DNA of 41,509 bases from Candidatus Igneacidithiobacillus taupoensis (GTDB taxonomy: Bacteria; Pseudomonadota; Gammaproteobacteria; Acidithiobacillales; Acidithiobacillaceae): the NCBI GenBank assembly GCA_021375695.1, contig JAEPKX010000012.1, forward strand, positions 1 to 41,509. The letters are read 5' to 3'. Made by a program: the position numbers and the translations under genes. Under the pieces are notes generated by a model. The model searched no databases, was not told the DNA's origin, and was given only the letters and a program-made list of their open reading frames with translations. Each line of letters begins with the position of its first letter. The first letter of the stretch is position 1. Shown here piece after piece: positions 1-41,509 of the stretch.

Positions 1-29
1 TGAGAAAGCAACGGGAACAACTCCATCCC

Positions 30-929
30 CTATTCCTTCCCGGATTCGACGGCAACGAGGGTGGGAACTCCATCGGCTCTGGCAAAAATCTCCTGGACCA
101 TGGGCCAGGAAACGGAAATTCCCGAAGGAAGTTTTTTCTGCAGCCAATGAAGAAAATCCTGCCAGGAAGCGCTTTCTCCCGAGTGTTCCGCCAGCGCCGG
201 AAAGACCTGTAGATAGTAATGACCTTGTCTTTCGCCCCAAAGCCATGGCTGGTTGACCACCCGGACGTTGGTCCCGATGGGAACCCGCTGATATAGGCTC
301 TCTACGTCTTCGGGAAGTAGGCGCAGGCAGCCGTGACTGACCTGCATGCCCACGCCAAAGGGCTTGTTGGATCCGTGGAGGAGGTAACCAGACCAGCCCA
401 AACGCAGGGCATATTGTCCCAGAGGGTTGTCAGGCCCGGCAGGGACCACCCTTGGCAAGGGATCACCGGCTTGGGCATGCTCTTTGCGGATACTTTCGGG
501 CGGGGTCCAGCTCGGGTCTTTGACCTTGGCGACGACGCGGGTTACTCCCAGGGGGGTGCCCCAGCCTTCCCGGCCAATACCAATGGGATAGGTGATGACT
601 TCTTTGGCTCCTTTGGGATAGTAGAAGAGCCGCATGGCCGCCAGATTGATCACGATGCCCTCCCGCGGCGCTTCGGGGAGGATGTATTCGCTGGGAATCA
701 AAATTTGCGTACCTGATTTTGGTAACCAAGGGTCCACATCGGGATTGGCCCGGCGCAGGTTTTCATAGCCAATATCGTAGTGCCTGGCAATCTCCGCCAG
801 GGTGTCCTCGTAGGTAGCCGTGAGGTATTGCAACTTGCCCACGACCGAATCCGATGGATGGGAAAGGGCGTATTGGCCGGCCCACACGGGGAAGGCCCAG
901 AAAAGAAGCACAAAAATGATCCATCGCAT
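30..929 (-). CDS. Exported LysM L,D-transpeptidase (ErfK/YbiS family)
   Basis: Cross-links peptidoglycan or attaches proteins to it in the periplasm by the L,D-transpeptidase reaction. Residues 1-17 form a signal peptide (short basic N-end, hydrophobic stretch, then VWA-G). A LysM-like peptidoglycan-binding segment follows at about residues 25-80, ending in the typical ILIP. The catalytic domain carries HGSN and, further on, SHGCLRL, with His199 and Cys201 as the expected active-site residues. I chose the ATG at 929 (MRWIIF) over an in-frame ATG at 965 because it opens directly on the signal peptide and has GGAG 8 nt upstream. It is the last gene of a minus-strand operon with the FIST protein and nth. 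Family assignment is secure; the choice between 3-3 cross-linking and lipoprotein anchoring is open. Confidence 0.9.
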   Translation of the reverse strand: MRWIIFVLLFWAFPVWAGQYALSHPSDSVVGKLQYLTATYEDTLAEIARHYDIGYENLRRANPDVDPWLPKSGTQILIPSEYILPEAPREGIVINLAAMRLFYYPKGAKEVITYPIGIGREGWGTPLGVTRVVAKVKDPSWTPPESIRKEHAQAGDPLPRVVPAGPDNPLGQYALRLGWSGYLLHGSNKPFGVGMQVSHGCLRLLPEDVESLYQRVPIGTNVRVVNQPWLWGERQGHYYLQVFPALAEHSGESASWQDFLHWLQKKLPSGISVSWPMVQEIFARADGVPTLVAVESGKE

Positions 930-988
930 GGCTTGGTCTCCAACGCACCAAAAACAGTTTGCCATGAGCGGTGTTCGGCAAGAAAGAG

Positions 989-2032
989 TTATCCCTCCCA
1001 GTAGAGGAGGGAGAAAACTTGCGCAAAGCGCAGGAAAGAAGGGGTCTTGGAATCATTCTGCCACTGCCCTTGATCGTAGCAACCCAGTACCGGGGTGTCG
1101 CCAAAGATCTCCCGCCAAATAGGGAGCGCAGCATCTTGCTCCCCAAAGAAGACCCGGCCACCCCCCTGAAAGCTGCTGACCCAGGCCCAGCTCGGTGCTC
1201 CCCATGGTTCCTTGCAGCGGTCAAGACCTGTGCGGATCTCGCGCTTGGCTAGATCTGGATTACGCCACGCCAGAAAAATCCGGGAACCTGTATGTAAGGG
1301 GCGTTCCAACCAGAGCCCTCCGCGCTGGAGATCGGTTGCGACGATAGGGATGGCTTGGTGTTGCCCCTGGGCATCTTCTTCGACTACCAGCAGGGCTTCC
1401 AAAGGAAGTCTGGGGGCCTCCCGTAGCGCCAGGGGCAACGCTCGGGCGAGCAGTGGTAGGGCTAGATAGCGTTCCAGTTGCAAAAGCAGTGCACCTTCCT
1501 GACGAAAATAGGGGAAGGTTTCCGTAAGGGGGGCCACTCCCTCGGACCAGAACTGTACCAATCGCCAGGGGCCTGGCAGTCCCGTTTGGAGATGGGAGCG
1601 ATTTTGCCGCAATTGCCCAAATTGCCAAAATCGGGAGGTTTTGCTGCCGATACTGCCAAAGTTATGGGTAGCGAAAGGGAGTTCCTGACTTGCCCCGGGA
1701 TGGGTCCAATGTAATAAGAGCGGGGCATGATCCCCGATTCCCGCGGGAGGATGAAAAAGCAGAATGGCACAGGCGCTTTGGCCGAGAACACTGCCCCGAT
1801 CACTGATGACGCCAGCGAAAGTTCCGGCCCGGATCTGTGGGCAGGACAGACGGCGAGCCAGGCTCTGCAATGCAGTAATGGGGAGAGGGAACTGGGCCGG
1901 GCTGAACAGGGCCAAGACCCCACTGACCGGCCGATGGGTATGGTCAAGGGCCTGGTGCAGGGCCCTTTCCAAAAGCTCACTGCCACTTTGCAGGCCTTGG
2001 GCGAAGCCGGTGCTGACCAATCCCTCAGGCAC
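989..2032 (-). CDS. FIST-domain protein (FIST N plus FIST C), probable ligand sensor
   Basis: A 347-residue cytoplasmic protein without signal peptide or membrane segment. The pattern fits FIST N/FIST C sensory proteins: an N-terminal half containing repeated SGVLALFSP- and FAGVISD-like strands, and a C-terminal half ending in a glycine-rich FFGEQD...PVLGCYDQGQW, where FIST-C proteins usually have FFG...P..GF...GEI. The family is thought to bind small molecules, possibly amino acids, and is often fused to signalling domains; here it stands alone. Start is GTG at 2032, overlapping the nth stop by 8 bp, with AAGGA just upstream, so it is probably translationally coupled to nth. What it senses cannot be told from sequence. 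The family call comes from motif memory, not a search. Confidence 0.65.
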   Translation of the reverse strand: MPEGLVSTGFAQGLQSGSELLERALHQALDHTHRPVSGVLALFSPAQFPLPITALQSLARRLSCPQIRAGTFAGVISDRGSVLGQSACAILLFHPPAGIGDHAPLLLHWTHPGASQELPFATHNFGSIGSKTSRFWQFGQLRQNRSHLQTGLPGPWRLVQFWSEGVAPLTETFPYFRQEGALLLQLERYLALPLLARALPLALREAPRLPLEALLVVEEDAQGQHQAIPIVATDLQRGGLWLERPLHTGSRIFLAWRNPDLAKREIRTGLDRCKEPWGAPSWAWVSSFQGGGRVFFGEQDAALPIWREIFGDTPVLGCYDQGQWQNDSKTPSFLRFAQVFSLLYWEG

Positions 2033-2792
2033 GATCCTTGTCCGGCCAGAGACAACAGTCCCGCAAGGGACAAGTCTGGCAATGAGGATTGCGGGCAGTG
2101 CAGGTGTAGCGCCCGTGCAGAATCAATAGATGGTGGGCATCCCGGAGAAATTCTCCAGGCACGATTTCAAGGAGTCGCTTCTCGACGGCAAGGGGGGTTT
2201 TCCCGGGGGCAAGGCCCGTGCGGTTGGCTACGCGAAAGATATGGGTATCCACAGCAATGGTAGGCTCCCCAAAAATCGTGTTGAGAATCACATTGGCGGT
2301 TTTGCGCCCCACCCCCGGGAGCGCCTCCAGGGCCTCGCGTTGTGCCGGTACTTCGCCGCCATACTGCTGCCAGATGATCCCCGCCAGGGCATGGACGTAT
2401 CTTGCCTTGCTGCGGAAAAGCCCAAGGCGCTGAATATGTGTGCGGATTTTGTCTTCTCCCAGTTCCCAGAGGCTTTTGGCATCGGGTGCCTGGGCAAAAA
2501 GGGAATCGGTACAGAGGTTTACGGCCCGATCGGTACTTTGCGCAGAAAGCACCACCGCCACCAGGAGCTGAAACGCTGACTGATAGTGGAGCTCCGTTTG
2601 CGGGGAGGGAATGGCTGCCCGCAATGCCGCGAAACAGCGGGCGACGCGCCGGCTTTCTCGGGGAGAAATACCAGGACGTCGTCCCTGGGACCGTTGCTTA
2701 GACGTGGCGATAGCGACCGATTTCCGGGGCCTCGGGCCGGGGGTGTTCGGCCGCAATGCGATCTGCGGCACTGATCCAGCCAGCATGCTCAT
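2025..2792 (-). CDS. nth: Endonuclease III (DNA glycosylase/AP lyase)
   Basis: Base-excision repair enzyme removing oxidised pyrimidines and nicking at abasic sites. It has the helix-hairpin-helix LPGVGRKTANVIL with the catalytic Lys in GRKTA, the catalytic Asp in VDTHIFRVANR, and a C-terminal 4Fe-4S cluster (Cys-X6-Cys-X2-Cys-X5-Cys in CTARNPHCQTCPLRDC). From SRRVARCF onward it aligns along the whole E. coli protein. The start is unclear: the ATG at 2792 gives about 40 residues more than usual, lies 95 bp inside the upstream gene and has no visible Shine-Dalgarno. Nearer to the expected start there is no ATG, GTG or TTG, only rare ATC/ATT codons. Function is secure; the N-terminus is not. 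Confidence 0.92.
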   Translation of the reverse strand: MSMLAGSVPQIALRPNTPGPRPRKSVAIATSKQRSQGRRPGISPRESRRVARCFAALRAAIPSPQTELHYQSAFQLLVAVVLSAQSTDRAVNLCTDSLFAQAPDAKSLWELGEDKIRTHIQRLGLFRSKARYVHALAGIIWQQYGGEVPAQREALEALPGVGRKTANVILNTIFGEPTIAVDTHIFRVANRTGLAPGKTPLAVEKRLLEIVPGEFLRDAHHLLILHGRYTCTARNPHCQTCPLRDCCLWPDKDRA

Positions 2793-3114
2793 GGGCTAGC
2801 TGATGCAGCTGCTCTTCCGAAAGCTTGGGGAAGATCACCCCCTTGATGAATTCTCCAAGATCCAGCAGCCGGGTTGCAACGGCATAGCCATGGAGATGGA
2901 AATCATGATTGGCGTGGGTGCCAAAGTGATCATGGGCAAAGAGCACTCCCTTGGACGCCTTGAGATCGGGGTCCGCCATAACCTGCTCTTTGGCCCAACG
3001 ATACCAGTGCTCGAAATAGGATTGCTGCGCCTCAGGCCCCCAGTTATGGGCTTCGAAAAAGGCAAACACCGAAACTCGATTGGCCTTGCCGGAGAAAGGA
3101 AAATGTCCTGCCAT
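2698..3114 (-). CDS. Conserved-looking hypothetical protein with a histidine cluster
   Basis: A 138-residue soluble protein I do not recognise. It is rich in Trp, Phe and His. Between residues 61 and 75 there are six histidines (His61, 63, 67, 70, 73, 75) in HDHFGTHANHDFHLHG, which could bind a metal, with further His104, 108 and 110. No signal peptide or membrane segment is seen. Start is ATG 3114 with AGGAG 6 nt upstream and a perfect TATAAT 34-39 bp upstream. It is the first gene of the operon with nth, the FIST protein and the L,D-transpeptidase; its 3' end overlaps the annotated nth start. Function unknown; metal binding is inference from the His spacing only. Confidence 0.7.
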   Translation of the reverse strand: MAGHFPFSGKANRVSVFAFFEAHNWGPEAQQSYFEHWYRWAKEQVMADPDLKASKGVLFAHDHFGTHANHDFHLHGYAVATRLLDLGEFIKGVIFPKLSEEQLHQLAHEHAGWISAADRIAAEHPRPEAPEIGRYRHV

Positions 3115-3147
3115 ACCATACTCCTATGCTGGTGAGAAACTGCCCGG

Positions 3148-3153
3148 ATTATA
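3148..3153 (-). promoter_or_regulatory. -10 box of the operon starting at 3114
   Basis: On the minus strand this reads TATAAT, a perfect sigma70 -10 box. Transcription would start near 3141, leaving a leader of about 27 nt before the ATG at 3114. No convincing -35 box lies 16-18 bp upstream (the region reads TACCCG), so the promoter may be weak or activator-dependent. Confidence 0.5.
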
Positions 3154-3188
3154 GACAGCTTGTGCCCTTGCGGGTAGTAAAGGAATTT

Positions 3189-4580
3189 TTAGAGGGAATA
3201 ACGCTCACCAATGACCGGGGTATGGTATGGCAAGGCTCTTTGGCGAAGAACGGCTGCGATTCCCTCTCGTCCCCGATCTTCACCATGTACCAGAAAAGTC
3301 AAGGCGGGTCGTTGCTCCGCGCCATACCAGCGCAGCAGTTCGTCATGATCGGCATGGGCGGAAAAGCCGCCAATGGTAAAGATCCTGGCGCGCACCTGGA
3401 TTTCCTCGCCAAAAATTCGCACGGTTTTGGCACCGTCGATGATCCGGCGGGCGAGCGTCCCTTGGGCAGCATAGCCCACAAAGATCACGCTGCTATCGGC
3501 GCGCCAAAGGTTGTGTTTGAGGTGGTGGGTGACTCGACCGCCGCTGGCCATGCCCGATCCCGCCAGGATAATCGCACCACCCTGTATCTGATTGATTTGC
3601 ATCGATTCGCTTGTTTCCCGAGTGAAATGCAGGTTGGGGAGAGCAAAGGGATCTATCCCTTGCTGAAACAGTGCGACGCTTTCTAGATTCATGCATTCTC
3701 GATGGCGACGAAAGATTTCTGTGGCAGAAATGGCCATGGGGGAATCCAGAAAGACCGGAAGATGCCTGGGGAGTTCCTCTTTTTCGATCATCTCCCGAAA
3801 AAAGTAGAGGAGATCCTGGGCCCGTTCCAAAGCAAAGGTCGGAATGATGGCATTTCCCCCGCGTTGGAGGGTGTCTAGAAGCGCATCCCGCAGTTCCTCT
3901 ACAGAAGGCCCAAGAGGCTTGTGCAGCCGGTCACCGTAGGTGCATTCCATGAGGATCATATCGGCTTTGGGGGCGGGTCGTGGATCTTTGACGATGGGTT
4001 TGTTGCCGTTGCCAAGATCACCGGAAAAGAGCAAACGCTTGCGGATAGGTCCTTCCTGGGCCTCCAGGAGGATCCAGGCCGAGCCCAGGATGTGGCCGGC
4101 ATCGTCAAAGGTCGCCTGGATGCCCTCGCAAAGTTCCAGGGCCTGGCCATAATCGGGCAGGCGACCAAAACGTTCCATGGTATCCAGAACGTCCTGGATG
4201 TCGTAAAGAGCCTCCTTTTCTTCTTCCCCTTGCCGCTTGCTGCGACGGTTGGCCCGTCGTGCCTCTTCGGCGGCCAGGCCGGCGGCATCCAAAAGGACTA
4301 GTCGCGTCAGGTCCCGGGTGGCAGCGGTGCAAAGGATTTCCCCCCGGAATCCGCGCTTGACAAGGAGAGGGATGCGCCCGCAATGATCCAGGTGGGCATG
4401 GGTCAGGAGGAGAAAATCGATGGCTGCCGGATCAAACCCAAACGCAGCAGCGTTTTCTCTGGCAATATCTCCCTCTCCCTGGAACAGTCCACAATCAATC
4501 AGGATCTGTCGCTTGCCAATCTGCAGATGATGGCACGACCCGGTTACGCCGCCGGCGGCACCATGAAAGGAGATTTCCAT
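3189..4580 (-). CDS. Metallo-beta-lactamase/beta-CASP RNA-processing nuclease-like protein
   Basis: A 463-residue protein of the MBL-fold RMMBL/beta-CASP family (CPSF73-like, YSH1/COG1236 type), expected to be a zinc-dependent endo- or exoribonuclease in the cytoplasm. The zinc motif HAHLDH is at residues 61-66. A later ligand lies in DDAGHILGSA and another in FSGDLGN. The beta-CASP part carries IIPTFALERAQDLL and ILAGSGMASGGRV, and the C-terminal RMMBL motif is GGFSAHADHDELL. Start ATG 4580 has GGAGG 7 nt upstream. It lies 30 bp upstream of the glgA stop on the same strand as glgA but downstream of it, so the two are probably co-transcribed with no obvious functional link. The exact RNA substrate is unknown. 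Confidence 0.9.
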   Translation of the reverse strand: MEISFHGAAGGVTGSCHHLQIGKRQILIDCGLFQGEGDIARENAAAFGFDPAAIDFLLLTHAHLDHCGRIPLLVKRGFRGEILCTAATRDLTRLVLLDAAGLAAEEARRANRRSKRQGEEEKEALYDIQDVLDTMERFGRLPDYGQALELCEGIQATFDDAGHILGSAWILLEAQEGPIRKRLLFSGDLGNGNKPIVKDPRPAPKADMILMECTYGDRLHKPLGPSVEELRDALLDTLQRGGNAIIPTFALERAQDLLYFFREMIEKEELPRHLPVFLDSPMAISATEIFRRHRECMNLESVALFQQGIDPFALPNLHFTRETSESMQINQIQGGAIILAGSGMASGGRVTHHLKHNLWRADSSVIFVGYAAQGTLARRIIDGAKTVRIFGEEIQVRARIFTIGGFSAHADHDELLRWYGAEQRPALTFLVHGEDRGREGIAAVLRQRALPYHTPVIGERYSL

Positions 4581-4610
4581 ATCGTTCCTCCGTCTTGTAG
4601 ACTTTCATGA

Positions 4611-6050
4611 TCATGCCCCCGAGAGCAGATGCCGGTAAAGGGATTGGTATTCCAAAGCCGCCCGTTGCCAACTATGATTTTCTTGCATGGCGATGGTCTG
4701 GGCCGCTTGCCATTGCCAATTCTCCGTATGAAATACCCGTTCAGCCCGGGCAATGGTCTGCGCCAGGGCTTCTTGGCTGGCGGGTCGAAAGACAAAGCCA
4801 TTACCTCGTTGATCCTGATGGAGATCGCGCACCGTGTCGGCAAGTCCACCGGTGCCATGGACAATGGGCAAGCTACCATAGCGCAGACTGTACATTTGGT
4901 TGAGGCCGCAAGGCTCAAAGCGGGAAGGCATGAGAAAGGCATCGATGCCCGCCTCGATGCGGTGCGCCAAGCCTTCGTCAAAACCAATGCGCACGGCCAT
5001 TTTTCCTGGATATTGCCAAGCGAGGCGCTGGGCTTGCTCCTGCAGGGCCAGGTCCCCTGTCCCCAACAGAACCAGCTGGATGGGATGTTCCATGAGTTGG
5101 GGAACCAGGGCCAAAACAAGATCTGCCCCTTTTTGCTCTACCATCCGACTTACCATACCCAGCAGCAGTGTCTGGGGGTCGGGAATCAGACCCATTTCCG
5201 TTTGCAAGGCAATCTTGCATTGGGTCTTACCTTGCCGGTTATGGGCGGTAAAGTGGGCGGGTAAATAGGGGTCGGCGGCTGGATTCCAGCGCGTCACGTC
5301 GATTCCATTGAGAATACCATATAAATCCTGTTGCCGGCTCCGGAGAAGTCCGCCCAAACCCATACCCAGGTCCTCCTCCTGAATTTCCCGGGCATAGCTG
5401 GGACTGACGGTACTGAGGGCATCGGCAAAAACCAGCCCGGCCTTGAGAAAGGAAAAACTTCCATACAGCTCCACCCCGCCAGGATGGAAATCCTCTTTGG
5501 GGAGATGGAGGATATCCAGGAGCTCCGGAGCAAAGCGCCCCTGATAGGCCAGATTATGGATGCTGAGCAGGGTTTTTGGGCGCGGGGCGCCAATTCGGCT
5601 TTCCAACGCCAATAGATAGGGGGCAAGACCTGCCTGCCAGTCATGGGCATGGAGAAGATCCGCTCGCCAGTCCAGAAAGGGCAGGCGTCCCTGACAGAGT
5701 TCCACTGCCACCCGATTGACATAGGCAAAGCGTTCTGGATTGTCTTCCCAGTCCTGCCCCGCAGCGTTCTGATAGATGCCACCCCGTTCATAGTATTCCG
5801 GCTGGCGCAGAAAATAGATGCTATCGTCTGTACCCAGTGACCAAATTTCGCCGAGACGCTTGGTATAGGGGGGATGTACGGTCCCCAGCAAGCGCAGCTC
5901 GCTGCGCTTGGGATATCCATAATAGGGCAACAGTACGCGAACATCGATTCCCAAGGAGCGCAGGCTGCCGGGCAAGGCCGCAATCACATCTCCAAGACCT
6001 CCCGTTTTGGAGAACGGGGCCATCTCTGACGCTAGAAAAAGAACACGCAC
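4611..6050 (-). CDS. glgA: Glycogen synthase (ADP-glucose type, GT5)
   Basis: Transfers glucose from ADP-glucose to the growing alpha-1,4-glucan in glycogen synthesis. The N-terminal ADP-glucose loop KTGGLGDV is at residues 15-22. The GT-B C-terminal half carries PSRFEPCGLNQMYSLRYG with the E-X7-type nucleotide-sugar motif, followed by GTGGLADTV. I place the start at GTG 6050 (MRVLFLASEMAPFSKTGG), giving 479 residues, because it aligns with the E. coli start and has GGAG at 6057-6060, 6 nt upstream. The alternative TTG at 6062 would consume that Shine-Dalgarno. glgB and glgC are not nearby. It diverges from the KDO-transferase-like half gene. Confidence 0.93.
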   Translation of the reverse strand: MRVLFLASEMAPFSKTGGLGDVIAALPGSLRSLGIDVRVLLPYYGYPKRSELRLLGTVHPPYTKRLGEIWSLGTDDSIYFLRQPEYYERGGIYQNAAGQDWEDNPERFAYVNRVAVELCQGRLPFLDWRADLLHAHDWQAGLAPYLLALESRIGAPRPKTLLSIHNLAYQGRFAPELLDILHLPKEDFHPGGVELYGSFSFLKAGLVFADALSTVSPSYAREIQEEDLGMGLGGLLRSRQQDLYGILNGIDVTRWNPAADPYLPAHFTAHNRQGKTQCKIALQTEMGLIPDPQTLLLGMVSRMVEQKGADLVLALVPQLMEHPIQLVLLGTGDLALQEQAQRLAWQYPGKMAVRIGFDEGLAHRIEAGIDAFLMPSRFEPCGLNQMYSLRYGSLPIVHGTGGLADTVRDLHQDQRGNGFVFRPASQEALAQTIARAERVFHTENWQWQAAQTIAMQENHSWQRAALEYQSLYRHLLSGA

Positions 6051-6116
6051 ACGAGGCTCCAAGGGAATGCATGGATGGCATAAAATACCACAAATCGACG
6101 GGGTTTCGTTTTTGAT

Positions 6117-6138
6117 GGTTTTGAAAGTTCGAAAACCC
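6117..6138. promoter_or_regulatory. Imperfect inverted repeat overlapping a -35 box, candidate operator
   Basis: GGTTTT-GAA-AG-TTCGAAAACC forms a near-perfect hairpin or dyad with one bulged base between glgA and the divergent gene at 6182. It covers the -35 box (6121-6126) of the plus-strand promoter, so a bound dimeric repressor could block that promoter. Only sequence symmetry supports this. Confidence 0.3.
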
Positions 6139-6149
6139 TAGCTTAGTAT
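6121..6149 (+). promoter_or_regulatory. Sigma70-type promoter for the gene at 6182
   Basis: TTGAAA (6121-6126), a 17-bp spacer and TAGTAT (6144-6149). Start of transcription would be near 6156, about 26 nt before the GTG start. Confidence 0.6.
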
Positions 6150-6181
6150 GGGCGCCAGGGGAATCCATCAGGGGTGAACGA

Positions 6182-6757
6182 GTGGAAATCTGTGAACGCT
6201 TCAAAGAATTTCGGGATCGCCAGCGTTGCGTCGTCTATTTTCCCAATACCCATGCCAACGAGGAGCCCGAGGCCTACGCTACCTTCCTGGCCCTGATGCG
6301 CTTGCAAATGGGGATTATGATTCTAGCGCCCGATCAGGAAGAGCGCTTCGAACCCGTCTATCGGGATGCCTTGAAATACCATTTACAAACCATTCGGCAT
6401 AGTCGGCTGTTTACCAGTTTCGTACCCATCAAGTCGCGGGTGTATTTCGTGGAAACCATTGCCGTGCGCGATGCCTTTTACCCATGCGCAGATTTTTGTG
6501 TTCCAGGGGGAACCTTGGCAGGTGGCAGTGTCGATCTGGAAAGTCCCATCCGGGCAGGCTGTCCTATCCTTTTTGGTCCCAAAGCCCCCAAAACATCCGA
6601 TTGTGAGGGGCTGCTGGCGGCAGGCGGTGCCCGTCGTGCCAACACCCTGGAGGAATTGGCAAAGATGGGTGCCGACTGGCTAAAAGAACCCGAGGCCGCC
6701 AAAGAATGCGCTCGTCGAGCCCAAAACTGGTGGCAATCCCAGGGACGAAGCCTCTAG
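6182..6757 (+). CDS. Stand-alone C-terminal domain of a KDO-transferase-like (WaaA) glycosyltransferase
   Basis: A 191-residue protein equivalent to only the nucleotide-sugar-binding second half of WaaA/KdtA (about 425 residues). The order of motifs fits that family: PNTHANEE (family: S/T-HxGEE), LAPDQEERF (RHPERF), SRVYFVET (VLLGDT), FYPCADFCVPGGTLAGG (YAAADVAFVGGSL), then LESPIRAGCPILFGP (LEPAA.GKPVLFGP). The membrane anchor and acceptor-binding N-half are absent. The region upstream of GTG 6182 has its own promoter and ribosome site (AGGGG), so this is not a cut-off gene read by accident. It may be a regulator, a partner of another glycosyltransferase, or a relic; no catalytic function should be assumed. 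Confidence 0.65.
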   Translation: MEICERFKEFRDRQRCVVYFPNTHANEEPEAYATFLALMRLQMGIMILAPDQEERFEPVYRDALKYHLQTIRHSRLFTSFVPIKSRVYFVETIAVRDAFYPCADFCVPGGTLAGGSVDLESPIRAGCPILFGPKAPKTSDCEGLLAAGGARRANTLEELAKMGADWLKEPEAAKECARRAQNWWQSQGRSL

Positions 6758-6766
6758 TTGCAAAAG

Positions 6767-7306
6767 TCAGGAATCGGAATGGATGAGGGGGGTGACTTTG
6801 CCAGGAGACGATTGGTGGACCAGGCGGAATGGGTAGAGGGACTCATAGAAGTTATCCATGGGTGCACCCTGGGTATCAAAACCCGTTACCATGATCATTC
6901 CCTGTTTGGCATAGACGTAGACATGGCAAGCCCTCTGGGCCGCCTGACCGGGTGCCGGACCCATCTGGAAGGGAAGTGTGGCAGGACCACATCCGGAGGG
7001 AACTCCTTCTTGGTTCCAGTGCGCAAGAAATTTTTTGGCAAGGATATCCAGTTCTGGTCCTGCACCGACCCATAGGGCCCGATGCTGGTCCCAGGACTTC
7101 TCCAGTTCTGCGCGTTGTGTGGATCCCGCAAAGGGGAGCCATTGTTGTTCTTGTAGTGCAAGAGTTCCCAGCGCCACGGTTAAATTGTTGCGCACCGTCG
7201 ACTGGGCCTGGATGGTGGTCCAGCTCAACCACGCCGCCCAGGCACCATAGAGGAAAATCAGGAATAACAGGACACCCCAGAACCAGTGCCGCTGCTGATG
7301 GCTCAT
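6767..7306 (-). CDS. Hypothetical membrane-anchored protein
   Basis: A 179-residue protein with one N-terminal transmembrane helix (about residues 8-29) and a soluble, presumably periplasmic remainder with two cysteines (around CGPATLP and RACHVYVY) that could form a disulfide. I do not recognise the family. The start overlaps the DUF3579 gene stop as ATGA (7303-7306), pointing to translational coupling and a shared operon with DUF502, galU and DUF3579. It ends 9 bp from the convergent gene ending at 6757, with no terminator visible between them. Confidence 0.7.
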   Translation of the reverse strand: MSHQQRHWFWGVLLFLIFLYGAWAAWLSWTTIQAQSTVRNNLTVALGTLALQEQQWLPFAGSTQRAELEKSWDQHRALWVGAGPELDILAKKFLAHWNQEGVPSGCGPATLPFQMGPAPGQAAQRACHVYVYAKQGMIMVTGFDTQGAPMDNFYESLYPFRLVHQSSPGKVTPLIHSDS

Positions 7307-7638
7307 CGCGAGCTCCGCCGCGAGTCAACCTTGGGAGCTTCGGCATTGCTGGCAGCCCGGCGTTCTGCCAGCGTTCCCGGCTCATAGTGGATGACCAGGC
7401 GGTTTTCCTTGGCAAAGTGGAGGATCTCGGCGTAGGCTTCGGGTCGGATTTGTTCCAGTGCCTCATCCATGATGATGGCAGCGTTCCCATTGATAGTGGC
7501 TGGTTCAATCATGGGCAGATAGTGAATCTTGTGATCACTACCAAAATGGGCAAGGCCAACTCCCTCGATGAGCATTTCAGCCCAGGCGGAAGGCCGGAAC
7601 TTCCCTCCCTTTTCATTGATTCCTTCAATGATGATCAT
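7303..7638 (-). CDS. DUF3579 family protein
   Basis: A 111-residue cytoplasmic protein matching the DUF3579 pattern: IIIEGI.E.GKKFRPS.WAE near the N-end, a HYLPMIEP strand, and a central DEALEQIRPEAYAEILHFAKEN helix. Function of the family is unknown. The C-terminal 20 residues are Arg/Ser/Ala-rich and probably disordered. It follows galU by 69 bp and overlaps the next gene by ATGA. Confidence 0.75.
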   Translation of the reverse strand: MIIIEGINEKGGKFRPSAWAEMLIEGVGLAHFGSDHKIHYLPMIEPATINGNAAIIMDEALEQIRPEAYAEILHFAKENRLVIHYEPGTLAERRAASNAEAPKVDSRRSSR

Positions 7639-7707
7639 GGCGCCCCCTCAAGCAATGGCGGGCCATAGGATACCCCAAGTCGGGTCTGGGGGAAAAAGTC
7701 GGGCAGC

Positions 7708-8595
7708 TCATCCCGATACTTCCAGGGTCTTGCAGTACGCCTGCAAATATTCGCCAAAAGCGGCGCCTACTTCCGGATGCTGCAAGGCAAAGGCAATGGT
7801 GGCTTGCAGGTATCCCAATTTGTCGCCGCAGTCATAACGCTGGCCCTGGAAGCGGTAGGCAAGCACCTGTCGCTCCCCGAGGAGTTTGGCAATGGCATCG
7901 GTCAGTTGAATCTCGCCACCGGCCCCTTGGGCGGTATGTTCCAGGAAATGGAAAATCCGGGCGGGCAGGATGTAGCGGCCGACCACGCCAAGATTGGATG
8001 GCGCGTCGACTGGTTGGGGTTTCTCCACAATGCGACTGACCTGGAAAATCGACTCATCCCAGGGCCTCGCCTCGACGACGCCATAGCGGGTGCTATGCTC
8101 CAGCGGAATTTCCTCCACGCCCAGGATTCCTGCTTGATAGCGACGATGTTGCTCGACCATTTGGGAGAGGACGGGTTGGCTGGCAAGCATGAGATCATCA
8201 GCGAGGAGCACGGCAAAGGGCTCGTCTCCCACCACCGGGCGGGCCATGAGGACAGCGTGACCCAACCCCAGGGGATAGGGTTGACGCAGATGGATGACAC
8301 TCACATGACTGGGGACAATGGCGCGGACTTGCTCCAGGAGGGCCTTTTTCCCCTTTTTCTCCAGTTCAACCTCCAGTTCGTAGGAAACATCGAAATGATC
8401 CGCAATGGCCCGTTTGCCCCGGCCTGTGATGAAAATCAATTGATCGCAGCCCGCCGCAATGGCCTCCTCGACGGCATACTGGATGAGTGGCTTGTCCACG
8501 ATGGGCAGCATTTCCTTGGGACTGGCTTTGGTTGCGGGTAAAAAGCGGGTTCCCAGACCGGCAACGGGAAAAACGGCCTTACGAACTCGATCCAT
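7708..8595 (-). CDS. galU: UTP-glucose-1-phosphate uridylyltransferase
   Basis: Makes UDP-glucose from UTP and glucose-1-phosphate for LPS, capsule and other glycans. Residues 4-30 contain [27 protein letters not shown], the nucleotide-binding signature; LLADDLM carries the metal-binding Asp; VEKP follows in the sugar-binding half. Length 295 residues is normal for the family. Start ATG 8595 (MDRVRKAVF) overlaps the upstream DUF502 gene by 17 bp; the open frame continues upstream to 8793 but that extension is only a shadow of DUF502. Confidence 0.95.
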
Positions 8596-9298
8596 CGGAC
8601 GGCTCCTTGTTGGGAAAGGGAAGGGTTTCGCTTTGCTCATGGGGGGCTTCATCGGCCAGAGGGCGGTCGCGACTGGGGCGATTACTACCCACGCCTCCCG
8701 CCATGGCAAAGCGGAGGGCTTGTTGTGGGGTGAGATCGGGCAAGGGCACGACTTGGTGCCGGGGGACAATACAGGTAAAGCCGCCAACGCCATAGCTCAT
8801 GGGGATAAAAACCGCAACGCAGTCTTCCTCACCGATGCTGGCAAGTTCGGGTAAACTATCCCGGGTGATCAGTCCTACCAGATAGCCCATCCCATCACTC
8901 TGGCGCAAGAGGACTGCGCTGCGAAACCCTCGTTCTTTGCCACCAAAGAGGAGTTCCACGGTTTCCTGGATGGTACTATAAAGACTATGAAGTACCGGAA
9001 TACGCTCAAGGAAGCCATTGATGCGGTCAAAGATCCAGGCGGTAAGGACATGGGAAGCCAGGAACCCCACGGCAAAGATGGTGATCAGAGTGAGAATGAT
9101 CCCAAGACCTGGAATATCGACGCCAAAGAGGACGTGGATGGGGGCCGCAAAAATTCCATCCACCCACCCCCCTACCAGGAGGACCACATAGATGGTCAAG
9201 CCGATGGGGAGAGAAATCAATAGTCCCTGGATGAACCAGCGCTGGGGATGCCATCGTCGCTGGATGCTTTCTTTGGGATTGGGCAAGGGTAGCATCAT
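8579..9298 (-). CDS. DUF502 family membrane protein
   Basis: A 239-residue inner-membrane protein. Two hydrophobic helices lie at about residues 22-46 and 62-88, followed by the DUF502 core [20 protein letters not shown] and FRSAVLLRQ, then [20 protein letters not shown]. The last 40 residues are polar and probably disordered. Function is unknown; homologues often sit near aminoacyl-tRNA synthetase or nucleotide-sugar genes. Its end overlaps galU, so the two are likely one transcript. Confidence 0.85.
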
Positions 9299-9362
9299 GC
9301 AGTTCGCAACTCGCGGCCAAATTCTCGCGAGGCAGTATAACCGTTTGTCATGGTTGATTTCA

Positions 9363-10754
9363 TCAAGACTTGTCGTCAGCGTCCGAGTCTTTGAAGGAGC
9401 TCGGTGTTAGTTGATATTTGTGCATGAGCTTGTAGAGGTCAGTGCGGTGACGACCGGCAATCCGTGCAGCCCGGGAAATATTGCCATCGGTACTACGTAA
9501 CAAACGTTCCAGATATTGCCGCTCAAAATGGGCCTTGGCTTCCTGGAGAGGTGGAAAGGCTCCCCAGGCCTGGTTCCGACTGGCATCGGGAATGCTGGCA
9601 GCCTGGATCCAACCGCTTTCGGTGAGGGCCACGGCCAGCGTCACCGCATTTTCCAGTTCGCGAACATTACCGGGCCATGGTCGGCGCAACAATTTGTCCA
9701 AAGCATCGGGACTGAAACCAGGCAGATCCCGTCCGAGCCGGCTTGCCTCCCGATCAAGAAAATGTTGGGCCAGGAGCAGGATATCCTCGGGCCGTTCGGC
9801 AAGGCTTGGCACCCGCAGAGGAATGACATGCAATCGGTAGTAGAGATCCTCGCGGAATTTTCCCTGGGCCAGCAGTTGATGGATATCTCGATGGGTGGCG
9901 CTGATGATACGCAGATCCACCGGGTATTCCATGGTTCCTCCCACGGGCCGGACCTTACCCTCTTGCAAGACCCGCAGGAGCTTGACCTGGAGCGGCAAGG
10001 GGAGATCAGCAATTTCATCCAGGAAGAGTGTTCCGCCATGGGCACTTCGCAGGAGACCCGGCTGGTCACATTGGGCACCGGTAAAGGCCCCTTTGACATG
10101 ACCAAAGAGCTCACTTTCGGCAAGATCTGGCGGAATGGCGCCACAATTAATGGCCAGGAAGGGGCCTTGGCAGCGGGGACTGGCCGCATGAATGGCGCGC
10201 GCCACCCGCTCTTTGCCAGAGCCGCTTTCGCCCGATAAGAAAATACTGGCTTGGGTCGGCGCTACCTGGGCAACGTCGTCCATGAGTCGAGCCATACTTT
10301 CGCTGCGATACAACAAGTCCTGGTTCGCCTGACGGCGGACGGTTTCCCGAAGCAGACGGGTTTCCTGTCCAGCCTGCCGTTGTTCGATGGCTGCTTGGAC
10401 GAGATCCTGCAATTCTTCATGCCGAAAGGGTTTGGCCAGGTAACCAAAGGCATTGGCGCGCATGGCGGCGACGGCATTGGGGATGCTCCCATGGGCGGTC
10501 AGGAGGATGACGGGGAGATCCCGGTCCAGTTCCTGGGCGGCGGCCAGCACATCCATTCCGTCGGGGCCGGGCATACGCAGATCGCTGATGATCAGATCGG
10601 GTAGTTGCTCTTGGAGGGACTGGAGGGCCGCAGCAGAATCGCCAAAACTTGTCAGCCAATATCCCTCGCTTTCCAGCCAAAGGCCCAACAGGCGTCGAAA
10701 ATCTGCATCATCATCAATCAAGAGAATCCGGATCGGGCTTTCTTCCAATTTCAT
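9363..10754 (-). CDS. glrR: Sigma54-dependent response regulator GlrR/QseF-like
   Basis: An NtrC-type activator of 463 residues. The receiver domain (about 8-122) has the acidic pocket DDD at 14-16 and phosphoacceptor Asp58 (ISDLRMPG). The AAA+ domain has Walker A GESGSGKE and the sigma54-contacting GAFTGA loop. A C-terminal Fis-type helix-turn-helix includes GNISRAARIAGRHRTDLYKLMHKY. Start ATG 10754 is the first codon after the qseG overlap (ATGA); the open frame upstream is a shadow. The order sensor kinase, small lipoprotein, regulator matches glrK-qseG-glrR of enterobacteria, which I use for the name. It should activate sigma54 promoters such as the one at 12803. Confidence 0.88.
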   Translation of the reverse strand: MKLEESPIRILLIDDDADFRRLLGLWLESEGYWLTSFGDSAAALQSLQEQLPDLIISDLRMPGPDGMDVLAAAQELDRDLPVILLTAHGSIPNAVAAMRANAFGYLAKPFRHEELQDLVQAAIEQRQAGQETRLLRETVRRQANQDLLYRSESMARLMDDVAQVAPTQASIFLSGESGSGKERVARAIHAASPRCQGPFLAINCGAIPPDLAESELFGHVKGAFTGAQCDQPGLLRSAHGGTLFLDEIADLPLPLQVKLLRVLQEGKVRPVGGTMEYPVDLRIISATHRDIHQLLAQGKFREDLYYRLHVIPLRVPSLAERPEDILLLAQHFLDREASRLGRDLPGFSPDALDKLLRRPWPGNVRELENAVTLAVALTESGWIQAASIPDASRNQAWGAFPPLQEAKAHFERQYLERLLRSTDGNISRAARIAGRHRTDLYKLMHKYQLTPSSFKDSDADDKS

Positions 10755-11230
10755 GGCTTGACCTTTTCTGGCAGTGCTTCGCGCTGCAAAAGGCCTTCGA
10801 TCTTGCTTAGGCGCGTTTCCGCAGCCTCCTTGGCAGCCTGTAATTGGGAGAGTTTTTCCTGGCAGGATCGTTGCGATCCGGTGGCCACCTGGGGAGCCTG
10901 ACGGGCAGCCAATTGTTGCCAAGCAGCGATGAGATTGCGCCAAGGTCGAACCTCTTGGGCGATCTTGGGATTTTGGGCGGCCATTTGGAGTTCCCGATCC
11001 GCATTGCCGATGGCAGAGCCGTTGAGCGGGGTCTGCTCCAGGTATTGTTGCGCCAAGCGCAGGTGGACCTGGGCACAGCCCTCCCCTGTTGGTGAGCCAC
11101 AACGGCGCAATTCCTGGAGCAATTGGCTGACCGGGGTCCTTGCCACGCTTGGAGTGCTATGGGGAGGCGAAAGGGCACAGGCCGACAGGGAAAAGACTCC
11201 GACACTGACAAGAAGCAGTCGCCAGTTCAT
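10751..11230 (-). CDS. qseG: QseG-like small lipoprotein of the GlrK/GlrR cassette
   Basis: A 159-residue probable lipoprotein: signal peptide MNWRLLLVSVGVFSLSAC with lipobox LSAC and Cys18 as the lipidated residue. The mature part is helical, with a coiled-coil-prone C-end rich in Gln, Glu and Lys. In enterobacteria the gene between glrK and glrR encodes the outer-membrane lipoprotein QseG, which controls GlrK activity; position and architecture agree here, though sequence identity cannot be judged by eye. I chose ATG 11230, which overlaps the glrK stop as ATGA, over the ATG at 11260. Its own end overlaps glrR as ATGA. Confidence 0.75.
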   Translation of the reverse strand: MNWRLLLVSVGVFSLSACALSPPHSTPSVARTPVSQLLQELRRCGSPTGEGCAQVHLRLAQQYLEQTPLNGSAIGNADRELQMAAQNPKIAQEVRPWRNLIAAWQQLAARQAPQVATGSQRSCQEKLSQLQAAKEAAETRLSKIEGLLQREALPEKVKP

Positions 11231-12696
11231 TCTTGGGTCCCTGGCTTGCCGGGCAGCCAAAATTCCGCCATGAGCCCAGGACTGGCATTGCGCAGGCGAA
11301 TCCGGCCATTTTGCGCTGCCAGCAACTCCCGGGTGATGGACAGACCCAGGCCGGTGCCTTTGGCCAGCCGATGGTGATCCTGCACCTGGTAAAAGTCTTC
11401 AAAGACCTTTTCCAGTAGTCCCTGCGGGATTCCTGGGCCCTGATCGCGCACCCAAAAGTGGATTTCTGCTCCGTCCATATCTACTCCAAGTTCAATGAGG
11501 CTTTTTGCAGGTGCATATTTGTGGGCATTGCTTAAAAGATTGGCGAAAATCTGCAGGAGCCGCTGGGGGTCCGCCAGGACCATGGCCCTACATTGGATTT
11601 GCAGGATCAGGGTTTGTTCCTTTTGCTCTAACTGCGGTCCAATGCGGGCTGCTGCTTCCTGCAAGATTTTTGCACTATCGACTGATGCAATCTGGTAGTC
11701 CAGCCGCCTTGCCTTCAGGGCATGGAGATCAAGCATCTCCTGAATAGCCAGGTAGAGCTCTTGCACCTGGCGACTGATGATTTCCAGCACTTCCCTTTGG
11801 CGTGGCGTCAGGCTCCCCAGCCGTTCGCTCAGGAGCAGTTCGCTACCAGAGCGCGCCGAGGCCAGGGGGGTTTTGAGCTCATGGGAAACCTGACTGAGAA
11901 ATAGATGACGCAGTTTCTCTTCTTCCCGCAGCCGCTCCTGCATTTGCACAATGCTGCTGGCTACGGCGCGCAGCTCGGTTGGACCCGTCTGTGCAACCGC
12001 AGCACTCTGCCCTTGGGCAAGAGCGTCCAGGGCGCGGCGGATGGCCCGCAAGGGTCGGGACAGACTCACGGCCACCCGCCAGCTCACCAATATGGCAAGC
12101 CCAGCGGTGAGAGCAATGAGGGTAAAAATCAGCCAACTGGCACGGCGGCGTGCCGTGTTTGCACGATCTGCCTGTTGTTGAAAAATGGCAAACAGGTCCT
12201 GGCGCAAGGTGTCAAGTTTGGCATCCAACTGGTTCTGTTCCGTATCCAGCCGGGTATTGGGAGTCAGCGGTTCGTTGGCAAAGCGTTGTAACTGGTTCAA
12301 TACTGCACCCACATCCTGGGCGATGTGCGGGTGCTTCTGCAGCTTGGGTAAAAGGGCTTGTAGATGAAGTTGTTCGCGGTGAATCAATGCTTGGCTGGTT
12401 TGCTCGTAACCTTGACCGGGCAGGATTTCGGCCAGGCGACGATAGAATTCCGCCCGCCTTTGTAGCTCATCGAGTTTCATGGAGTCCCGCTGGAGGGGCA
12501 ATGCCAGCTGGAGCAGGGTGTCGCTGCTTTCCTTCAGGGTATGCACGGCATGGAGAGCGAGGACGCCAATCAGGGTCACCAGCAAGAAAATTGCCAGGGC
12601 AAACCACTGGACCCGGCGCAGTAGCGATGTGCTTCGCTCCCTTCTTGGAGTGGAAGGGCTGCGGGTGGCTGAGGGATTGCTAGCACGAGAGGCCAT
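11227..12696 (-). CDS. glrK: Sensor histidine kinase GlrK/QseE-like
   Basis: A 489-residue inner-membrane kinase. Transmembrane helices are at about 31-51 and 188-208, enclosing a helical periplasmic sensor of about 135 residues. A HAMP-like linker follows, then HisKA with SHELKTPL (phosphoacceptor His272) and HATPase with N-box NLLSNAHKYAP, G1 DQGPGIP and G2 GTGLGLSIT. It is the first gene of the glrK-qseG-glrR operon and diverges from a gene with a sigma54 promoter. Signal unknown; in enterobacteria the system responds to envelope state. The kinase call is secure, the GlrK name rests on gene order. Confidence 0.88.
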   Translation of the reverse strand: MASRASNPSATRSPSTPRRERSTSLLRRVQWFALAIFLLVTLIGVLALHAVHTLKESSDTLLQLALPLQRDSMKLDELQRRAEFYRRLAEILPGQGYEQTSQALIHREQLHLQALLPKLQKHPHIAQDVGAVLNQLQRFANEPLTPNTRLDTEQNQLDAKLDTLRQDLFAIFQQQADRANTARRRASWLIFTLIALTAGLAILVSWRVAVSLSRPLRAIRRALDALAQGQSAAVAQTGPTELRAVASSIVQMQERLREEEKLRHLFLSQVSHELKTPLASARSGSELLLSERLGSLTPRQREVLEIISRQVQELYLAIQEMLDLHALKARRLDYQIASVDSAKILQEAAARIGPQLEQKEQTLILQIQCRAMVLADPQRLLQIFANLLSNAHKYAPAKSLIELGVDMDGAEIHFWVRDQGPGIPQGLLEKVFEDFYQVQDHHRLAKGTGLGLSITRELLAAQNGRIRLRNASPGLMAEFWLPGKPGTQE

Positions 12697-12697
12697 G

Positions 12698-12737
12698 TCG
12701 ACAGTCTACGGATGGGGAAATTTTTGGCTACTGTCGA
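12698..12737. promoter_or_regulatory. 8-bp inverted repeat, candidate upstream activator site
   Basis: TCGACAGT (12698-12705) and ACTGTCGA (12730-12737) are perfect inverted copies with centres 32 bp apart, about three helical turns. They lie 66-106 bp upstream of the sigma54 -24 box at 12803, the usual place for an NtrC-type enhancer. The left copy starts inside the glrK start region (glrK ATG is 12694-12696). Enterobacterial GlrR half-sites are TGTC/GACA, which both copies contain, but the spacing differs from the TGTC-N10-GACA I know. Confidence 0.4.
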
Positions 12738-12802
12738 TGAATGGCTACGCCCCAACAAATCATCTCAACGCCAATGTAGCGAAAGAGAAAGGAACCATGG
12801 GC

Positions 12803-12818
12803 AGGCACGCTAATTGCT
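12803..12818 (+). promoter_or_regulatory. Sigma54 promoter (-24/-12)
   Basis: AGGCACG-CTAA-TTGCT fits the consensus TGGCACG-N4-TTGC[A/T] at every position except the first T. The -24 GG is at 12804-12805 and the -12 GC at 12816-12817, with exact spacing. Transcription would start near 12829, giving a 28-nt leader with CTGGAG before the ATG at 12857. Confidence 0.75.
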
Positions 12819-12856
12819 TTAGCATATTACCGTATTCTTACTTACTGGAGTTATTC

Positions 12857-13372
12857 ATGGAAATCCTCACTTTCTCCGATTCACAGCAAGCCCGCCACTA
12901 TGCCGTAATCGCTAAGAGCGGGGAAATCCTTCTCATCGACTGGTGCGCGGAGACCCTGGAAGAAGATCTCGACCAATTATTGTCCCAGGTTGCCATGCCG
13001 GCTCGAGCGTTACTGTTGCAGACCAGGCAGTCCGCCCGGCTTTCGGCAGCGCGGGAGCGTCTGGAATTGCTTCTTCCCAATGCCCAACCTTGGGGCATAG
13101 CTGCGCCTGGGTGGGATCTCAGTGCAAGCGGATTACCCCATTTTGCCCAATGGACGGTGCATGTGCTGCCGTTGGGGAATGATCTCTATGCCTACGCGTT
13201 GGCTTCCTGGGTCTTTTGGGGAAAAGCGCGAGATCGGCATGGCAACTGGCGGGGCGATCGAGCAGGGCGAATCCTGGCTACGCAATTTGGCCGTGGACGC
13301 CGGGGGTTTTGGAGTTATCCCTCCCAGCAAGCTCTCGTCGATTTGGGACAGTATCGCCGCCGCGCCGCTTAG
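12857..13372 (+). CDS. Unknown protein driven by a sigma54 promoter, probable frameshift
   Basis: As read, 171 residues; I do not recognise the family and see no signal peptide or membrane segment. Start ATG 12857 (MEILTFSD) has CTGGAG 6 nt upstream; the open frame further upstream is a shadow through the promoter. Up to about residue 120 (LASWVF) it looks like an ordinary soluble protein. After the run TTTTGGGGAAAA (13216-13227) it turns Arg/Trp/Gly-rich, while the +1 frame continues as GEKREIGMATGGAIEQGE... to a stop at 13395-13397. In that stretch about 36 of 48 codons end in G/C in the +1 frame, against 27 of 48 in the read frame. The intact protein was probably about 179 residues ending at 13397. 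Confidence 0.6.
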   Translation: MEILTFSDSQQARHYAVIAKSGEILLIDWCAETLEEDLDQLLSQVAMPARALLLQTRQSARLSAARERLELLLPNAQPWGIAAPGWDLSASGLPHFAQWTVHVLPLGNDLYAYALASWVFWGKARDRHGNWRGDRAGRILATQFGRGRRGFWSYPSQQALVDLGQYRRRAA

Positions 13373-15042
13373 ACTGAGTCGGTGCTGGCAGCGCTGAGGA
13401 GTTTTTGCGCGGCGCTGCGCAAACTCCCGTGGATCTGGCTGCCGCCCAACATCCGGGAGAGCTCCTCAACCCGTTCCTCACTGGACAGGAGGCGAATCGT
13501 ACTACTGGTTTGACCCTCCTGGATCTGCTTTTCGACCAGAAAGTGGTGGTGGCCTTGGGCCGCAACCTGGGGCAGATGGGTGATGCAGAGAATCTGGCGA
13601 CGCTTTCCCAAAGCCCGCAGCAATTTTCCAATGCGCTCGGCTACCGCACCGCCTACACCGACATCGACTTCATCAAAAATCAATGTATCGACCCCTTCCC
13701 ACTGGAGTAACACGTGCAATGCCAGACTGATCCGCGCCAACTCCCCACCGGAGGCTACCGCAGTCATGGCTTGGGCAGGATGCCCCGGATTGACGGTAAT
13801 CCAAAAATCGGCCTGATCCCAACCGCTACCCGTCCACGCATTCTCGGAGTCGGGAAAACTCTGCAGACGAAGTTCCACGAGGGCGTGTTCCATGCCCAAT
13901 GTGCGAATCTGCTCTTGCAGGGCGCCTGCTAACAGAGGGGCCTGTTGCCTTCGCAGTTGGCTTTGCCGGCTCGCGAGGGCAACGTATTGTTGGCGGGTCT
14001 CGGCCAGGTGGCTGGCGCTGCGATGCAGGGCATCACCAGTTTGACTCTCCATTGCAAACTCCGTTGCCAATTCCTGTTCCAGGGCCAAAAGACCGGCCAT
14101 GTCCTGGCGATGCTTCCGTTGCAGGTCTTGCAATAGATCCAGGCGCTGGGAGACTTGTTGCAGACGTTCTGGATCCGATGGGAGGCTTCGGAAATGATGC
14201 CGAAGTTGGGCGATGGTCTCCTGGATCTGAATTTCTGAGCTCTCCAGCAGGGTCAGCGGTTCGGTCAATTGTTCGTCTTTGCTGGCAACCGATTGGAGCA
14301 CGCGCTGGGCTTCGGCCAGCCGCTGTTGGGCGCCCAGTTCCCCTTCCAGGGCCTGCAGGGCCTGGGTCATGGCCGCGGAAATCTGCTCCACGGCCCCCAG
14401 CAGTCGATGCTCCCGCTGTAGTTCTTCCCACTCCCCTGGTCGGAGGGCGGCGGTGCGCAACTCCTCCCACAGGAAACGGCGCCATTGGTCCTGGTTTTGT
14501 CGACGAGCGGCTGCTTCCAGCTCTTGCTGATACTCTCGCTGGGCTGCTCGCCAACTGTGCCAGGCCTGACGGAGTTCTTCCTGCTCCTTTGGATTGGCAA
14601 GAAAGCGATCCAGAAGGGCCAATTGCCGATCTTCTCGAAGCAACTGGAGGTGGGCATGCTGCCCCAGAATATCGACCAGACGTTCGCCCAATTCTTTGGC
14701 TTGGGTGGCACTGATGGGACGACCATCCAAGAAAAAACGACTACGCCCATCGGCAGGCAAGAGTCGGCGCAGGATAATTTCCTCCTCGCCGGGAAGACCT
14801 TGGTCGACAAGCCACCGCCGGAGGTCTTTGTCAATCTGAAAGGTGCCACTGATTTCTGCTTGCTGGCAGCCATGGCGGACCAGCTGTGGCCGTGCCTTGC
14901 CGCCCAGGAGCAAGGCAATGGCGTCGATAATGATGGATTTTCCGGCTCCGGTTTCGCCGGTCAGCACCGTAAGTCCCGATTGCCACTGCAACTGCAATTG
15001 CTGGATCAGGGCAAAATCTCGAATCACCAGCTCCAAAAGCAT
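13369..15042 (-). CDS. recN: DNA repair protein RecN (SMC-like ATPase)
   Basis: A 557-residue SMC-like protein acting early in double-strand break repair by recombination. Walker A GETGAGKS is at residues 30-37 after MLLELVIRDFALIQQ; two coiled-coil arms fill the middle; the C-terminal head has VASGGELARISLAL (ABC signature region), Walker B LIFDEVDVGVGG and ITHLPQVAAQG. Length is normal. Its start overlaps the nadK stop by 1 bp (TGATG), so the pair is probably coupled as in many proteobacteria. Its 3' end overlaps the convergent unknown gene by 4 bp, or 29 bp if that gene ends at 13397. Confidence 0.96.
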   Translation of the reverse strand: MLLELVIRDFALIQQLQLQWQSGLTVLTGETGAGKSIIIDAIALLLGGKARPQLVRHGCQQAEISGTFQIDKDLRRWLVDQGLPGEEEIILRRLLPADGRSRFFLDGRPISATQAKELGERLVDILGQHAHLQLLREDRQLALLDRFLANPKEQEELRQAWHSWRAAQREYQQELEAAARRQNQDQWRRFLWEELRTAALRPGEWEELQREHRLLGAVEQISAAMTQALQALEGELGAQQRLAEAQRVLQSVASKDEQLTEPLTLLESSEIQIQETIAQLRHHFRSLPSDPERLQQVSQRLDLLQDLQRKHRQDMAGLLALEQELATEFAMESQTGDALHRSASHLAETRQQYVALASRQSQLRRQQAPLLAGALQEQIRTLGMEHALVELRLQSFPDSENAWTGSGWDQADFWITVNPGHPAQAMTAVASGGELARISLALHVLLQWEGVDTLIFDEVDVGVGGAVAERIGKLLRALGKRRQILCITHLPQVAAQGHHHFLVEKQIQEGQTSSTIRLLSSEERVEELSRMLGGSQIHGSLRSAAQKLLSAASTDSV

Positions 15043-15926
15043 CAGTTCGCTCCTGGTTTTTCGGCCCAGTGCAGTTTCTGGCGGAGGATGCCAAAAAAAT
15101 CTTGTTGTTGGGGATGAATGAACAGGGCATCGCAGTTGGCACGACGCACCCGCACCTCATCCCCTGCTTCCATGGGATAGGAATGATGACTATCGAGACT
15201 GAGTGCGGCCGGGTAACGGGCATTTTCCAGTAGCAGGCGGACCTGCAGGCGATCGGGAACCACCATGGGACGGGTGCTGAGGGTATGGGGACAGATGGGA
15301 ACCAGGATCATGGCGGGCAGATCGGGAGTGAGGATCGGGCCGCCAGCAGAAAGGGCATAGGCGGTGGAACCGGTGGGAGTGGAGAGGATCAGTCCATCGG
15401 CTCGTTCGGTGTAGACTTGCCGATCATCGAAGAGTACTGCCAGTTCAATCATGCTTTCGCCGCAGCCTTTGTGGACAAAGACCTCGTTGAGGGCAAGACC
15501 CTCGACGATTTGCTGCCCCCCGCGCCAAAGACGTGCTTCCAGTATGCTTCGGCGGTCCTGCACATAAGAACCCTCCAAAATGGGAGGTAGGGAGCTGGCT
15601 ATGGCCTGCAGTGGAATATCGGCAAGAAATCCCAGACGTCCGTAGTTGACCCCCAGGATCGGCACATCACGACCAGCCAACTGCCGTGCAGTGCTGAGCA
15701 ATGTCCCATCTCCTCCCAGCGCGATGACCAAGTCCCCGGATGATGCCTCCTGGAGGGTGTCAAAAGTTTTCACCCCCGGGACTTGCGAAGCATAAGACGC
15801 CGGAACCCGAATCTCTCGACAGCCCAGGCTTTGCAGACAATGGACCAATTGGGTCAAATCGGAGCGGGTGTGCTCTTGCTGGTATTTTCCGACCAGAAAA
15901 ATTTGGGCAAAGACGGTATGGCTCAT
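15042..15926 (-). CDS. nadK: NAD kinase
   Basis: Phosphorylates NAD to NADP with ATP or polyphosphate in the cytoplasm. It has the GGDGT motif (ALGGDGTLLS), NYGRLGFLADI, and STPTGSTAYALSAGGPI, all diagnostic. I chose ATG 15926 (MSHTVFAQIFLVGK), giving 294 residues, the normal size; the open frame upstream to 16016 would overlap the neighbouring gene and adds a Cys/Arg-rich shadow. It lies upstream of recN with a TGATG junction. Confidence 0.95.
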   Translation of the reverse strand: MSHTVFAQIFLVGKYQQEHTRSDLTQLVHCLQSLGCREIRVPASYASQVPGVKTFDTLQEASSGDLVIALGGDGTLLSTARQLAGRDVPILGVNYGRLGFLADIPLQAIASSLPPILEGSYVQDRRSILEARLWRGGQQIVEGLALNEVFVHKGCGESMIELAVLFDDRQVYTERADGLILSTPTGSTAYALSAGGPILTPDLPAMILVPICPHTLSTRPMVVPDRLQVRLLLENARYPAALSLDSHHSYPMEAGDEVRVRRANCDALFIHPQQQDFFGILRQKLHWAEKPGAN

Positions 15927-15943
15927 GGGGTTATGGTAAGAGC

Positions 15944-16327
15944 CTAGCGCATGGGTCGACCACAATGGCCGCAAAACTGGTCGCTGGCAGCAACAGCCTG
16001 ACCGCAATTGGGACAAAACTGCCCCGGTGGGAGACTGGCTCTGGGCACGGAGGGATTGTTGGGAGCTCCAGCATAGGGATGACAGGGGTAGGGTGTGAGG
16101 GGGGTTGGTCCTTGCTTTTCATCGAGTAATGCCCAGATCAGGGACCCCAACCAGCCCAGCAGACTCCAACCTAAAAAGAGGTTCAGCACCAGGATAGCCA
16201 CTGCATTGCGATCTTTGCGCGAAAAGGCAATGAAGCTTGGAATGAAATAAATGGCTATGCCAACGGCGATGAGGAAAAGGCCAAAGAAAATCCCGATCCC
16301 GGCGAAAACATTGTCGTGAAACATCAT
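15944..16327 (-). CDS. Membrane protein with superinfection-immunity-like domain and zinc ribbon
   Basis: A 127-residue protein. Two hydrophobic helices (about 8-35 and 43-68) carry YFIPSFIAFSRKDRNAVAILVLNLFLGWSLLGWLGSLIWAL, the pattern of the superinfection immunity family named after T4 Imm (PF14373). A Pro-rich linker (73-102) leads to a C-terminal zinc ribbon with Cys105, Cys108, Cys119 and Cys122. Start ATG 16327 has AAGGGG 6 nt upstream. Despite the family name, many chromosomal members have no known link to phage; here there is no phage gene nearby, so the role is unknown. It precedes nadK by 17 bp. Confidence 0.7.
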   Translation of the reverse strand: MMFHDNVFAGIGIFFGLFLIAVGIAIYFIPSFIAFSRKDRNAVAILVLNLFLGWSLLGWLGSLIWALLDEKQGPTPLTPYPCHPYAGAPNNPSVPRASLPPGQFCPNCGQAVAASDQFCGHCGRPMR

Positions 16328-16422
16328 GCCCAGCCCCTTGCGCTTGTCAGTCTGGATTATTTCACAAGAATGGCCGGTGGCGAAGAATTATTCCAATGCC
16401 GGGGGAAAAGCCTGCAAATGGC

Positions 16423-16451
16423 TTGGCCCCAAGGCAGGTGGGCGGTATTCT
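16423..16451 (+). promoter_or_regulatory. Possible sigma70 promoter of ptsH-ptsI
   Basis: TTGGCC (16423-16428), a 17-bp spacer, TATTCT (16446-16451); four of six bases match in each box. Transcription would start near 16458, with GGAGGA at 16467-16472 ahead of the ATG at 16483. Confidence 0.4.
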
Positions 16452-16482
16452 CAGTGAATATTTCTGGAGGAGTGCTGGTTCC

Positions 16483-16749
16483 ATGCGTGTCGACTTTCCC
16501 ATCATCAATCGGCTTGGGCTCCATGCCCGCGCTTCGGCCAAATTTGTGAGCATTGCTGCGCGCTTTCCTTGCCAGGTCTGGCTGGAGCGGGACGGGCACC
16601 GAGTAAACGGCAAAAGCATCATGGGCTTGATGACCTTGGCGGCATCCCAGGGGTCGGTGTTGACCCTGGAAACCGAGGGGGAGCAAGAGCAGGAGTGCGC
16701 AGCGGCACTGTGTGCCTTGGCTGCCGATTATTTTGGAGAAGGCGAGTGA
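16483..16749 (+). CDS. ptsH: Phosphocarrier protein HPr
   Basis: An 88-residue cytoplasmic phosphocarrier. NRLGLHARAS contains the phosphorylated His14, and NGKSIMGLM contains Ser45, equivalent to the Ser46 used by HPr kinase/phosphorylase. I took ATG 16483 (MRVDFPIIN), which gives the usual HPr length; Shine-Dalgarno GGAGGA lies about 10 nt upstream. It overlaps ptsI by GTGA. No sugar-specific EII gene is nearby, so a regulatory (nitrogen-type) PTS role is more likely than sugar uptake. Confidence 0.95.
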   Translation: MRVDFPIINRLGLHARASAKFVSIAARFPCQVWLERDGHRVNGKSIMGLMTLAASQGSVLTLETEGEQEQECAAALCALAADYFGEGE

Positions 16750-18461
16750 CCTTTGAACTGGCGGGGATTGGGGCAGCTCCAGGCATAGCCATTGCTACAG
16801 CAGTGGTTCTAGAGCCTACCAGGATGGAGATTCCCGAATATGGAATCTCCCCTGCGGAAGTAGAGCGGGAAGAAAATCGTTTACGGCTGGCCCTGGCCCT
16901 GGCCCGGGAGGAATTGCTGCGGGTCCGCGAGGCCATCCCCAAGGATGCGCCGCAGGATACCCGTCTGTTCATCGATGCGCATCTCCTCATGCTGGACGAT
17001 CCTGCTTTGCGGGAGCGTCCCTTGCGCATGATTCGCGAGCAGGGGCGTAATGCCGCCTGGGCCTTGCATCAGGAGCGCGAACGCCTGGCCGAAATCTTCC
17101 AGCGCATGGAGGATCCCTATCTGCGGGCCAAGCGGGAGGATGTTTTGCAAGTCACCGACCGCGTGTTGCGCCATCTGCTGGGGGCGGGAGCACCCAACCT
17201 GGCGGCTGCCGAGCGCATCATCGTTGCCAATGAACTCAGTCCCGCCGATACCGTCTTGCTCAAAAACGGCTCGGTACTGGGTTGGGTGACAGATTTTGGA
17301 GCGGCTACTTCCCATTCGGCGATCCTGGCCCGGAGCCTCGGTCTGCCAGCGGTGGTGGGGACGCATCTGGCAACTCGCCTGTTGCGCAGTGGGGATCAAC
17401 TGGTGGTTGACGGTGATCAGGGTACGGTATTGGTCAACCCAGACCCTGCCCTATTGGAGGAATATCGCCGTGCCCAAGAGCGGCGTCAGCGGCGATTGCA
17501 ACTGCTGGAGGAAGAGCGCGATTTGCCAGCTGTTACCCGCGATGGAACGGCTGTTCGATTATTGGCCAACATCGAGCTACCCGAGGATCTGGAGTGGGTG
17601 CAGCGCAGCAGTGCCGAAGGCATTGGTCTTTTTCGTAGTGAGTTCCTGTTTATGAACCGGGCCGATAGCCCCAGTGAAGAGGAACAATATCAAGCATTTG
17701 CCAGAGTTCTGGAAGGCTTGTCTGGAGCCGAAGTCACTATTCGCACAGTGGATGTGGGGGCAGACAAACTGCTTGCCGATAGCGATCTGCAGTTGCACCC
17801 AGGCGGTCTGAATCCGGCCCTGGGCTTGCGGGGACTGCGTCTTTGCCTGCGGCGTCCGGATTGGTTTCGGCGCCATCTACGGGCCTTGTTACGGGCCTCC
17901 GCTCTGGCCCCCGTGCGCATCATGTTACCCATGGTCAGTACCGTTGCCGAAGTAGTCCAGGCACGGCAAATGATTCATCAGTTGCGGCAGGAGTTGCAGG
18001 CCGAGGGCCATGCTGTGGCCAGGGATCTCCCCATCGGCATCATGGTGGAGGTCCCGGCGGTGGCCATGGCCGCCCATTGTTTCACCAAGGTGGCGGATTT
18101 TTTCTCCATCGGCACCAACGATCTTACCCAATATGCCCTGGCTGTGGACCGGGGAGACGACGATGTCATGGCGCTCTTTGATCCCCTCCACGTGGGGGTA
18201 CTGTCCATGATTCAGCATACCATTGCGGCAGGCCATGCCGCTGGTATACCGGTGACCATGTGTGGGGAAATGGCTGCCAATCCCAGGTGGACCCCCTTGC
18301 TCCTGGGTCTGGGACTTCGAGAATTCAGCATGTTTCCAGGTGCCATTCCGGAAGTCAAAGCTTCCATCCGTCGTTGTGAATTGAAGGAGGCCAACGCCTT
18401 GGCCCTCCATGCCCTCATGGGAGACGGATCCCTCCTGATGGAGCCCAGTGACCAGGGCTAG
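16746..18461 (+). CDS. ptsI: Phosphoenolpyruvate-protein phosphotransferase (enzyme I)
   Basis: Transfers phosphate from phosphoenolpyruvate to HPr. GTG start at 16746 overlaps the ptsH stop (GTGA), giving 571 residues, the usual length. The HPr-binding helical domain leads to the swivelling His domain with GAATSHSAILARSLGLPAVVG (active His190). The TIM-barrel C-domain carries GIGLFRSEFLFMNR, LPMVSTVAEV, GIMVEVPA and FSIGTNDLTQYALAVDR, then the Cys region TMCGEMAANP. All catalytic parts appear intact. Its end overlaps the AsmA-like gene by 14 bp. Confidence 0.96.
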   Translation: MTFELAGIGAAPGIAIATAVVLEPTRMEIPEYGISPAEVEREENRLRLALALAREELLRVREAIPKDAPQDTRLFIDAHLLMLDDPALRERPLRMIREQGRNAAWALHQERERLAEIFQRMEDPYLRAKREDVLQVTDRVLRHLLGAGAPNLAAAERIIVANELSPADTVLLKNGSVLGWVTDFGAATSHSAILARSLGLPAVVGTHLATRLLRSGDQLVVDGDQGTVLVNPDPALLEEYRRAQERRQRRLQLLEEERDLPAVTRDGTAVRLLANIELPEDLEWVQRSSAEGIGLFRSEFLFMNRADSPSEEEQYQAFARVLEGLSGAEVTIRTVDVGADKLLADSDLQLHPGGLNPALGLRGLRLCLRRPDWFRRHLRALLRASALAPVRIMLPMVSTVAEVVQARQMIHQLRQELQAEGHAVARDLPIGIMVEVPAVAMAAHCFTKVADFFSIGTNDLTQYALAVDRGDDDVMALFDPLHVGVLSMIQHTIAAGHAAGIPVTMCGEMAANPRWTPLLLGLGLREFSMFPGAIPEVKASIRRCELKEANALALHALMGDGSLLMEPSDQG

Positions 18462-19620
18462 TACGAAAAGCCAGTGGTGGATCGGGCCTGGCCTTGGGGG
18501 ACTGTTCCTGCTCTTCCTGGGTGCTTTGCTGCTGTCCGGATTGCCTCGGCTGCTGCTCGTAGGAATCCTGAGCAAAGAATTGGGACAACCGGTGCAGTTG
18601 CAGCATCTCCACTGGCGAGTGCAGAGCAAGGGCCTGGACCTTCGCTTGCAAGGACTTCGTATCGGGCAGAAGTTCTTGCGCGTGCAGCAAGCCAGCATCT
18701 TTTGGCACTGGAGTGATCTCTGGCAGTGCCATTGGCTTGCTGCCAAAGTGGACATTCAGCAAGCGTACCTGGAAGGTCCCTGGCCAGGAAGTGGTTCGGC
18801 CAGTAGTGGCGGGATTCCGCCATTGCCTAGGGTGCTGGAGTGCTCTGGCTGTTCGGTGCAATGGCCCATTGCCCATGGGCAGCTCCAGCTTCGAGATCTA
18901 CGGATATCCTATCAAAGTGGGCTTGGACTCCAATTGCACGGGCAATTTCGGTATGGAAGACATGCCGGGGCACTACTCCTTGCTTATGGGGCACCTAAGG
19001 TGTATCGGCCTGGAATGTTGCACGTGCAGGTAGAGGGCCAGGGCGAAAGCGCCCAAATTACCATGACTGCTATCAAGTCCCTTTCTGCGACTCAAGTGCA
19101 AGTATCAGAAATAGTTGGCAATATCCACTGGCAGGGAAGCCAGATCAAACTGCACGCCCAAGATTTCCACGCGCTCCATACCGGTTCTGGATGGCAGGTG
19201 GCAACCCATTGGCAATTGTACATCAGCCCTTTGCTACCCCTGCTGCAGAGGATCGCTGGAGAGCTACCGCAAAACTTGCCCCGTGCTGCTGAAATTTCCG
19301 GAGAAGGACGCTGGCAGCAAAATGGATCCCTGACCTTGACCGGGCTGAGAGCCCGTCTGGGAAAAACGGACTTGCAAGGGGAAATTCACTATCAGCCGAC
19401 CCATGATCTATGGCAAATCCAGGCAGAAATCCCCCGTTTGTATCTCAGCGATTGGCTACCAGTGTCGGCCAGGGGCGTCGTTGCCCCACCAGCAGCCATC
19501 CCATTGCCTGCCCTGCCCAGGACCTGGCCGCCTATCCGGGCAAATATCCACATTGGGGAATTACGTTGGCAGAACTGGCAAGCCAGGAACGTGCACATCC
19601 GGTGGCGAGGAAAAGATTGA
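18448..19620 (+). CDS. AsmA-like inner-membrane-anchored protein
   Basis: A 390-residue protein with an N-terminal signal anchor (about 12-37) and a long periplasmic beta-rich part, typical for AsmA/TamB-like proteins thought to move lipids between the membranes. Repeated LRLQGLRIG-, LQLRDLRISY- and LTLTGLRARLGKTDLQGEIHY-type strands support this. It is shorter than E. coli AsmA (617). Start GTG 18448 has GGAG 4 nt upstream. The order AsmA-like, mutY, yggX is common in gammaproteobacteria and supports the call. The stop overlaps the mutY TTG start. Confidence 0.75.
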   Translation: MTRASTKSQWWIGPGLGGLFLLFLGALLLSGLPRLLLVGILSKELGQPVQLQHLHWRVQSKGLDLRLQGLRIGQKFLRVQQASIFWHWSDLWQCHWLAAKVDIQQAYLEGPWPGSGSASSGGIPPLPRVLECSGCSVQWPIAHGQLQLRDLRISYQSGLGLQLHGQFRYGRHAGALLLAYGAPKVYRPGMLHVQVEGQGESAQITMTAIKSLSATQVQVSEIVGNIHWQGSQIKLHAQDFHALHTGSGWQVATHWQLYISPLLPLLQRIAGELPQNLPRAAEISGEGRWQQNGSLTLTGLRARLGKTDLQGEIHYQPTHDLWQIQAEIPRLYLSDWLPVSARGVVAPPAAIPLPALPRTWPPIRANIHIGELRWQNWQARNVHIRWRGKD

Positions 19621-20678
19621 GCAAAGCAGTACCACTGGCATCCAGACTCCTGCCCTGGTATGCCGATCATGGGCGACATGACTTACCCTGGCGAAAGACC
19701 CAGGATGCCTATGCCCTTTATCTTGCGGAAATCATGTTGCAGCAGACCCGCGTGGAAACGGTGAAACCCTACTACCACCGCTTTTTGGCACGCTTTCCCC
19801 ATTGGCAAAGCTTGGCCGGGGCCCCCTTGGATGATGTCCTGGCCCTTTGGAGCGGTCTTGGCTACTACGCCAGGGCCCGCAACGCCAAGCGTTGTGCCGA
19901 GCAAATTCTTGCTGCCCATGGAGGGCACTTTCCAGCAGATTTGTCAGCAGCCATGGACTTGCCTGGGGTAGGTCGCAGCACGGCAGCTGCGGTCCTGGCC
20001 AGTGCTTATGGTCAGCAACAAGCCATTTTGGATGCCAATGCCCGTCGGGTATTGTTTCGCTACCATGGCCTGGAGGGTCTGCCGCGTGCCGCTACCAACG
20101 AACGCCGCCTTTGGCAGCTCGCCGAGGAGGAAACCCCGCCCAATGCCCATGAGTACAATCAGGCCATCCAGGACCTGGGCGCCCTGCTTTGCCGCAGTCA
20201 GCAGCCACAATGTGGCTGCTGCCCTTTGTCTGACCTTTGTCGGGGCAAGGATAAACCCTTGCAAGCTGGTGCTTCCCGGCAAGCACGGCCGCAGCGCCTG
20301 GCAGTTTTTCTGGGCTTGGAGGACGAGCAAGGTCGCCTTCTCCTGGAACGTCGTCCCCAGAAAGGGATTTGGGGAGGGCTATGGGCCTTGCCCTGGGTCG
20401 AAGTGAGCAGTCTTGCACTTTCGATGGAGTGCTGCGATGCATTATTGGCAAAGGCTGCAAAAGAATATGGAGTTCAGCTGCAGTTCCAGAGGCTTTCGAA
20501 GGTGTATCGGCATGTTTTCACCCATTTTGACCTACAGTACGTTATTCTTTGGGCTGGTTTGCGAGTATTGGCCCTGGGGGATGCAGCTTCGGCTCGGCTC
20601 ATCAGTCGTGCGGATTCGCAGGCATTGGGTCTACCCAGCCCGCTGCGCCGCCTGTTGGACGACGGGCAACGTGGCTAG
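19617..20678 (+). CDS. mutY: Adenine DNA glycosylase MutY
   Basis: Removes adenine mispaired with 8-oxoguanine. I place the start at TTG 19617, overlapping the AsmA-like stop as TTGA, with GAGG 6 nt upstream; this gives 353 residues, close to E. coli (350). Catalytic Glu38 is in EIMLQQTRVETV, the helix-hairpin-helix is LPGVGRSTAAAV, and Asp139 is in ILDANARRV. The 4Fe-4S cluster ligands are Cys192, 199, 202 and 208. The C-terminal NUDIX-like domain that reads 8-oxoG begins with RPQKGIWGGLWALPW. A GTG at 19602 is an alternative start. Confidence 0.95.
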   Translation: MSKAVPLASRLLPWYADHGRHDLPWRKTQDAYALYLAEIMLQQTRVETVKPYYHRFLARFPHWQSLAGAPLDDVLALWSGLGYYARARNAKRCAEQILAAHGGHFPADLSAAMDLPGVGRSTAAAVLASAYGQQQAILDANARRVLFRYHGLEGLPRAATNERRLWQLAEEETPPNAHEYNQAIQDLGALLCRSQQPQCGCCPLSDLCRGKDKPLQAGASRQARPQRLAVFLGLEDEQGRLLLERRPQKGIWGGLWALPWVEVSSLALSMECCDALLAKAAKEYGVQLQFQRLSKVYRHVFTHFDLQYVILWAGLRVLALGDAASARLISRADSQALGLPSPLRRLLDDGQRG

Positions 20679-20747
20679 ACTTTGGGCTATTCCGTGGGTA
20701 CTCTGCCGGTTTGATTTGATTCATCTTTGCAAACAGGAGATCGGTTC

Positions 20748-21023
20748 ATGGCCAGAATGGTGCACTGCGTAAAGTTGGGAAAAGAGGCGGAAGGTTTGGA
20801 TCGCCCGCCCTATCCTGGACCTCTTGGGGCTAGAATTTATCAAGAAGTATCCAAGGAGGCTTGGCAGGATTGGCTCAAGCACCAAACCATGCTGATCAAT
20901 GAATATCGTCTTTCTCCCATTGATCCCAAGTCGCGAAGTTTTTTGGAAAAACAGATGGAAGCCTTCTTCTTTGGCGAGGGGGCGCAGACGCCGGAAGGAT
21001 ACGTTCCCCAAGAAGAAAAGTGA
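20748..21023 (+). CDS. yggX: Probable Fe(II)-trafficking protein YggX
   Basis: A 91-residue cytoplasmic protein that protects iron-sulfur enzymes from oxidants and may carry ferrous iron. [24 protein letters not shown] is the family N-terminus with its conserved Cys7, followed by ISKEAW-like [22 protein letters not shown] and [17 protein letters not shown] 20748 has AGGAG 8 nt upstream. It follows mutY by 69 bp, the usual neighbour. Confidence 0.95.
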
Positions 21024-21042
21024 CGTCGCTGTCTGGCGACGT
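21023..21042 (+). terminator. Hairpin at the yggX stop, possible weak terminator
   Basis: ACGTCGC (21023-21029), loop of six, GCGACGT (21036-21042). The stem begins at the last base of the stop codon. It lacks a T run, so it may be Rho-assisted or only stabilise the 3' end. Confidence 0.35.
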
Positions 21043-21351
21043 AATTCCCAGGGTGCGGGATGGTTATTTGGGGCTTCCAATATTTCGTATATCCCCTGCA
21101 TCCCTGTTTATTCAGGTGCTTAGCATCATAAGGCCAATTGTAAACTCCATACTTGATAAATACCATTGCTTTTGCAGCTATCCTGCTTTCGGGAAAGAGC
21201 GACAGGCAGCAGCAAAGAATACGCAAGAAATTATTGTAACTAATTGAAAATAAATAATAATACTATTTGGCATGAGAATTGCTGATCAGATGCTGCTGAT
21301 GGTTCAGCCCGCTATATGCGGAACCTTATCTCTTGGAAGGAGTGTCCTTGT
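21043..21351. other. AT-rich intergenic region upstream of the acid-shock-like gene
   Basis: About 310 bases with no supported gene. The part 21227-21268 is strikingly AT-rich (TTATTGTAAC..., then a run of AAT repeats) and has several overlapping poor -10/-35 matches such as TTGTAA (21234-21239) with TAATAC (21258-21263), 18 bp apart. I would expect the promoter of the gene at 21352 here, but cannot fix it. A Shine-Dalgarno (GGAAGGAG) lies near 21335-21342. Confidence 0.5.
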
Positions 21352-21585
21352 ATGAAGATGATCGTTGCGATTACGGCTGCCTTGTCTTTTCTGACTGCCA
21401 GTGCTGCTTTTGCAGCTGAAGAAGCCCCCGCCGCTGGTGCTGATGAGATGGCGAAGCCTGCCATGGAGAAGCACGAGGTTAAGAAGCATCACGTAAGCAA
21501 GCACCATGTCAAGAAGCATCACGAGATGAAGAAGCAGGAACCCATGAAGGCTGCTGAACCCGCTGCTCCGGCTGCTGCCGAGTAA
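21352..21585 (+). CDS. Small exported His/Lys-rich protein, acid-shock (Asr)-like
   Basis: A 77-residue secreted protein. Signal peptide 1-21 (MKMIVAITAALSF..., cleavage after AFA). The mature part is Ala/Glu/Pro-rich at both ends and carries three short basic repeats in the middle (HEVKKHH, VSKHH, VKKHHEMKK; residues 41-61). This layout closely resembles E. coli Asr, a periplasmic acid-shock protein with Lys/His/Ala repeats. ATG 21352 was chosen over 21316 because it opens on the signal peptide. It is monocistronic with its own strong terminator. Such low-complexity sequence could also arise independently, so homology is not proven. Confidence 0.65.
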   Translation: MKMIVAITAALSFLTASAAFAAEEAPAAGADEMAKPAMEKHEVKKHHVSKHHVKKHHEMKKQEPMKAAEPAAPAAAE

Positions 21586-21607
21586 AGAAGCGGCTTTTGC
21601 GTATCAA

Positions 21608-21637
21608 GGCCGGGAGGGATCTCCTCCCGGCCTTTTT
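21608..21637 (+). terminator. Rho-independent terminator
   Basis: A perfect 10-bp stem GGCCGGGAGG / CCTCCCGGCC (21608-21617, 21623-21632), 5-base loop, then TTTTT. It ends the acid-shock-like gene. Confidence 0.9.
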
Positions 21638-21671
21638 ATATCGCTCTTCGGTACGAAGAGCGAGAGTCGCC

Positions 21672-23372
21672 TTAGACCTGCTTCCAGGAATGCAGGAAGG
21701 TGCTGGCAAAACGAATCGCAAAGCGCAGGACGTATTGGGTATCTTTGGCAAAGAAAATTTTGATCAAACCAAAAATTCCGCCGCCTTTGTTGCTTTTATT
21801 TTTCATTTCGATCTGGGTCTGGGCCAAGGCCTTGCCAACCTTGTCAACGCCACTGGCAAAGGCGGCATCGCTGGGCAACAAGGGGAGAAGTTTATCCAGG
21901 GCCATATTGAGCTTGGGCAGGACGCCGGCTTTCTGGATTTTGGCGACCATGGCCAGGGCATCGGGCAGCATATCCATCAAATTGGCCTGGTGCAGGCCCT
22001 TGACGAGTTCTTTCACACGGGTGGTGAGGTCTGGGGCATTGCCTTTCAGTGCCGCAGCACCAAGTTGGGCGATTTCCATCCAGGCAAGGGCACCCTGGCT
22101 GAGTTGGGCACCAATGTTCTTGATGGTGCCATCCCGCCACAATTCACCCAGAAAATCCGTGACGGTACAGACCCCAATACTGAGATCTCCACGGGGAGAA
22201 AGGATATCGCTCAGGTAGATTCCCTGTCGCTCGAGATTGCAAGCTAAGTTGCGCAGCGTCTCGGCAACGGTCTCGGCGTGATCCAGAAGTCCATTGATTT
22301 GATCCGCCAGATCACCGGTTTTACTGTCACCCAGGGCAATTCTTTTGGCTCGGTTGGCGATTTTTAACCATTTCTCGGCTTCCTCGGCAAGCTGATCGAG
22401 CTTGTCGGGAAGGTCCATCTCGGTCACGATTTGTTGGACAGCTGCCAGACCATCCTTGCCGGCCTGGAGGTAAAAGCCAAGACCGTTGGCTGTCATGGCG
22501 AGTTTTTCCACCTGATCCAGCAGGGCTTCGACGCGGCTTGCCAGATCGCTCTCGTTGCCTTGGGCCAGTGCCCGGACCCGCATGATGATGTGCAACCAAC
22601 GTCTGCTGGCCTGGCTCACCGTGCCCATGGCCGTGCTAAGATCGCTGCCGCGCAGGAGTTCCGGGGCAGTGTCCTTGAGGGTGCCCAGGGCAACACTCAT
22701 CTCTCCCCCCAGGATTTCTGCCATATCCAGGAGGCTTTCCAGTCGCGCTTTGACACTGGGGGCATCGCCCTGCAAGAGTTTTTGGGTCCGTTTGGCGATC
22801 TGCAGCCACTGGTCGGCCATTTCCTGCAGTTCATCCAGGCGGTCGGGGAGATCCAGCTCCACCGCCAGATTGCCCAGTACGCCAACGCCCTGTTTGGCAC
22901 TGGACCAATAATATTTCACGTTGGCAGTGGCTTCACGAAGTTTTTGCACCAGTTGCTCGGGATTTTGCCCCACCAGCTCTGGCAGTTCCCCACTCAAGGT
23001 TGCCAGGGCTTGGAAGAAACCAGCTTTTTGGAGATTGTTCAGGATGGTTAGCAGCTCGCCGATGGTTTTGTCCAGTTGGGCATCCTTGACCTCGTTGAAG
23101 AAGCCTTTGAGGCGTTCGAGGCCACCTTCACTGCTGATCAGTCCTTGCAGGGACTCGACGGTTTCGCGCAGGGCGTCAAGCTGCGGCTGATATTTGGCCA
23201 GCAGTTTTTCGGTATCTATGGCATTGGGTAGCTCATTGAGTACGTCGCGGAACATTTGCAAGAGGTTTTGGAGCTGCAAGGCGGCATCTCCGACCTTGCC
23301 AAGTCCTTCCCACTGCTTTGGGGTCAGGATAGTGGTAGCTTCCGCTGACGATACTGCGTTTCCATTGGCCAT
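21672..23372 (-). CDS. Large helical repeat protein with DUF1641-like parts
   Basis: A 566-residue, almost all-helical protein without signal peptide. Four related segments recur: W(L/M)xIAxR...L..GD..DL..RVE.LLD..E at about residues 189-219, 259-289, 335-367 and 431-461. The N-terminal 55-150 (LDALRETVESLQGLI, TIGELLTILNNLQKAGFFQAL) and the C-end (GGIFGLIKIFFAKDTQYVLRFAIRFASTFL) resemble DUF1641, a small family often linked with sulfide:quinone oxidoreductase or formate dehydrogenase; here it would be a greatly expanded form. Start ATG 23372 has GGGAG 8 nt upstream. It is monocistronic and divergent from the DUF1841 gene. Biochemical role unknown; the C-terminal amphipathic helix may touch the membrane. 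Confidence 0.7.
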   Translation of the reverse strand: MANGNAVSSAEATTILTPKQWEGLGKVGDAALQLQNLLQMFRDVLNELPNAIDTEKLLAKYQPQLDALRETVESLQGLISSEGGLERLKGFFNEVKDAQLDKTIGELLTILNNLQKAGFFQALATLSGELPELVGQNPEQLVQKLREATANVKYYWSSAKQGVGVLGNLAVELDLPDRLDELQEMADQWLQIAKRTQKLLQGDAPSVKARLESLLDMAEILGGEMSVALGTLKDTAPELLRGSDLSTAMGTVSQASRRWLHIIMRVRALAQGNESDLASRVEALLDQVEKLAMTANGLGFYLQAGKDGLAAVQQIVTEMDLPDKLDQLAEEAEKWLKIANRAKRIALGDSKTGDLADQINGLLDHAETVAETLRNLACNLERQGIYLSDILSPRGDLSIGVCTVTDFLGELWRDGTIKNIGAQLSQGALAWMEIAQLGAAALKGNAPDLTTRVKELVKGLHQANLMDMLPDALAMVAKIQKAGVLPKLNMALDKLLPLLPSDAAFASGVDKVGKALAQTQIEMKNKSNKGGGIFGLIKIFFAKDTQYVLRFAIRFASTFLHSWKQV

Positions 23373-23395
23373 AAATTTGTCTCCCGCTGAATGAT

Positions 23396-23405
23396 CCTAA
23401 TTAGG
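23396..23405. promoter_or_regulatory. 10-bp palindrome between divergent genes
   Basis: CCTAATTAGG is a perfect palindrome 24 bp upstream of the start of the helical repeat gene, in the leader or promoter region. It could be an operator; nothing else supports this. Confidence 0.2.
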
Positions 23406-23546
23406 GCTTGGTGGACTTGCCAAATGTGCCTTATTTAGCATAACAAGGTGTGATTTTCCAGCTAAACGATGGTTCTCCACTTGGCATCTGCAACTTGTTC
23501 CGGTTTTGTGGAATTGTATCTTGAAAGAAAGTGATGAAAATGGGTA

Positions 23547-24005
23547 ATGAATATGCTTTATGGAAGCAAGAGAGAAACCTATCGACAGATTTTTGTCCAG
23601 GTCTGGCAACGCTATCAACGACAAGAGGCCCTGGATGCCATGGAAAAACGGATGGTTTCGGTGATCCTGGCTCATCCGGAGTATCACCCATTGCTGGAAG
23701 ATCCTGACCTGGCCTTGAGCGCAGATTTCAGCCCAGAGTCTGGACGAAGCAACCCTTTTGCCCACATGGGCTTGCACATTGCCCTGTTGGAACTCTTGGC
23801 GGCAGACCAGCCGCCGGGTATGGTGCAATTGTTCGAGCGGTTGCGATCGAGGTATGACCAGGAAGTCGCAGAACATAGGGTGGTGGAGTGTCTTGGTGCG
23901 TTGCTGTGGCAGGCCCAACGGGAGGGGCGTAGTCCTGATCTGGAGGGACTCTTGCCTTGTCTGCGGCGGAGCTTGGGTTGGGATCCCGAAGGAGAGGGGA
24001 ATTGA
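23547..24005 (+). CDS. DUF1841 family protein
   Basis: A 152-residue cytoplasmic protein of unknown function. Family pattern: (M)LYGSKRETYRQIFVQVWQ at the start, ILAHPEYHPLLED, NPFAHMGLHIALLELLAADQPPG and AEHRVVECLGALLWQAQREG. ATG 23547 or ATG 23553 could start it; the second gives the usual MLYG N-end. Its stop overlaps the TTG start of pepF, suggesting coupling. Confidence 0.85.
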   Translation: MNMLYGSKRETYRQIFVQVWQRYQRQEALDAMEKRMVSVILAHPEYHPLLEDPDLALSADFSPESGRSNPFAHMGLHIALLELLAADQPPGMVQLFERLRSRYDQEVAEHRVVECLGALLWQAQREGRSPDLEGLLPCLRRSLGWDPEGEGN

Positions 24006-25804
24006 GGAAAGAAGCTAAGGGCTGCGGTGCGGAGCAGATTCATTGGCGCTTGGATGATCTATATCAGGATCGTGAGGATCCGCGCCTGGCAGCAGATTTG
24101 TTGTGGGCGCAGGAAAAGGCTGTGGAGTTTGAGCGCAACTATCGGGGGCGGCTTGCGGAGCTTTCCAGCGCGGAGCTTTCCAGCGCTTTGGAGCAATTGG
24201 AGGCCATTCGCCAGCGCCTGGCGCGATTGGGAGCGTATCGCTATTTGAGTTACGTTACCCATGCCGATGATCCCCGCTATGGTGCAGAACTGCAGCAATA
24301 TCAGGAGGAAGCCACCCAAGTCGAAAATCGCTTGATTTTTTTTGATATTGCCTGGAACCAGTTGGACCCGGGGCAAGTCGAGATCCTGCTGGCTGACCCC
24401 ATACTTGCCCACTGGGTCCATTTGCTGCGGCGATGGCGACAATATGCTCCTCATTTGCGCCAGGAGAGTGAAGAACAACTTCTGGCCGAAAAACGGGTTA
24501 CCGGCCGCAGTCTCTGGGAACGGCTTTTTGATGAGACGCTCACCGAGATGCGTTTTCCCCTGGATGGTCGAAATTGCACCGAACAGGAGTTGCTGAGCAA
24601 GCTGTCAGACCCCGATCGAGATCTTCGCCGCCGGGCGGCTGAATCCCTGAGCCATGGGCTGCAAGAGAGAATCCATACCTTGACCTTTTGTTTCAATGCC
24701 ATCCTCGCGGACAAGGCCCTGGACGATCGCCTGCGGAATTATCCCCATTGGTTGGCCGAGCGCAACCTCGCCAACGAGATCGAGGACGAGATGGTACAAG
24801 CCCTGGAGCAGGCGGTAGTACAGCGCTACCCCCTGGTTTCCCGTTATTATCGCCTCAAGGCGCGACTGCTGGGCTATGAACCCCTGCGGGATTATGACCG
24901 CTATGCCCCATTGCCAGGCAGTTCTCGTTCCTATTCCTGGGAGGAATGTCGGGAGATCGTGCTTGGCGCCTTCCAGGATTTTTCACCGCTGCTGGCCGAT
25001 ATTGGCAGCCGTTTTTTTGCGGAGCAGTGGATCGATGCAGCCTTGGCACCGGGCAAGCGCGGGGGGGCTTTTGCCCATCCGGTCACACCCGACGTGCATC
25101 CCTATCTGCTGGTCAACTATACGGGCACGGTTCGTGATGTAATGACCGTGGCCCACGAGTTGGGGCACGGTATTCATCAATATCTGGCCCGGGAACAGGG
25201 CTTTCTCAATGCCGATACCCCCCTCACCACGGCAGAGACGGCCTCGGTATTTAGCGAAATGCTCACCTTTGAGCGCCTCTTGCGTGGGGAGACAGACGAA
25301 CGGCAACGCCTTGCTCTGCTTTGTGGCAAGATTGAAGACGCCTTTGCCACCGTTTTTCGGCAAATGGCCATGCATCGCTTTGAAGCGGCCATGCATACGA
25401 CCAGGCGCCAGGAAGGAGAGTTGGACAAAGAGCGCCTGGCAGCCCTCTGGCTCGCTACCCAAAGCGAGCAGTTTGGCGGTAGTGTGGAGCTTTCCGAAGG
25501 CTATCGCTGGTGGTGGAGCTATATCCCTCATTTCATTGGTTCGCCGGGTTATGTGTATGCCTATGCCTTTGGCGAGTTGCTGACCCTGGCCTTGTTCCAA
25601 CGCTACCGCGCCCAGGGCGAGGCTTTTGTTCCTGGATATGTGGAGATGCTCCGCTTGGGGGGCAGTCGTTCCCCCGCTGCGGTGGTAGCTGTTGCAGGGG
25701 AAGATCTGCACGATCCGGGCCTCTGGGAGCGGGCATTGGATTATCTGGAAGAGATGGTTGCGCAAGCCGAGGCCCTGGCGGGAGGACAGTACTATGCGCG
25801 ATGA
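24002..25804 (+). CDS. pepF: M3 family oligoendopeptidase (PepF type)
   Basis: A zinc metallopeptidase cleaving short peptides in the cytoplasm. The zinc motif HELGH is at residues 385-389 (VAHELGHGIHQYL), with the third ligand expected in TAETASVFSEM. GYRWWWSYIPHFIGSPGYVYAYAFGELL is the typical C-terminal substrate region with Tyr and His. I chose TTG 24002, overlapping the DUF1841 stop as TTGA, with GGAGAGGGG just upstream, giving 600 residues; the ATG at 23957 would lie well inside the previous gene. Its end overlaps fumC by 11 bp. Confidence 0.9.
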   Translation: MRKEAKGCGAEQIHWRLDDLYQDREDPRLAADLLWAQEKAVEFERNYRGRLAELSSAELSSALEQLEAIRQRLARLGAYRYLSYVTHADDPRYGAELQQYQEEATQVENRLIFFDIAWNQLDPGQVEILLADPILAHWVHLLRRWRQYAPHLRQESEEQLLAEKRVTGRSLWERLFDETLTEMRFPLDGRNCTEQELLSKLSDPDRDLRRRAAESLSHGLQERIHTLTFCFNAILADKALDDRLRNYPHWLAERNLANEIEDEMVQALEQAVVQRYPLVSRYYRLKARLLGYEPLRDYDRYAPLPGSSRSYSWEECREIVLGAFQDFSPLLADIGSRFFAEQWIDAALAPGKRGGAFAHPVTPDVHPYLLVNYTGTVRDVMTVAHELGHGIHQYLAREQGFLNADTPLTTAETASVFSEMLTFERLLRGETDERQRLALLCGKIEDAFATVFRQMAMHRFEAAMHTTRRQEGELDKERLAALWLATQSEQFGGSVELSEGYRWWWSYIPHFIGSPGYVYAYAFGELLTLALFQRYRAQGEAFVPGYVEMLRLGGSRSPAAVVAVAGEDLHDPGLWERALDYLEEMVAQAEALAGGQYYAR

Positions 25805-27200
25805 GCGGGATAGTCTGGGGGTGGTAAGGGTGGCCGACGAGGTCCTCTGGGGGGCACAGACCCAGCGTTCCTTGCACTGCTTTGCCATTGGCGAAGAGCG
25901 GATGCCCCTGGCCATTATCCATGCTTTGGCCCAGATCAAGGCCGTCGCAGCCGAGGTGAATGCGGCATTGGGATTGCTGGATGCCAGGCTGGCCCATGGG
26001 ATTGCCCAGGCGGCGCGGGAGATCGCCATGGGCTACTGGGACGAGCACTTTCCGTTACGCGTCTGGCAAACGGGCAGCGGTACCCAAAGCAATATGAATG
26101 TCAACGAGGTCATTGCCAATCTGGCCAATGAGCGGATGGGCGGGCAACGGGGAGCGAAGGCGCCAGTGCACCCCAACGACCATGTGAATCTGGGACAATC
26201 CTCCAATGATGTTTTCCCTGCCGCTTTGCATCTGGCGACGGCCTTGCGCTTTCATCGGGTCTTTCTCCCTGCTTTGGATCGCCTGGAGGGGCTTTTGTAC
26301 CACCGTAGCCAGGAATTTGCGGAGATCCTGAAGGTTGGCCGGACCCATCTCATGGACGCGGTCCCCTTGCGCTTGGGTCAGGAATTCTCCGGCTATGTGG
26401 ACCAGTTGCGCCAGGGTCGGGAGGGGTTGCTGTCGGCGGCGGCTGGGCTCGAGGCCCTGGCACTGGGGGCTACCGCGGTGGGTACGGGCCTCAATACCCA
26501 TCCGGACTTTGCGGCACAAGTCTGCGCCAAGCTCGCGCAGGAGACGGGTCTTGCTTGCCACCCTGCTGTTAATCCCTTTGCGGCATTGGCAGGTCATGAG
26601 ACACTTTGCCAGTTGAGCGGGCAGTTGCGCAGCCTGGCCATGTCCCTCCTCAAAATTGCCAATGATATCCGCTGGATGGGATCGGGACCACGGGCCGGTT
26701 TAGGGGAGTTGGCATTGCCCGAGAACGAACCGGGCTCTTCCATTATGCCCGGCAAGGTCAACCCCACCCAGGCCGAGGCCCTCAGCATGGTCTGTGTGCA
26801 GGTCTTCGGCAATGATGCGACGGTGGCCTTTGCCGCCTCCCAAGGGAATTTTGAACTAAACGTCTACAAACCGGTCATTGGTTACAATGTCTTGCAAAGC
26901 CTGCAGCTTCTGGCTGATGCCATGGATTCTTTTGCCGAACACTGCGTGCGCGGTCTGATGCCTCGCCAAGATGTTTTGCGGCGACATCTGGAAAACTCCC
27001 TCATGCTGGTCACGGCCCTGGTGCCCAAGATTGGTTATGAGCAGGCTGCGGCGATTGCGCAAAGAGCCCATGTCCAGGGAATAAGCCTGCGGGAAGCGGC
27101 CATGGCCCATGGTCTTTCGGCAGCAGAACTTGACGAACTCTTGCGTCCGGAGCAGATGTTGGCACCGATGCGGCGCGCAAAAGACAAGACTTTGGGGTAG
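25794..27200 (+). CDS. fumC: Fumarate hydratase class II
   Basis: Interconverts fumarate and malate in the TCA cycle; iron-free and therefore resistant to oxidants. Motifs: TGSGTQSNMNVNEVIAN, HPNDHVNLGQSSND, GRTHLMDAVPLRLGQEFSGY and the signature GSSIMPGKVNP at 314-324. Length 468 is normal. ATG 25794 has GGAGG 8 nt upstream and overlaps pepF; the open frame further upstream is a shadow. Confidence 0.96.
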   Translation: MRDERDSLGVVRVADEVLWGAQTQRSLHCFAIGEERMPLAIIHALAQIKAVAAEVNAALGLLDARLAHGIAQAAREIAMGYWDEHFPLRVWQTGSGTQSNMNVNEVIANLANERMGGQRGAKAPVHPNDHVNLGQSSNDVFPAALHLATALRFHRVFLPALDRLEGLLYHRSQEFAEILKVGRTHLMDAVPLRLGQEFSGYVDQLRQGREGLLSAAAGLEALALGATAVGTGLNTHPDFAAQVCAKLAQETGLACHPAVNPFAALAGHETLCQLSGQLRSLAMSLLKIANDIRWMGSGPRAGLGELALPENEPGSSIMPGKVNPTQAEALSMVCVQVFGNDATVAFAASQGNFELNVYKPVIGYNVLQSLQLLADAMDSFAEHCVRGLMPRQDVLRRHLENSLMLVTALVPKIGYEQAAAIAQRAHVQGISLREAAMAHGLSAAELDELLRPEQMLAPMRRAKDKTLG

Positions 27201-27216
27201 TGAAAAGGAAAAGCAC

Positions 27217-28341
27217 ATGATTTTGATTCTGGAGCCAGATCTGCAGGAAAATTCGGTAGCGTATCAGGCCATGACCCGTTTTCTGGACGGTTTGGCAGGT
27301 ATCGAATACCGGATACATCGGGTGCAAGGGGCCGAAGAGCTGCTCCGCGAGGTGTATCTGATTGGCAATACCCAGTCTCTGGATTTGGCCCAGATGGAGG
27401 CCCTGCCCGGGGTAGCCAAGGCTATCCGCGTGTCCCGCGAGTATCGGGTTCTGGGGCGGCATCATAATGATGTGCGCGGCAATGGTTTTACCTACAATGG
27501 GGTCCATTTCAGCCAGGATAGCCTGCATGTCTTTGCGGGGCTTTGTGCCGTCGATACCCGCGAACATGTGGAGCAGATGATGCGGGCCCTCCAGGAAAAT
27601 GGACAGGTCTGCACGCGCATGGGGGCTTACAAGCCGCGGACCAGCCCCTATGCCTTTCAGGGTCACGGTTCGGCGTGTCTTCCCTATGTTTTTGAGCTGG
27701 CAGGGAAATACGGGATCAAGGTCATTGCCATGGAGATCCTCCACGAAAGCCATATGGACGAGATTCGTCAGGCCCTGGAACAGACCGGAAATCCCACGGG
27801 AGTCATGCTCCAGATCGGTACCCGCAATACCCAGAATTTTGAGTTATTGAAGGCGGTGGGGCGGCAGCAGGATTTTCCGGTGCTGCTCAAACGGGGTTTT
27901 GGCATCACCCTGGAAGAATCCCTCAATGCTGCCGAATATCTGGCCTCGGAGGGAAATAACCGGGTGATCTTTGGTCTACGTGGTATGAAGAGTAATTTGG
28001 GAGACCCCCACCGCAATTTCGTGGATTTTGCCCAGGTTCCAGTGGTCAAGCGTCTGACCCGTATGCCCGTGTGCATCGATCCCTCCCACTCGGTAGGGAG
28101 TAGAGATACCGGTCCCGATGGTATTCCTGATATTTTTCAGGTTACCGCCCAGGGAATTGTTGCCGGTGCCAACATGGTACTGGTGGATTTTCATCCCGAT
28201 CCGGCAACGGCCCTGGTGGATGGCCCGCAGGCGCTTCTTCTCAAGGAGTTGCCCTGGTTTCTGGAAGACGTGCGGCTGGCCCGGGAAACCTACGAGGAAC
28301 GTTGTCTTTTGGCCGGTGCCCAAAGAGAAGCCGGCGCCTAG
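27217..28341 (+). CDS. DAHP synthase (class I beta type), divergent at several conserved sites
   Basis: First step of the shikimate pathway: phosphoenolpyruvate plus erythrose-4-phosphate. The N-terminal 80 residues look like the ferredoxin-like regulatory domain of Thermotoga-type enzymes. The barrel has GAYKPRTSPYAFQG, IQIGTRNTQNF, LLKRGF (Lys225), DPSHSVGSRD (His291) and a metal Asp335. Unusual are GLCAVD (Cys110) where the family has GPCSVE, GLRG (253-256) in place of CERG, and VDFHP (Asp324) where the metal-binding Glu is expected. Cys, His and Asp ligands remain. ATG 27217 has AAGGA 8 nt upstream. It could be a genuine variant DAHP synthase or a paralogue with altered substrate. Confidence 0.82.
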   Translation: MILILEPDLQENSVAYQAMTRFLDGLAGIEYRIHRVQGAEELLREVYLIGNTQSLDLAQMEALPGVAKAIRVSREYRVLGRHHNDVRGNGFTYNGVHFSQDSLHVFAGLCAVDTREHVEQMMRALQENGQVCTRMGAYKPRTSPYAFQGHGSACLPYVFELAGKYGIKVIAMEILHESHMDEIRQALEQTGNPTGVMLQIGTRNTQNFELLKAVGRQQDFPVLLKRGFGITLEESLNAAEYLASEGNNRVIFGLRGMKSNLGDPHRNFVDFAQVPVVKRLTRMPVCIDPSHSVGSRDTGPDGIPDIFQVTAQGIVAGANMVLVDFHPDPATALVDGPQALLLKELPWFLEDVRLARETYEERCLLAGAQREAGA

Positions 28342-28349
28342 GCGTCAGT

Positions 28350-30347
28350 CTATTTGACCCGCATTCCCGGGCGGGCACCGCTATCAGGGCTCAACAAGAA
28401 AGGGCCGGCCTCACTATCGCTGGCGGCCAGGACCATGCCTTCGGACAGGCCAAATCGCATCTTGCGGGGGGCGAGATTGGCAACCATGACCGTAAGTCTG
28501 CCGACGAGTTGGGCAGGGTCGTAGCTGCTTTTGATGCCGGCGAAGACCGATCGGGTTTTTTCTTCGCCAATATCGAGAGTCAGGTGAAGGAGCTTGTCGG
28601 CACCTGCCACGGTCTCGGCGGCCACGATCCTGGCAATGCGCAAGTCCACCTTGCCAAAGTCCTCGATGCTGATGAACGCATCTGTAGGGATCTCGGGAGC
28701 GGAAGCTGGAATGGTTTCACTGGGTTGAATGAGGGCATCCACCTGGCTCTTCTCCATCCGCTGTAAAAGATGCTCGTAGCTTGCAATGGAATGCTTGAGC
28801 AAGGGGTGGGTGACTCCATCCCAGTCCAGGGAGCAGCGCAGAAATGCCAGAGATCGCTCGCTGAGCTTTGGTACGATGGGATGCAAGAGTGTCATGAGCA
28901 AGCGAAAGCCGTTGAGGGTACAGGTGGCCACCTGCTGCAAGCGGTCGCGACGACTTTCTTCCTTGGCGAGGAGCCATGGGGCCTCGCGGTCCACATAGGC
29001 ATTGACCTGATCGGCCAGGGCCATGATTTCGCGGACGGCGCGGGCATAATCGCGCTGTTCATAGGCCTGGCCAACGCTTTCCCGTTGATGTACCAAGGAG
29101 TCGTAAAAGCTTTGGTCAGGGCCGAGACTGGCACCTAGTTTGCCGTCGAAATAGCGATGGATGAAGCCCGCGGCGCGGGAGGCCAGATTGACGACCTTGC
29201 CCACCAGATCACCGTTTCCTTTGTGCAGGAAGTCCTCGAGATTGAGGTCCAGATCTTCGACGTGGGGATTGAGCTTGCTGGCAAAATAGTAGCGCAGGAA
29301 TTCCGGATCCAGGTGCTCCAGATATTGTCTGGCGGTGATGGAGGTGCCCCGGGATTTGCTCATTTTGGCGCCATTGACGGTAAGATGGCCATGGGCAAAG
29401 ACCCCGTTGGGTAAGCGATGGCCGGAGCCCTTGAGGAGGGCCGGCCAAAAAAGTGCATGGAAGTAAATGATGTCCTTGCCGATGAAATGATAAAGCTCGA
29501 CGCTGGCGTCGGGACCCCAAAACATCCCAAAGTCGCGACCCTGCTGTCGACACCAATGGAGGGTGGCAGCCATGTAGCCTGGCAGAGCGTCCAGCCAGAC
29601 ATAAAAGAATTTGCCCGGGGCGTCGGGAATGGGAATGCCAAAATAGGGAGCGTCACGGCTGATGTCCCAGTCGCTCAGGCCGTGGGCGAACCATTCTTCC
29701 AGTTTGTTGGCCATTTCCGGTTGGAGGGTGCCACTATGAATCCAGTGGTGGAGAAAGTCCTGAAAGTCTGGAAGCTGGAAAAAATAATGTTCGGACCGGC
29801 GGCGTTCCGGCCGAGCTCCGGAAATGGCAGAGACCGGATCAAGGAGATCCGTAGGGCTGTAGGTGGCGCCACAGATCTCGCAGTTGTCGCCATACTGGTC
29901 CGGAGCCTTGCAACGTGGACAGGTACCGCGAATGAATCGATCCGGCAGGAAGATTTTGGCAACCGGGTCGTAGGCCTGTTCGATTTCGCGGATTTCAATG
30001 AGTTCGGCTGCCCGCAATGCCCGGTAGAGTTCCTGGGAAATCTCGAAGTTTTCTGGGGAATGGGTGCTATGGTAGAGAGTAAAGTCGATGTGGAAATCCG
30101 CAAAGTCGCGGCTGTGTTCCTGGTGCATGCGGGTGATGAGCTCTTCGGGACTGATCCCTTCCCGCTGGGCCCGCAGCATGATGGGAGTACCGTGGGCATC
30201 GTCGGCACAAAAATAAAGACACTCGTGACCGCGAAGGCGCTGGTAACGCACCCAGATGTCAGTCTGGGTATATTCCACCAGATGCCCCAGATGCAAGGGG
30301 CCGTTGGCATAGGGGAGCGCGCTGGTTACCAGGATCTGTCTGTTCAT
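28350..30347 (-). CDS. metG: Methionyl-tRNA synthetase
   Basis: Charges tRNA-Met in the cytoplasm. HIGH motif HLGH at 19-22, KMSKS at 328-332, zinc knuckle CPRC...CEIC (around 145-160), and a C-terminal EMAP/Trbp111-like tRNA-binding domain beginning at about residue 560 ([15 protein letters not shown]). Length 665 matches the long, dimeric form. It ends 8 bp from the DAHP synthase gene on the other strand; no hairpin is visible between them. Confidence 0.97.
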
Positions 30348-30376
30348 GGCTTGGCAATGGGCTCAATAGAAAAATT

Positions 30377-30398
30377 CATGGCCAATGATCATGCCATG
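30377..30398. promoter_or_regulatory. Inverted repeat between metG and pepP
   Basis: CATGGC (30377-30382) and GCCATG (30393-30398) flank an inner ATGATCAT palindrome in the divergent promoter region. A possible operator or chance; no clear -10/-35 boxes could be fixed here. Confidence 0.2.
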
Positions 30399-30450
30399 AG
30401 CACCCGGCCTTGTGCTAGCATGACCCATTGGTTTGCGATGGTAGGAAGGA

Positions 30451-31770
30451 ATGATGGATTACCGCTTGCGTCGACAAAGACTCTTACGGCAGCTCGGAGA
30501 AAAGGGAATTCTGATTGTTCCTACAGCAACGGAACAGGTGCGCAGTCGTGACGTGTATTTTCCTTTCCGGCCAGACAGCGATTTCCTCTACCTGACGGGT
30601 TTCGGGGAACCTGAGGCGATGCTGGTGCTGCTGCCCGGACGAGCAGAGGGGCAAGAAATCCTTTTTTGTCGGGAGCGCGATCCCGAACGGGAAACCTGGG
30701 ATGGACGGCGTCTGGGGGTTGATGCGGCGCGGGATTTCTGTGGGGTAGATCAGTGTTTTGATATCCGCCAAGTGGACGAACTGCTACCGGGTCTGCTGGA
30801 AAATCGGGAGATCCTGGTCTACCCCATGGGGCGCAGCATGGACTTTGACGAGCGGGTTCTGCGCTGGCGTCGGCAGGCCCAAGCCCGCAGCCGACAGGGG
30901 ATCAGGTATCCAGTGGAGTTGGTGGATCTGGGACATCTCTTGCATGAACAACGTCTCTATAAAGATCCACAGGAGCAGGAGCGCTTGCGCGCGGCCGTGG
31001 GCTTGAGTGCCGCTGGCCACCGCCATGGCATGCGGCAGTGTCGTCCAGGGTTGCACGAATACGCCCTCCAGGCCGAGATCGAATATGTCTTTGCCCGTCA
31101 GGGGGCCAGGAGTGTGGCCTACCCGAGTATTGTCGGTTCAGGGAGTAATGGCTGTATTCTCCATTACACCGAAAACCTCGCCGAAATGCAGGATGGGGAC
31201 CTGGTACTAGTGGATGCGGGGGCGGAGCTGGACGGTTATTGCGGGGATATTACCCGTACCTATCCTGTCAATGGGATCTTCAGCCCGGCCCAGCGAGACA
31301 TTTACGAACTGGTCCTGGCCAGCCAGCTGGCGGCCATCGAGGCGGTCCAAGTGGGCCGTTCGGTCAATGACTATCACGAGGCAGCCGTCGGAGTCCTGGT
31401 AGAGGGATTGCGGGACCTGGGGATTCTGCAGGAGAGCCGGGAGGAAATCCTGGAGCGGCAACTCTATCGCAGTTTTTATATGCATCGTACCGGTCATTGG
31501 CTCGGTATGGATGTCCATGATGTGGGGCACTACCGTGGGCAGGATGGGCAGTGGCGTCTGCTGGAAGAAGGAATGGTCTTGACGGTGGAGCCGGGACTCT
31601 ACTTTGCCCCCGACAACCCGGCCACCCCCGACCGCTACCGCGGCATTGGTATCCGCATCGAGGATGATATCCTGGTCAGCAAGCAAGGCCCGCAAATTCT
31701 CTCGGAGGGTGCCCCCAAAAGTATCGGGGAAATCGAGGAGCTCATGGCCTTGGGCGGAGTCTTCCAATAA
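30451..31770 (+). CDS. pepP: Xaa-Pro aminopeptidase
   Basis: Removes N-terminal residues before proline. The N-terminal domain has YRLRRQRLLRQLG and FPFRPDSDFLYLTGF; the M24 catalytic domain has dinuclear metal ligands Asp255 and Asp266 (LVDAGAELDGYCGDITRTYP), His in HRTGHWLGMDVHDVG, Glu in LTVEPGLYF and Glu in IRIEDDI. Length 439 is normal. The start is ATG 30451 or ATG 30454; GGAAGGA lies directly before, which favours the second. Confidence 0.95.
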   Translation: MMDYRLRRQRLLRQLGEKGILIVPTATEQVRSRDVYFPFRPDSDFLYLTGFGEPEAMLVLLPGRAEGQEILFCRERDPERETWDGRRLGVDAARDFCGVDQCFDIRQVDELLPGLLENREILVYPMGRSMDFDERVLRWRRQAQARSRQGIRYPVELVDLGHLLHEQRLYKDPQEQERLRAAVGLSAAGHRHGMRQCRPGLHEYALQAEIEYVFARQGARSVAYPSIVGSGSNGCILHYTENLAEMQDGDLVLVDAGAELDGYCGDITRTYPVNGIFSPAQRDIYELVLASQLAAIEAVQVGRSVNDYHEAAVGVLVEGLRDLGILQESREEILERQLYRSFYMHRTGHWLGMDVHDVGHYRGQDGQWRLLEEGMVLTVEPGLYFAPDNPATPDRYRGIGIRIEDDILVSKQGPQILSEGAPKSIGEIEELMALGGVFQ

Positions 31771-31772
31771 GG

Positions 31773-31797
31773 AAGCCCATCAGGAGTTGATGGGCTT
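31773..31797. terminator. Hairpin between convergent pepP and the 3D-domain gene
   Basis: A perfect 10-bp stem AAGCCCATCA / TGATGGGCTT with a 5-base loop. It overlaps the last codons of the minus-strand gene. It has only weak T-rich sequence on either side, so it may serve as a bidirectional, partly Rho-dependent terminator. Confidence 0.5.
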
Positions 31798-32331
31798 GGT
31801 CTGCCTGGGGCTGAGGATGCGCAAACGGGCCTGATGTACCCCAAAATCCACAGCCTGCTGGACGTTACCCATGAGAATGTCGGCGGCCATATGGTAACGG
31901 GCATTCATGGTATCCCAGACCACCCCTCGAATTACCTGCCCGCTGCGCAGCACGATCTCCACCTGTTCACCGCAACGATTACCGCCATCGGGACGAAAGA
32001 AAAGATCCTGGGACAAAGCAATCTGATTGGGTCGGGTGGGACCGCAAGCAGACATGGCTGGGTCGCTGTTGGTTTGCCAGGCTACGGCATTGTAGGCGGT
32101 AACTCTCTGCAGAAAGAGGGGGGTGTGGCCAACGAGTATGTCCCCATCGCCCTCGCTCTTTCCAGCCACGGGGTTGCTGACTGTCCCCAGCGCGGAACTT
32201 TCCTGGGTCTGTTTCGCTAATACCTGCTGTTGCAGGGTTAATGGTACATCCGGAACGGAAGTAGCAATCACGTTGGGTAGGAAGCTTGCCAAGAGCACAA
32301 TTCCTAGCCCGGCGCCAATTTTTTCCAACAA
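31780..32331 (-). CDS. Exported 3D-domain (double-psi beta-barrel) protein
   Basis: A 183-residue protein with an N-terminal hydrophobic segment (about 4-22, signal peptide or anchor). The 3D domain covers about 76-175: VTAYNAVAWQTNSDPAMSACG, IALSQDLFF, GEQVEIVLRSGQVIRGVVWDTMNARY, ADILMGNVQQAVDFGV, which ends in the usual vDfG pattern with conserved Asp residues. Such domains occur in lytic transglycosylases and cell-wall proteins (MltA, YuiC, RlpA-like fold), so a cell-wall role is likely. It is short and has no other catalytic domain. Confidence 0.7.
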   Translation of the reverse strand: MLEKIGAGLGIVLLASFLPNVIATSVPDVPLTLQQQVLAKQTQESSALGTVSNPVAGKSEGDGDILVGHTPLFLQRVTAYNAVAWQTNSDPAMSACGPTRPNQIALSQDLFFRPDGGNRCGEQVEIVLRSGQVIRGVVWDTMNARYHMAADILMGNVQQAVDFGVHQARLRILSPRQTKPINS

Positions 32332-32397
32332 CCAAACTTCTCCTTCTGTCGCAGGACCCTCTTCGTGGCTGGGGCGTTAGTACGCCTTCTCCTGGAG

Positions 32398-32436
32398 CAA
32401 TAGTTTATGGGAATCAGACTATTGCAAAATTCCCAT
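32398..32436. repeat. Two interleaved inverted repeats (A-B-A'-B')
   Basis: CAATAGT (32398-32404) pairs with ACTATTG (32418-32424), and ATGGGAAT (32407-32414) pairs with ATTCCCAT (32429-32436). Both are perfect, and the order makes the two hairpins mutually exclusive or able to form an H-type pseudoknot. It lies in the AT-rich gap between the coaX 3' end and the 3D-domain gene. Confidence 0.6.
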
Positions 32437-32492
32437 GATAAATCAATATATTGTAAATTATCCTTTCTAAACAATCTGCTAAGATCTTTTCC

Positions 32493-33242
32493 TCAGTCTT
32501 TTTCTGATGATGAGCCAGCACGTACCAATTGAAAAAAACCATCCAGCAGCAAATCGGGTTGGACTTCCGCCGCGGGTAAGGCAGCGGCCAGGGTGGGAGC
32601 GTCGCCGCCCGTAAGGAGGATGCGGCCACCCGGATAGTGTTTTTGAAAGTGAGATATGGCGGACCCCAGCGCACCCAGGGTGCCATGCCAGACCCCGGCA
32701 AAGATGGCTTCCTCGGTACCGTTGCCAAGCCATCCATGGCTGGGAAAAGAACCCTCCAGATCCGGCAACAAGGCGGTATCTTGGCGCAGGGCGCGCAGTT
32801 GACTGCGCAGTCCCGGAAGAATTTGCCCACCCAGGAAGTGATCCTGATGGAGGCAATCGATGGTGATGGCGGTCCCGGCATCAATGACCAGGGCGCTGCC
32901 GCCAGAAATCATACGCTGTGCGCCCAAAAGGCAGCAGCGCCGATCAAAGCCCAGACTTTGGGGGGGGGAATAATGATTGGGGAGGAGTTGGTGAAATCGT
33001 TCGGGATCCCAGGATGGGAGCTGTAGCATTGCCAATTCCTGTTTCCATGCGGCGACTTGTTGGGGAACGACGCCGGCGATGTACGCGGGTTCTTCCTGCC
33101 AATACTCGTGCCAGTGTTGGGGGAGTTGGGCGCGCACTTGAGGGGGGGGGAGGGTGCTGGAAAAGCGTTCTTTTTCCCAATGTGGGCCCTCTGCCCGGCG
33201 GGCCACCAGGGTATGGGTATTACCCACGGCGATCAGAATCAT
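32493..33242 (-). CDS. coaX: Type III pantothenate kinase, unusual phosphate loop
   Basis: First step of coenzyme A synthesis. A 249-residue protein with GFDRRCCLLGA, DAGTAITID (Asp121, Asp129), GGQILPGLRSQL and LTGGDA, all class III signatures. The N-terminal phosphate loop, usually D-x-G-N-[ST], reads AVGNTHT, with Ala5 (codon GCC) in place of the catalytic-metal Asp. Start ATG 33242 overlaps the birA stop as ATGA; the long open frame upstream is a shadow of birA. Last gene of the yhbY operon. Confidence 0.85.
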   Translation of the reverse strand: MILIAVGNTHTLVARRAEGPHWEKERFSSTLPPPQVRAQLPQHWHEYWQEEPAYIAGVVPQQVAAWKQELAMLQLPSWDPERFHQLLPNHYSPPQSLGFDRRCCLLGAQRMISGGSALVIDAGTAITIDCLHQDHFLGGQILPGLRSQLRALRQDTALLPDLEGSFPSHGWLGNGTEEAIFAGVWHGTLGALGSAISHFQKHYPGGRILLTGGDAPTLAAALPAAEVQPDLLLDGFFQLVRAGSSSEKD

Positions 33243-34147
33243 GGTAGTGGCCTCAGCCGCAACTGCGCCGATTGCAATAAGTGGACTTCTTGACCATTCC
33301 CGACGCGCAGGCGACCATCGTTCTCCAGGTCCAGAACCTGCCACACTTGGGCTTGGTTCCCTTGCTCCACATAGACAGCTTGCCCGCGTAGGCGGTCCGC
33401 TTGCCACCAGCGCTCGCGAAATGGGGCGAACCCATGCCGGGTCAATTGCGGGAAGTCTTGTTGCCACTGCGCCCAGATCTTGCACAGTAGATCCCTTCGC
33501 TGGCCCTGCCACGAGGTGTCGGCCAGACTGATGGCAGTGGGGGGGAGGCCTGGGTCTTTGCCCACATTCAGACCAAGACCCAGCACCCAGTCCTGGTGCT
33601 CCGCTCGATATCGTCCCTCCAACAGGACGCCAGCCAGCTTTTGCTGCCCTATCCAGAGGTCGTTGGGCCATTTGACCCAGAGCTCCGGGACCCAGGGGGA
33701 AAGGACTTTCCAGATCCCGAGGGCTGCCACCAGGGGAAAGACGCCCAGAGATTCCTTCGGGGGGGAAACCCGCAGGCTGAGGTACAAATGCAAGCCAAAG
33801 GGAGAATGCCAGGGCCGACCCTGGCGCCCACGTCCAGCCCATTGAGCCTCGGCAAGCCCCAGGACCAGATGGGGGGATTCCAGGACGCGAGTGTTGCTGG
33901 AATCGCAGAGGGGCCAGAGACCGATGGCGTCCAGGGGTAGTTGCAGTTGTTCAGCCAACAAGGACCGTTGCCAAGGCTCCAGGGGAGGAGTCAGGCGATG
34001 GGAGCCTTGCCAATGGGTCAACGGTAAACCCCATTCCCGCGCCTCGCCAAGGAGGATGGGAGGGAGATCCACCACATTACCCGCATAGAGCTCGTCAAGG
34101 ATCGCAAGAAGAGCCTTTGATGGTGCTTTAGTTGCGGATCTGGCCAT
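33239..34147 (-). CDS. birA: Biotin-[acetyl-CoA-carboxylase] ligase
   Basis: Attaches biotin to the carboxylase carrier protein. The catalytic domain has the biotin/AMP loop [43 protein letters not shown] and GLGLNVG. The N-terminal about 60 residues look like the winged helix of BirA ([15 protein letters not shown]...), so it might also act as a biotin-dependent repressor. I took ATG 34147, with GTG 34150 directly before it as an alternative; it overlaps proA by 20 bp. birA-coaX order is common. Confidence 0.92.
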
Positions 34148-35390
34148 CACCGAGGACGATCCATTTGTCCAGGGTCAGTCCCTCCAGCCCAACGGGTCCG
34201 CGCACGTGCAGTCGATTGGTGGAGATGCCAATTTCTGCCCCAAGGCCGTATTCGAAACCATCGGCAAAGCGGGTGGAAGCATTGACCATGACCGAGCTTG
34301 CATCCACCTCCCGGAGGAAGCGCCGGGCATGGGAGTAGTTTTCGGTGACAATGGCCTCCGTATGTTGAGAACCATAGCGATTGATGTGGGCAATGGCCTC
34401 ATCCAGGCCGGCGACGATCTTGACGGAGAGGATGGCAGCCAGATATTCCGTGCCCCAATCTTCTTCGCTAGCGGCCAGGGCACCGGGAATGCGGGGAAGA
34501 CTTTCGCTGCAAGCCCGAATTTCTACGCCTTTTTCCTGGAGTGCCTGACAGATGGGGAGCAGGAGATCGTCCATGCGCGCGCGGTCAATGAGCAGACTTT
34601 CGGCAGTATTGCAGGTTCCAAGGCGCTGGGTTTTGGCATTGAGGACAATGCGTAGGGCCTTTTGGGGATCGGCATCGGCATCTACATAGACATGACAGTT
34701 CCCGTCCAGATGCATGATGACCGGAATCCTGGATTCCTCCCGAATGCGGGAAAGCAGACCTTTGCCGCCCCTGGGGATGACCACATCGATATATTCTTCC
34801 ATTTGGAGCAGGGCACCAACGGCCTCCCGGTCAGGATGCGGGACATATTGGACCAGATCCAGGGGCAGTCCAGCCTTGCCCAGGGCCGCCCGCAGCCGTT
34901 CGGCAATGGCCTGATTGCTATGCAAGGACTCAGAGCCCCCCCGCAGGATCACGGCATTACCGGACTTCACACAAAGACCAGCGGCATCGGCCGTCACATT
35001 GGGACGGGATTCATAGATCATGGCAATGACCCCAAGAGGCATGCGCATCTTGCCCACCTGGATGCCCGATGGACGAAAACGAAGATCATGGATTTCTCCG
35101 ACGGGGTCGGGGAGGGCGGCGATCTCTTCCAGCCCCTTGGCCATGGCCTCAATGCGGGCCTCGTCCAGGCGCAGCCGATCCAGAAAAGCCGCATCCCGAC
35201 CTCCCTGCTCGGCCGTGCGCAGATCCTTGCGATTGGCCCGCTGGATATTGTCCTGATCACGACGCAGGAACTCTGCCATCCAGACCAGGGCTTGGTTCTT
35301 GGCCCCTGCCTCCATGGACAAGAGGCGCCGTTGGGCGTTTCGGGCGCGCTCCCCCAGGGGGCGGAGAAGTGTGTGCCATTGTTCGGTCAT
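34128..35390 (-). CDS. proA: Gamma-glutamyl phosphate reductase (glutamate-5-semialdehyde dehydrogenase)
   Basis: Second step of proline synthesis. Family signatures: [39 protein letters not shown], catalytic Cys260 in GTCNTAES, and [20 protein letters not shown] near the C-end. 420 residues, normal length. ATG 35390 (MTEQWH) overlaps the holA stop as ATGA; the 9 residues further upstream are not needed. In many bacteria nadD follows proA; here birA does. Confidence 0.96.
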
Positions 35391-36433
35391 GGGGTATTCT
35401 CCTTGGCCACTGGCCATTGCAACGAGGGAATATTGTGACCTGCAAGGCCGTGGGCGGCAAATTGGAGGGCCAAATCGGCCAAGGCTGGCCAGAAGGGGCG
35501 AGGGTCTTGCCCCTTGATCCGGGCGTCAATCTGACCGCAAAAAGACAGGGATTCCAGCAAATGCTGACGGGGGATACGACGAGCCGCAGCGAGCAAGGCT
35601 TCACTGCGAGGAGGAAAGATGCGTTCCCGACGCAAGATTTCTTCCGGACTACCGTCTTGTAGTTGGAGGAGGAGAACGATATCCCGGTGCAGGGTCCAGA
35701 GCAGCAGGATGGGTTCGGCTTCATTTTGCTGCAAACGACGAAGGGTCCGGATGATGCGATTGGGATCGCCGGCCAAGACCGCCTCGCTTAGATCAAAGAT
35801 GGAGAACTGAGCGCTATCACCAAGGAGTTCTGGCAGATCCTGGGATGTCAGACTTTGTCCTGGAAAGAGCTCGGCAAAACGACGAATGGCCTGCTCGGCA
35901 GCAGCCAGATTGCCCTCGGTACGCTGGGCCAGATCGGCGATCACTTCGCTGCTGGCGGCCACCTGGGCAGATTGCAAGCGTTGGGCGATCCAGCGCGGCC
36001 AGTGCCTGGTCTCGGGGGGATAGAGGAGGAGGACGCCGCAGCGGGTTGACTGATCGAGCTCCTGGAACCACTTGAGTTTTTGGGCCTGGGCATCGGGGCG
36101 CGGGCCCAGGACGAGAAGGCGGGTTTCGGCCGGAGGAGATTGTAACCAAAAGGCCAGACTGGTGGCGGCTTCTTTCCCGGGGCGGAGATCATCCAAACGG
36201 AGAATCACTACCCGTCGTTCGGCAAAGAGCGAAAGGCTATCCCGCTCTTCCCGCAATCGTCCCCATTGGTTTTCGCCGGTGATTCGTTGGCGCTGGTCAA
36301 AGCCCGCCCGCTGCCAGTAGCCCAGAATCTCCTTTTCGGTCTCGGCAAGCAACAGTGGCTCATCAGAAAAAATCCCATAGCAGGGCCGATCCGTACGCAG
36401 ATCGTGGGGCCAGTCGCGGGCCTTGAGGCGCAT
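35387..36433 (-). CDS. holA: DNA polymerase III, delta subunit
   Basis: Clamp-loader subunit that opens the beta clamp. A 348-residue protein with the family N-end ([20 protein letters not shown]), [29 protein letters not shown] and C-terminal helical collar [24 protein letters not shown]-like segment. Location between lptE and proA is the classical one. Its ATG overlaps the lptE stop by 1 bp (TGATG). Confidence 0.93.
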
Positions 36434-36921
36434 CAGCCAAAGCGCGGCGAGAGCAAGACCCGCCGGAGGACCTCTTGGGCAGCCTCCTCCACCAATTGGC
36501 GTTGGTTCTCTGCTTGCTGGACGTTGGTGGCCAGGGGGTTGGCACTATTGTAGGTAAAGCTTTGTTCCACCAGCAGGGGGGCTGGTGGAAGCAGGATCTT
36601 TTGGCCTTGCTCGACACTGATCTGCCCCCGTAGCGTGTTGAGAAATTCCAGGGCCGCACCACTACTGGGGCTGATACTAATGGCCCGCTGATCGATGCGG
36701 ATATTTTCCAGACGCAGGACGGGACCGCTAGCAGAGGAATGGTTGCCGTCCCGTTCCAAGGCCCGTTCCACGGCTGAAGCAAGCAGACCCCCGGCAGGAC
36801 CGGTGCTTTGCACTTGCAGCCCCGCAAGGCTCTGGGGGATGGTACTGCCGCCGGGCAGATGGAAACCGCAGCCTGCCAGAGTGGAGAAGGTCAACATAGC
36901 CAGGAAATGTCGGCGGTTCAT
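36433..36921 (-). CDS. lptE: LPS-assembly lipoprotein LptE
   Basis: Outer-membrane lipoprotein that plugs LptD and helps insert LPS. A 162-residue protein: signal peptide with lipobox LAGC (Cys18), directly followed by GFHLPG, the family start of the mature protein. A long C-terminal helix [19 protein letters not shown] is typical. Position between leuS and holA fits. ATGA overlap with leuS. Confidence 0.92.
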
Positions 36922-39386
36922 GGCAGCACGATATTGATGAGGCGATTGGGAACGACAATGACCTTGGCCGGAGTTTTATTCTGTAAGTGTCGCTGCATCT
37001 GGGGGTGTTGCAAAACCAGCTCCTGCAGCTTGGCCGGAGCGGCATCGGCGGGAAATTCCAGGCGCTCACGTAACTTGCCATTGATCTGGATGACCAAAGA
37101 AATCTGATCTACTGCCAGGGCAGCAGGGTCCACCTGGGGCCAGCGGGCCTGGGCCACCAAGCCCTCTTCACCCAGGTGCTGCCAGCAGTCCTCGGCCAAA
37201 TGGGGGGCGAAGGGAGCCAGCAATAACACCAGGGTTCGCAAGCCTTCGCCAAGAACGGCAGAAAGGTCCTGCTCTTGCGTACGCCCCGATGCCTTTGCCA
37301 GGGCATTGCTCAATTCCATACAGGCAGCAATGGCCACATTGAAATGCTGGCGCTCGGCAAGGTTCTGACTGACCCGATCAATGGTCTGATGGATTTGTCG
37401 GCGCAGCAGGCGCGCCTCATCACCAAGGCTTGCGGGTTGGGGAGGGACAGGGGGAGTGTACTCGTGGACCAAGCGCCAGACCCGATGCAGAAAGCGATGG
37501 GCCCCTTCCACGGCACTGTCGGACCATTCCAGCGATTGCTCGGGGGGCGCTGCAAAAAGGATGAACAGGCGCGCGGTGTCGGCCCCATAGCGGTCGATGA
37601 TACCTTGGGGATCGACGGTATTGCCCTTGGATTTACTCATTTTGCTGCCATCTTTGAGGACCATGCCCTGGGTCAGCAGGCGTGCAAAGGGTTCGTCAAA
37701 ACGGCTATCCTGCCTGGGTAGGAGCCCACAATCCCGCAGCAGACGATGGAAAAAGCGGGCATAAAGCAAATGCAAAACCGCGTGTTCGATGCCCCCCACA
37801 TATTGGTCCACAGGCAGCCAGTGGCTGGCCCGCTCATCGAGCATGGCTTGGGCATCGGGGCAGGTAAAGCGGGCATAGTACCAGGAGCTTTCCACAAAGG
37901 TGTCCATGGTATCGGTTTCCCGCCGGGCAGGCCCGCCACATTGCGGACAGGTCACTTCGAGAAATTCCGGGTCATCCAGAAGGGGTGAGCGTGGATCCTT
38001 GAGCTGATAGTGGGTGGGCAGCAGCACGGGAAGCTGTCTTTCGGGGACGGGAAGCACACCACATTGTGGACAGTGGATCATGGGGATGGGGGTTCCCCAG
38101 TAGCGTTGCCGCGAAATCCCCCAATCCCGCAAGCGGTATTGGATGCGGCGAGCCCCCAGCCCCCTGGCCGCCAAAGCCTCGGTGATCCGTTTCTTTGCAC
38201 TTTCGCTGTCGAGCCCATCGAAAGGGCCGGAGTGGACGAGAATCCCTGGTTTGGTCAGGGCAGCAGTCAGGGCCTCGGCTGGGGGAACTTCCCCATCCTG
38301 CGTAATGACCACTTTGATGGGCAGGGTATATTTGCGGGCAAACTCAAAATCGCGTTGGTCATGGGCGGGCACACTCATGACCGCACCTTCGCCATAGCTC
38401 ATTAGGACAAAGTTTGCTGCCCAAACAGGAAGACGTTCCCCAGTCAGGGGATGGAGTACGTCCAGACCCAGGGGTGCGCCTAACTTTTCCTGGGTCTCAA
38501 TGACCGCTTCGGACACCCCGCCAAGCTTACAGCGCTCCAGAAAAGCAGCTAGTTCCGCGTTGTGCTGGGCGGCCTGCTGACAGATGGGATGCTCGGGGGC
38601 AAGGGCAAGGTAACTGACACCCAGGAGCGTGTCAGGTCGGGTGGTGAAAACCTTGATGGAACCGCTGCCATCGGCAAGGGGGAACTGTATTTCCGCTCCC
38701 TCCGAACGACCGATCCAGTTTCGTTGCATGGCCAGTACCTGCTCTGGCCATTGTCCTTCCAGACCCTCCAGACCCGCCAGCAATTCATCGGCGTAAGCAC
38801 TGATACGTAGGAACCATTGGTTGATTTCTCGGCGTTCTACCAAGGCACCCGAACGCCAGCCCCGCCCGTCCACCACTTGTTCGTTGGCCAGGACCGTCTG
38901 ATCTACCGGGTCCCAGTTCACGGTGCTTACTTTTTGATAGACGAGATTCTTTTTCCATAATTGCAAGAAAAGCCATTGTTCCCAGCGATAATATTCCGGT
39001 GTACAGGTGGTGATTTCCCGTGACCAGTCGTAGGACAGCCCCAAACGCTGGAGTTGGGCGCGCATGTGCTCGATGTTGGCAAAGGTCCATTGGGCCGGGG
39101 CAACCCCATTTTTGAGGGCGGCATTTTCGGCAGGAAGGCCAAAGGCATCCCAGCCCATTGGATGCAAGACATCCTTGCCCAACATCCGCTGGTACCGGGC
39201 AATGGCATCCACAATGCTGTAGTTGCGAACATGGCCCATGTGTAACTGCCCAGAGGGGTACGGGAACATGGCCAAGGCGTAAAATTTGTTGGGCCCCGGT
39301 TTTGCTGGGGCACGAAAGACCTGGCTGTCCTGCCAGCGTTGCTGGATGGATCGTTCCAGGCTTTGGGGGTCGTAGCTTTGACTCAT
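36918..39386 (-). CDS. leuS: Leucyl-tRNA synthetase
   Basis: Charges tRNA-Leu. HIGH motif HMGH at 49-52, editing domain (about 220-410) with the T-rich region [26 protein letters not shown] at 582-586, anticodon-binding helices and a C-terminal domain ending in [13 protein letters not shown] zinc-ribbon-like CPQCG...CPQCGG pair lies in the middle. Length 822 is normal. It overlaps yhbY and lptE by ATGA on each side. Confidence 0.97.
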
Positions 39387-39682
39387 GGGTGGTTGGTACT
39401 CGATGGTTTGGGAGAATCGGAGCGGGAACGGTACAGAATCAACACTCGCCCGATGCGGCCGATGATTTCTGCACCGTTGGCGTTGACGAGTTCGGCAATG
39501 CAGGCTTCCCGCTCTTCCCGATCCAGGGCTGGAAGCTGGACCTTGATGAGCTCATGATCTTCCAGGGCACGATCCAACTCTGCATGCACGGACGGACTGA
39601 CCCCCCTGGCACCCAGGAGCACCACGGGTTTTAGGTGATGGGCCTTGGCTTTGAGTCCTTGTCGGGCGGAACTGGTTAACAT
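39383..39682 (-). CDS. yhbY: YhbY/CRS1 RNA-binding protein
   Basis: A 99-residue CRM-domain protein that associates with pre-50S ribosomes. Pattern: [41 protein letters not shown], then [17 protein letters not shown]. First gene of the operon down to coaX; divergent from rlmE as in E. coli. Confidence 0.92.
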
Positions 39683-39711
39683 GTTATGCTATGCCTTGCG
39701 CAAAGAAGCAA

Positions 39712-39740
39712 AGTGTACGGTCGGACCGTAGATGGGTCAA
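39712..39740 (-). promoter_or_regulatory. Sigma70 promoter of the yhbY-leuS-...-coaX operon
   Basis: On the minus strand: TTGACC (39735-39740), 17-bp spacer, TACACT (39712-39717). Transcription would start near 39705, 23 nt before the yhbY ATG. The -35 box lies just before the rlmE ribosome site, so the divergent genes share this space. Confidence 0.6.
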
Positions 39741-39751
39741 AGGGAGGGGTT

Positions 39752-40393
39752 TTGGCGCGAAGCATATCCAGCAAACGTTGGCTTAGGGAGCACTTTCAAG
39801 ATCCCTTTGTACAGCGGGCGGCCAAAGAGGGTTACCGTTCCCGGGCCAGTTACAAGCTGTTGGAAATCCAGGAAAAGGATCGGATTCTGCGCCCGGGCAT
39901 GACGGTCCTGGATTTGGGTGCGGCACCGGGAGGTTGGACACAGGTGGCAGCCCGGATCGTGGGGCCCACGGGTCGCGTGGTGGCCGTAGACCGGCTCCCC
40001 ATGGATCCCGTTGGGGACGCCCAGATCCTTTGTGGCGATATCTACGACGAGGAGATCATTGCCCAATGTCACGAGCTGTTGCCGAGCGGAGTTGATCTGC
40101 TGTTGAGCGATATGGCTCCGAACCTCTCGGGTATTGTCAGTGCTGACCAAGCCCGTGCCATGGGTCTTTGTGAGCTGGCTTTGGAGCTGGCCGGCCAATG
40201 GCTGCGACCGGGAGGCAATCTCGTGATGAAAGTTTTCATGGGGGCGGGGGCGGATTCCTTACGGCAACAATTACGTGTCCAGTTTGACAAAATCGTGGTC
40301 CGTAAACCCGCGGCCTCGCGGGCTCGATCTGCCGAGCAGTATTGGTTGGCTTTGGGTTTTCGCGGCACGAACAGAAGTCCTGGGTGTAGATAA
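39752..40393 (+). CDS. rlmE: 23S rRNA 2'-O-methyltransferase RlmE (FtsJ)
   Basis: Methylates U2552 (E. coli numbering) of 23S rRNA in the 50S subunit. N-end RSISSKRWLREHFQDPFVQRAAKEGYRSRASYKLLEI with the catalytic Lys, SAM motif VLDLGAAPGGWTQVA, LSDMAPNLSG with catalytic Asp, and LVMKVFMGAG with the second Lys. I chose TTG 39752 with GGGAGGGG just upstream, giving 213 residues against 209 in E. coli; the ATG at 39686 would add 22 unmatched residues. ftsH, the usual next gene, is replaced by a tRNA gene. Confidence 0.94.
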   Translation: MARSISSKRWLREHFQDPFVQRAAKEGYRSRASYKLLEIQEKDRILRPGMTVLDLGAAPGGWTQVAARIVGPTGRVVAVDRLPMDPVGDAQILCGDIYDEEIIAQCHELLPSGVDLLLSDMAPNLSGIVSADQARAMGLCELALELAGQWLRPGGNLVMKVFMGAGADSLRQQLRVQFDKIVVRKPAASRARSAEQYWLALGFRGTNRSPGCR

Positions 40394-40422
40394 GGAGATC
40401 CCTGGAGCTTCCCAAAGGATGC

Positions 40423-40451
40423 TGGACGATTTTCCCCTGCTTCCTTATAAT
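40423..40451 (+). promoter_or_regulatory. Promoter of the tRNA-Arg gene
   Basis: TGGACG (40423-40428), 17-bp spacer, perfect TATAAT (40446-40451). Start of transcription would be near 40458, 5 nt before the tRNA. Confidence 0.65.
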
Positions 40452-40462
40452 GTCAAAACTTT

Positions 40463-40539
40463 GCGCGGTTAGCTCAGCTGGATAGAGCGTTGGCCTCCGA
40501 AGCCAAAGGTCAGTGGTTCGAATCCACTATCGCGCGCCA
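40463..40539 (+). tRNA. tRNA-Arg (anticodon CCG)
   Basis: 77 nt with CCA encoded. Acceptor GCGCGGT pairs with ATCGCGC (one G-T pair), discriminator G. D-loop AGCTCAGCTGGATAGAGC; anticodon stem TTGGC/GCCAA with loop CTCCGAA, anticodon CCG at 40497-40499, reading CGG; T-arm GTGGTTCGAATCCAC. Its 3' end is followed by foreign-looking DNA. Confidence 0.97.
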
Positions 40540-41102
40540 AATAAATCAATTGGTTACGATAATCTCTCTCCTTCAACTTTCCGTCCGTGACCATACTGAA
40601 TAGTTGGTCAGCGTGATTTTTCATGATTTCGACTGTAAGCCGCCGTGACCATTCTGGTGTCATTCTGGCGCTTGATCCCTCGACGAGACATATTCAAACC
40701 AATCCCCCACGCCACATCCAAGGTACTCGCAAAGCGAGTCGATTGTTTCCAGTTCCAAAGGACCAAATGTGATCCACGTACGATCCGAAACCGATTGAAA
40801 GACTCAGTATTGATTGAGAATACGCACTACTTGTGCCCCTGTAATTGCTGTTGCTGTATTCATTCATCGTTTGCTCAGCCCGGATGTCGGCCTTGTCAGG
40901 CAGACCCCGAAGAAATACGCGGTGTAAGCCTGGGTTTCTCTGCTTAGCACAGGGTAGCATGCCACAGCAGCATGGGCGCCAATAAAAAAATCGGCCAAGA
41001 CAATCCGCTTTCTACCCTCTTGTCAGCGGTAGCGAGCGAAGGCTTTGCCGGCCCGGACCGGCTGTGCAGCAGCGCTGAGCCGGGCGGGTTTGTGCTGCGG
41101 GC
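40540..41102. other. Mostly non-coding region after the tRNA
   Basis: About 560 bases with several short overlapping frames on both strands, none convincing except the decayed regulator at 40660-40863. AT content falls sharply after about 41030, where GC-rich sequence with small dyads (for example GCCGG/CCGGC near 41047-41062) leads to the GlcG-like gene. No copy of the tRNA 3' end is seen as a direct repeat inside the window. Confidence 0.5.
40660..40863 (-). pseudogene. Decayed XRE-type regulator remnant
   Basis: Reading the minus strand ending at 40660 gives a peptide whose C-part LETIDSLCEYLGCGVGDWFEYV matches the end of small XRE/Cro-like regulators (family: lDtLcraLdCqpGDLLeYV). In-frame TGA at 40804-40806 separates it from a short N-terminal piece starting at ATG 40863, which does not show a clear helix-turn-helix. 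The open part alone is 47 codons. I take it as the remnant of a mobile-element or toxin-antitoxin-type regulator. It was not listed as a normal frame because it lacks a start codon. Confidence 0.45.
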
Positions 41103-41509
41103 TCAGAACGCCAGATCGCCCTCGATGGCGTCTAGCCCCGCCTTGGCGCAGACGTCGTCATTGTCACCGCCGGGTGCGCCCGACACGCCGATGGCGCCGA
41201 CCATCTGCCCGGCGGCTTCAATCGGCAGACCGCCGCCGATCATCACCACCCCGGGTAGGTTTTTGATCGCGGATTCCGCCGAGCCGGGTTTGTTCACCCG
41301 CACGGCGACATTGCTCGTCGCCTCGCGCCAGCTCGCCGCAGTGCGCGCCTTACCTTCGGCGGCGGCCACGGTGTGCCAGCCGGCGTAGCGGTCGCGCAGC
41401 ACCACTAGCGGCAGCCCCGACGGGTCGGTGACCGCCACCGCCACCTGCCAGCCGCGCTTGGCGCACTCTGCCTTGGCCGCCTGCGCCGCCTTCAACGCGG
41501 TTTCCGGGG
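41103..41509 (-). CDS. GlcG/HbpS-like (DUF336) heme-binding-type protein, partial
   Basis: The C-terminal about 135 residues of a GlcG/HbpS family protein; the N-end lies beyond the window edge (the frame stays open through 41509). Family pattern: A....AK..GW.VAVAVTDPSG.PLVVLRDRYAG, TA..KARTAAS, LPGVVMIGGGLPIEAAGQMVGAIGVSGAPGGDNDDVCAKAGLDAI. These proteins bind heme or degradation products, or are of unknown role near glycolate genes. Its base use is different from its neighbours: of 57 codons read from 41495 down, only 5 end in A or T. No signal peptide can be judged from the part seen. Confidence 0.85.
   Translation of the reverse strand, partial: PETALKAAQAAKAECAKRGWQVAVAVTDPSGLPLVVLRDRYAGWHTVAAAEGKARTAASWREATSNVAVRVNKPGSAESAIKNLPGVVMIGGGLPIEAAGQMVGAIGVSGAPGGDNDDVCAKAGLDAIEGDLAF

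Follow-up and report, generated by a model that had tools for sequence, protein, structure and literature searches.

A question of current interest is how enzymes of sulfur and NADH oxidation that are peripheral and cytoplasmic gain access to the quinone pool; coupling proteins of the DUF1641 type are a recent part of the answer. In Bacillus subtilis, the formate dehydrogenase ForC1 depends on the DUF1641 protein ForE1 to bind menaquinone and for its quinone activity, and no transmembrane helices are predicted in the ForC1-ForE1 complex (PMC8808070). In Ignicoccus, DUF1641 genes occur with an FAD oxidoreductase (PMC3149612), and a DUF1641 gene goes with a [NiFe]-hydrogenase operon in Parageobacillus (PMC12976888).

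A 41,509-nucleotide stretch of a contig of Candidatus Igneacidithiobacillus taupoensis (hereafter the window) raises the question of what is done by a 566-residue protein in which a helical repeat lies between ends that resemble DUF1641, and whether, as a preliminary description proposed, such a protein could be a scaffold for a membrane oxidoreductase. The Acidithiobacillus group, to which this organism belongs, comprises acid-loving oxidizers of sulfur and iron.

A solitary gene conserved throughout one order

The open reading frame that had been reported is present on the minus strand with an ATG start (Table 1), and near-identical-length orthologues in almost all genomes of the Acidithiobacillus order mark it as a real gene. 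Among 31 genomes of the order, 30 carry an orthologue and the remaining one is 69% complete; most members of the family are 564–568 aa long and 49–77% identical to the window protein. The family is restricted to this order: no orthologue turned up when one genome was searched from each of 26 other families of the class, the only match of the family profile among 398 genomes of the phylum was the window's own genome, and when 84,980 named genomes were scanned for conserved peptide patterns, all matching records bore the name Acidithiobacillus or were unnamed Proteobacteria MAGs. Moreover, no Pfam, NCBIfam or PHROG model spans the protein; PHROGs gave no match, and the sub-threshold matches from Pfam and NCBIfam were helical noise, those to DUF4872, ATG17-like, TAF and other Pfam families being rejected as such.

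The gene stands alone, as had been proposed: a DUF1841 gene diverges from it, a small ORF converges on it, and the divergent layout with DUF1841 is kept at nearly all loci of the family. Its conserved neighbours (DUF1841, pepF, fumC, aroF and metG) are housekeeping genes, and no quinone-linked enzyme was found beside it in the loci read. In both genomes of a second family of the order, a short form with two repeat units lies just upstream of minC-minD-minE (L040, 9444–13385; L041, 6278–10314), the min genes having been recognized by eye from sequence.

Two other reading frames in the window were noted. The convergent ORF (21316–21585) encodes an 89-aa Ala/Lys/His-rich product with a signal-peptide-like start that weakly resembles MXKDX-repeat and acid-shock Asr proteins, and its place beside the 566-aa gene is limited to some loci of the same genus. 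A 390-aa ORF between ptsI and mutY (18448–19620), 24–33% identical in relatives and without an NCBIfam match, overlaps mutY and may be partly spurious.

Table 1. Features of the 566-aa protein gene and its surroundings, in window coordinates
Feature	Position	Strand	Basis
CDS, repeat-expanded DUF1641-related protein, 566 aa	21672..23372	(-)	ORF with ATG start; conserved across the order
N-terminal DUF1641-like motif, residues 14-38 (LTPKQWEGLGKVGDAALQ...)	23259..23333	(-)	Equivalent to LTPEQWAGLARLGD of canonical DUF1641 paralogue
Helical region, residues 78-135 (QLDKTIGELLTILNNLQKAGFF)	22968..23141	(-)	Matches ADESIVAALRLLRQLQEDGNL, middle of canonical DUF1641
U1 core, residues 176-224, Trp189	22701..22847	(-)	Profile-profile and leave-one-out searches
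U2 core, residues 246-293, Trp259	22494..22637	(-)	Profile-profile and leave-one-out searches
U3 core, residues 322-371, Trp335	22260..22409	(-)	Profile-profile and leave-one-out searches
U4 core, residues 418-466, Trp431; most divergent unit	21975..22121	(-)	Profile-profile and leave-one-out searches
C-terminal DUF1641-like motif and basic amphipathic helix, residues 515-566 (NKGGGIFGLIKIFFAKDTQYVLRFAIRFASTFLHSWKQV)	21675..21830	(-)	hhalign, Pfam, PDB
Terminator-like 13-bp stem and T-run, between convergent small ORF and 566-aa gene	21606..21634	.	Consensus match only
Intergenic region common to 566-aa gene and divergent DUF1841 gene	23373..23546	.	
DUF1841 gene, conserved divergent neighbour (context, outside the system)	23547..24005	(+)	Pfam PF08897, E 7e-48; synteny

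Four repeat units in variable number

The four units that had been read by eye are borne out, with their tryptophans at the positions originally given, and share the core W-L-x-IA...QGD...L-x-x-R...LLD, the tryptophan of which is kept in all 76 unit copies examined. Internal periodicity was confirmed by comparing the family profile with itself, where unit pairs scored 37–137 against at most 18 in 40 column shuffles. In leave-one-out searches, the profile of the other three units found each unit at 20–53 bits, compared with at most 13.6 in 2000 shuffles, so that recognition at this level was reached by none of them. Among known helical-repeat families of Pfam, only sub-threshold matches to unrelated helical families were obtained over the units.

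The number of units differs between genomes and can be two, three or four. In the ~413-aa forms of the second family of the order, Trp259 runs straight into the sequence that follows Trp431, leaving two units, while a 473-aa orthologue (G011, locus L029) has three, U3 having been lost through an in-register deletion from Trp335 to Trp431. As the count changes in register with the tryptophan, the units behave as expected of a modular helical repeat.

Divergent homology to DUF1641 at both ends and in the middle

The genome encodes a separate canonical DUF1641 protein of 283 aa (L032, 9737–10588), with which the 566-aa protein shares, in the same order, the N-terminal motif LTPEQWAGLARLGD, a middle helical region and a C-terminal GG(I/L)xGL motif. 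In hhalign comparisons with canonical DUF1641, residues 14–38 matched the N terminus (score 45, shuffle maximum 20), residues 78–135 the middle (32.1, shuffle maximum 14.3) and residues 515–552 the C terminus (24.6, shuffle maximum 11.1); residues 78–135 also matched residues 448–505 of the protein itself (57.9, shuffle maximum 14.4). The three segments are colinear with the N terminus, middle and C terminus of the 283-aa protein and exceed column-shuffled controls, so homology to known DUF1641 members extends along the protein, and the arrangement first described, with DUF1641-like ends and a repeat expansion between them, holds.

Searches in both directions gave the same result. Among 2651 ORFs, an HMM of canonical Acidithiobacillus DUF1641 proteins found as non-self matches only this family and one genuine DUF1641 protein (L119), which belongs to a different family of the class and whose 19.7 bits fall inside the 15–28 bits of the 566-aa family. 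Conversely, an HMM of the family's N-terminal part retrieved canonical DUF1641 proteins (E 8e-11 to 8e-6) and, outside the family, nothing else, the one further match (L117) being a fragment of the family itself.

Curated membership did not follow. The C-terminal 92 residues had DUF1641 as their sole Pfam match (E 0.09, 13.1 bits) and a 413-aa short-form relative reached 17–18.7 bits, below the gathering cut-off of 21 bits for DUF1641 (PF07849), and the full-length protein is not listed as a match. The profile check thus upheld the relation above shuffled controls and not a place in the Pfam family, for which the best score was 18.7 bits; with homologous ends and yet a score below the cut-off, the protein is a divergent relative and not a filed DUF1641 member. 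At the sequence level, homology of both ends can be considered close to established.

A multiplication of the DUF1641 domain was rejected as the origin of the repeat, because U1–U4 score at background against DUF1641 profiles; the units constitute a new, inserted repeat. The canonical protein further differs in having half the length and no U units, in its operon-like linkage to a flavoprotein and in scoring above the Pfam cut-off. The statement that the protein is five-fold larger than DUF1641 proteins is true only relative to members of ~110–140 aa, as it is just twice the length of the 283-aa protein of the same genome.

Quinone-reducing flavoproteins beside the homologues

At all five loci readable at this position (L120, L121, L123, L125 and L126), the canonical DUF1641 gene is directly downstream of a gene for an SQR-like flavoprotein, and SQR matches, though weak, occur at this position in further genomes. 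In the window's own genome, no orthologue of this flavoprotein partner was found, the contig ending just upstream of the DUF1641 gene. The best solved relative of the flavoprotein is PDB 3h8i/3h8l (E 8e-51), deposited as an NADH oxidase, which we take to be the Acidianus sulfide:quinone reductase. One locus (L121, 7774–10973) has, in succession on the same strand and with gaps of ~60 bp, genes for a sulfur oxygenase/reductase, the SQR-like flavoprotein and canonical DUF1641, which suggests that sulfide from the sulfur oxygenase/reductase is passed to the quinone pool by the flavoprotein together with DUF1641.

A second homologue, a 306-aa paralogue with an intact gene in each of three genomes and a broken one in a fourth (G018), shares with the 566-aa protein the repeat unit and the C-terminal GGIFALIRLVL...YVLR motif, and differs in having two Trp units only, a diverged N terminus and linkage to SQR and cytochrome bd. 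In one genome, its gene (L042, 7545–8465) belongs to a cydA-cydB-SQR-(306-aa paralogue)-DUF308-like cluster (3574–9537), 20 bp downstream of the SQR gene, which itself follows cydA-cydB; an SQR gene is adjacent in the other two genomes with an intact copy as well. Such a cluster would join sulfide oxidation to cytochrome bd.

Homologues of the 566-aa protein are associated with quinone-reducing flavoproteins. The linkage with redox enzymes that the preliminary description named for DUF1641 proteins was found for the homologues (SQR for the one, cydAB-SQR for the other) and not for the 566-aa gene itself; as the enzymes adjoin the homologues and not this gene, we infer the scaffold role from the homologues, and in that form a scaffold for a membrane oxidoreductase is a reasonable proposal.

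Structural features and known coupling proteins

Structure prediction with AlphaFold2 was run twice, with 21 orthologues (pLDDT 34) and with an alignment of 28 rows headed by the short form (pLDDT 40), and neither run gave a usable model; the secondary structure in these low-confidence models is all-helical. No transmembrane-like segment was detected in the protein, there being no 19-residue hydrophobic window above 1.15, and it has no conserved Cys clusters able to bind a redox cofactor, as neither of its two Cys is widely conserved. Several helices are strongly amphipathic, among them a basic C-terminal helix; the last 40 residues have a helical moment of 0.63 and a net charge of +5.

In a search of the PDB with E values up to 10, the C terminus of the window protein matched two entries alone, YjlC (E 0.22) and one deposited as 'NDH-2 membrane coupling protein' (E 0.28), and the profile of canonical Acidithiobacillus DUF1641 placed the same two entries first (E 0.005 and 0.01). 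With the C-terminal family profile, YjlC was the best natural protein; two designed repeat proteins ranked higher and were discounted, as their scores are sums of many stretches each below 6 bits. The whole-family profile retrieved designed coiled coils, unrelated helical proteins and nothing else. The PDB matches are weak when judged by themselves (E 0.2–0.6).

YjlC, a DUF1641 protein of B. subtilis (PDB 9pxk, 9pxl, 9pxm and 9snk), resembles the 566-aa protein in its C-terminal motif (GLFGLLRMLKDPQAQKLFRFA vs. GIFGLIKIFFAKDTQYVLRFA), and the deposited names suggest that it couples YjlD, a type II NADH dehydrogenase, to the membrane. However, its PDB chains have 140–176 aa, the Trp/Gly-Asp repeat was not detected in it, and it was solved along with the NDH-2 YjlD, in contrast to the window gene, an orphan. 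ForE1 and ForE2 of the B. subtilis formate:menaquinone oxidoreductase are likewise DUF1641-related and without predicted transmembrane segment or cofactor; they differ in size (17–21 kDa) and in being an essential subunit of a formate dehydrogenase whose gene lies alongside, and no repeat has been described in them.

A proposed membrane tether and its alternatives

Judged from its sequence, the 566-aa protein is a repeat-expanded relative of the DUF1641 coupling proteins, and its most likely role, with a probability of about one half, is that of a tether between the surface of the inner membrane and a partner, probably a quinone-reducing enzyme. The protein would be soluble, all-helical and cytoplasmic and would work like the DUF1641 'membrane coupling' subunits. 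Its conserved C-terminal GG(I/F)FGL...KDTQYVLRF motif and basic amphipathic helix may rest on the inner face of the membrane, with the DUF1641-like N-terminal and middle helices packing against the C-terminal end, and the four Trp/Gly-Asp units would be an extended helical rod inserted between the DUF1641-like parts. The rod may keep a partner close to or at the membrane, and the likeliest candidate is an oxidoreductase of sulfur or NADH metabolism that is peripheral and reduces quinone. We infer the cytoplasmic location, membrane attachment, rod shape, partner identity and coupling function alike; the main points against the coupling reading are that no quinone-linked enzyme adjoins the gene in the loci read and that the models reach pLDDT 34 and 40, and the sub-cut-off Pfam score and the weak PDB matches also count against it.

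The locus itself also fits a different role, which we consider somewhat unlikely: that the protein is a scaffold or spacer, specific to this lineage, of the membrane surface or the cell pole, in which the DUF1641-like ends have been kept for membrane binding, an oxidoreductase is no longer served and the rod organizes other proteins. The orphan position among conserved non-redox neighbours, the repeat that is not part of DUF1641 and the place just upstream of minC-minD-minE in both second-family genomes are in its favour. Nevertheless, the minCDE neighbourhood occurs only in those two genomes and forms no obvious operon, and the DUF1641-type relatives with context read go with a redox enzyme. 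It is less probable that the protein is a quinone or lipid carrier or shield, whose rod would bring quinone to several enzymes in an apolar groove without a fixed partner. ForC1 needs ForE1 to retain menaquinone (PMC8808070), several helices are strongly amphipathic and the 566-aa family is present in genomes without a canonical DUF1641 protein, but neither model is good enough to show a groove, and the quinone of ForCE has been proposed to lie at the interface with the enzyme, not inside ForE (PMC8808070). A chance resemblance between DUF1641 and an unrelated long helical protein, suggested by the sub-cut-off Pfam score and by the ease with which helical proteins collect weak matches, is very improbable given three colinear segments above column-shuffled controls, an HMM that retrieves only this family and true DUF1641 among 2651 ORFs, and family scores that straddle that of a true DUF1641 of another lineage.

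Implications

Beyond the tether itself, a bolder and doubtful extension is that the protein represents an undescribed class of large adaptors found throughout the order, in which a DUF1641-type coupling unit, split by a variable number of new Trp/Gly-Asp repeats, serves as a membrane-tethered arm that docks a soluble sulfur-oxidizing complex, such as an Hdr-like one, or several quinone reductases. The 566-aa protein is a core gene product of an industrially important order of acidophiles and would provide an enlarged version of a coupling protein with a countable repeat, and since the repeat number varies in nature, both the partner and the role of the repeat are directly testable.
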